Source of the DNA: an uncultured Hyphomicrobiales bacterium
GTDB taxonomy: Bacteria; Pseudomonadota; Alphaproteobacteria; Rhizobiales; Beijerinckiaceae
Assembly (NCBI GenBank): GCA_903902915.1
Contig: CAIUWR010000096.1
Span: forward strand, 1-40,233
Length of the DNA: 40,233 nt
Direction of reading: 5' to 3'
In this document: piece by piece, positions 1-40,233 of the stretch
Numbering within the stretch: the first letter of the stretch is position 1
Layout: every line of letters starts with the position of its first letter
Translations under genes and position numbers: made by a program
The notes under the pieces: model-generated
Database searches by the model: none
What the model was told of the DNA's origin: nothing
What the model saw: only the letters and a program-made list of their open reading frames with translations

Positions 1-580
1 CGGGACCACAGCGGTCGGAGCCGCTGACGCGGGCGCCGGGTCGGACGCGACGACCGAAGCCACAACGGACGGAGCCGCAGACGCGGGCGCCGGATCGGAC
101 GCGACGACCGGGGCCACAGCGGACGGAGCCGCAGGCGCTGGCGCCGCGTCGGAGGCGACGACCGGGACCACAGTGGACGGAGCCGCTGAGGCGGGCGCCG
201 GGTCGGAGGCGACGACCGAAGCCACAGCGGACGGAGCCGCTGAGGCTGGCGCCGGGTCGGACGCGACGACCGAAGCCACAGCTGACGGAGCCGCAGACGC
301 TGGCGCCGGGTCGGACGCTGCGACCGAAGCCACAGCGGTCGGAGCAGCAGGCGCTGGCGCCGGGTCGGACGCGACGACCGAAGCCACAGCGGACGGAGCC
401 GCAGACGCGGGCGCTGGGTCGGACGCGACGACCGAGACCACAGCGGACAAAGCCGCTGAGGCGGGCGCCGGATCGGACGCGACGACCGGGGCCACAGCGG
501 ACGGAGCCGCAGGCGCGGGCGCCGGGTCGGACGCGACGACCGGGACCACAGCAGACGAAGCCGCAGACGCAGCGACGTCC
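1..580. repeat. Tandem 54-bp repeats encoding Pro/Ala linker
   Basis: The marker tcggacgcgacgaccg or a close variant recurs at 41, 95, 149, 203, 257, 311, 365, 419, 473 and 527, exactly 54 bp apart, and the array continues off the left edge. Each unit gives 18 residues on the minus strand, centred on VASDPAPASAAP. Copies differ by a few substitutions with no length change. The unit also leaves another frame open on the plus strand, which yields an artefactual reading frame. The peptide looks like a flexible, weakly acidic stalk or wall-spanning linker of the large surface protein. Confidence 0.9.
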
Positions 581-2967
581 GGCGCCTGCCCCCCTGCACT
601 CTTCGTCATCGGCGCATCGAGGCCCTCGAAGAACGGCGGATCCAGAGGCGGAAGAACCGGCGCCAACCAACTGACGGACTGGATAAAGGACTCGACTGGC
701 ATTTCCACCGGAGGAATCGACGTCGCCGAGAAGAAGCCGCCGATCACGGTTCCACCACTGGAAGCTCCGAAGCCCGGGAAGGACGCGGCCTGGATCGAAG
801 CAGGGGTCACAGGGGTATAGACCAGAGGCGTTTCAGGAGCCTGCCCCGACCAATGCAACGACGCAGGCGGATTGCTCAGCATTCCGTCGGCAAGGTTCAG
901 GCCGATGGGAGATGATAAATTGGTCTGCAAGATCGTGCTGGCGGCGGAGACCGCGAGCGCGGACCGCGCGATGTCGTGTCCACCCGAGCTCAGATAGGCG
1001 TCATGCGCGCGGTTGTAGACGATGTAGTTCGTGCCGCCACCGCCCGACACTGTGTTGAATCCCCAGCCGCCTGAAATCTGGTCATTGCCTCTACCGCCAG
1101 AAATGACGTCGTCGCCAAGCTCGCCGAACATCACATTGGCGCCAGCCCCGCCGGTGATCGTGTCCGCATCGACCGCGAAATGCGATGGCGCGGAGGCCGG
1201 GCTGATCCATGTATGGAGGGAGCCCAGCGGCCCGAAACCGTAGATATAGTTATAATCCGCCATCGGCGTCCCGCCCGTCTCGCCCGAGGGAAACGCGCGG
1301 AATGCGCTGACCAGACCCGTCGCTGACCCCATTTGCGGCAGCACGACGCCGTTGTCGCCAAAGATCAACCCTGCCCCATCGCCAGCGCTGATTTTATCGC
1401 TATTGACGCGGATGTCGGAGCTCGAGCCGTTGAACACATAGCCGCCCGCGCTCGACCAATCCACCACCCCGGCTTGCGCGAGCACGGCTGCGACGCCATG
1501 AGAGTCCGCGATAGCCCCTGCGGCTGAATAGGCGCCAAGGAAGAGACGATCAATCGTCGCGACCATGATCGCTTCCACGTCGTTCGCGGCGGCCGCACTG
1601 CTTGCACCTGCCGCAATGACGGGATCAAGAACCAGGCCGGTGTCGCCAATGATGGTGCTGCATCCACCGCCGCCGGAAATCGTGTCGTCGCCGATATTGA
1701 GCTGGAAGCCCTTGCCGCCTTTGAACAGGGATTGCGCAGCCGCGTCATATTCCGGCGTAAAGGGATGATCAGCGGCGAACTGCGCCGACATGGCCGCCCC
1801 ACGGGAAGCTTCCAAGGCGCGCAGCTGCTGATCGACGCTTCCCAACTCGGACGCCGAGACGCCGCTCGCCCAATTCACCGTCGCCGTTCCCACGCCCGGC
1901 ATGATCACGACGCCATTGTCGCCGATGACGAGATCAGCGCCGTAGCCGCCCTTGATGGTGATGACATCGTCGCCAATGCTCAGCAGATGGGTCGCGGAAC
2001 GCAACGGCGCGGACGGATCATAGACGCCTTGGAAATGCGTCGTCGAAGCGAAATTCGCAATGACCTGCCGACCCGCCTCGTTGACCACGAAGGACGCGTC
2101 GCCGAAGATTTCCTGCATGTCCAGCAAGCGCGCGTCAAAGGCCAGCGCATTGCTGGCGAGCGGTCCTGTCCCGCGCGCGACTCCTACGCCCGGAATGAGA
2201 TATTGGCCAACGTCGCCGAAGATCGTGTTGGAGCCGGTTCCAACGGTGATGTGATCGTTGCCGATGGCAACGACATAGGGCGAGGCTGCGCCTTGCGCCA
2301 CATCAAGAGCGTCCTGCGCGGTTGAAAGCGCCGACAATTGCGTCAGCAGGCCCATCGCTGTGACGGACAGGTCCGTCGCGTTTTTGAACGACAACGCGAT
2401 GTGGCCATCGCTTACTTGACCCGCATTGGCGCCCGTCAGGGACCAATTGGCGTTCGCTGTCGTATCGAAGATGACCTGATTCCGCCCCCCGCCCCCGTCA
2501 AAGGACATGGATGGCGCATCGACCCCGGCGAAGGAAGTTGCGTCAATCGTCAGCGTGTCTTTGCCCGAGCCGCCGAAAATCGAGATGGCGCTGATTTCGT
2601 TGAGGTCGCCAAAGGCGAGCACCGCGCCGCCATTGGCCCTATCGACCAATTGCACACGCTGGACCGAGACAGTCTGGGCGTCGACTTGCTCAGTCGCCTG
2701 CACCATCTGCACCAAGATATCGTGATCGACCGGATGTTGCGGCGAATCCGAAGACAGGTTCAGCGTCAGAACATCCGCGTTGAGCAGAAATCTGGGCTCA
2801 AGCGCGTCGAAGACCAGTCGATCCTCCACCGTCTCCGCCACGCGCGCGCGTGGCCGCGTGGCGCGCGGCCAGAACCATTGCACTGTCGAACGCAGGCGGC
2901 GCCGAACGCCGCCTGAACGCTTTTGAGGGGGACCGGACAGACCAACCGAGCGAAAGGGGAAAGCCAT
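1..2967 (-). CDS. Giant LEPRxLL-box / RTX-type secreted protein (C-terminus beyond left edge)
   Basis: At least 989 residues are open from an ATG at 2967 down to the window edge, with no stop. The N-terminus is strongly basic (many Arg/Pro in residues 5-45) and leads into the box LEPRFLLNAD at residues 56-65, which resembles the LEPR-XLL domain known at the N-termini of very large bacterial surface proteins. Next come degenerate modules about 82-98 residues apart, near residues 234, 332, 424, 520 and 602, each with a pattern like GDDxIxxGxG then IxGDxG. The last (about 600-646) reads as true RTX nonapeptides such as GGAGANVMFGELGDD. From about residue 796 onward the chain is 18-residue Val/Ala/Ser/Asp/Pro repeats. 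RTX repeats are known to bind calcium and fold outside the cell. The nearby HlyD, protease and SecA genes suggest a dedicated exporter (inference). The true length and C-terminal signal are unseen. Confidence 0.85.
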   Translation of the reverse strand, partial: MAFPFRSVGLSGPPQKRSGGVRRRLRSTVQWFWPRATRPRARVAETVEDRLVFDALEPRFLLNADVLTLNLSSDSPQHPVDHDILVQMVQATEQVDAQTVSVQRVQLVDRANGGAVLAFGDLNEISAISIFGGSGKDTLTIDATSFAGVDAPSMSFDGGGGRNQVIFDTTANANWSLTGANAGQVSDGHIALSFKNATDLSVTAMGLLTQLSALSTAQDALDVAQGAASPYVVAIGNDHITVGTGSNTIFGDVGQYLIPGVGVARGTGPLASNALAFDARLLDMQEIFGDASFVVNEAGRQVIANFASTTHFQGVYDPSAPLRSATHLLSIGDDVITIKGGYGADLVIGDNGVVIMPGVGTATVNWASGVSASELGSVDQQLRALEASRGAAMSAQFAADHPFTPEYDAAAQSLFKGGKGFQLNIGDDTISGGGGCSTIIGDTGLVLDPVIAAGASSAAAANDVEAIMVATIDRLFLGAYSAAGAIADSHGVAAVLAQAGVVDWSSAGGYVFNGSSSDIRVNSDKISAGDGAGLIFGDNGVVLPQMGSATGLVSAFRAFPSGETGGTPMADYNYIYGFGPLGSLHTWISPASAPSHFAVDADTITGGAGANVMFGELGDDVISGGRGNDQISGGWGFNTVSGGGGTNYIVYNRAHDAYLSSGGHDIARSALAVSAASTILQTNLSSPIGLNLADGMLSNPPASLHWSGQAPETPLVYTPVTPASIQAASFPGFGASSGGTVIGGFFSATSIPPVEMPVESFIQSVSWLAPVLPPLDPPFFEGLDAPMTKSAGGQAPDVAASAASSAVVPVVASDPAPAPAAPSAVAPVVASDPAPASAALSAVVSVVASDPAPASAAPSAVASVVASDPAPAPAAPTAVASVAASDPAPASAAPSAVASVVASDPAPASAAPSAVASVVASDPAPASAAPSTVVPVVASDAAPAPAAPSAVAPVVASDPAPASAAPSVVASVVASDPAPASAAPTAVVP

Positions 2968-3021
2968 CGAGAAACCCTGTGTCTTGCATCGACAAACCGG
3001 AGCGCCAGGCGAGCGCCGCAG

Positions 3022-3448
3022 TCAGCTCGCCGTATCAACGACTTCCGCGCCTTCAGGCCGCTCCAGAACGCCCAGGACGCGCTCCGCAGTCGGTGTGAAG
3101 TTGCGTTGCGAATGGAGGTGGGCATAGATCAGATCCAGCTCGCCGCTCGCCGCCAACCGCGCCAGCGCGTCGCCCGAAAGGGCTCGGAGGCGCTCGCGAT
3201 TCCCCCCAACGCTCCACCACGCCATTCGCCTCCAGCAGGTCGATCAGGAGGCGAAACCCGGCCGGGGGAAGTCCACAGCGCTGCGCGAGTCGACCGGGCT
3301 CCTGAGCGTCCTCCGCGCGCAATCTATCAACGAGCCCCAATTCGAGAGCGCTCTTGAGCGCCCGGACGTTCAATTCCGTAGTCAGAAAATGGCTGACGCA
3401 AAGGTAATCACGGTCTCGTTGCGCGGACACGGATGGCGACGGCCCCAT
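3022..3448 (-). pseudogene. Winged-helix-like / SapC-tail-like protein split by a frameshift at a C6 run
   Basis: Two overlapping frames read as one protein. The 5' frame (ATG at 3448) gives about 80 residues including HFLTTELNVRALKSALELG and RLLIDLLEANGVVERWG, resembling the winged-helix dimerisation domain of O-methyltransferases. At the six-C run at 3212-3217 the frame must shift to continue into RERLRALSGDALARLAASG and LDLIYAHLHSQRNF, ending at the TGA at 3022-3024. That second part resembles the C-terminal end of SapC-family proteins. No methyltransferase catalytic domain follows. The gene lies 54 bp upstream of the RTX protein gene on the same strand, so they are probably co-transcribed. 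The break may be a sequencing error, true decay or slippage; the sequence alone cannot decide. Family assignments are tentative. Confidence 0.5.
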
Positions 3449-3615
3449 ATGAGAATCGGCCCGAAATGCGGGCGCCTGACGCCGCCCGCGAGGGATTTGC
3501 TCATGATTGATTTACATTTATTAACATATTATGCAACGTTTTTAGTTCGAATTGTAGACAAAAATGCGCGCTTACGTTAAAAAAACAGAATTAATTTTAC
3601 TGCGAGAGGCTGTTC
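3449..3615. promoter_or_regulatory. AT-rich divergent promoter region
   Basis: This gap separates the minus-strand RTX unit from the plus-strand export unit. Positions 3505-3600 are far richer in A/T than the surrounding coding DNA, as expected for promoters firing both ways. A GAGAGG ribosome site lies just upstream of the ATG at 3616. I could not pick one clear -35/-10 pair. Confidence 0.5.
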
Positions 3616-4941
3616 ATGCGTGTGATTGCGGCAAGAGCATTGGTGGCGGGCCTCGTGATGGCCGCCACCGGTTTGGCGAATGACGCCTTCGCGGCGGATC
3701 TGCCTGTAGCCGGGTCCGCCAGCGTCAATTGGACGGGCTTTTACATAGGGGGCGACGTCGGCGGATTATTCGCCCACACCACCCATGCGACCCCGGATCC
3801 AACCATCGCGACCGATGGAATCGGATCCATCAGCCAGCGCCCCTCGTTCGGGCTGATCGCGGGGCTGAACTATCAGGTCGGCCCTCGCCTCGTATTTGGA
3901 GCTGAGGCGCAGCGAACCTCGTTCAGCGGCCTGAATTTCCGTGAATATGGCCCTGACTATGACTTCCTTCAGAAGGTTAAATCCCTGACCAGCCTGACAG
4001 GCCGCTTCGGCGTCCTGGTGAGCGCCAATACGCTGGCCTATGGCAAACTCGGCGCCGCCTCGATTGAAACGTCCGGCTTCGAGGGCTTTGGATCGTCCTT
4101 CAACAAGACGATCCCCGGCTTTCAGGCTGGCGCAGGAATCGAGACGCAAGTCACGCCCAACGTCGCCGTGCGCGGCGAGGCGCTTTACACGCGCGCCACA
4201 GGCGAACTCAAGCTGAATGAAGGCTTTGATAGCTACCGGCCCGGACTGATCCAGTACAAGTTGGGCGCCGTCTATCGGTTCGACGCCCATCAGGGATGGG
4301 GCGATCCGGCCGCTGACGTCGGTCGACAATGGGGCTTGGGGCAGGTCGGGGAGCCCGCATGGACCGGCATGACTTTGGGCGGTTTTGGCTCGCTCAATGG
4401 CCATCAGACGAGCTGGAACGAGGTCTCCGGCAATCTCGGCCCCTATACCGACCTTTCGGCGGGCGGCGGCGGCTTTGTCGGCGCGAATTTGAAAATTCTG
4501 CCCATGGCTGTGGTCGGCGTGGAGGTCAGCGCCAATTTCTCGCACGGCAATTTCATTGATCCGGCGGGAACGGGTCTGGCGAATGAATTTCATCGCTTCG
4601 CCAGCGTAGACCGGGTGCTTGCGGCGACGGCGCGCGTCGGTTGGCTGGCGACGCCAGGCACGCTGCTTTACGCCAAGGGCGGGCGGGCCTCCATGAACAT
4701 GGCCATCGACACCGCATATTGGACCGCGCTGGCGCCAAACGTTGGCGGAAACAAGAGCTTGCCAGCCTGGCAGGCGGGCGTTGGCGTCGAGACCTATGTG
4801 ACGCCGGACATCAGCCTGCGGATCGAAGGATTGTACACCGCTGCGATGAACAGCGTCGTTATGCAAGGAACATCCCCGGATGTGATTTCCATGCGCCCCA
4901 GCGACATGTCCGGAACCTTCGGCGTCGCGCTCCATTTTTGA
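3616..4941 (+). CDS. Outer-membrane protein of two tandem 8-strand-type beta-barrels
   Basis: The 441-residue product has a signal peptide (residues 1-27, ending AFA before ADLP) and then two similar halves. The first, about 37-227, starts NWTGFYIGGDVGG; the second, about 249-441, starts AWTGMTLGGFGS. Both share the Opacity/Omp25-31 layout: alternating aromatic strands, a TLAYGKLG or TLLYAKGG hairpin, QAGAGIETQVTPN or QAGVGVETYVTPD, and a strand like LRIEGLYT. The chain ends in HF, a usual barrel-assembly signature. Single-barrel relatives have about 200-250 residues, so this is an internal duplication. It leads the plus-strand run into DUF3467-like, GAF-HlyD, M50-HlyD and SecA genes. It might be an outer-membrane partner of that system, but such barrels are normally too narrow to export proteins, so that role is speculative. 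Confidence 0.8.
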   Translation: MRVIAARALVAGLVMAATGLANDAFAADLPVAGSASVNWTGFYIGGDVGGLFAHTTHATPDPTIATDGIGSISQRPSFGLIAGLNYQVGPRLVFGAEAQRTSFSGLNFREYGPDYDFLQKVKSLTSLTGRFGVLVSANTLAYGKLGAASIETSGFEGFGSSFNKTIPGFQAGAGIETQVTPNVAVRGEALYTRATGELKLNEGFDSYRPGLIQYKLGAVYRFDAHQGWGDPAADVGRQWGLGQVGEPAWTGMTLGGFGSLNGHQTSWNEVSGNLGPYTDLSAGGGGFVGANLKILPMAVVGVEVSANFSHGNFIDPAGTGLANEFHRFASVDRVLAATARVGWLATPGTLLYAKGGRASMNMAIDTAYWTALAPNVGGNKSLPAWQAGVGVETYVTPDISLRIEGLYTAAMNSVVMQGTSPDVISMRPSDMSGTFGVALHF

Positions 4942-5029
4942 GGCCAGGCGACCGATCAAGCAATGGCCGGGCGCAGGCGGCCATCAAATGCGCCGCCGCG
5001 CAGCAGGAACTGCGGAAGCAGGAGAAAGC

Positions 5030-5329
5030 ATGAGCACCCCACCCGCTTCGGACCATGAAACGTCCTATTCGCCTGCCGTTCGGTGGAACGACAAGTCGAT
5101 GACCACCCATTTCGCCAATGTAGTGAACGTGCAAAGCACACGCGAGCAGGTGGACCTTTTTTTCGGCATGAACCAGACCTGGAATGCGGCGGGCGACGGT
5201 CAGGTTGTCGTGGATCTTTCCAATCGCATTGTCCTGACGCCCTTCGCGGCCAAACGCCTATGGGCCGTGTTGGGAGGCGTCTTGCAGGAATACGAGGCGC
5301 GCCACGGAGCCCTCGTGGTTGACCGATAG
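5030..5329 (+). CDS. DUF3467-like small protein
   Basis: This 99-residue soluble protein has no signal peptide or membrane segment. The start ATG at 5030 follows a GGAGAAA ribosome site; a longer frame from 4988 lacks one. The layout FANVVNVQSTREQVDLFFG, then a short variable stretch, then RIVLTPFAAKRLWAVLGGV and a final YEARHG matches my memory of DUF3467, a family of unknown function. It lies 23 bp upstream of the GAF-HlyD gene in the same direction, which places it in the putative export operon. A cytosolic accessory or chaperone role is only a guess from position. Confidence 0.7.
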   Translation: MSTPPASDHETSYSPAVRWNDKSMTTHFANVVNVQSTREQVDLFFGMNQTWNAAGDGQVVVDLSNRIVLTPFAAKRLWAVLGGVLQEYEARHGALVVDR

Positions 5330-5352
5330 CAACGGCGCCGAACACAGGAGCC

Positions 5353-7236
5353 ATGGTGATCGACCAGAGTTCTGCTTCCGCAGATACCGGAAATGACCCG
5401 CCATCTGTCGCCCTTCTCGAGTCCGCTCTCTGGAAAGGGCTTCTGGAGGCGCGCGAAACGCGCGACATGGCGCAGGCGTGGCTGCCCCTCCAGTGTCAGT
5501 TCATCAAGGGCGCAAGCCACGCGATCGTGGTGCTTGCAGGCGCAAAGCCCAACAGCTTCGAGGCGGTGGCGCATTGGCCTGACGAGACTGTCGGCCGCAC
5601 GCAGCGATTGGTGGAGGTCGCCCAGATCGCCATGCGCGAAAAGCGGGGAATCGCCCGCATGGCGCCACGCGGATCGGGCGGCGAGCCGATGCGCGAGACC
5701 CGGATCGCCTTGCCGATCATATTTGACGACGAGGTTCAGGGAGCCGTGGCCCTCTCGCTGGGTGGCTGGGCGCCGGATGATCCGCGCCTCGCCATGCGCC
5801 AATTGCAATGGGGCATGAACTGGCTGGTCGATCTCATGGGGAGGCGCAGTCTTGAGGAGCAAAGCACGCTCCTGAACCGTTCGAAAATTGCGCTTGATCT
5901 TCTGGCGGCGGCGCTTGACCACGAAAGCTTCGAAAAATCAGCGATCGCCGTCGTGACGGAATTGGCGGTGAGAACGCGATGCGTTCGCGTCAGTCTGGGA
6001 TTTCGGCGCGGGCGGACGAGCGTCGTCAAGATCATTTCACATAGCGCGCAATTCGGACGCCACATGAACCTGATCGCTTGCCTTGGCGCGGCGATGGACG
6101 AGGCGCTGGATCAGCGCCGCCTGATTCTGCACCCCGCGCCAGATGATCAATTCGTCGCCACCCTGGCGCATGCGGAACTGTCCAGAATGCAAAAGGATGG
6201 TCAAGTTCTGACGATTCCGCTTTTGGCCGCCGACCGATTTATCGGCGCGCTCACCTTTGAGCGTCCCCCAGGTTCGGATTTCGACCCCGGAACGATTAAA
6301 TTGCTGGAGGCGGCGACCGCCATTCTGGCGCCCGTGCTGCAAGAAAAACGCGCCAATGACCGCTGGCTGATTTTCAAGGTCGGCGAAAGCATAGGGCTTG
6401 AACTGACGCGCATTTTCGGTCCCGGACATCTGACCCGCAAACTGATCCTGACCGCCGCCATTATCGGCGCAGCGTTCCTCACCTTTGCGGAAAACACCTA
6501 TCGCGTGAACGCGACGGCGCAAATCGAGGGACTGGTGCGCCGCGCCGTCGTCGCGCCCTATGACGGGTTCACGAAGGAGGCGATGGCTCGCGCCGGCGAC
6601 ACCGTCCGCGAGGGCGACGTCCTCGCCACCCTGGAAGATCGCGAATTGCTGCTCGAGCGCCTCAAATGGGTGAACGAGCGGCAGCAGCGGCTCTTTGAAT
6701 ATGACAAGGCGCTCGCCAGCCGCCAGCCAGCCGCAATCAATGTCATTCGAAGCCAGATTGACCAGGCCCAGGCGCAGATCAAATTGATCGACGAGCAATT
6801 GGCGCGTGTGCGGCTGACCGCGCCCATCGCTGGCCTTCTCGTCTCGGGCGACCTCAGCCAGATGATCGGCGCTGCGGTGCAACGCGGGCAAGTTCTATTC
6901 GAGGTCGCGCCTCTGGACAGTTATCGCGTCATTCTTGATGTGGATGAGCGCGACGTCGGCGTCATCGAAGTCGGGCAAGCGGGACAACTCGTGGTTTCCG
7001 CACTGCCGCATGAAACGATGGCCTTCGTCATCGACAAGGTGACGCCCATCGCAGAAGCGCGCGGCGGGCTGAACGTGTTTCGGGTCGAGGGTAGGATCAA
7101 CGAAACGTCGCCGCGCCTTCGCCCCGGCATGGAGGGGGTCGGAAAAGTCGAGATTGGAACCCGCAAACAAGCCTGGATCTGGTTTCATCCTCTGCTGGAC
7201 TGGTTGCGGATCTGGTCCTGGCGCTGGATGGGCTGA
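5353..7236 (+). CDS. GAF-GAF-TM-HlyD periplasmic adaptor
   Basis: The 627 residues divide into a soluble N-terminal half and an HlyD-type half. Residues about 45-150 and 195-335 look like two GAF domains, each ending in an IPL or LPI strand and a GALTFE- or GAVALS-type strand. One membrane helix follows at about 362-381 (KLILTAAIIGAAFLTF). After it come a lipoyl/barrel-sandwich half (RRAVVAPYDGFTKE), a helical hairpin of about 75 residues, the second lipoyl half (RLTAPIAGLLVSGD) and a beta-barrel with DERDVGVIEVGQAG. HlyD adaptors bridge inner and outer membranes in type I and RND exporters. GAF domains bind small ligands or partners, here on the cytosolic side, so export may be gated by a cytosolic signal (inference). 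The stop lies 7 bp before the M50 gene, indicating one operon. Confidence 0.85.
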   Translation: MVIDQSSASADTGNDPPSVALLESALWKGLLEARETRDMAQAWLPLQCQFIKGASHAIVVLAGAKPNSFEAVAHWPDETVGRTQRLVEVAQIAMREKRGIARMAPRGSGGEPMRETRIALPIIFDDEVQGAVALSLGGWAPDDPRLAMRQLQWGMNWLVDLMGRRSLEEQSTLLNRSKIALDLLAAALDHESFEKSAIAVVTELAVRTRCVRVSLGFRRGRTSVVKIISHSAQFGRHMNLIACLGAAMDEALDQRRLILHPAPDDQFVATLAHAELSRMQKDGQVLTIPLLAADRFIGALTFERPPGSDFDPGTIKLLEAATAILAPVLQEKRANDRWLIFKVGESIGLELTRIFGPGHLTRKLILTAAIIGAAFLTFAENTYRVNATAQIEGLVRRAVVAPYDGFTKEAMARAGDTVREGDVLATLEDRELLLERLKWVNERQQRLFEYDKALASRQPAAINVIRSQIDQAQAQIKLIDEQLARVRLTAPIAGLLVSGDLSQMIGAAVQRGQVLFEVAPLDSYRVILDVDERDVGVIEVGQAGQLVVSALPHETMAFVIDKVTPIAEARGGLNVFRVEGRINETSPRLRPGMEGVGKVEIGTRKQAWIWFHPLLDWLRIWSWRWMG

Positions 7237-7243
7237 ACGCACC

Positions 7244-9391
7244 ATGCGCGAATCCCTCTTCAGCCCTTCATGGTACCGGGTTTCGGCCGTTCGGCCGCAA
7301 CTGCGTCCACATATCGCCATTCATCGACAAGTGTTTCGCGACAAGGTCTGGCACGTCTTGCAGGACCACCAAACCGGCCGGTTTCACCGCCTGTCGCCAA
7401 TCGCGAATCTGATGGTGTGTCTGATGGACGGCCGCCGCACCATGCAGGACATCTGGGAAGCTGTCGGCGAAAGGGCCAAGGACGCTCCCCCCACGCAGGA
7501 CGATACGATCGCACTCCTGTCGCAACTGCACGCCTCGGATTTGCTACAAGGCGAAATTCCACCAGATTTCAACGAAATGGCGCAACGCTCCGAAACAGCG
7601 TCCCGGCGTCGGCTGCTGCAACGCCTGCGCAACCCCATCGCCCAGCGGATTCCCCTGTTCGATCCTGATCGCCTGCTTGATCTGACCCTTCCGCTGATCC
7701 GGCCCGTCTTCACCATAGGTGGCTTTCTGGTTTGGCTGGGCCTTGTCGGCGTGGGCGTCGTTCTCGCGGCATTGCATTGGAGCGAACTGACGGCCGACGT
7801 CATCGACCGCGTCCTGGCGGCCGAGAATGTCGCCGTGATGATGGCGATCTACCCCCTGATCAAAAGCCTGCACGAACTTGGGCATGCCTATGCGACGAAG
7901 ATATGGGGCGGTGAAGTTCATGAGATAGGCGTCATGATGCTCGTCTTCATTCCCATGCTCTATGTGGATGCGTCAGCCTCGGCAGCCTTCACCCACAAGC
8001 GGCAACGCATCATAGTGGGCGCAGCGGGCATCATGGTCGAAACGGCCCTGGCGGCGCTCGCAATGATCGTGTGGATCAACGCCAGCCCAGGCGTCGGCCG
8101 CACGGCGGCGTTCAACATCATGCTGATTGGCGGCGTTTCCACGCTCCTCGTCAACGGCAACCCACTGCTGCGGTTCGACGGCTATTATATTTTTTCGGAC
8201 CTGATCGAGATCCCCAACCTCGGCGCCCGCGCCAACGCCTGGTTCTTTCATCTCATACAGCGCCGGGTTTTCGGGATACCCAATCTGGAAACACCCCTTA
8301 CAGATCCAGGCGAAGCCAAATGGATGCTCGCATACGCGGTCTTGTCGTTCGTATATCGGCTCAGCGTTTCGGTCGGAGTCGCGTTGTTCCTGTCAACACG
8401 CTTGTTTTTCTTCGGCGCCATTCTGGCGATCTGGGCGATGGCTTCAATCGCCGTGACGCCTCTATTCAAGGGGCTCAGGTTCCTGGCGACCAGCCCGCGC
8501 CTGCGCGGTCGGCGGCGCCGCGCGTTTCTGATCGCAGGCGGCCTGAGCGCAGCGCTCGCAATCACGCTGTTCGTCATTCCCCTGCCCTATGCGACGGTTG
8601 TCGAAGGCGTCGTGATCGTTCCCGATCAGGCGGAGGTGCGCGCCCGCGCGGAAGGTTTCATCGCAACCTACTCCACCCAGCCTGGCGAGGATGTCGATCC
8701 TGACCAGGAACTGTTGCGGCTCGAAGATCCAAATATCAAGGCCCGGGTCGCGGTCATCGAGGCTCAACTCGAGGAAACGCGCCAGCGTTTCATCTCAATT
8801 GAACTCGTTGATCGGGCGCAGGCGCAGATGCTGGCGGATCAGATCACGCATCTGACCAGTCGATTGGACTCATTCCGGGCGCGTGAGCGCGAGCTGACGA
8901 TCACGGCGGAGCAAGCGGGACGGTTCATCTTGCCGCGCGCCACAGACCTGATCGGGCGTTTCGTAAAACGTGGCGACCTCATCGGCTATGTGATCAGCGA
9001 CGCCAAGGTAACTGCGCGCGTCGCGGTTCCACAATCGGAGATCGACGTCATTCGTCACCGCACGACCGACATCGAGGCCCATATGATCGGGGATCTGGCG
9101 CGCGCCATACCCGCCCGCATCATCCGTGAGACGCCAGCCGCAGGGCGCGACGTGCCGAGCCTCGCCTTGACCACGCGGGGCGGCGGCGACATCGCACTCG
9201 ACCCATCCGGCGCGCGTCGGCCCGAAGCCCTCTTCAGTCTGTTCCTGATCGACGTGGAGTTGCTTGAACCCTCAAGAGACCGCACTCAGGGCTCGCGCGT
9301 CTTCGTTCGCTTCCAGCACGACGATGAGGCCATCGCCTGGCGCCTGCTGCGCAGCGCACGCCAGTTCTTCCTGGCCCAGTTCAATGTCTGA
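7244..9391 (+). CDS. PqqD-like / site-2 metalloprotease (M50) / HlyD fusion
   Basis: The 715-residue membrane protein starts at ATG 7244; an earlier ATG would run back into the upstream gene. Residues about 12-105 look like a PqqD-type peptide-binding domain (HVLQDHQTGRFHRLSPIANL). The M50 core has HELGHA at 210-215 (H210, E211, H214) and NGNPLLRFDGYY at 304-315 with the second metal ligand D312, set among several hydrophobic helices from about 150 to 480. Residues about 500-640 form an HlyD-like unit with two half-motifs around a coiled coil. Site-2 proteases cut peptides within or next to the membrane; M50-HlyD fusions are known near peptide exporters. All catalytic ligands are present. The gene overlaps the SecA start by 8 bp, so the two are probably translationally coupled. 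A likely job is trimming or handing over the exported RTX protein (inference). Confidence 0.85.
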   Translation: MRESLFSPSWYRVSAVRPQLRPHIAIHRQVFRDKVWHVLQDHQTGRFHRLSPIANLMVCLMDGRRTMQDIWEAVGERAKDAPPTQDDTIALLSQLHASDLLQGEIPPDFNEMAQRSETASRRRLLQRLRNPIAQRIPLFDPDRLLDLTLPLIRPVFTIGGFLVWLGLVGVGVVLAALHWSELTADVIDRVLAAENVAVMMAIYPLIKSLHELGHAYATKIWGGEVHEIGVMMLVFIPMLYVDASASAAFTHKRQRIIVGAAGIMVETALAALAMIVWINASPGVGRTAAFNIMLIGGVSTLLVNGNPLLRFDGYYIFSDLIEIPNLGARANAWFFHLIQRRVFGIPNLETPLTDPGEAKWMLAYAVLSFVYRLSVSVGVALFLSTRLFFFGAILAIWAMASIAVTPLFKGLRFLATSPRLRGRRRRAFLIAGGLSAALAITLFVIPLPYATVVEGVVIVPDQAEVRARAEGFIATYSTQPGEDVDPDQELLRLEDPNIKARVAVIEAQLEETRQRFISIELVDRAQAQMLADQITHLTSRLDSFRARERELTITAEQAGRFILPRATDLIGRFVKRGDLIGYVISDAKVTARVAVPQSEIDVIRHRTTDIEAHMIGDLARAIPARIIRETPAAGRDVPSLALTTRGGGDIALDPSGARRPEALFSLFLIDVELLEPSRDRTQGSRVFVRFQHDDEAIAWRLLRSARQFFLAQFNV

Positions 9392-11387
9392 CGACGCCTC
9401 GCGCGAACGCTTCGCGAATTGGCGTCCCCCGATGCAGCAGCCCTATGTGGAGCGCCCGGAGCGGCGCGAAGACGCCCTGGACGCACTGGCCGCCGAAGGG
9501 CAAGCCTGGCTGATCGAAGCCTCCGCCCGAGCGAGGGCGCGCCGCCTGCGCAAGATTCTGCCGCTGGTCGCGCGCTACGAGCAATCATTTCGTGGGCTGG
9601 CTCCGGCGGATCTGCCCCCGACGATCCGCCATGCGGCGATCGAACTGCGCAAGGCCGCAGAATTCGACGACGAGGCGGTCGCGCGCGCCTTCGCGCTGAT
9701 CCGAGAACTGTCGGACCGCGTGCTTGGCAAGCGTCACTATGATGTTCAGATTCTGGGCGCCTTCGCCATGGTCAAGGGCATGCTCGCGGAGATGGCGACG
9801 GGGGAAGGAAAGACGCTGACCGCAACGCTCGTGGCGGGCGTCGCCGGACTTGCCGGCGTGCCCATCCATATCGTCACGGTCAACGACTATCTCGCCAGAC
9901 GCGACGCCGAGCTGATGCAGCCCCTTTACGCCGCGCTTGGACTCACCGTGGGAATCGTGGCCGCCGGTCAGGATCTGCTGGAGCGGCGACAGGCCTACAG
10001 CCAGGACATCGTCTATTGCACGAACAAGGAACTCGCCTTCGACTATCTGCGCGACCGCATGGTGCTTGGGCAATCGCCGGGCGACCTGACGCTGAAAGTC
10101 GAAGCCCTGCATGACAAGACCCCGAGGCTTGGCCAATTGCGCCTGCGAGGCTTGCATTTCGCGCTCGTCGATGAGGCCGACAGCGTTTTGATCGACGAGG
10201 CGCGCACCCCGCTCATCATTTCAGGCCCGGCGGCGACGGTGATGGACCGCGATACGGTGTCGCGCGCGCTGGAGCTTGCCGCGAGCCTTGAGGCGGAAGC
10301 CGACTACTTCGTCTCGAAAGAGGAGCGCCGCGTCTACCTTACTGCGCGCGGTTCGCTGCGCGTCGCCGACTTCGCCGCCACGCTTTCCGCCAATTGGCGC
10401 GGGGCGGTGTCACGCGAGGAGCTGGCGCGGCAGGCGCTGACCGCCTTGCGTCTGTTCAACCGCGATGAACATTACGTGGTCGCCGACGGCAAGGTTAAGA
10501 TCGTCGATGAATATACCGGCCGTCTTATGCCTGATCGCTTCTGGAGCGACGGACTGCATCAAATGATAGAATTTAAGGAGGGCTGCGATCTGTCCGAGCG
10601 ACGCGCCACCATCGCGCGCATGACGTATCAGCGGTTCTTTCGCCGCTATCGGCGGCTGTCGGGCATGAGCGGCACGCTTCGAGCCGTGCAACGGGAATTG
10701 TGGAGCGTCTATCGCATTCCGGTCGTCGCCATACCGACCCGCAAGCCAGTGGTGCGCGTTCAGCGGCCTGACATCGTGGTCCATACAAATGCGCTGAAGT
10801 GGCGCCATATTCTTCAACGCGTATCGGAAATCCACGCGACTGGCGCGCCTGTGCTGATCGGAACCCGCTCGGTCGCCGTCTCGCTTGAAGCGAGCGCGCA
10901 TCTGAACGCGGCGGATCTGCCGCATACGGTGCTCAACGCCACCCAGAACGAACGGGAGGCGCAGATCATCGCGCAAGCTGGCGAGCGCGGCCGCATCACC
11001 ATCGCCACCAATATAGCGGGCCGCGGCACGGACATTCACCTCGGCGAGGGCGTGCGCGAGCTTGGCGGATTGCATGTCATCATGACGGAGCGCCACGACG
11101 CCCTACGCATCGACCAGCAATTGGCGGGGCGCAGCGGCCGACAGGGCGAGCCAGGCAGTTTCGAGGCCATCCTCTCGATGGAGGATCGGTTGCTCGAAGG
11201 CTCAAGCACCCTTCTCAACCTTGCTGCAAAATTTCTGCGAGGCCGCGCCCGCGACTGGCTGGCGCGGCGCGCCTCGCGACTGTCGCAACGCAGCGCCGAG
11301 CGACTGCATGCGCGCATGCGCGCAGAATTGCTCAAATCGGATCAATGGCGAATGCAGACGCTCGCTTTTTCCGGCAAGCCGGAGTGA
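9384..11387 (+). CDS. Truncated accessory SecA-type translocase ATPase
   Basis: The 667-residue protein starts at the ATG inside the protease stop (ATGTCTGA, 9384-9391). SecA features are clear: RHYDVQILGA then MATGEGKT (Walker A, about 138-144), the Walker B DEAD box about 263-266 followed by SVLIDEARTPLIISGP, a preprotein-crosslinking region, YQRFFRRYRRLSGMSGTLR, and the second motor domain with NIAGRGTDIHLGEGV and GRSGRQGEPGSF at about 542-590. It ends soon after, so most of the helical scaffold/wing region and the C-terminal zinc-binding tail of the roughly 900-residue housekeeping SecA are missing. The motor residues look intact, so it is probably active. The housekeeping secA is not in this window. 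Its place in an HlyD/M50 operon suggests it drives one dedicated substrate, probably the neighbouring RTX protein (inference). Confidence 0.9.
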   Translation: MSDDASRERFANWRPPMQQPYVERPERREDALDALAAEGQAWLIEASARARARRLRKILPLVARYEQSFRGLAPADLPPTIRHAAIELRKAAEFDDEAVARAFALIRELSDRVLGKRHYDVQILGAFAMVKGMLAEMATGEGKTLTATLVAGVAGLAGVPIHIVTVNDYLARRDAELMQPLYAALGLTVGIVAAGQDLLERRQAYSQDIVYCTNKELAFDYLRDRMVLGQSPGDLTLKVEALHDKTPRLGQLRLRGLHFALVDEADSVLIDEARTPLIISGPAATVMDRDTVSRALELAASLEAEADYFVSKEERRVYLTARGSLRVADFAATLSANWRGAVSREELARQALTALRLFNRDEHYVVADGKVKIVDEYTGRLMPDRFWSDGLHQMIEFKEGCDLSERRATIARMTYQRFFRRYRRLSGMSGTLRAVQRELWSVYRIPVVAIPTRKPVVRVQRPDIVVHTNALKWRHILQRVSEIHATGAPVLIGTRSVAVSLEASAHLNAADLPHTVLNATQNEREAQIIAQAGERGRITIATNIAGRGTDIHLGEGVRELGGLHVIMTERHDALRIDQQLAGRSGRQGEPGSFEAILSMEDRLLEGSSTLLNLAAKFLRGRARDWLARRASRLSQRSAERLHARMRAELLKSDQWRMQTLAFSGKPE

Positions 11388-11393
11388 AACGTG

Positions 11394-12263
11394 TCACTGC
11401 GATGCGCCAGGCCTGACCGGCGCATCCGGAATGTCGAAGGACACGCGACAGCGCAGACCCCCAGGCACGGAACTATCCGGGTTGGGCAACGTCAACCGCA
11501 CGCCGAAAGTACCGCTGGCCGCATCAAATACCTGATCAACCACCTGAACCCGGGCGAGCCTTTCGCCGCCGACCGGATCGTCGGGCCGGACCGTCGCCAT
11601 GTCGCCGACATGAACCCGGCCAAACAGGCTGACCGGCATGAAAGCCTCGACATTCAAAGGATCTATTCGGGATAGCGTGACGATGGTCGCGTCCTGATGC
11701 ACATATTCACCCGGGCCAAGCGAACGCTGGGTGACGATTCCATCTATGGGACTGCGGATGGTGCGCTGGTCGAGCAAAGTGCGCGAGCGCGAAAGCTCAA
11801 GTTCCGCCATCCGCTTGCCGAGCTGGGCGAGCACGAGTTCTTGCTCGGCGACGTGGAAATCGGCTTGCGCATTTTCAGAATCCTGAACGCTTCCGACATT
11901 GCGCGAGAGCAGATCACCCTTGCGGTGCATGACGCCTGACTTCTGTTTCAACACCGACCGCTTCGCCTCGATTTCCGCCGTGCTTTCGGCGCGTTCCGCA
12001 TTGGCTGCGACGACGGCCTCTTCAACGCTGGATTCAATCTGGGCGACCACCTGTCCGCGCGCGACACGATCGCCACGCTCCACCATCACCCCCGACAGGA
12101 TGCTGGCGACAGGACTGCCAAGCTTAACGATAAGGGAAGGCTCCATGACGCAATCAAAGGTGGCCGCGTCAGACGCTCCGGGCAGGAAGGTCGCGATCGC
12201 GCCCAAAATTGGCAAAATAACTCGGAAGCGAATAGGGCTCGCCTCGAAATCGGGCAATGGCAT
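11394..12263 (-). CDS. Periplasmic HlyD/RND-type membrane-fusion protein
   Basis: I chose the ATG at 12263 (289 residues). An upstream in-frame start would lie inside the hairpin after glnII. Residues about 12-34 form a signal peptide ending near SDAA. The mature chain begins LIVKLGSPVASILSGVMVERGDRVARG, a typical first lipoyl half, followed by an alpha-hairpin of about 100 residues, RTIRSPIDGIVTQRSLGPGEYV (second half, slightly shortened motif here: SPIDGIVTQR), and a beta-barrel with VEAFMPVSLFGRVHVGD. It is shorter than most adaptors and lacks a long C-terminal proximal domain. Only 6 bp separate its stop from the SecA stop, in convergent orientation. It is the third adaptor-type product at this locus, probably part of the same envelope-spanning system. 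Confidence 0.8.
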   Translation of the reverse strand: MPLPDFEASPIRFRVILPILGAIATFLPGASDAATFDCVMEPSLIVKLGSPVASILSGVMVERGDRVARGQVVAQIESSVEEAVVAANAERAESTAEIEAKRSVLKQKSGVMHRKGDLLSRNVGSVQDSENAQADFHVAEQELVLAQLGKRMAELELSRSRTLLDQRTIRSPIDGIVTQRSLGPGEYVHQDATIVTLSRIDPLNVEAFMPVSLFGRVHVGDMATVRPDDPVGGERLARVQVVDQVFDAASGTFGVRLTLPNPDSSVPGGLRCRVSFDIPDAPVRPGASQ

Positions 12264-12371
12264 CCAACAAACCCCTGAAGCAATATCGGGAACCTGCGCA
12301 AGACTAATGCAGATCGCCGCCGAGACGCAACGCCGTCGAAGGAACCAAACGGATCGAGCCTCAAACACGTT

Positions 12372-12404
12372 CGCCCGACGCATGCGAAACGCTTGCGTCG
12401 GGCG
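12372..12404 (-). terminator. Hairpin downstream of glnII
   Basis: Arms CGCCCGACGCA (12372-12382) and TGCGTCGGGCG (12394-12404) pair over 11 bp without mismatch, 17 bp after the glnII stop. No long U-run follows on the minus strand, so it may be a weak or RNA-stabilising terminator. Confidence 0.55.
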
Positions 12405-12421
12405 TTGGGTAAGATGGAGGC

Positions 12422-13441
12422 TTACTTGGTCAGCACGGTGGCGATCGTCTTCAGGATCTGGGACGCGATGGCGTAGGGGTCCCCCTGAGAGTTCGGGCGG
12501 CGATCTTCCAGATAGCCCTTGTAGTTATTGTTCACGAAGCTGTGGGGCACGCGGATCGAGGCGCCGCGGTCCGCCACGCCCCAGCTGAACTGGTGGATGG
12601 ATTGCGTCTCATGCTTGCCGGTCAAGCGCATGTGGTTGTCGGGGCCGTAGACCGCGATGTGATCGGCGCAGTTTGCTTCGAAGGCGGCCATGAGCGCCTC
12701 GAAATAGGCCTTGCCGCCGACTTCACGCATATAGGTCGTCGAGAAATTCGCGTGCATGCCCGAGCCGTTCCAGTCGGTGTCGCCGAGCGGCTTGCAGTGG
12801 AATTCGATGTCGATGCCGTACTTCTCGGTGAGACGCAGCAGCAGGTAGCGCGCCATCCACACTTCGTCGGCGGCCCTTTTGGACCCTTTGCCGAAGATCT
12901 GGAATTCCCACTGACCCTTGGCGACCTCGGCGTTGATGCCCTCATGGTTGATGCCCGCAGCAAGGCAGGCCTCAAGGTGCTCTTCGACGATCTGGCGCGC
13001 GACGCTGCCGACGTTTTTGAAGCCCACACCGGTATAATAGGGGCCCTGGGGAGCCGGGTATCCATGCTCAGGGAAGCCCAGAGGACGCCCGTCCTCATAG
13101 AAGAAATATTCCTGCTCAAAGCCGAACCAAGCGCCAGCATCGTCGAGGATGGTTGCGCGCGTGTTGCTCGGATGCGGCGTCGTGCCGTCTGGCATCATGA
13201 CTTCGCACATGACGAGGACGCCATTGACGCGGGCGCTGTCCTGATAGACCGACACGGGCTTGAGAACGCAATCGGAGCTTCTACCCTCGGCCTGCATGGT
13301 CGAGCTTCCATCGAAGCCCCAAAGCGGGAGCTGATCAAGCGTCGGAAAATGATCGTATTCCTTGATCTGCGTCTTTCCACGCAAATTCGGCACCGGAGTA
13401 CATCCGTCAAGCCAAATATACTCGAGCTTGTACTTTGTCAT
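12422..13441 (-). CDS. glnII: Glutamine synthetase, type II (eukaryotic-like)
   Basis: The 339-residue product makes glutamine from glutamate, ammonia and ATP in the cytosol. It is a full-length GlnII: LEYIWLDGCTPVPNLRGKT at the N-terminus, PLWGFDGSSTMQAEG, the active-site glutamates in WFGFEQEYFFYE, GINAEVAKGQWEFQI, NGSGMHANFST, and the ATP-binding DRGASIRVPHS. GlnII is about 330-345 residues, much shorter than GlnA, and lacks the adenylylation loop, so control is mainly transcriptional. Rhizobia and relatives carry it as a second enzyme induced under nitrogen limitation. A near-perfect sigma-54 promoter lies 70 bp upstream and a hairpin follows the stop, so it appears to be a single-gene unit. 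Identification is very secure. Confidence 0.97.
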   Translation of the reverse strand: MTKYKLEYIWLDGCTPVPNLRGKTQIKEYDHFPTLDQLPLWGFDGSSTMQAEGRSSDCVLKPVSVYQDSARVNGVLVMCEVMMPDGTTPHPSNTRATILDDAGAWFGFEQEYFFYEDGRPLGFPEHGYPAPQGPYYTGVGFKNVGSVARQIVEEHLEACLAAGINHEGINAEVAKGQWEFQIFGKGSKRAADEVWMARYLLLRLTEKYGIDIEFHCKPLGDTDWNGSGMHANFSTTYMREVGGKAYFEALMAAFEANCADHIAVYGPDNHMRLTGKHETQSIHQFSWGVADRGASIRVPHSFVNNNYKGYLEDRRPNSQGDPYAIASQILKTIATVLTK

Positions 13442-13510
13442 TGAGACCTCTTCTCATTCAAGCGCATTTTAGTGGAAGCCCCGACGCCGCCACAGGTAAC
13501 CGCCGGGGGT

Positions 13511-13528
13511 AAGCAACGCTTGTGCCAA
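13511..13528 (-). promoter_or_regulatory. Sigma-54 (-24/-12) promoter of glnII
   Basis: On the minus strand the sequence TTGGCACAAGCGTTGCTT matches the RpoN consensus TGGCAC-N5-TTGC exactly. It lies about 70 bp before the glnII start. Genes with this promoter need an enhancer-binding activator; for glnII this is normally NtrC. I found no convincing NtrC site upstream. Confidence 0.9.
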
Positions 13529-13874
13529 TCGGCGGCGCGGGAGCGTCTCTCGCTTGATCTGAATCGTTGTCGCCCCGCTCCGGCCTCCAGAAAAGCTGTT
13601 TCCCGGCCCAGCGCATGCCCACTTCGCTTGGAAAAATTCGAGCCTCTCCCTCCCCGAAAGGGGTCACGGAGGCGAAAACCCGGCCCATATTTGCCTATTT
13701 TACGAACAACTACGACCATTCAAAAATCATTTTGTCTATTTTTACGTCAAGCGCCTCATAAAATTGCAATCATTCTACATTCGTTGCTTGAAGTCGCATC
13801 ACGGCCGCCTGCGCGCCTGGATGAACGGGATCGCTCGTCCATCAGGCGCGTCGATCACGCCAAACGGCAGGCGT
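13529..13874. other. Gene-free stretch upstream of glnII
   Basis: About 345 bp contain no supported gene. Positions 13690-13795 are AT-rich (runs such as caaaaatcattttgtc) and could hold activator sites for the glnII sigma-54 promoter. The patatin gene ends at 13875, facing the same way as glnII. No terminator with a U-run was found here. Confidence 0.5.
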
Positions 13875-14945
13875 TCAGACCCCCTTGGTCAACGCATCGA
13901 GATCCAGGGTGGAGGTCTTGCCCAGGTGGCCCCTGTGCGCCTGATGAAAGGCTTCGGCGGAGGTCCGTCCTTCTGCATGGAGCATGGTGAGGAAATCCCA
14001 TTCGGCATTGAGCTTGGAGGAATAGCCGAGCTCCGCCATCCTGTCGCTGGCGATCCTGTGGAGGCGCATGTTGGCCCAGCGCGCGCCCTCGCCATTTCCG
14101 CGACTGGCGTTTCGCCGCAGCATGGCCATCATCCGCAGTTCTTTCAGGAGCACTGCGTTGAAGGAGACCTCGTTCAGTCGGTTCAAGATCTCGCGAGCGG
14201 TGTTTGGCGCACCCGGCCGCTCGACAGGATTGATCTGAACAAGGATCGTGTCGAGCGCCTCGCTCTCGCGGATCAACGGAGTCATTGTGGGATTGCCGGA
14301 GTAGCCGCCATCCCAGTAGCTATCGCCGTCAATTTCGATGGCCTGGAACAGGGTCGGCAGACAGGCCGAAGCAAGCAGCGCCTTGGGCGTGATCTCATGG
14401 TTGCGGAACACGCGGCCCATGCCGGTGCGCACATTCGTCGCCGTGACGAAGAGCTTGATCGGACCGCGCGCGAGGGCGTCGAAATCGATCGCCTCCGCCA
14501 GAATATCGTCCAGCGGGTTGGCGCCGCCAGGACTGAGGGTGTAGGGCGAAACCACGCGGGACATCATGTCCATCGCCACGAAAAGCGGCGAATTGTCCAG
14601 CGTCCAGCGTCCGAGCAGCACATCCAGCGGGCTGCGCTGAAAGGGGCTGAAGCGGGCGGCGTCCGCCACCTTCCGCCAGAACCGCTCAAGCGCCCGCCTC
14701 GCGCCTTGGCGACCACCCGTGGCGTAGCCGGAGGCGAGCACGGCGGCGTTCATGGCGCCTGCCGAGGTGCCGGAGATTGCGTCGATGACCAGCCAGTCTT
14801 CCTCGAGCACCCGGTCGAGCACGCCCCAGGTGTAGGCGCCATGGGAGCCACCGCCCTGAAGCGCCATATCAATGGGCAGCGGCCTGCGCCCGCCATTGGC
14901 CTTGGGGCCCTTGGAAGCAACCTTCGATACGGCGGTTCTTGTCAC
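13875..14945 (-). CDS. Patatin-like phospholipase
   Basis: The 356-residue cytosolic-type protein has the complete patatin catalytic set: the oxyanion loop GGGSHG at residues 31-36, the nucleophile elbow GTSAG at 59-63 (Ser61) and the acid in DGG at 212-214 (Asp212). The start is a GTG at 14945 with GGGAG about ten bases upstream. No signal peptide is visible; the basic first 22 residues might help membrane contact. Patatins hydrolyse acyl chains of phospholipids or related lipids. The C-terminal third (RMMAMLRRNASRGNGEGARW onward) resembles the alphaproteobacterial group often found near polyester or lipid genes, but nothing here fixes the substrate. It stands alone between glnII and the IalB gene. 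Confidence 0.9.
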   Translation of the reverse strand: MTRTAVSKVASKGPKANGGRRPLPIDMALQGGGSHGAYTWGVLDRVLEEDWLVIDAISGTSAGAMNAAVLASGYATGGRQGARRALERFWRKVADAARFSPFQRSPLDVLLGRWTLDNSPLFVAMDMMSRVVSPYTLSPGGANPLDDILAEAIDFDALARGPIKLFVTATNVRTGMGRVFRNHEITPKALLASACLPTLFQAIEIDGDSYWDGGYSGNPTMTPLIRESEALDTILVQINPVERPGAPNTAREILNRLNEVSFNAVLLKELRMMAMLRRNASRGNGEGARWANMRLHRIASDRMAELGYSSKLNAEWDFLTMLHAEGRTSAEAFHQAHRGHLGKTSTLDLDALTKGV

Positions 14946-15068
14946 GTCGCTGATTCTCCCATGGCGCGGCTCGTCGGATCCGCCATGAGAGTCATGGAAA
15001 ATTGTTTCGTGTTTTCAAGGTCGAGGGAACTGACCAGATAGGCTTTGGAAGTTGTGCCCGTACCCTTT

Positions 15069-15620
15069 TCAGCCGCCTGTCGGCTCCTTGGCCAGCGCAT
15101 CGAGCGCCTGCGGCAGACCCGTGAGGGAGAAAGGCAAGGCGAGGTCGCGCCCCGCCCCATCCGTGAAGGACAGACGCGGCCCATCGGTCAGCGAACGCAA
15201 ACGCTTGATGAGGTCGTCGGACAATTCCACATCCGCGAAACAGCCCATGGGCAAGCACCGCTTCCAGACCAGCGCAACGCTCTGCTCCGGTCTCTCGCCA
15301 AACACGAGACGCGGCGTCGAGGGGAAGCTCACATTCGTCGGAGTCACGACCGTCGCGCGCATCCGCTCCTTGGCGGAGGTGCGGCCAAGAGCGATCTGCG
15401 CGATCGGCGCCGCCTGCCCCTGCACGGCGAGACTCTGCGCGACCTCGCAAATTCGGGCGACCGGGCCGCCCTCGATTTTCTGGCAGCGCAGCACCCAGTC
15501 TCCAAAACTCGCCGTGGTGGCGTTGGGCTCCGCACCGGCCGCCGCCTTTTGCGGCTGCGCCTGCTGGGCCATGGCGGGCGTGGCGAAAAGAGCCGCCAAA
15601 ACAAGGATTTTCTTCACCAT
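15069..15620 (-). CDS. IalB (invasion-associated locus B) family periplasmic protein
   Basis: I chose ATG 15620 (183 residues) because GGAG lies nine bases upstream and the product opens with a clean signal peptide, MVKKILVLAALFATPAMAQ. The mature part has FGDWVLRCQK, then CEVAQSL, a strand-rich middle and RCLPMGCFADVELSDDLIKRL; the four Cys at these sites suggest two disulfides, as in IalB proteins. The family is common in Hyphomicrobiales, named after a Bartonella invasion factor, and is of unclear molecular function in free-living members. Here it is monocistronic and not linked to invasion genes. Confidence 0.85.
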   Translation of the reverse strand: MVKKILVLAALFATPAMAQQAQPQKAAAGAEPNATTASFGDWVLRCQKIEGGPVARICEVAQSLAVQGQAAPIAQIALGRTSAKERMRATVVTPTNVSFPSTPRLVFGERPEQSVALVWKRCLPMGCFADVELSDDLIKRLRSLTDGPRLSFTDGAGRDLALPFSLTGLPQALDALAKEPTGG

Positions 15621-15855
15621 CGCCACCGTCTCCATCTTATCAATTTCGCACACGCTCCGGCGAGCAGATATGCACAAATCCCGACGTCACGTCGAGCTTA
15701 AGCCGCGAGGCCCGACTGGACGGCTCGCGGGGGAAAACCATTTCATAACTGACGCAGGCCTGAGGGCCGAAACCGGCCCCACTCTTCAGCACAAGCTGGA
15801 GATCGTTGTACACGCTGAATTCGGATTCGGAAAAGCTGCTTCTGCGCCTCCACAG

Positions 15856-17115
15856 TCAGTCCACGCCAGCCGTCGCCAGCGCTGCGACCGCGTCGGCCGT
15901 CGCAGCCGAGAGCGTCCAGCCCAGATGTCCATGCCCCGTGTTGTAGAAGACGCGCGGGTTGCGTCCCCGCGCCACATGCGGAAGCATGTTGGGCACCATC
16001 GGCCGCAGCCCCGCCCAGGGCACACATTCGCGCGTGCTCATGCCGGGAAAATGCAAGCGGCACCATGCGATGAGCGGCGCAATGCGCGCATCGCGAATAT
16101 CGCGGTTGAACCCGATGAATTCGGCGGTGCCCGCAACGCGCAGGCGGGTCTTTCCAAGACGGCTGGTGACGATTTTCGCGTGGTCGTCCAGCAGACTGAC
16201 CCAGGGGGTCAAATCCTGATCCGCTCTTTCAGTCAGGTTGACGGTGATGGAATAGCCCTTGACCGGATAGATATTGACGCGATCCCCCAGCGACCTTGCA
16301 AGCGCCCGCGACGTGACGCCGCCGCACACCACGACCTTGTCGAAGAGGCGGACTTCTGCTTTGGGCGTCGAACCATCGGGCGTCGGCTCCGTCGAACGGG
16401 ACACGATTCTGACGTTCTCGCTTCCCGCATCGACTGACAGAACGTCGGTGGAAAAGCGCATCTCCACGCCATGGCGCTCGCAAGCCTTGGCCAGTCCGAT
16501 GGTGAATTTGTGAATGTCTCCGGTGAAGTCGGAGGGCGTGTAAAAACCCCCGTAATACTTTCCCCGCAGCGCGGGCTCGATGGCGCTCATTTCTTCAGGC
16601 GTCACCGCGCGACGCTCGACCCCGCCTTTCGCCAGAAGCACGCTTACTTTTTCAGCGGCGATAAAATCGGCTTTTGCTTCGTAAAAATGCAGGATGCCGC
16701 GTTCTTCGCAATCAAAGTCGATCCCTTCCTGAGCCGCCATCTGTTTCAGATGATGGCGGGCCTCTATCGCCAGACGCGCGGTCGTGATCGTGTTCACTTC
16801 GTAATCAGGGATGGACGCGATGAATTCGCCCATCCACGACAGTTTATGCCAGGTGGGCGCGGGATTGATCAGCAAGGGCGCGCCCGGGCTCATCATCCAT
16901 TTGAGGCCCTTGAAAACATTGGCCCAACTATTCCAGACCTCGGCATTGGAGGCGGACAGCTGCCCGCCATTGGCGAATGACGTCTCCATCGCCGCATAGG
17001 GATGGCGGTCGAAGATGGTCACCTGGCATCCGCGCCGGGCGAGTTTATAGGCTGTGGTGACGCCGGTTATGCCGGCGCCGATGACTGCGATGGAATTGGT
17101 TTTGGAAAGGGACAC
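15856..17115 (-). CDS. dadA: FAD-dependent D-amino-acid dehydrogenase (small-subunit type)
   Basis: The 419-residue enzyme oxidatively deaminates D-amino acids to 2-oxoacids, passing electrons to the respiratory chain. The FAD Rossmann motif IAVIGAGITGVTTAYKLA is at about residues 8-25, followed by FDRHPYAAMETSFANGGQLS, the typical DadA loop, and a C-terminal GHGHLGWTLSAATAD. The GTG at 17115 is chosen because AGGAG sits seven bases upstream and the frame before it runs into the riboswitch. Length fits the family (416-435). A tandem glycine riboswitch heads the gene, so glycine probably controls its expression and may be a substrate; related FAD enzymes include glycine oxidase. The E1-type dehydrogenase gene upstream points to amino-acid breakdown. 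Confidence 0.9.
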   Translation of the reverse strand: MSLSKTNSIAVIGAGITGVTTAYKLARRGCQVTIFDRHPYAAMETSFANGGQLSASNAEVWNSWANVFKGLKWMMSPGAPLLINPAPTWHKLSWMGEFIASIPDYEVNTITTARLAIEARHHLKQMAAQEGIDFDCEERGILHFYEAKADFIAAEKVSVLLAKGGVERRAVTPEEMSAIEPALRGKYYGGFYTPSDFTGDIHKFTIGLAKACERHGVEMRFSTDVLSVDAGSENVRIVSRSTEPTPDGSTPKAEVRLFDKVVVCGGVTSRALARSLGDRVNIYPVKGYSITVNLTERADQDLTPWVSLLDDHAKIVTSRLGKTRLRVAGTAEFIGFNRDIRDARIAPLIAWCRLHFPGMSTRECVPWAGLRPMVPNMLPHVARGRNPRVFYNTGHGHLGWTLSAATADAVAALATAGVD

Positions 17116-17127
17116 AGGCGTTCTCCT

Positions 17128-17142
17128 ACCCGTCTTGCGGGT
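17128..17142 (-). promoter_or_regulatory. Hairpin abutting the dadA ribosome site
   Basis: ACCCG-CAAGA-CGGGT forms a 5-bp stem directly followed by AGGAG (17127-17123) and the GTG start. Lying between the glycine aptamers and the start codon, it probably belongs to the expression platform and could affect ribosome access. Its alternative pairing is not worked out. Confidence 0.5.
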
Positions 17143-17147
17143 ATGAA

Positions 17148-17355
17148 CGCCCCCTCTGTCATTGGCCTGAGAGCATCGTCGCGGCCCATTCATTGGGCGT
17201 CGACTTACACCGCCGGCGGGGGCTGCGGCCCCACTTTTCAGAGTTCGAAACAGGTGCGCGGTTTCTGGTACCTGAGAGTTTCCGGGGCGGTTGCTCCTTC
17301 GGTGTCGTCATCGCCGGGACGCTCAAGGCCACGCCGATGACGATCTCTTCCGCAG
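17148..17355 (-). ncRNA. Tandem glycine riboswitch (two aptamers)
   Basis: Two glycine-aptamer cores lie in series on the minus strand. CTCTCAGG occurs at 17278-17271 and again at 17173-17166, 105 bp apart. Aptamer I (about 17355-17250) starts GCGGAAGAGATC and has ACCGAAGGAGCAA before the first CTCTCAGG. Aptamer II (about 17245-17148) starts with CTCTGAAAAG, has GCCGGCGGTGTAAG, and closes with CCAATGACAGAGGGGG. Paired aptamers of this class bind glycine and usually turn on glycine breakdown genes. The next gene is dadA, 33 bp downstream. Confidence 0.93.
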
Positions 17356-17447
17356 TTTTTTATCGCTCAAGAATCAGCGTCCGTCAATGAAGTGCTGCAA
17401 TGCGAAAAGACGCCACGCCCCCGCAAGCTGAGCCTTGCGCAACGCCG

Positions 17448-19814
17448 TCAGCCCGCCCGCGCCGCCCGATATCGGCTCGCGCGGCCGGAACCGAGCGCTT
17501 CCGCAGCATGAATGATGGCGTTGGCGTCAAGCCCGTGATGGCGATAAAGCTCGGCGATGGAGCCGGTCTGGCCGAAATGCTCCACACCCAGCGCCTTCTG
17601 CCGATGACCATAAACGCTCCCCAGCCAGGCCAGCGTGACAGGATGGCCGTCGATGACGCTGACGATCCCGCAATCGCGTCCCAGATCGCCGAGCAGGCTT
17701 TCCACATGGCTGATGGCGCTGACTGCGCCCCGCTGACGGGCGCGCTCAGCCGTCTGCCAGTCCGCATGCAGCCGATCCGCCGAGGTGATCGCCAGCAGGC
17801 CGATATCTCGCCGATCTTCCGCCAGGAGGCCCGTCGCGACAATGGCTTCGGGCGCCACCGCGCCCTGATAGGCGATGACGGTCTCGCAATTGGGGCCAGG
17901 CGCTCGCAACCAATAGGCGCCCTTGACCATGTCCCGCCGCAAATCCGCCGTCAGCTTGCGCGGCGGCTGCTCCACCGGGCGGGTGGAAAGGCGCAAATAG
18001 ATTGAGCCTCCCGCCTCCTCCTGCATATGGCTGAAGCCAAAGCGCATGATCTCCGAAAGCTCATCAATGAAGGCCGGTTCGAACGAGAGCAGCCCGTCCT
18101 GCGCCATGCCGACCAGCGGCGTGCCAATGGATTGATGCGCCCCGCCTTCCGGCGCCAGCGTGATGCCGGAGGGCGTGGCGACCAGCATGAAACGCGCGCC
18201 TTGATAGCAAGCGTAATTCAATTGATCCGCCGCACGGTAGATGAACGGATCATAGACTGTGCCAATCGGCAAAAGCCGCTCGCCATTGATGTCATGCGAC
18301 AGGCCCAGAGCCGACAACATGAGGAACAGGTTGGATTCGGCGATCCCCAGCTCCACATGCTGACCGCGCGGACCAAACTCCCAGTTGAAGGTGGAGGGAA
18401 TCCGCTCTTCCTTGAACGTGTCGGCCAGCGCGTCGCGCGCGAACAATCCCCGACGATTGATCCAGGGCCCCAGATTGGTGGACACGGTGACGTCTGGGGA
18501 CGTGGTGACGATGCGCCGCGCAAGCTCGGTGTCTTCCCGCGCGATTTCATTCAGGATCTGGCCAAAGCCCATCTGGGTCGAGATCGGCTTGCCGCCCGCC
18601 GTCGGCATGGGCAGCGTGACCGGCACTGTGATCGCGCGCGCGGACAAGCGCCTCTCGCCCGCCGCGAAAAAGGGAGCGGCTGCGATGAAGGATTGCAGCG
18701 TCCGGGGCGCGTGTTCGAGCGCCGCCCACTTGTCCCATTCCTGCCCCGGCCGCACGCCGAGGCTTTCGCGAAAGCCATCCATCTGCGCGGGCGTCATCAG
18801 ACCCGCATGATTGTCCTTGTGGCCTGCGAGCGGCAAACCGTGGCCCTTGATCGTATAGGCGATGAAACAGACGGGGCGCTCATGGCGCGAGGCCTTGTCG
18901 AAAGCGTCGAGCAGGGTTGGCAGATCATGGCCGCCCAGGTTGGTCATGAGGGCGCCGAGGGCGCTGTCGTCGCGGCGCTCGATCAGCGCCCGCACTTCTG
19001 CGTCCCCTCCCAGATCGTCCAGCAAACGCTTGCGCCAGGCGGCGCCGCCCTTGAAGGTGAGCGCCGAATAGAGCTGGTTCGGGCAAGCCTCGATCCATTC
19101 GCGCAATCGGGCGCCGCCCGGCTCGGCGAAGGCGGCCTCCTGCAATTGGCCGTGGCGCAGCACGACGACATCCCAGCCGAAGCTCTCGAACATGCGCTCG
19201 AATTTCGCCCAAAGACCTTCGCGCACCACCGCGTCGAGGGATTGCCGATTGTAGTCGACCACCCACCAGCAGTTGCGCAGCCCATGTTTCCAGCCCTCCA
19301 CGATCGCTTCGTGGATATTGCCCTCATCCATCTCCGCATCGCCGATCAGCGCCACCATCCTTCCCTCGGGACGGGACGTCATCCAGTCATGGGCGCGGAC
19401 ATAATCTTGCGCGAGGGACGAAAACAGCGTCTGCGCGACGCCAAGGCCAACAGATCCGGTGGAAAAATCGACGTCGTCCACATCCTTGAGGCGCGAGGGA
19501 TAGCTTTGCGCGCCACCGAAGCCGCGAAAGGCTTCGAGCTTTTCAAGGCCCTGGCGCCCGGCCAGATACTGGATCGCGTGAAAGATCGGAGCGGCGTGGG
19601 GCTTGACCGCCACACGATCCTGCGGACGCAGAGCTGCAAAATAAAGCGCCGTCATGATGGTGGAGACCGAGGCCGACGACGCCTGATGGCCGCCGACCTT
19701 CAGACCATCCTCGTTGGCGCGCAGGTGGTTCGCGTTGTGGATCATCCACGACGAAAGCCAGAGAACCTTGCGCTCAAGATCACGCAGAATCGGCAGCATC
19801 GTGGACTGGCGCAT
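17448..19814 (-). CDS. Homodimeric 2-oxoacid dehydrogenase E1 (AceE/MdeB-like)
   Basis: The 788-residue thiamine-diphosphate enzyme resembles AceE, which decarboxylates pyruvate in the E1 step. The start ATG at 19814 has GGGGG upstream. The cofactor motif is GDAEMDEGNIHEAI near residues 155-170, after GGHQASSASVSTIMTALYF; later come FIAYTIKGHGLPLAGHKDNH and the transketolase-like pyrimidine region FGPRGQHVELGIAESNLF. It is about 100 residues shorter than E. coli AceE, and no E2 or E3 gene is near. Pseudomonas MdeB, a 2-oxobutyrate dehydrogenase E1 next to an Lrp regulator, is a fitting precedent: here an Lrp/AsnC gene is divergent. A role in breakdown of amino-acid-derived oxoacids is therefore more likely than the main pyruvate dehydrogenase, though unproven. 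Confidence 0.85.
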   Translation of the reverse strand: MRQSTMLPILRDLERKVLWLSSWMIHNANHLRANEDGLKVGGHQASSASVSTIMTALYFAALRPQDRVAVKPHAAPIFHAIQYLAGRQGLEKLEAFRGFGGAQSYPSRLKDVDDVDFSTGSVGLGVAQTLFSSLAQDYVRAHDWMTSRPEGRMVALIGDAEMDEGNIHEAIVEGWKHGLRNCWWVVDYNRQSLDAVVREGLWAKFERMFESFGWDVVVLRHGQLQEAAFAEPGGARLREWIEACPNQLYSALTFKGGAAWRKRLLDDLGGDAEVRALIERRDDSALGALMTNLGGHDLPTLLDAFDKASRHERPVCFIAYTIKGHGLPLAGHKDNHAGLMTPAQMDGFRESLGVRPGQEWDKWAALEHAPRTLQSFIAAAPFFAAGERRLSARAITVPVTLPMPTAGGKPISTQMGFGQILNEIAREDTELARRIVTTSPDVTVSTNLGPWINRRGLFARDALADTFKEERIPSTFNWEFGPRGQHVELGIAESNLFLMLSALGLSHDINGERLLPIGTVYDPFIYRAADQLNYACYQGARFMLVATPSGITLAPEGGAHQSIGTPLVGMAQDGLLSFEPAFIDELSEIMRFGFSHMQEEAGGSIYLRLSTRPVEQPPRKLTADLRRDMVKGAYWLRAPGPNCETVIAYQGAVAPEAIVATGLLAEDRRDIGLLAITSADRLHADWQTAERARQRGAVSAISHVESLLGDLGRDCGIVSVIDGHPVTLAWLGSVYGHRQKALGVEHFGQTGSIAELYRHHGLDANAIIHAAEALGSGRASRYRAARAG

Positions 19815-19953
19815 GGGGTCCCCCCTCGAAAGACAGACGCAGGATAGACCGCTTCGTGGGGGATAATTTTCCAAATATACGATTGCTAAATGCGGATAAA
19901 TTGGAATATTATTTTACAAACTCCCCCGGAAACGAAACTGGAGCCCAACCCCT
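19815..19953. promoter_or_regulatory. AT-rich divergent region with TTCCAA/TTGGAA inverted repeat
   Basis: This 139-bp gap separates the E1 gene from its divergent Lrp/AsnC gene. An AT-rich core (19861-19915) contains TTCCAA at 19869-19874 and TTGGAA at 19901-19906, an inverted pair with centres about 32 bp apart. Lrp-type proteins favour AT-rich, loosely palindromic DNA, so this is a plausible operator for both genes. Confidence 0.4.
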
Positions 19954-20406
19954 GTGGATTCCATAGATCGAAAGATCCTCACGCTCTTGCAGCAGGACGC
20001 GCGCATGACGGTGCAGGAGATCGCAGACCGGGTGAGTCTGTCAGCCTCCCCCTGCCACCGCCGCATCAAGATGCTGGAGGAGAAAGGCGTCATCGAACGC
20101 TATGTGGCCATCGTGAACCAGCGCGCCGTGGGCCTGCCCGTCAGCGTGTTCATCTCCATCAAGCTGGAGCGTCAGAAGGAGGCCGACCTTGAGCGTCTGG
20201 CGCGGGCCTTCGCCAGCTGGACCGAAGTGCTGGAATGCTACCTCATGACGGGGCAACAGGATTATCTGCTGCGGGTCGTGGTCGCAGACCTCGACGCCTA
20301 TGATCGGTTTTTGAAGCTCAAGCTGACCAAACTGGACGGGATCGCCTCCATAGAATCGAGCTTTGCGCTCAATCAGGTGAAATATTCAATCGCGCTCCCG
20401 GTGTGA
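19954..20406 (+). CDS. Lrp/AsnC-family transcriptional regulator
   Basis: The 150-residue protein has an N-terminal helix-turn-helix (MDSIDRKILTLLQQDARMT, then VQEIADRVSLSASPCHRRIK and LEEKGVIERY) and a C-terminal RAM ligand-binding/oligomerisation domain from about residue 65 (VFISIKLERQKEADLERL through YDRFLKLKLTKLDGIASIES). It starts with GTG at 19954. Lrp-family proteins respond to amino acids and often control a divergent neighbour. The divergent E1-type dehydrogenase is the natural target. Confidence 0.93.
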   Translation: MDSIDRKILTLLQQDARMTVQEIADRVSLSASPCHRRIKMLEEKGVIERYVAIVNQRAVGLPVSVFISIKLERQKEADLERLARAFASWTEVLECYLMTGQQDYLLRVVVADLDAYDRFLKLKLTKLDGIASIESSFALNQVKYSIALPV

Positions 20407-20488
20407 CCGCTGGCCCACGGGCATTTCCGCAGCGACCACGCCGTGCTAGAGAGCGGCGCCTTCCGCGCTCCGCCCCAAGGGATCCCTG

Positions 20489-21919
20489 ATGACCGCACCC
20501 GTTGTGACCCGCTTCGCTCCCTCCCCGACCGGATTCCTGCATATTGGCGGGGGGCGCACGGCGCTGTTCAATTGGCTCTACGCTCGTCGGCACGGCGGCA
20601 AGATGTTGCTGCGAATCGAGGATACCGACCGCGAGCGCTCAACCGAGGGCGCCATCGCCGCCATCATCGACGGCTTGAGCTGGCTCGGCCTCGATTGGGA
20701 TGGGGACACCGTCTATCAATATGCGCGCGTGGAGCGCCATCGGGAGATCGCGGGCGAGTTGCTGGCGCGCGGCATGGCCTACCGCTGCTACGCCACCCAG
20801 CAGGAGCTGGAGGAGATGCGCGAGAAGGCCCGCGCCCTCAAGCTGCCCCCCCGCTATGACGGCCGCTGGCGCGACCTTGGCGACGCCGAGGCTGCCGAGG
20901 CCGAGGCGCGCGGCCTCAAGCCCGTCATCCGCCTCAAGGCGCCCCAGACCGGCGAGACCGTGATCGACGACAAGGTGCAGGGCCGCGTCGTGTTTCCCAA
21001 CAAGGATCTCGACGATCTCGTGCTGCTGCGCTCAGACGGCAACCCGACCTATATGCTGGCGGTGGTGGTGGACGACCACGACATGGGCGTGACCCATATC
21101 ATTCGCGGCGACGACCATCTGACCAACGCCGCCCGCCAGACCCATATCTATCAGGCGCTGGGCTGGGACACGCCTGTCATGTCCCATATTCCGCTCATCC
21201 ACGGCGCCGATGGCGCCAAGCTTTCCAAGCGCCACGGGGCGCTCGGCGTCGACGCCTATCGGGCCATGGGCTATCTGCCCGCCGCCCTGCGCAACTATCT
21301 GGTGCGGCTGGGCTGGAGCCATGGCGATCAGGAGTTCTTCTCGACCGAACAGATGATCGAGGCCTTCGACCTCGCCCATATCGGCCGCTCGCCCGCGCGT
21401 TTCGACACCGCCAAGCTCGAAAATATGAACGGCCACTACATGCGCGCCGCCTCCGATGAGGAGCTGCTGGAGGCTTTGGTGTCCACCCTGCCCTATCTGC
21501 CGCAGGGTCCGGACTATGGCCCCAAGCTCGACGACGCGATGAAGGCCAAGCTGCTGGCCGCCATGAGCGGCTTGAAAGAGCGTGCGAAGACTTTGGTTGA
21601 ACTCGCTGATGGCGCACGCTTTTTGTTCGACCAGCGTCCTCTCGCGATGGATGAGAAGGCGTCGGACATTCTCGCCAAGGGCGGCAAGGAACATCTGGCG
21701 GCCCTGCTGCCCCGGCTGGAGGCCCTCGCCTCCTGGACGGCGGCGGAGGCGGAGGCCGTCGTGCGCGCCTATGCTGAAGAGACCGGCGCCAAGCTGGGTC
21801 AGGTGGCCCAGCCCCTGCGCGCGGCGATGACGGGCCGCGCCACATCGCCCGGCATCTTCGACGTCTTGCAGGTGCTTGGCCGCGAAGAAAGCCTGGGGCG
21901 CATACGCGACCGCATCTGA
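20489..21919 (+). CDS. gltX: Glutamyl-tRNA synthetase
   Basis: The 476-residue class I synthetase charges tRNA-Glu (and perhaps tRNA-Gln in organisms using the amidotransferase route). The N-terminal signature [17 protein letters not shown] holds the HIGH-type motif at residues 18-21, and KLSKRHGA near 244-251 is the KMSKS-type motif. [13 protein letters not shown] and [18 protein letters not shown] are also typical. Many alphaproteobacteria have two gltX copies; from this window I cannot say which this is. It lies 82 bp after the Lrp gene and ends at a symmetrical bidirectional terminator. Confidence 0.97.
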
Positions 21920-21928
21920 GACAAAATC

Positions 21929-21954
21929 GGAGCGCCACCGGCCGGCGGCGCTCC
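21929..21954. terminator. Bidirectional hairpin between gltX and the binding-protein gene
   Basis: GGAGCGCC (21929-21936) pairs with GGCGCTCC (21947-21954), and the inner CCGG/CCGG also pairs. It sits between two convergent stop codons (21919 and 21962). On the minus strand a short T-rich stretch follows. It probably stops transcription from both sides. Confidence 0.75.
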
Positions 21955-21961
21955 TTCCCGC

Positions 21962-23011
21962 CTATTCGGAACGAACGTACATCCCGACCTTCTCCTGCGC
22001 GGCCTTCAGGAACGACAGGTCGATCACCTGCTCGGCGGTCAGCTTCTTGTCCACCAATTCCAGCTTCTGGACGAAGGCGAGATCGCGCTGCAACCCCTCC
22101 AGATTGGGGACGCCGTCAGGATCGCAGGCCGAGGGCACCACATTCCGCAGCAGGGCCTCGTCCTTCACGCCGGAATATCTGGCGATGATCCCCACCACCT
22201 CATCGGCGTTCTTGCCTGCGATCCGGCCGCCCTTGAGCGCGTCATTATAAACATGGAGCGCGCGCAGATAGGCGCGCATGAAGGCCTCCGCCACCTCCCG
22301 CTTCTTGATGAAGACCGCGCCGAACGTGGTCACCGCCGCCTGCTGGTTCGGGTAGATCTCGTCAACTGTCATGAAGCGCCGGGCGATGTTGCGCTTTTCG
22401 GCGATGGAGACGATGGGCTCGGCGATGAAGGTGGCGTCAATGGCCCTGTTGGCCATGGCCGCCACCATATCGGACGTCGAAATATAGACCCGCTCCACGT
22501 CCTCGAAGGCGATTCCCGCCTTTTTGCAGGCCTCGTTGAGGGTCGATTGCTCGCCCGCGCTGCCGATGGCGGGCACCGAGACCTTGCGTCCCTTGAGGTC
22601 GGCCAGGGACTTGAACGCCCCCGAGTCGATCAGATCGGCGCGCACCAATAATGACTGGAAACCGTAGCCCGGGCCGTTGCGGGCCTTGTCCGCGACGATC
22701 TTGATGGCGATTTCGCGCTCGTTGGCGTTGTAGAGCCCGGCCGAAACCGCGCCGCCGCTGACATCCAGATCGCCCGTGGACAGGGAGGCGATCATCTTGG
22801 CGCCTGACGGAAAGGACGCGATGTCCACATCAAGCCCCTCGTCCTTGAAGTAGCCCCGGGCGTCGGCGATGAAATAAGGCGCGTCGCTCACGGTGTTGAC
22901 GATACCCAGCGTCACTTTGGTCGCCGCCGCGCGGGCCACGGCTGGCGCGAAAACGGCGGATGCTGCGGCCGCCTGCAATAAACGACGCCTGGTGATCGAC
23001 CGAAACTTCAT
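21962..23011 (-). CDS. Periplasmic substrate-binding protein, NMT1/SsuA-like
   Basis: The 349-residue protein has a Tat-like signal (ITRRRLLQAAAASAVFAPAV) with cleavage near ARAA. The mature part starts KVTLGIVNTVSDAPYFIADA, followed by GYFKDEGLDVDIASFPSGA, the pattern of the NMT1/taurine-nitrate-sulfonate binding protein group. These proteins deliver small organic solutes to an ABC importer. No permease or ATPase gene is adjacent, so it is an orphan here and its ligand is unknown. It is divergent from gltA across a 295-bp gap. Confidence 0.85.
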   Translation of the reverse strand: MKFRSITRRRLLQAAAASAVFAPAVARAAATKVTLGIVNTVSDAPYFIADARGYFKDEGLDVDIASFPSGAKMIASLSTGDLDVSGGAVSAGLYNANEREIAIKIVADKARNGPGYGFQSLLVRADLIDSGAFKSLADLKGRKVSVPAIGSAGEQSTLNEACKKAGIAFEDVERVYISTSDMVAAMANRAIDATFIAEPIVSIAEKRNIARRFMTVDEIYPNQQAAVTTFGAVFIKKREVAEAFMRAYLRALHVYNDALKGGRIAGKNADEVVGIIARYSGVKDEALLRNVVPSACDPDGVPNLEGLQRDLAFVQKLELVDKKLTAEQVIDLSFLKAAQEKVGMYVRSE

Positions 23012-23183
23012 TTCTGACCTCCCCTGATCCGAGGCTTAACCCCTCGCGTTATGCGGAGTTAATCAAGGGTGGGGAGAGAGCGCAACCGGCGACGGTCCGG
23101 CGCGAGGGGCAAACGCTCTGATTTCGCGCGGCCTGGATAGTTAACCGAACTTTCCATTCGGCAAAAGTTTAGCCCGCAATTGC

Positions 23184-23211
23184 TTGAACGGCGCGCGCCG
23201 ATGCGATAACT
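23184..23211 (+). promoter_or_regulatory. Possible sigma-70 promoter of gltA
   Basis: TTGAAC (23184-23189) and ATAACT (23206-23211) are 16 bp apart, about 95 bp before the gltA start. Both hexamers are imperfect, so this is only a candidate. Confidence 0.3.
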
Positions 23212-23306
23212 TTTTCCGCAGCGCAATAACTGCGAGGCTGACCCCACGGGCGAGCCATGTGGTCCACCCAGCGCGCGTGGCGATGCGAGTACAAAGGCAC
23301 ACCTCA

Positions 23307-24596
23307 ATGAGCGCAAAGAGCGGAAGTTTCAAAATCGGCGATACGACGGTCGACATGCCCGTCAAATCCGGCACGATCGGGCCGGATGTGATCGACATCG
23401 GCAAATTGTATAACGAGACTGGCTGTTTCACCTTCGACCCTGGCTTCCTGTCCACGGCGGCCTGCGAATCGAAGATCACCTATATTGATGGCGACGAAGG
23501 CATCCTGCTGCATCGCGGCTATCCGATCGAGCAGCTCGCCGATCACGGCGATTTCCTTGAGACCTGCTATCTGCTTCTTTACGGGGAGCTCCCCACTTCG
23601 GCCCAGAAAGCCGAGTTCGACTACACCGTCACGCGCCACACCATGGTCCATGACCAGATGTCGCGCTTCTTCCAGGGCTTCCGTCGCGACGCGCATCCTA
23701 TGGCCGTCATGGTGGGCGCCGTGGGCGCACTCGCCGCCTTCTATCACGACTCGACGGACATCAACGACCCGACCCAGCGCATGATCGCCTCGATCCGCAT
23801 GGTCGCGAAGATGCCGACGCTGGCGGCCATGGCCTACAAGTACAACATCGGCCAGCCCTTCGTGTATCCGAAGAACGATCTCGACTACGCCTCCAACTTC
23901 CTGCGCATGTGCTTCGCCGTGCCCTGCGAGGACTACAAGGTGAACCCGGTTCTGGCGCGCGCGCTCGACCGCATCTTCACCCTCCATGCCGACCATGAGC
24001 AGAACGCCTCGACCTCGACCGTCCGCCTCGCGGGCTCGACGGGCGCGAACCCCTTCGCCTGCATCGCAGCTGGCATCGCGGCTCTTTGGGGACCCGCCCA
24101 TGGCGGCGCCAACGAGATCTGCCTGAAGATGTTGATGGAGATCGGCACAGTCGACCGGATCCCCCACTTCATCGCCCGCGCCAAGGACAAGAACGATCCG
24201 TTCCGCCTCATGGGCTTCGGTCATCGCGTCTACAAGAACTTCGACCCGCGCGCGAAGATCATGCACAAGACCTGCCATGAGGTTCTGGCGGAACTCGGCA
24301 TCAAGGACGATCCGCTGCTCGATGTGGCCATGGAGCTGGAGCGCATCGCCCTTAGCGATCCCTACTTCGTCGAGCGCAAGCTCTATCCGAACGTGGACTT
24401 CTATTCAGGCATCACCCTGAAGGCCATGGGCTTCCCCACCACCATGTTCACCGCGCTCTTCGCGGTGGCGCGTACGGTCGGCTGGATCGCCCAGTGGACG
24501 GAAATGATCGGCGACCCCCATCAGAAGATCGGTCGTCCGCGTCAGCTCTACACAGGCGCGCCTCACCGCGATTATCCCCCGATCGGCAAGCGCTGA
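23307..24596 (+). CDS. gltA: Citrate synthase
   Basis: The 429-residue type II (hexameric-type) citrate synthase condenses oxaloacetate and acetyl-CoA at the entry of the TCA cycle. The catalytic residues are His265 (GPAHGGANE), His306 ([13 protein letters not shown]) and Asp364 ([10 protein letters not shown]). The ATG at 23307 gives the usual N-terminus [20 protein letters not shown]; a longer upstream frame would add unrelated residues. Length matches E. coli GltA (427). A strong intrinsic terminator follows the stop, so the gene is monocistronic. Confidence 0.98.
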
Positions 24597-24616
24597 TCGC
24601 AGTCTGCGAGACGTTG

Positions 24617-24645
24617 AAAGGGCTCCCGCAAGGGGGCCCTTTTTG
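24617..24645 (+). terminator. Intrinsic terminator of gltA
   Basis: An 11-bp stem AAAGGGCTCCC / GGGGGCCCTTT (one G-U pair) with a GCAA tetraloop is followed by a T-run, 20 bp after the gltA stop. It is a canonical rho-independent terminator. Confidence 0.93.
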
Positions 24646-24714
24646 CTTGGGTGGATCCAGGCTATTGCGGCCTCACGGGCCGTGGCGAAGGCGCGAGCCA
24701 GCCTGAAATGCAAA

Positions 24715-24748
24715 ATGGCGGCAGGCCCTTGACTGGACCTGCCGCCAT
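24715..24748 (-). terminator. Intrinsic terminator of the nlpD-like gene
   Basis: ATGGCGGCAGG and CCTGCCGCCAT pair perfectly over 11 bp around a 12-base loop. On the minus strand TTTTG follows. It lies about 60 bp after the lipoprotein stop. Confidence 0.75.
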
Positions 24749-24806
24749 CTTTCACCTTCGGACCGTGTCTCGCGGATACCGAAGGCGGCTTTCATTTGCG
24801 AACCGC

Positions 24807-25868
24807 TTAGAGGCCCGCGAGAAAATCCGTGGGATCGACCGGGGTGGAGCCCTTGCGAAGCTCGAAGTGGATCTGCGGCGAGGAGACATTGCCGCTCTGT
24901 CCGGACTTCGCGATGGCCTGACCGCGCTTCACCGTCTCGCCACGCTTCACCGATATCTCGCCATTGTTGGCGTAGGCGGACACAAAGCCGTTGGGATGGC
25001 GAATGAGCACGAGATTGCCATAGCCCTTCAACTCATTGCCGGCATAGGCGACGACGCCAGCCTCGGCCGCCTTGACGGCGGTGCCTTCGGGCACGGCGAT
25101 ATTGATGCCCTCATTTGAACCCGCCTTGAAGCCCTGAATGATGCGGCCACGCGCGGGCCAGCGGAACTCCGGCTTGTCGCTATCGGGCTCGGCTGCGGCC
25201 TGGGGCGCTGCGGGCGCCGCGGCAGGAACGGCGGCTTGCGCCAAAGGCGCCGCCGTCTCAAGCTTGGCGACCTGCTTCGGCTTATCGGCCACCGGCTTGT
25301 CAGCCTGCTTGATCGGGGCCTCGACAGCCTGCGCCACCGGCAGGACGGGAGACTTGTCAGCGACTTTGACGACCGGCTTTACAAGCGTCTTCTCAGGCTG
25401 CTTGGCTGGAGCTTTGGAGGATTCGACGGGCTTCGCGGGCGTGGCTGACGCAGGCGCCGCGCCTTGCACGAAGTTGAACTTCTCGTTCGTCCTGGGCTGA
25501 GCCTGCGCCTGCGCGGGTGCGGGAATGACCCTGGGCGCCGCCGCCTGAGCCGGGCGCGGCTGCGTCATGGGCGCTTGTGCGGCAGGGCGCGCGTTGCCGT
25601 AGCCATAGGCGGGAGCGGCCAGCGGCGCGGAATTTACCGGATCGAGCGGCTGGGAAGCCACAGAACCAACCGAGGCTGGCTCAAACCCGGCCTGCTGAAC
25701 AGGTCCGGGCTGCGGGATAGACGCCGTCGGCGCGGGATCCATGGAGAAGGGATTGGACGCAAAACGCGTGACGTCGCTGGAGCAACCTGCAAGCAGCGCC
25801 GCCGCAAAGCTCGCAATCGCAAGGCGAGCAACTGTTGATGAACAAGTTTGACCGAGCCCTAGACGCAT
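24807..25868 (-). CDS. nlpD: NlpD-like lipoprotein with degenerate LytM (M23) domain
   Basis: From ATG 25868 the product is 353 residues. The signal peptide ends in a lipobox, LLAGCSS, so Cys becomes lipid-anchored. A long Pro/Ala/Gln/Lys-rich linker (about 40-235) leads to the LytM domain, about 238-350: FRWPARGRIIQGF, NEGINIAVPEGTAVKAA, GYGNLVLIRHPNGFVSAYA, IHFELRKGS. The metal ligands of active M23 peptidases are mostly gone: the usual HxGxD is NEGIN and the HxH is QIH. NlpD/EnvC-type proteins are such inactive activators of amidases that split septal peptidoglycan. I see no LysM domain, which NlpD relatives usually have in the linker. The surE-pcm-nlpD order supports the name. Alternative GTG starts exist at 25880 and 25871. 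Confidence 0.85.
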   Translation of the reverse strand: MRLGLGQTCSSTVARLAIASFAAALLAGCSSDVTRFASNPFSMDPAPTASIPQPGPVQQAGFEPASVGSVASQPLDPVNSAPLAAPAYGYGNARPAAQAPMTQPRPAQAAAPRVIPAPAQAQAQPRTNEKFNFVQGAAPASATPAKPVESSKAPAKQPEKTLVKPVVKVADKSPVLPVAQAVEAPIKQADKPVADKPKQVAKLETAAPLAQAAVPAAAPAAPQAAAEPDSDKPEFRWPARGRIIQGFKAGSNEGINIAVPEGTAVKAAEAGVVAYAGNELKGYGNLVLIRHPNGFVSAYANNGEISVKRGETVKRGQAIAKSGQSGNVSSPQIHFELRKGSTPVDPTDFLAGL

Positions 25869-25980
25869 CACGCAACCCACCGCTAACCAGCATTGACGAG
25901 CACATTAAACGCATCGGTGGTTAAGGCATGGTTGATGCTCAACAAGTTTTTACCAGATGCGGCGAAATCATGTTGAAAAA

Positions 25981-26670
25981 TCAAGCCTCGAACGCGGCCG
26001 TTCCCATCAAGGCGCCGAGCCTGCACGGACAAAGGGCAGCTTCCGTGAATGCGCCGGACGGTTGATGGGCGATGCGGGCGAGCATGGCGGCGCCACGCGC
26101 CCCCCTGCGTCCCAGAAGAATGACGCCCTCTCGCGCCAGACATTCCAGCAGCGACCGGGGGACGCCCTCAATGGTCCCATGCACTAGCACACGGTCGAAG
26201 AGGCCAAGCTCCGGCAGCAGGGCGAAAGCGTCGCCTTGCAGAATTTTCACATTGGCGAGGCCAAGACCGGCGAGCCGTCCGGCGCATTCAACCGCCAGAG
26301 GCTCGAAGATCTCGCAAGAAACCACCTCTCCCGCCAGTTGAGCCAGAATGGCGGTCGCGTAGCCCGAGCCGGAGCCCACTTCGAGCACGCGGTGATTTGG
26401 CTCCAGATCCAGCGCCTCCATCATCCGCGCCACCAGCCAGGCCTCCGGCATGGTCTGCCCGCAGGGGATCGGCAAAGCCATGTCGCGCAGCGCAAGATCG
26501 CGGTAGCGATGGGGCACGAAAAGTTCGCGAGGCGTAGTTTCAAGCGCCCGCAGCACCGCCACATCGGCAATGCCGCGCGCGCGCATGCGCAACAAGAAGG
26601 CCATCAGGGCCTGAGCCGCTTTCGCCTCGGCGTCTCCCGGCATGGGAAGCGGAAGATCCATCTGCCGCAT
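25981..26670 (-). CDS. pcm: Protein-L-isoaspartate methyltransferase-like protein (divergent)
   Basis: The 229-residue protein keeps the Pcm layout: PRELFVPHRYRDLALRDMAL, PIPCGQT, and the SAM site VLEVGSGSGYATAILAQL at about 97-114. Pcm repairs isoaspartyl damage in aged proteins using S-adenosylmethionine. The motif normally written GQTxS, whose Ser lies in the active site, here reads GQTMPEAW, and the later DRIIVTAA-type strand is DRVLVHGTIEGVP. Substrate handling may therefore differ. It follows surE by 17 bp on the same strand, the order conserved in many proteobacteria. Confidence 0.85.
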   Translation of the reverse strand: MRQMDLPLPMPGDAEAKAAQALMAFLLRMRARGIADVAVLRALETTPRELFVPHRYRDLALRDMALPIPCGQTMPEAWLVARMMEALDLEPNHRVLEVGSGSGYATAILAQLAGEVVSCEIFEPLAVECAGRLAGLGLANVKILQGDAFALLPELGLFDRVLVHGTIEGVPRSLLECLAREGVILLGRRGARGAAMLARIAHQPSGAFTEAALCPCRLGALMGTAAFEA

Positions 26671-26687
26671 GGGCCTTCCCTTCCCGT

Positions 26688-27449
26688 TCAGGCCAGAGCC
26701 AGGGCGAAGCGGGTGAGGGTTGGCTCGTCGGTCAGGTCGATCCGCAGGGGCGTGATCGAGATGCGGCCATTGGCGATGGCCTCCAGATCGGTGCCATGGG
26801 CCGGGGTCGAGCGCGTGCGGCCGTAGCGGATCCAGTAATAGGGATTGCCGCGCCCGTCGAAGCGCTCCTCCAGCCCGGCCAGATTGGCGTCGCGCCGACC
26901 CTGAACCGTGACGCTGACGCCCGCGATCTCGGCGGCCGGGCGAGCGGGGAAATTGACGTTCACCAGCACATCGCGCGGCACGCCGACAGCCAGAATGTCG
27001 CGGATGACCTTCGGAGCGTGGGTGAGCGCGGCGCTCCAGTCGATGTCGTTCTTGCCGCCGGGCGCATAGCCCTGCGACAAGGCGATGGAGGTGATGCCAA
27101 GAATGGTCCCCTCCATGGCGCCAGCCACCGTGCCGGAATAGATGACATCCTCCGCCATATTGTGCCCGACATTGACGCCGGAGAGGATCAGATCAGGCTT
27201 GTGGTCCGCCATGATGCGATGCACGCCCATGATGACGCAATCGGTCGGCGTGCCCTTGACCGCGAAATGGCGGGGCGAGATTTCGCGCAGGCGCAGCGGA
27301 TCGTTCAGCGACAGGGAATGGGCGACGCCGGACTGGTCCATCTCGGGCGCCACGACGGTCACATCGTCGGACAGTTGCAGGGCGATCTGCTCCAGCACCT
27401 TGATGCCATGGGCGTGAATGCCGTCGTCATTGGTGATGAGAATGCGCAT
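26688..27449 (-). CDS. surE: 5'/3'-nucleotidase SurE
   Basis: The 253-residue metal-dependent phosphatase removes phosphate from nucleoside monophosphates and acts in stationary-phase survival. The metal-binding N-terminus MRILITNDDGIHAHG holds the DD pair, and SGVNVGHNMAEDVIYSGTVAGAMEG is the second family signature. Length fits (about 250). It heads surE-pcm, with the nlpD-like gene further down the same strand. Confidence 0.97.
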   Translation of the reverse strand: MRILITNDDGIHAHGIKVLEQIALQLSDDVTVVAPEMDQSGVAHSLSLNDPLRLREISPRHFAVKGTPTDCVIMGVHRIMADHKPDLILSGVNVGHNMAEDVIYSGTVAGAMEGTILGITSIALSQGYAPGGKNDIDWSAALTHAPKVIRDILAVGVPRDVLVNVNFPARPAAEIAGVSVTVQGRRDANLAGLEERFDGRGNPYYWIRYGRTRSTPAHGTDLEAIANGRISITPLRIDLTDEPTLTRFALALA

Positions 27450-27527
27450 CGTGGAAACTGCTCCGGACTTCTTGGTCCGTAGTTAGAGCACTTTCACGAC
27501 GGGATGTTAACCCTTGGCCATCAGGTG

Positions 27528-27630
27528 GTTCCAACAGTTTCGGGGGATTTGGGGGTGAAGTGTTGCAACCCATGCCCCGCCATGGCAAGTTCCAACAGTT
27601 TGCTGCACTTCGCGGCCAAACTGTTGGAAC
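27528..27630. repeat. Two 13-bp inverted-repeat pairs with equal 16-bp spacers
   Basis: GTTCCAACAGTTT occurs at 27528-27540 and 27589-27601. Its exact reverse complement AAACTGTTGGAAC is at 27618-27630, and a 10/13 version, GAAGTGTTGCAAC, is at 27557-27569. Each pair is separated by 16 bp. The set ends 5 bp before the GTG at 27636, so it looks like a double operator or an RNA fold controlling the nucleotidyltransferase gene. Confidence 0.8.
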
Positions 27631-27635
27631 GCGCC

Positions 27636-28667
27636 GTGGCGAACGAATTCTCGGACCTGAACCCGGACCAGCGCCGCGAGGCGATCAATACGCAGCAGCG
27701 GTTCGCCGGGCTGGCGCAGGCGCAGGCGCGCCGGCAGGCCTTCCGGGGCTCGATGGTCTGGGGGGAGAGCAAGGGCCGCCAATACCTGATGCGCTCCGCT
27801 TACGACAAGCAGGGCCGCCGTCGCCAGACCTCGCTGGGGCCGCGCAGCCCCGAGACGGAGCGCATCAAGGCGGAGTTCGAGCAGGGGCGAGTGGCGGCGC
27901 GGGCGCGCTGGGACAGCCTGCGTCTGGTCATGGACCGGCAAGCCGCCGTCAATCGCGCGCTGGGGCTCGGGCGCGTGCCGCTTCTGGGCGCGCGGATCAT
28001 GAGGGCGCTGGACGCGAGCGGCTTGCTGGGCGGGGCGATCCGCGTGCTGGGCACAAATGCGCTCTATGCCTATGAGGCTGTGGCGGGGGTGCGGATCGAG
28101 TCGGGGCTGACGGCGACGGAAGACATTGACCTGCTTCTGGATTCGCGCGCCCGCCTGCAATTCGTCGCCACTGCCGAGGAGGAGACCGCCTCATTGCTGC
28201 GGGTGCTGCAACAGGTCGATGGGTCTTTCGAACGAAGCCGCGAGCGCTACCGGGCGCGCAACCGGGATGGCTATATTGTCGATCTGATCAAGCCACTGCG
28301 CAGCCCGCCATGGCGGCAAGATCCGGTGCGGCTGGGCGATGATGCGGGGGATCTCGAAGCCGTCGAGCTGGAAGGCCTCGCCTGGCACGAGAGCGCTCCC
28401 GCCTTCGAGGCTGTGGCCATCGACGAGCGCGGCGAGCCCCTGCGGATCGTCGCCTCGGACCCGCGCGTCTTCGCCATTCACAAATACTGGCTCTCGCAAA
28501 GGCTTGACCGGGAGCCGATCAAGAAGCCGCGCGACCTGCGACAGGCGCAGGTGATGGCCGCCCTGGTGGCGGCCTATCTGCCCCATCTGCGGCTCGATGG
28601 GGATGATCTGCTGATGCTGCCGAAAGAGCTGGTGGACGCGGCCATGCCCCTCTTCAGGGCGCCTTGA
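27636..28667 (+). CDS. Nucleotidyltransferase-fold protein (GSU2403 / NTP_transf_8-like)
   Basis: With the GTG at 27636 the protein has 343 residues. The core reads [24 protein letters not shown] (shortened: [10 protein letters not shown]) and then [14 protein letters not shown], with the acidic pair of a nucleotidyltransferase active site. The N-terminal third has [15 protein letters not shown] and [16 protein letters not shown], typical of the family NCBI calls GSU2403. The C-terminus has [17 protein letters not shown]. Families of this fold include toxin-antitoxin and antiviral members, but this gene's role is unknown. It is the only plus-strand gene between 24597 and 40233, set between surE and serS, and its 3' end overlaps serS by 14 bp. 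An ATG at 27582 would add 18 residues but would translate through the inverted repeats. Confidence 0.8.
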
Positions 28668-29955
28668 TCGTCTCCAGCCCGCCCATATAGGGCCGCAGCG
28701 CTTCGGGCACGGTGACGCTGCCGTCGGCGTTCTGGTAATTCTCCAGAACCGCAATCAGCGCGCGGCCCACGGCGACGCCTGAACCGTTCAGCGTATGGAC
28801 GAAGCGGTTGCCCTTGCCCTCAGTGGGGCGATAGCGGGCGTTCATGCGCCGCGCCTGAAACTCGCCGCAGACCGAGCAGGAGGAAATCTCGCGGAAGCGG
28901 TCCTGGCCGGGCAGCCAGACCTCGATGTCGTAGGTCTTGCGCGAGGCGAAGCCCATGTCGCCCGCGCAGAGCGTCATCACCCGGTAATGCAGGCCGAGAC
29001 GCTTCAGCACCTCTTCGGCGCAGGCGGTCATGCGCTCGTGTTCGGCCAGCGCCTGCTCGGGCGTGGTGATCGAGACCATCTCCACCTTGATGAACTGATG
29101 CTGGCGGATCATGCCGCGCGTGTCGCGCCCCGCTGCGCCCGCCTCGGCGCGGAAACAGGGGGTCAGCGCGGTGACGCGCATGGGCAGGCTCTTCTCGTCG
29201 AGAATTTCCTCGCGCACCAGATTGGTGAGCGGCACTTCGGCGGTGGGGATCAGCCAGAAGTCCTCGCCCGCGCGGAACTGATCATCGCGGAACTTGGGCA
29301 ATTGCGCGGTGCCATACATGGCCTCGTCGCGCACCAGCACGGGCGGGTTCACCTCTTCATAGCCATGGTCCTGCGTATGGACGTCGAGCATGAATTGGCC
29401 CAAAGCACGCTCCAGCCGCGCCAAAGCCCCGCGCAAGATCACGAAACGCGAGCCCGACATTTTCGCCGCGCGTTCGAAATCCATCAGGCCAAGCGCCTCG
29501 CCGATCTCGAAATGCTCTTTCGGCTTGAAGCCCTCGTCAAAGGTGGGGCGGGTTCCGACGACGCGGGCCTCCACATTGTCATGCTCATCGGCGCCGTCGG
29601 GCACTTCATCCAGCGGCAGATTGGGCAATTCGAACAACGCGGTTTCAAGCGCGCGCACGGCGATGGTCTCGGCTGCGGCGGCGCCCTCGGTCTCGCTTTT
29701 GATTTCGGCGACGCGGGCCTTCAGCTCCTCGGCGCGGGCGAAGTCCTTCTTGCCCATGGCCTGGCCGATTTCCTTGGAGAGGCGGTTGCGCTCCTCCTGG
29801 CCGCGCTGGGTCACGGCGATGATGTCGCGCCGCTCGTCGTCGAGGCGGAACAGCGTCGCCACGGTCTCCTCGACCTTCAACCCATCCCAGCCACGCCGAC
29901 GCAGCCCCGCCTTGAGGGACTCGGCATTATCGCGGATCCAGCGGATGTCATGCAT
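28654..29955 (-). CDS. serS: Seryl-tRNA synthetase
   Basis: The 433-residue class II synthetase charges tRNA-Ser. The start ATG 29955 gives [18 protein letters not shown], the conserved N-terminus. A coiled-coil tRNA-binding arm covers about residues 30-105 ([19 protein letters not shown]). Motif 2 is [20 protein letters not shown] (it positions ATP) and motif 3 is near [19 protein letters not shown]. All expected parts are present. Its 3' end overlaps the convergent nucleotidyltransferase gene by 14 bp. Confidence 0.97.
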
Positions 29956-30065
29956 GGGAGTGACTTTCGAAAGAGAGGCGGCTGGCCGAGCGCCAAGGAA
30001 TCGCAAGCACCCAATATCAGATGCGGCGGCAGGCGCTCAATGGCCGTGCAAGCCACCTTGCCCCC

Positions 30066-30671
30066 CTACCCCCGCGCGTCCAGCAACCGCGCCGCATAGC
30101 GCGCCATCAGATCCACTTCGAGGTTCAGATCATCGCCCGCCTTGCGCTCGCCCCAGGTGGTGACGGCGAGTGTGTGGGGGATCAGCAGGATCGAGAAGAC
30201 GTCGCCGTCCACGCTGTTCACCGTCAGCGAGGTGCCGTCGAGGCAGATGGAGCCCTTTTCGGCGATGAATTTCGCGAGATCGTGCGGCGCGCGGATTTCG
30301 AAGCGGGCCATGCCGTCGAAATCGGTGCGCGCGACCATATGGCCGAGGCCGTCCACATGGCCGGTCACGATATGGCCGCCCAGCTCCGCGCCCAGCGTGA
30401 GCGAGCGCTCCAGATTGATGCGCGTCCCGACCTTCCATTGGCCGACCGTGGTGCGCGCCAGCGTCTCGGCGGCGGCGTCCACCTCGAACCAGTGGCGACC
30501 CTCGGTCGTGCCGAAAGCCACCGCCGTGAGGCAAGGACCGGAACAGGCGATGGAAGCGCCCATGGCGATGCCTGCGGGATCATAGGCCGTCTCGATGCGG
30601 ATGCGCTTCAGCTCGCCGCGATCCTCGATGGACAGAACGCGACCGACGTCGGAGACGAGACCGGTGAACAT
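30066..30671 (-). CDS. ribE: Riboflavin synthase, alpha chain
   Basis: The 201-residue enzyme dismutates two 6,7-dimethyl-8-ribityllumazine molecules to riboflavin. It has two lumazine-binding repeats: [12 protein letters not shown] with ASIACSGPCLTAVAFG, and GGHIVTGHVDGLGHM with KGSICLDGTSLTVNSVDGD. The ATG at 30671 shares one base with the ribD stop (TGATG), so translation is coupled. It ends the glyA-nrdR-ribD-ribE run. Confidence 0.96.
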   Translation of the reverse strand: MFTGLVSDVGRVLSIEDRGELKRIRIETAYDPAGIAMGASIACSGPCLTAVAFGTTEGRHWFEVDAAAETLARTTVGQWKVGTRINLERSLTLGAELGGHIVTGHVDGLGHMVARTDFDGMARFEIRAPHDLAKFIAEKGSICLDGTSLTVNSVDGDVFSILLIPHTLAVTTWGERKAGDDLNLEVDLMARYAARLLDARG

Positions 30672-31810
30672 CAAAACACCCTTTCGAGATGGCGGAAACT
30701 GTCGAGGCCCGCATGGCCCTCTTCGAGCACGCGGAAGTTCGAGCCAAGATCCAGCAAGCCTCGCGCATGCGGGCTTAAGGCGGGCACGCCCTGCCCGCCG
30801 AACGGCTTGGGCGCGGTGAACAGGGCCACCTCGTCGGCGAGCCCCCGCAAAATCAATGCGCTCGCAACCGTGGGGCCGCCTTCGCAGAAGACGCGGGTGA
30901 TCCCGCGCGCGCCGAGCGCCTTGAGCGCCGCCAATGGATCGAGCCGACCAGCAGCGTCACGGGCCACCAGCAGCACCTCCACGCCAGCAGCCTCAAGCGC
31001 GGCTTGCGCGGGCGCGGGCGCGTCCTGCGCGCAGACGACCAGCGTGCGGTGATCCTTCGCCGTAGCGACCAGCCGCGAGCCCAGGGGGATCCGCAGATGG
31101 GTATCGAGCACGACGCGCAGGGGCTTGCGACTTTCCAGTCCCGGCAGGCGCACGGTGAGCAGCGGATCGTCCGCCAAGACGGTTCCCACTCCCACCATGA
31201 TCGCGTCATGCATGGCGCGCATGACCTGTACGCGGCCATTGGCTGGCGCGCCGGTGATCATCAGACGCGGGTCGTGGGCGCCGCCAGCGGCATAACCGTC
31301 CAGCGTTTGCGCCAGCTTGAGGGTCACCATGGGGCGCCCTTCGGTGATGCGAAGGATATGGCCGAGATTGGCGCGCCGCGCCTCCCGCACGCCGACCCCC
31401 GTGCGCAAGCCAATGCCCGCTTCCACGATCTTGGCGTGGCCGCGTCCCGCCACCCGCACATCGGGGTCTTCGAGGGCCGAGACCACCCGGACGAGGCCTG
31501 AATGGACGATGGCGTCGGCGCAGGGCGCGGTGACGCCGTAGTGGCTGCATGGTTCGAGGCTCACGTAGAGCGTGGCGCCCCTGGCGCGCTCGCCCGCCTC
31601 GCGCAAGGCCTCGGTCTCCGCGTGCGGCCGCCCGCCCGGCATCGTCGCGCCGCGCGCCACGATGACGCCATCCTTGACGATGACGCAGCCCACGGCTGGG
31701 TTGGGGGCGGTCAGCCCCAGCCAGCGCCGCCCATAAGCGATGGCGGCGGCCATGAAGACGGCGTCCGTCTTCTCGCCCGGCGCAGCGCCGATATCGAACC
31801 GCGAAATCAT
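30671..31810 (-). CDS. ribD: Bifunctional riboflavin deaminase/reductase
   Basis: The 379-residue protein carries out two successive riboflavin steps. The N-terminal deaminase domain (about 15-150) has the zinc-site motifs PHAETEAL and [16 protein letters not shown]. The C-terminal NADPH-dependent reductase domain (about 160-370) has [34 protein letters not shown] and [13 protein letters not shown]. Its start overlaps the nrdR end by 4 bp and its stop overlaps ribE by 1 bp, so the three genes form one transcription unit. Confidence 0.96.
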
Positions 31811-32316
31811 ACGCCTCCCGGCGCGGACTCCCGCCGCTGCTTGGTCTTGGGCTCAGGCTCGGTCTCGTCTCCGGCGAGTTCATCGACGATGGCGCCGAAA
31901 TCCCGAGCTTCACGGAAGTTGCGATAAACGGAAGCGAAGCGAACATAGGCGACGCCATCGAGCAGGCGCAGGCCCTCCATGACAAGCTCGCCGATGCGGT
32001 CGCTTGTCACCTCCGGGTCGCCCTGGCTTTCGAGCTGGCGCACCACGCCATTGACCATGCGCTCGACACGCTCGGGATCGACGCTGCGCTTGCGCAGGGC
32101 GATGTCGATGGAGCGCATCAGCTTTTCCCGGTCGAAGGGCACCCGGCGGCCGGATTTCTTCAACACCATGAGTTCGCGCAGCTGCACGCGCTCGAAGGTG
32201 GTGAAACGCCCGCCGCAATCGGGACAGACCCGACGCCGACGAATGGACGACGCGTCCTCCGTCGGGCGGGAATCCTTCACCTGGGTTTCCAGACTGCCGC
32301 AATAGGGGCAACGCAT
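31807..32316 (-). CDS. nrdR: Transcriptional repressor NrdR
   Basis: The 169-residue regulator represses ribonucleotide reductase genes according to nucleotide levels. Residues 3-34 form a zinc ribbon (CPYCG and [12 protein letters not shown]) and the ATP-cone domain follows ([19 protein letters not shown]). A Lys/Glu/Pro-rich tail of about 20 residues extends past the usual end. Its place between glyA and ribD is the standard alphaproteobacterial arrangement. No ribonucleotide reductase gene is in the window. Confidence 0.97.
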
Positions 32317-32348
32317 GGATCAGTTCCTCGCGGCCATTCGGCCCTTGC

Positions 32349-33623
32349 TCAATAAATCGGGAACCGCTGCGTCAAGGCGCTGACCCGCGCCTTCACGGAA
32401 GCCTCGACCTCGCCGTTGCCCGCCTCGCCATTGTGCGCCAAACCGTCCAGCGTCTCCACAACCAGCGCGCCGACTTCGCGGAACTCGGCGACGCCAAAGC
32501 CGCGCGAGGTGGCCGCAGGCGTACCCAGACGAATGCCGGAGGTCACCATCGGCTTTTCGGGATCGAAGGGGATGCCGTTCTTGTTGCAGGTGATATGGGC
32601 GCGGCCGAGCGCCGCTTCCGCCGCCTTGCCGGTGAGCTTCTTCGAACGAAGATCGACAAGCATCAGGTGGTTGTCGGTGCCGCCCGTCACAAGATCGTAG
32701 CCGCCCGACATGATGGAGGCCGCCAGCGCGCGGGCGTTGTCCACGATCTGCTGCGCATAAACCTTGAAGTCCGGCCGCAGCGCCTCGCCGAACGCTACCG
32801 CCTTGGCCGCGATGACATGCATCAGCGGACCGCCCTGCAAGCCGGGGAAGATCGCGGAGTTGATCTTCTTGGCCATGGCCTCGTCATTGGTGAGGATGAG
32901 GCCGCCGCGCGGACCGCGCAGGGTCTTGTGGGTGGTCGTCGTCACCACATGGGCGTGGGGGAAGGGCGAGGGATGGGCGCCGCCCGCCACGAGGCCGGAG
33001 AAATGCGCCATATCCACCAGAAACACCGCGCCGACCGAATCGGCGATGGCGCGGAAACGAGGGAAATCCCAAAAGCGCGCATAGGCCGAGCCGCCCGCGA
33101 TGATCAGCTTGGGCTGATGCTCATGGGCCATACGCTCCACTTCTTCCATGTCGATGCGCCCGGTTTCGGGCGACACGCCATAGCTGACGGGCTTGAACCA
33201 CTTGCCGGACATGTTGACCGAAGAGCCGTGGGTCAGATGCCCGCCCGCCGCCAGATCAAGGCCCATGAAGACGTCGCCGGGCTTCAGGCAAGCGAGGAAC
33301 ACCGCCTGATTCGCCTGGCTGCCGGAATTGGGCTGCACATTGGCGAAGTTGCAGCCGAAGAGCTGGGTGACGCGGTCGATCGCGAGCTTCTCGGCGATAT
33401 CGACGAACTGGCAGCCGCCATAATAGCGGCGGCCCGGATAGCCCTCCGCATATTTGTTGGTCATCACCGAGCCCTGCGCTTCGAGCACAGCGCGCGAGAC
33501 GATGTTTTCAGAGGCGATCAGCTCGATCTCGTCGCGCTGGCGACCCAGTTCAAGGTCGATGGCGCGGGCGATCTCCGGATCGGAGTCGGCGAGGGTGGCG
33601 GCGAAGAATGTGTTGGAGCTCAT
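32349..33623 (-). CDS. glyA: Serine hydroxymethyltransferase
   Basis: The 424-residue PLP enzyme interconverts serine and glycine and loads tetrahydrofolate with one-carbon units. I chose the ATG at 33623 ([11 protein letters not shown]), because the longer frame adds a non-homologous stretch. Visible signatures include [48 protein letters not shown] and the PLP lysine in [14 protein letters not shown] near residue 232. It is 32 bp upstream of nrdR on the same strand. With the glycine riboswitch elsewhere in this window it points to active glycine metabolism. Confidence 0.97.
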
Positions 33624-33799
33624 CTCGACCCCGATGGGTGCGGCCGCCAGGAGTGGCGGCGCGTAAAGCGCTGGCGAAGGAAGGAACCGGCCCGCCATTA
33701 CAAGATATAGCAGGCCCGCCCCCGAAGTCCCTGCCATTAGCATGGTGGTCGCCAAGGTGGAAGGCGGCGCGGCGCTTCATCGCAGGGCTGTCACACAGC

Positions 33800-33824
33800 A
33801 AAAAGCCCGACTTCGCAGCCGGGC
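33800..33824 (-). terminator. Intrinsic terminator of the L,D-transpeptidase gene
   Basis: On the minus strand GCCCGGCT pairs with AGTCGGGC (8 bp, one G-U) around a GCGA loop, followed by TTTTTG. It lies about 28 bp after the stop at 33852 and separates this gene from glyA. Confidence 0.88.
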
Positions 33825-33851
33825 CCTTCAAATCATCGAAAATGTGAAAGC

Positions 33852-35204
33852 TCAGTCGTCGCCCATCGGGTCGAGCAAGCCGTTTTGCACCACGCCCGCG
33901 CGCGGGTCGCGATTCGGGGCGTCTTCGGGCTGCATCACCGGCTGCAAGGCGGCCACGGTCGAGCCGAAGCCGTCGCGCTGGTAGATATCCTCGCGGAACT
34001 GCACGATGCCGTCATTGGCCCAGGCGGTCACATAGACCCAATAAACCGGCACGGGCGCCACGGGGCGCGCGTCGATGCGGGCGCCGGAGCGGATCGCCTC
34101 GTCAATATGGTCGCGATCCCAGCCGGGCGTGTCCTTGAGGATCCAGGCCACATAATCGCGGATGTTCTGCACGCGCACGCAGCCAGACGACACGAAACGA
34201 TAGTCGTCGCCGAACACGCCCTTGGCCGGGGTGTCGTGCATGTAGACGCCATAGGGGTTGGGAATATTGACCCGCACCACGCCCAGCGAGTTCACATCCG
34301 CGCCCGGATCCTGACGGAAGCGATAGTTCACCGCATCCATGGAATTCCAGTTGACGGCGGTGGGCGGCACTTCGGCGCCGCTCTTGTCGATCACGCGGAT
34401 CTTGTTGTCCGTGAGATAGTTGGGATCCGCCTGCATCTTGGGGATCAGATCCTTGCGGATGATCGAGGCGGGCACGGTCCAGAAGGGGTTGAAGTTGATC
34501 TCGACCACCTTGGCCTGCATGACCGGCGACTGACGGTCGATCTTGCCCACGCCTGCGGCGTGATGGCTGAAGACCACGCCATTGTCGACAGTCTCGACGG
34601 CGGCGGCGGGAATGTTCATGGTGATGAAGCGCGCGCCCAGATTGGTGGACTGGCTGCGCAGACGCACCAGATTGAGCTCAAGCTGCCGCAGGCGATCCTG
34701 AGCGGGAACATTCAGGGCCTGAAACGTCTGCTCGGCGACGACGCCGCTGGCATTGATGCCGTGGCGCGCCTGAAAGCGCTGCACCGCCGCCTGAACATAG
34801 GAATCGAAGATGGGCGAGAAGCCGGCGGCCTCATCGAGATCGCCCGTCACCATCAGACGCTTGCGCAGCGCCACGACGGGGTTGCCGCTGGAGCCGACCT
34901 TGAGCGTCCGCCCCACGGGCACTCCCTGCCAGCCGCCGCGCGCCACAAGGTCACGATATTGAAGGATGGCGGCGTCCGTCATGGCCACCGTCTGCTGGGA
35001 CAGCAGCGGGGTTACGGTGCGCCTGACCTGAAGGGCGGCGTCCGCATCGTATTTCTGTTCCCACTCGGCCTGATCCGCGAAGCTGTCGACAGGCGCAGCC
35101 AGCGCGCCGCCTGCATGGAGCCCACCAAGGAGGGCGGACAGGCTGGTCGTCGCCAGGCTCTGCGCGAAGAGACGCCGGGAGAGGGGGACATTGGTCTTTT
35201 TCAC
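33852..35204 (-). CDS. L,D-transpeptidase (YkuD family, LdtP-like)
   Basis: The GTG at 35204 is chosen because GGAG lies six bases upstream and the 450-residue product then opens with a Tat-like signal, SRRLFAQSLATTSLSALLGG, ending LAAP. A peptidoglycan-binding domain spans about 100-165 (LKVGSSGNPVVALRKRLMVT). The YkuD catalytic site has His323 (YMHDTPAKGVF) and Cys342 in SSGCVRVQNIRDYVAW. These enzymes form 3-3 crosslinks in peptidoglycan or attach proteins to it. In Liberibacter the MarR regulator LdtR controls ldtP; an LdtR-like gene lies just upstream here, so I infer the same pairing. Confidence 0.88.
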   Translation of the reverse strand: MKKTNVPLSRRLFAQSLATTSLSALLGGLHAGGALAAPVDSFADQAEWEQKYDADAALQVRRTVTPLLSQQTVAMTDAAILQYRDLVARGGWQGVPVGRTLKVGSSGNPVVALRKRLMVTGDLDEAAGFSPIFDSYVQAAVQRFQARHGINASGVVAEQTFQALNVPAQDRLRQLELNLVRLRSQSTNLGARFITMNIPAAAVETVDNGVVFSHHAAGVGKIDRQSPVMQAKVVEINFNPFWTVPASIIRKDLIPKMQADPNYLTDNKIRVIDKSGAEVPPTAVNWNSMDAVNYRFRQDPGADVNSLGVVRVNIPNPYGVYMHDTPAKGVFGDDYRFVSSGCVRVQNIRDYVAWILKDTPGWDRDHIDEAIRSGARIDARPVAPVPVYWVYVTAWANDGIVQFREDIYQRDGFGSTVAALQPVMQPEDAPNRDPRAGVVQNGLLDPMGDD

Positions 35205-35461
35205 TGATCGCTCCAATCGCACAGCCGCCGAAGCCGATGCCGCAACTTCATGACGCCGCTCGCGCCAGTGCCGGATAGTCCGGATTTCACAGCGCTTTGC
35301 CCAAAATACGCACCCTGAGCGCGAGCGCTGGACTAGCATGCGCAAGGTTAAAAAGGAACGAATAGTCCGGCGGATTTATGGCGCCGTAGCCAGAACCGGG
35401 CAAGAAGACGATGATCGAGAGACGACTGTTGCAAATGGGCGACGCAGGGTAAGGCTTTCCC
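35205..35461. promoter_or_regulatory. Upstream region of the L,D-transpeptidase with repeated ATAGTCCGG
   Basis: This 257-bp gap lies between the LdtR-like gene and the transpeptidase. ATAGTCCGG occurs at 35275-35283 and 35362-35370, the copies followed by ATTTCA and CGGATTTA. They might be regulator sites, but a nine-base repeat in 257 bp could be chance. Confidence 0.3.
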
Positions 35462-35950
35462 TCATAGTCGAAAGCGAATCTGGTCGATCCAGAAACGCTC
35501 CAGCCTGATCAGCGACTGGTTGAGGGCGGAAAGCTCCTCACCCGACACGCCGCCGATTCGCTCGATCACGACCATATGTTTCTCATAGAGCTCGGCGACG
35601 ACCACATGAACCGCCCTGCCCTTTTCGGTGAGGCCAAAGCGGACGGCGCGCTTGCCCTCCCCTGCGCGGATACGATGAACGTAGCCCGTCTCGACCAGTT
35701 TTTTCATGTTGTGAGAGACATTTACCCCCAGATAATAGCCACGCTCGCGCAGCTCCCCGGCGGTCAGTTCGGCATCCTTGACGTTGTAGATGAGGAGCGC
35801 CTGCACCGCGCTGACTTCATGGTCGCCCCGGCGGGCGAACTCGTCCTTCACGACGTCAAGCAGGCGTCGATGCAGGCGCTCAACAAGAGCCAGGGTCTGA
35901 AGGTAGGCGGGACGCACAGCCCCGAGACGCATGGCCTGCGCCTGCGTCAT
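35462..35950 (-). CDS. ldtR: MarR-family regulator, LdtR-like
   Basis: The 162-residue protein starts at ATG 35950 with GGAGG nine bases upstream; earlier in-frame ATGs lack such a site. It is a winged-helix MarR protein: AVQALLIYNVKDAELTAGEL, YYLGVNVSHNMKKLVETGYV (recognition helix) and the wing GKRAVRFGLTEKGRAV. LdtR of Liberibacter and rhizobia is a MarR protein that controls an L,D-transpeptidase and osmotic or cell-wall stress genes. The transpeptidase directly downstream supports the name. Confidence 0.75.
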   Translation of the reverse strand: MTQAQAMRLGAVRPAYLQTLALVERLHRRLLDVVKDEFARRGDHEVSAVQALLIYNVKDAELTAGELRERGYYLGVNVSHNMKKLVETGYVHRIRAGEGKRAVRFGLTEKGRAVHVVVAELYEKHMVVIERIGGVSGEELSALNQSLIRLERFWIDQIRFRL

Positions 35951-36087
35951 ATCGCTGTCCTCCGCCCCATCCGTCATATCTGCGAACCTTTGGAGCCAAC
36001 CGGTATGCCGGCTTTTCAAACATGTCGACTGCGACGGCAGCATGCGTGTTTCGTCGGCGATGGTGAATGATGGGTGAAACGGACGCC

Positions 36088-36537
36088 CTACTCGCGCTCC
36101 TGCGCAGCATTCCAGGTGAGGAAGAAATACACCACGATCAGAACGAGGCTCAGCAAAGCCATCAAAAATCCGCCCGCATGAAATTCGGGGACGAACAGAA
36201 TGACGATGATGCTTCCACAAGCCGAGAAGAGCCACAGCACGCCTCCCCAGGCGGATGCGAGCCAGAGGCCTACGGCGGCCAGCAGGTCAGCGACCGCAAA
36301 AAAGGCGATGGCCGTCGCCACAGGGGCTGGAAGCGCGTCGAGCGGAACCTGATCAGGGGCCAGAATGACCTTCCAGAGCATAAGCCCCTGCATGAGCCAG
36401 ATCACGGCCACGACCCGCATGAAGACCACGAGCAGAAAACCCCACTGCTCAGACTGGCGATGTTCCGAGTTGGGGCCAAGGTCGATCAGTTCCGCATTCT
36501 TGTCGTCGCGTTGGCTTGCGCGCAGGAAATTCATCAT
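36088..36537 (-). CDS. DUF6163-like inner-membrane protein
   Basis: The 149-residue protein has a short hydrophilic N-terminus and four predicted membrane helices (about 32-55, 72-95, 97-115, 121-143). Visible stretches include GFLLVVFMRVVAVIWLMQGL and GGFLMALLSLVLIVVYFFL. It resembles the alphaproteobacterial DUF6163 family, of unknown function and often next to ldtR. Its ATG overlaps the stop of the upstream hydrolase gene by 4 bp, so the two are probably translated together. Two adjacent ATGs (36537, 36534) are possible starts. Confidence 0.7.
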   Translation of the reverse strand: MMNFLRASQRDDKNAELIDLGPNSEHRQSEQWGFLLVVFMRVVAVIWLMQGLMLWKVILAPDQVPLDALPAPVATAIAFFAVADLLAAVGLWLASAWGGVLWLFSACGSIIVILFVPEFHAGGFLMALLSLVLIVVYFFLTWNAAQERE

Positions 36538-37598
36538 CGGTCCTCGCCTCCGGCGAAGGTGAGCTCCTGCGAGCCCAGCGGCGCGAAACAGGCGTCGATG
36601 GCCCGATTGTCGACATCCTCCAGCCGGGCAGGATTCCAGCGAGGCAGATTGTCCTTGTCGATGATCACCGCGCGCACGCCCTCATAAAAATCCCCCATAC
36701 GGCAGATGCGGGCCACGATACGGAATTCGATCCGCAAGGCCGCCTCGATGTCAGCGGAGCGCCCCTCCGTCATTTGCCGCAAGCCTAGGGCGACACTGGT
36801 GGGGGATTTCGCCCTGAGCAAGGCGAGCGTATCGGCGGCGAAAGCGGAGCCCTCTGCAGCCGCCTGTTCCAGCGCCAGCAGAAGATGCGAAATCTGGCAC
36901 GGCCCGAAAGCTGCGCTGATCAGCGCCCGGTGGGGGCCGAGCGTCCCCGTGGGGGGCGCGGCGCGGAAGGCCTCGATGATGGCGTCCGTATCGCCCGGCG
37001 CCTCAAGCGCCAACGTCAGATCAGCAAACCGCGCCGAAGGGACATGGGCGGTGGCCAGCCCCAGCTCGACCGCATCCCCCGTCCCTATGCGGGCGCCGGT
37101 GACGGCCAGGTAGGCGCCCGTGGCGTCCGGCAGACGCGGCAGGAAAAAGGTCGCCCCAACGTCAGGGAAGAAGCCGATGGAAACCTCCGGCATGGCGAAG
37201 GCGAGACGGTCGCCCGCGACGCGGTGGGAGCCATGGATCGAAACCCCCACGCCCCCACCCATCACATAACCATCCAGCAAGGCCACATAGGGTTTGGGAT
37301 AGCGGGCGATGCGCTGGTTGAGGCGATATTCGTCGCGGTAAAAATCCAGCTGCGCGTCAAAGCGCTCGGCCAGGCCCTGATCATGCAGCAACCGGATGTC
37401 GCCGCCCGCGCAAAAGGCGCGCCCGCCCATGCCTGCGATCACCACACGCTCCACGGACGGATCGCATGCCCAGCGCTCAAGCGCGGCGTCGAGGCCCTGC
37501 ACCATCTCGCGGGTGAGGGCGTTGAGCGCCTGCGGGCGATTGAGCAGCACAAAGCCCGCCGCGCCGCGTCTTTCGCAAATGATGTCGCTCATGGCCAT
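36534..37598 (-). CDS. Enoyl-CoA hydratase-family protein, probably 3-hydroxyisobutyryl-CoA hydrolase
   Basis: The 354-residue crotonase-fold protein has NRPQALNALTREM, GRAFCAGGDIRLLHDQG (oxyanion loop), DGYVMGGGVGVSIHGSHRV and PEVSIGFFPDVGATFFL. The extended C-terminus with DFYEGVRAVIIDKD followed by NLPRWNPA is the mark of the 3-hydroxyisobutyryl-CoA hydrolase branch; simple enoyl-CoA hydratases are about 260 residues. That enzyme acts in valine breakdown. GGAGG lies just upstream of the start; an ATG two codons later (37592) is an equal alternative. No other valine genes are adjacent. Confidence 0.85.
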   Translation of the reverse strand: MAMSDIICERRGAAGFVLLNRPQALNALTREMVQGLDAALERWACDPSVERVVIAGMGGRAFCAGGDIRLLHDQGLAERFDAQLDFYRDEYRLNQRIARYPKPYVALLDGYVMGGGVGVSIHGSHRVAGDRLAFAMPEVSIGFFPDVGATFFLPRLPDATGAYLAVTGARIGTGDAVELGLATAHVPSARFADLTLALEAPGDTDAIIEAFRAAPPTGTLGPHRALISAAFGPCQISHLLLALEQAAAEGSAFAADTLALLRAKSPTSVALGLRQMTEGRSADIEAALRIEFRIVARICRMGDFYEGVRAVIIDKDNLPRWNPARLEDVDNRAIDACFAPLGSQELTFAGGEDR

Positions 37599-37658
37599 GA
37601 CGCCTCCGGTGCAACGGGCTTAAGGCGCGCAGCCTGAAGCGTCAACGCCGTTGGCGCT

Positions 37659-38693
37659 CTACTTTGGTTTCCCCTCCAACGCCGCCTGGGTGCGGGCGAT
37701 GACGTCTTTCGGGGTTGCGAGGATCTGGTTGACGGCGTCTTGCGTCTCCGCCCCCGTCATCGGGTCGATGTCGATGGAAAGACGCAGCGCGTCGTTCAAA
37801 AATGCGGGATCGCGCATGGTGTCGTCGAAGGCCTTGCGCAGCAGGGCGACGCGCTCATCAGGCACGCCCGGCGGCGCGGCGAGCGGCCGACTGATCGCGG
37901 TGGTGAGGGACAGAAACCGCGCCACCGCCTCCCGATCAGCGGCGCCCTTCACGGTGTCGAGAAAGAGCGGCGTGTCTGGAAGGTCGCGATCCTTCTTGAG
38001 GCCGATCTGGATCAGGGGGATCAACTTGCCCTCCGCCACAGCCTTGGGAAGGGTCGCTTTATAGCTGCCCCATGTATTCGTGCCGCGGCCGTCGATCTCG
38101 CCGCGTTCCATGGCGAGGTTGAGCGCGCCGCCGCCCTCATAGCCGAAGACCACCTTGAAACGCGTGCCGATGAGCGCGTTATAGACCGTCGGGATTTGCG
38201 CATCGGGCGAGCCCGCGCCCGTCGATCCCAGCACCACGTCCATGCGCTGCGCATCCTCCAGCGTGCGCGCCTTCGAGCTGGACCAGACGGCGGTGACGTT
38301 CGGCGCCTGGGAGAAATTTCCAAGCCAATGAAAGGCGGCGAGCGACAGCTGCATGCCGGGCTGGCCTGTCGGCTCATGCACCATCAACCCCTGCCCCACC
38401 AAGGTGAGGAAGGTTCCATCCTGCGGCGCGGCCTTGCCCGCGTGGTTGAACGCCGTAAGCCCGCCAGCCCCTGGCTGGTTGACCACCACGATGGTGGGGA
38501 CGCCGGGCACATGTTTGCCAAAATATCGGGAAAACAGGCGGATCAGCGTGTCGTAGCCGCCTCCCGGCCCCGTATGGGTCGATATGGAGATGGTCCTGCC
38601 TGCATAAAAATCCTGCGCTTGCGCCGACGCAAATGTGCAGCCTGCGCCCGAAAGCGCCAGCGCGCTCAGCATCGCGCCCGCCCGATACAGCAT
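37659..38693 (-). CDS. Bug/TctC-family periplasmic solute-binding protein
   Basis: From ATG 38693 (a G6 run six bases upstream) the product is 344 residues with a signal peptide, MLYRAGAMLSALALSGAGC, probably cut near ASAQA. The mature part starts DFYAGRTISISTHTGPGGGYD, the Bug-family opening, with PTIVVVNQPGAGG and MVHEPTGQPG later. Bug proteins bind carboxylic acids for tripartite (TctAB) importers. No tctA or tctB is adjacent, so it is an orphan, a common state in this family. The gene lies between the clpA terminator and the hydrolase gene. Confidence 0.88.
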   Translation of the reverse strand: MLYRAGAMLSALALSGAGCTFASAQAQDFYAGRTISISTHTGPGGGYDTLIRLFSRYFGKHVPGVPTIVVVNQPGAGGLTAFNHAGKAAPQDGTFLTLVGQGLMVHEPTGQPGMQLSLAAFHWLGNFSQAPNVTAVWSSSKARTLEDAQRMDVVLGSTGAGSPDAQIPTVYNALIGTRFKVVFGYEGGGALNLAMERGEIDGRGTNTWGSYKATLPKAVAEGKLIPLIQIGLKKDRDLPDTPLFLDTVKGAADREAVARFLSLTTAISRPLAAPPGVPDERVALLRKAFDDTMRDPAFLNDALRLSIDIDPMTGAETQDAVNQILATPKDVIARTQAALEGKPK

Positions 38694-38769
38694 TGTCATC
38701 CCCCCAGCCCGCACGCGCTTCTTGGCGTGCTTCGCCATGACGCTAGCATGGCCCGGCGTCGGACCAAAC

Positions 38770-38798
38770 AAAAAGGCCGGACCCATGAGCCCGACCTT
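38770..38798 (-). terminator. Intrinsic terminator of clpA
   Basis: On the minus strand AAGGTCGG pairs with CCGGCCTT (8 bp, one G-U) across a 10-base loop, followed by TTTTTG. It lies about 25 bp after the clpA stop. Confidence 0.85.
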
Positions 38799-38822
38799 CC
38801 TGATCTGTGACTTGACGCGACA

Positions 38823-40233
38823 TCAATTCTTGAGCGGCACCTTCGGCACGGTGCGTCCGCCGCCTTTGCCTTTGGGCTCGCCCGGATCGCTTGGCGGAGG
38901 CGCGGACTTGCCTGCGCCCTTGGCCTTGGCGCGGCGCACTTCCGGCTCCGGACGGACACGCTTCTTGGTCGACTCGACCACTTCCTTGTCGGGGCGCGGC
39001 AGGATCGGACCCTCGGGGAACTCGAAGCCGAGCGTCTTCTTGCCATCCTCCTCGCGCACCACGACGCGCACCGTGCCGCCATTCTTCAGGCGGCCGAAGA
39101 GCACTTCGTCCGCGAGCGGGGTTTTGATCGTCTGCTGGATAATGCGGGACATGGGACGCGCGCCCATCGCCTGATCATAGCCGTGCTCGATCAACCACTG
39201 GCGGGCGTCGTCGGTCAGTTCGATCGTCACGGCCCGGTCGGCGAGCTGCGCCTCGAGCTGCATGATGAATTTGTCGACGACCTTCATGATCACTTCGGTC
39301 GGCAGATGGCCGAAGCTGACCACCGCATCGAGACGGTTGCGGAATTCCGGCGCGAACAGCTTGTTGATCGCGTCGGAATCGTCGCCCTCGCGCTTGGTGC
39401 GCGTGAAACCAAAGGCGGATTTGGCGAGATCGGCGGCGCCCGCATTGGTCGTCATGATGAGGATGACGTTGCGGAAGTCGATCTGCTTGCCGGTGTGGTC
39501 CGTCAGCTTGCCGTGGTCCATGACCTGCAACAGGATGTTGAACAGGTCAGGATGGGCCTTTTCGATTTCGTCAAGCAGCAGCACGCAATGGGGATGCTGG
39601 TCTATGGCGTCGGTGAGCAGGCCGCCCTGATCGAAGCCCACATAGCCGGGAGGCGCCCCGAGCAGGCGCGAGACCGTGTGGCGCTCCATATATTCGGACA
39701 TGTCGAAGCGCACCAGCTCGACGCCCAGCGCCAGCGAGAGCTGCTTGGCCACCTCCGTCTTGCCGACGCCCGTGGGGCCGGAGAAGAGGTAGCTGCCGAT
39801 GGGTTTGTCGCCATCGCGCAGGCCCGCGCGGGCCAGCTTGATCGCCGAGGTGAGCGCGCCGATGGCCTTGTCCTGACCATAGACGACCCGGCGCAGCGTG
39901 GTCTCCAGATGCTCCAGCACCTCGGCGTCGTCCTTCGACACGGTCTTGGGAGGAATGCGCGCCATGGTCGCGATGGTCGCCTCGATCTCCTTGATGCCGA
40001 TGGTCTTCTTGCGGCGGCTCTCGGGCAGCAGCATTTGCGAGGCGCCGGTCTCGTCGATCACGTCGATGGCCTTGTCCGGCAGCTTGCGGTCATGGATGTA
40101 GCGGGCCGACAGCTCCACCGCAGCCTTCACAGCCTCGTTGGTGTAGCGGACCTTGTGGAACTCCTCGAAATACGGCTTCAGGCCCTTCATGATCTCGACC
40201 GCGTCCAGCACCGACGGCTCGTTCACGTCGATC
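38823..40233 (-). CDS. clpA: ATP-dependent Clp protease ATPase subunit ClpA (N-terminus beyond right edge)
   Basis: The last 469 residues of a ClpA are visible. The end of the first AAA module reads VRYTNEAVKAAVELSARYI and DRKLPDKAIDVIDETGA. The second module has Walker A GPTGVGKT, SEYMERHTVSRLLGAPPGYVG, Walker B LLLDEIEKAHPD, sensor MTTNAGA and EFRNRLDAVVSF. The ClpP-contact loop region reads SAFGFTRTKREGDD, where E. coli has IGL. ClpA unfolds proteins for ClpP. A Lys/Pro-rich tail of about 60 residues after the ATPase, ending KVPLKN, is longer than in E. coli. A terminator follows the stop, so this is the last gene of its unit. Confidence 0.96.
   Translation of the reverse strand, partial: IDVNEPSVLDAVEIMKGLKPYFEEFHKVRYTNEAVKAAVELSARYIHDRKLPDKAIDVIDETGASQMLLPESRRKKTIGIKEIEATIATMARIPPKTVSKDDAEVLEHLETTLRRVVYGQDKAIGALTSAIKLARAGLRDGDKPIGSYLFSGPTGVGKTEVAKQLSLALGVELVRFDMSEYMERHTVSRLLGAPPGYVGFDQGGLLTDAIDQHPHCVLLLDEIEKAHPDLFNILLQVMDHGKLTDHTGKQIDFRNVILIMTTNAGAADLAKSAFGFTRTKREGDDSDAINKLFAPEFRNRLDAVVSFGHLPTEVIMKVVDKFIMQLEAQLADRAVTIELTDDARQWLIEHGYDQAMGARPMSRIIQQTIKTPLADEVLFGRLKNGGTVRVVVREEDGKKTLGFEFPEGPILPRPDKEVVESTKKRVRPEPEVRRAKAKGAGKSAPPPSDPGEPKGKGGGRTVPKVPLKN

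What the first reader, a model, noticed from the sequence alone, without database searches (positions are those of the whole stretch)
1..12263. Candidate undescribed export system: SecA-like motor with M50-HlyD, GAF-HlyD and an LEPRxLL/RTX cargo
Seen: a giant LEPRxLL/RTX protein gene is divergent from a run of outer-membrane barrel, DUF3467-like, GAF-TM-HlyD, PqqD-like/M50/HlyD and truncated SecA genes, with a third HlyD-type adaptor tail to tail. Known: RTX proteins normally leave by type I secretion, using an ABC ATPase, an HlyD adaptor and TolC. Here no ABC ATPase or TolC is present and a SecA-family ATPase takes that place. Inferred: the parts form a dedicated route in which SecA feeds the cargo, the protease trims it, and the adaptors bridge the periplasm, with GAF domains sensing a cytosolic signal.
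Basis: partly seen in the sequence, partly recalled or inferred. Interest (0 to 1): 0.88.

Follow-up and report, generated by a model that had tools for sequence, protein, structure and literature searches.

The report
Export machine for giant LEPR proteins
Next to a gene for a giant surface-type protein lies a conserved set of genes that looks like a dedicated export machine built without the usual ABC pump; the machine's parts were described in 2015 without a cargo, and genome comparison here points to these giant proteins as the cargo.

Summary
The window carries a LEPR-XLL/RTX giant gene (cut by the contig edge) divergent from OMP, DUF3467, GAF-HlyD, PqqD-M50-HlyD and short SecA, with a third HlyD tail to tail. 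"Undescribed" does not hold: Kamneva et al. 2015 (PMC4452313) described the SecA/M50-HlyD/GAF-HlyD/HlyD module, named no substrate, and suggested SecA as ATPase and M50 as possible pore.

New here is the cargo link. In 397 genomes of the window's phylum, LEPR-XLL occurs in 32 of 35 with the module-type M50 protein and 7 of 362 without (p 6e-37; by genus 1e-20); in 148 genomes of a second phylum, 8 of 9 versus 1 of 139. Residues after LEPRxLL follow the M50 subfamily: S/N-x-D/E in 22 of 23 genes linked to module-type M50, D-x-A/T in 6 of 6 linked to the divergent type. LEPR leaders lack a hydrophobic Sec-type core.

Against a SecA-centred model: some LEPR genomes have no short SecA, or a pseudo-SecA, while M50 keeps HExxH. 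Best reading: an ABC-free, type-I-like exporter whose M50-HlyD protein reads the LEPR leader, with truncated SecA as usual but dispensable motor. Recognition, cleavage and transport are inferred.

The parts
1..2967 (-). LEPR-XLL giant protein gene (989 aa read, 3' end off the contig); presumed cargo
   Evidence: NF012209 24.2 bits over cut-off 17; RTX repeats PF00353 42.3 bits; contig ends at base 1
2782..2802 (-). LEPRFLL motif, preceded by a 55-aa basic, non-hydrophobic leader and followed by NAD
991..1167 (-). RTX nonapeptide repeats, about residues 601-659
6..570 (-). 54-bp tandem repeat, 10.5 copies, in the LEPR gene at the contig edge
3097..3201 (-). remnant of a SapC gene (C-terminal part)
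   Evidence: PF07277 29.4 bits, profile 183-217, the only SapC match in the genome; three-frame translation
3197..3370 (-). remnant of an O-methyltransferase (N-terminal dimerisation domain)
   Evidence: PF08100 23.9 bits, just under cut-off 25.6; relatives hold an O-methyltransferase near the module
3616..4941 (+). outer-membrane beta-barrel protein (441 aa)
   Evidence: PF13505, PF01389; homologues in the same place in L006, L013, L076
4988..5329 (+). DUF3467 protein (113 aa)
   Evidence: PF11950 55.8 bits
5353..7236 (+). GAF-TM-HlyD protein (627 aa)
   Evidence: PF13492, PF16576, PF13437; one hydrophobic segment 360-378
7244..9391 (+). PqqD-M50-HlyD membrane protein (715 aa)
7352..7546 (+). 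PqqD-like domain of the M50 protein
   Evidence: PF05402 28.7 bits
7871..7885 (+). HELGH zinc-protease motif; H210, E211, H214 invariant in 48 of 48 aligned
9384..11387 (+). short SecA (667 aa), ending where the helical wing and two-helix finger of full-size SecA would follow
11394..12263 (-). third HlyD/RND-type adaptor with N-terminal hydrophobic segment
   Evidence: TIGR01730 111.3 bits over cut-off 94.9

Best explanation
The genes encode an ABC-free, type-I-like envelope exporter dedicated to giant LEPR-XLL proteins. The cargo carries a usually basic, non-hydrophobic leader ending in LEPRxLL-S/N-x-D/E. The cytosolic PqqD-like domain of the M50-HlyD membrane protein binds this leader and the M50 site probably cuts at or near it. 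The truncated SecA feeds the unfolded chain into a path formed or gated by the M50 membrane domain; it is the usual motor but not the defining part. The HlyD parts of the M50 and GAF proteins and the free HlyD adaptor form the periplasmic conduit to a TolC-type channel, here encoded elsewhere in the genome. Shown: genes, domains, co-occurrence, linkage, co-variation of the motif with M50 type, a SecA that stops before the wing and two-helix finger. Inferred: recognition, cleavage, ATP-driven feeding, the conduit and GAF regulation.
Against: No experiment shows export of any LEPR protein by the module. Short SecA is absent from 9 of 22 LEPR-positive genomes tested (the set was weighted towards exceptions, and a strongly degenerate SecA could be missed), including G678, where LEPR-gene end, DUF3467, GAF-HlyD, module-type M50, HlyD3 and a TolC-family gene stand side by side. 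In G762 and G437 the SecA homologue shows no ATPase motif by regex, and L079 lacks Walker A and the arginine finger. TolC is linked in only 7 of 80 loci. The window's genome also has a PrtD-type ABC exporter. The M50 match of the window protein is below Pfam's cut-off, and its membrane part had no match among the structure rows shown. The second M50 motif was found by regex in 10 of 14 exceptional proteins. 3 module-type M50 genomes lack a LEPR match, and 8 of the 49 module genomes do. One linked gene (G626) breaks the motif rule. Co-variation could partly reflect shared ancestry of cargo and machine. Only two M50 candidates per genome were scored.
Confidence: 0.58

Rival explanations
1. The LEPR protein leaves by an ordinary type I system encoded elsewhere (PrtD-type ABC, HlyD, TolC); the module only matures, modifies or regulates it, with M50 as a membrane protease and GAF as sensor.
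For: This genome has a PrtD ABC over cut-off (613 vs 510 bits), an HlyD-like ORF next to it, and a TolC (312 vs 225 bits); the cargo has RTX repeats; tailoring-type genes (SapC, halogenase-like, radical SAM) lie near many modules.
Against: LEPR genes track the module, and fused ABC-like genes are near only 3 of 80 loci; three HlyD-type proteins in one module argue for a conduit. Whether a type I ABC is present in LEPR genomes generally was not tested.
Confidence: 0.17
2. The short SecA is an accessory SecA2 that drives the LEPR protein through SecYEG into the periplasm, from where the adaptors and TolC take it.
Against: The protein ends before the wing and two-helix finger, the leader has no hydrophobic core, curated SecA2 cut-offs are not met, and some LEPR genomes have no short SecA.
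Confidence: 0.15
3. The M50-HlyD protein alone is the inner-membrane exporter, powered by housekeeping SecA or the proton gradient; the short SecA is an addition with a structural or quality-control role.
For: SecA-less LEPR loci and pseudo-SecAs that keep the C-terminal tail (L079, L188); an M50 homologue is present in 39 of 39 LEPR genomes of the 397.
Against: In the module-type branch a SecA homologue follows M50 in 71 of 72 loci, with Walker A in 67 of 69 collected.
Confidence: 0.1

Closest known systems
Secondary SecA_DEAD / M50-HlyD / GAF-HlyD / HlyD module (Kamneva, Poudel and Ward 2015, PMC4452313)
   Same: Same four core genes, SecA without (or with a fragment of) SecA_SW, no ABC found, OEP gene in some loci; the paper suggests SecA as ATPase and M50 as possible pore.
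   Different: The paper names no cargo; LEPR, RTX, PqqD and DUF3467 do not occur in its main text. Cargo link, motif co-variation, SecA-less relatives and tailoring genes are added here.
Type I secretion (HlyB/HlyD/TolC)
   Same: HlyD-type adaptors, RTX cargo, TolC-family genes beside some modules.
   Different: No ABC permease-ATPase in the module; N-terminal LEPR leader; cargo C-terminal signal not readable here.
Accessory Sec systems (SecA2)
   Same: A second SecA-family ATPase beside a large surface-type cargo.
   Different: SecA ends before wing and two-helix finger, no Sec-type signal core, M50 and adaptors in place of SecY2 and Asp proteins (the last from recall).
Daptide-type intramembrane metalloprotease (NF041824) and PqqD/RRE leader-binding domains
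   Same: PqqD-M50 half matches NF041824 over residues 49-445 of the 745-aa ORF (148.8 bits); RREs bind leader peptides (recalled).
   Different: Below its cut-off of 300; fused to a MacA-like adaptor; linked cargo is thousands of residues long.

Membership tests
Kamneva 2015 module | SecA_DEAD protein lacking SecA_SW | tested here: met
   Pfam hits without SecA_SW; alignments end at B. subtilis 600-614
Kamneva 2015 module | M50-HlyD, GAF-HlyD and HlyD genes adjacent | tested here: met
Kamneva 2015 module | OEP gene in the locus (only in some cases) | tested here: not met
   none among 27 scanned window proteins; present in 7 of 80 relatives; not a required feature
LEPR-XLL proteins (NF012209) | LEPR-XLL domain over cut-off near the N-terminus | tested here: met
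   24.2 vs 17 bits, residues 51-69
Type I secretion system | dedicated ABC permease-ATPase in the locus | tested here: not met
   none among 27 scanned window proteins; 3 of 80 relatives by motif; left flank not readable
Type I secretion system | HlyD-type adaptor | tested here: met
   three proteins with HlyD_D23 or HlyD_3 matches
Type I secretion system | TolC-family channel | tested here: inconclusive
   not linked, but TIGR01844 match over cut-off on contig C10
Type I secretion system | C-terminal secretion signal on the cargo | not testable with these tools
   cargo gene runs off the contig
Accessory Sec SecA2 | curated SecA2 model score | tested here: not met
   TIGR03714 496.6 of 930, TIGR04221 425.3 of 725, TIGR04397 536.5 of 1085, NF012136 403.8 of 1100 bits
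Accessory Sec SecA2 | helical wing and two-helix finger that contact SecY | tested here: not met
   alignment ends at B. subtilis 600 (sequence) or 611-614 (structure); domain borders recalled
Accessory Sec SecA2 | SecY2 partner | not tested
   no genome-wide search for SecY was made
Peptidase family M50 | HExxH plus second-motif aspartate | tested here: met
   H210, E211, H214, D312 invariant in 48 aligned
Peptidase family M50 | Pfam gathering score | tested here: not met
   18.4 of 27.2 bits for the window protein; relatives in L182 and L185 pass
Daptide metalloprotease (NF041824) | curated cut-off | tested here: not met
   148.8 of 300 bits

The most novel reading that the evidence does not exclude
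A distinct secretion pathway for giant proteins (LEPR open frames of up to 19,427 codons) that uses neither an ABC pump nor a Sec signal: LEPRxLL is an address tag read, and perhaps cut, by a PqqD-M50-HlyD membrane protein, with two matched tag/receptor types (S-x-D/E and D-x-A) and a SecA whose SecY-engaging parts are gone, re-used as feeder of a TolC-type conduit.
Probability: 0.42. Interest if true: 0.88.

Novelty: new variant of a known kind. Interest (0 to 1): 0.72.

Why it matters
The 2015 report left the module's broader role open ('completely unknown' in its words). A cargo assigned on genome-wide evidence and a sequence tag that co-varies with one machine part make the question testable with single-gene knock-outs in a harmless methylobacterium. 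If right, it shows a SecA freed from SecY and a metalloprotease standing where an ABC exporter would, and it explains how a large class of giant, mostly uncharacterised proteins leaves the cell.

Tried and rejected

Rows dropped or wrong on the way: one of 45 leader rows (L068, an ORF antisense to SecA) is left out of the hydropathy statement, and leader starts follow my own rule (mostly first ATG within 130 residues). The hydropathy control was meant to hold barrels too, but its length limit of 330 aa left adaptor ORFs only in practice. The first motif table missed 23 of 54 loci because its pattern was too strict, and one row (G545) was a false match; one search replaced it (52 of 52 matches read; G040 and G573 are not in that table). 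In one search a divergent short SecA (L176) was labelled housekeeping; one search shows it groups with the short clade. The 49 genomes come from 50 of 80 loci that I chose, leaving out mostly fragmentary ones; two loci share a genome. The 420-bit line between module-type and weaker M50 was set after seeing the scores, which leave a gap from 426 to 291 bits. Of 3 module-type M50 genomes without LEPR, one (G573) has a LEPR-like stretch at 16.6 of 17 bits in a neighbouring giant ORF and one (G498) has its M50 on a 6.8-kb contig. The D-x-A gene of G652 has a short open frame (316 codons). The zero typed for genomes without M50 was counted by hand and rechecked.
Full report
What is there. The window is one whole contig (C96) of a 3.68-Mb, 99.9% complete genome. 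From left to right: a LEPR-XLL/RTX gene on the minus strand that runs off the contig end through a 54-bp tandem repeat, gene remnants at about 3.1-3.4 kb, an outer-membrane barrel, DUF3467, GAF-TM-HlyD, PqqD-M50-HlyD and short SecA on the plus strand with 7 bases between GAF-HlyD and M50 and an 8-base overlap between M50 and SecA, and a third HlyD adaptor tail to tail with SecA. The genome has one full-size SecA on contig C6 besides the short one (a third match, at 26 bits, is weak).

Prior work. A full-text search found Kamneva, Poudel and Ward 2015 (PMC4452313; outline and parts 1-4 of 7 read; whole main text searched for six terms). It describes secondary SecA_DEAD proteins that lack the wing-scaffold domain wholly or partly, in conserved neighbourhoods with M50-HlyD, GAF-HlyD and HlyD genes and sometimes an OEP gene, in several phyla; [quoted passage not shown] It suggests SecA as ATPase and M50 as a possible pore and calls the broader role unknown. 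LEPR, RTX, PqqD and DUF3467 have zero occurrences there. A search for its DOI string found one other paper in the library (listing only).

Conservation. An M50 alignment (A1) returned 80 loci, with record titles naming alpha-, beta-, gamma- and deltaproteobacteria, a Deferribacteres bin, Nitrospira and a Rokubacteria bin. The order DUF3467, GAF-HlyD, M50, SecA, HlyD recurs.

Cargo. With the LEPR-XLL model NF012209 and the M50 profile on the same 397 genomes of the window's phylum, 39 have LEPR, 35 have module-type M50 and 32 have both. The link is not only taxonomic: collapsed to genera it is 20 of 23 against 6 of 209, and within genera both come and go together (g4: G549, G564, G626 have both, G238 and G554 neither; g5: G559, G637, G754 both, G305 and G529 neither; g3: G645 both, G158 neither). 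The 7 remaining LEPR genomes all have a weaker M50 homologue. The phylum of a Nitrospira genome (L060 = G420) repeats the pattern: 8 of 9 against 1 of 139; the exception, G898, has a weaker M50 about 1 kb from its LEPR match. LEPR open frames reach 19,427 codons, though many are short in fragmented genomes.

Leader and motif. The 44 leaders read are 15 to 80 residues long, 40 of them with positive net charge, and lack the hydrophobic core seen in 45 adaptor N-termini. In the 52 LEPR matches of the phylum sample, the residues after the motif are S/N/A-x-D/E in 39 and D-x-A/T in 13; among genes linked to an M50 of known type it is 22 of 23 for module-type and 0 of 6 for divergent (Fisher 1.5e-5). 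G678, which has a module-type M50 but no short SecA, carries the S-x-E form, so the tag follows M50 rather than SecA. G652 has both types of locus. The linked exception is G626 (DGT beside a module-type M50).

SecA-less relatives. G678 (L182): end of a giant ORF, DUF3467, GAF-HlyD, M50, HlyD3 and a TolC-family gene in a row; its LEPR match lies at the start of that ORF's frame by position. L184, L185, L186 and L196 have large ORFs, HlyD-type genes and the divergent M50; OEP genes were identified by Pfam in L184 and L185. I recognised no ABC gene between these parts, but did not scan every ORF.

Outer membrane step. TolC-family genes adjoin 7 of 80 loci. This genome has two OEP proteins elsewhere, one over the TolC cut-off. 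It also has a PrtD-type ABC with an HlyD-like ORF beside it on contig C7, so a rival type I route exists and is not excluded.

Tailoring genes. By BLAST, relatives of SapC (24 of 80 loci, directly after M50 in at least 9), a tryptophan-halogenase-like protein (13), a radical SAM protein (13), an unnamed 286-aa protein (13) and an O-methyltransferase (11) lie near the modules; Pfam was run on representatives. In the window only the C-terminal end of SapC and the N-terminal end of the methyltransferase remain, side by side between the LEPR gene and the barrel gene, as a deletion of the genes in between would leave. This suggests that the cargo is modified in some relatives and no longer by SapC here; that is inference, and the halogenase was not searched for in this genome.

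Verdict. A real, widespread export-type module, known since 2015, for which this work supplies a cargo and a candidate recognition tag. The mechanism is a proposal; the association is strong.

Noticed in passing
window 3097-3448 (-): Adjacent remnants of a methyltransferase start and a SapC end, consistent with deletion of the halogenase/radical SAM cassette that relatives keep between them.
   Followed up: partly
L005, L006, L016, L029, L034, L044, L049, L067 and others: SapC, tryptophan-halogenase-like, radical SAM and methyltransferase genes recur beside the module, SapC sometimes between M50 and SecA: possible modification of the giant cargo.
   Followed up: partly
L079:11802-13268, L188:6682-8484, L191:3946-5811: SecA homologues without recognisable Walker A motif or arginine finger inside modules; L079 and L188 keep the C-terminal tail.
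   Followed up: partly
L182:3738-19000: SecA-less module: giant ORF, DUF3467, GAF-HlyD, M50-HlyD, HlyD3 and TolC-family gene in a row.
   Followed up: yes
L187:261-8792, L196:17746-18627: A DUF4347/Ig-repeat giant protein with a sub-threshold LEPR motif, and a LEPRILLDGAA start, beside M50-HlyD genes; L196's frame is short.
   Followed up: partly
L213:2624-5607 (G000:C7): PrtD-type ABC and HlyD-like pair near sugar-nucleotide-type ORFs (read by eye) in the same genome.
   Followed up: partly
window 12422-40233: Twenty ORFs scanned look ordinary: glutamine synthetase, patatin, DAO oxidoreductase, Glu-tRNA synthetase, citrate synthase, SurE, RibD, SHMT, L,D-transpeptidase, a ClpB-type AAA+ ATPase cut by the contig end; 18027-19844, 28795-30096 and 30021-31049 (+) had no Pfam hit at 1e-5.
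   Followed up: no
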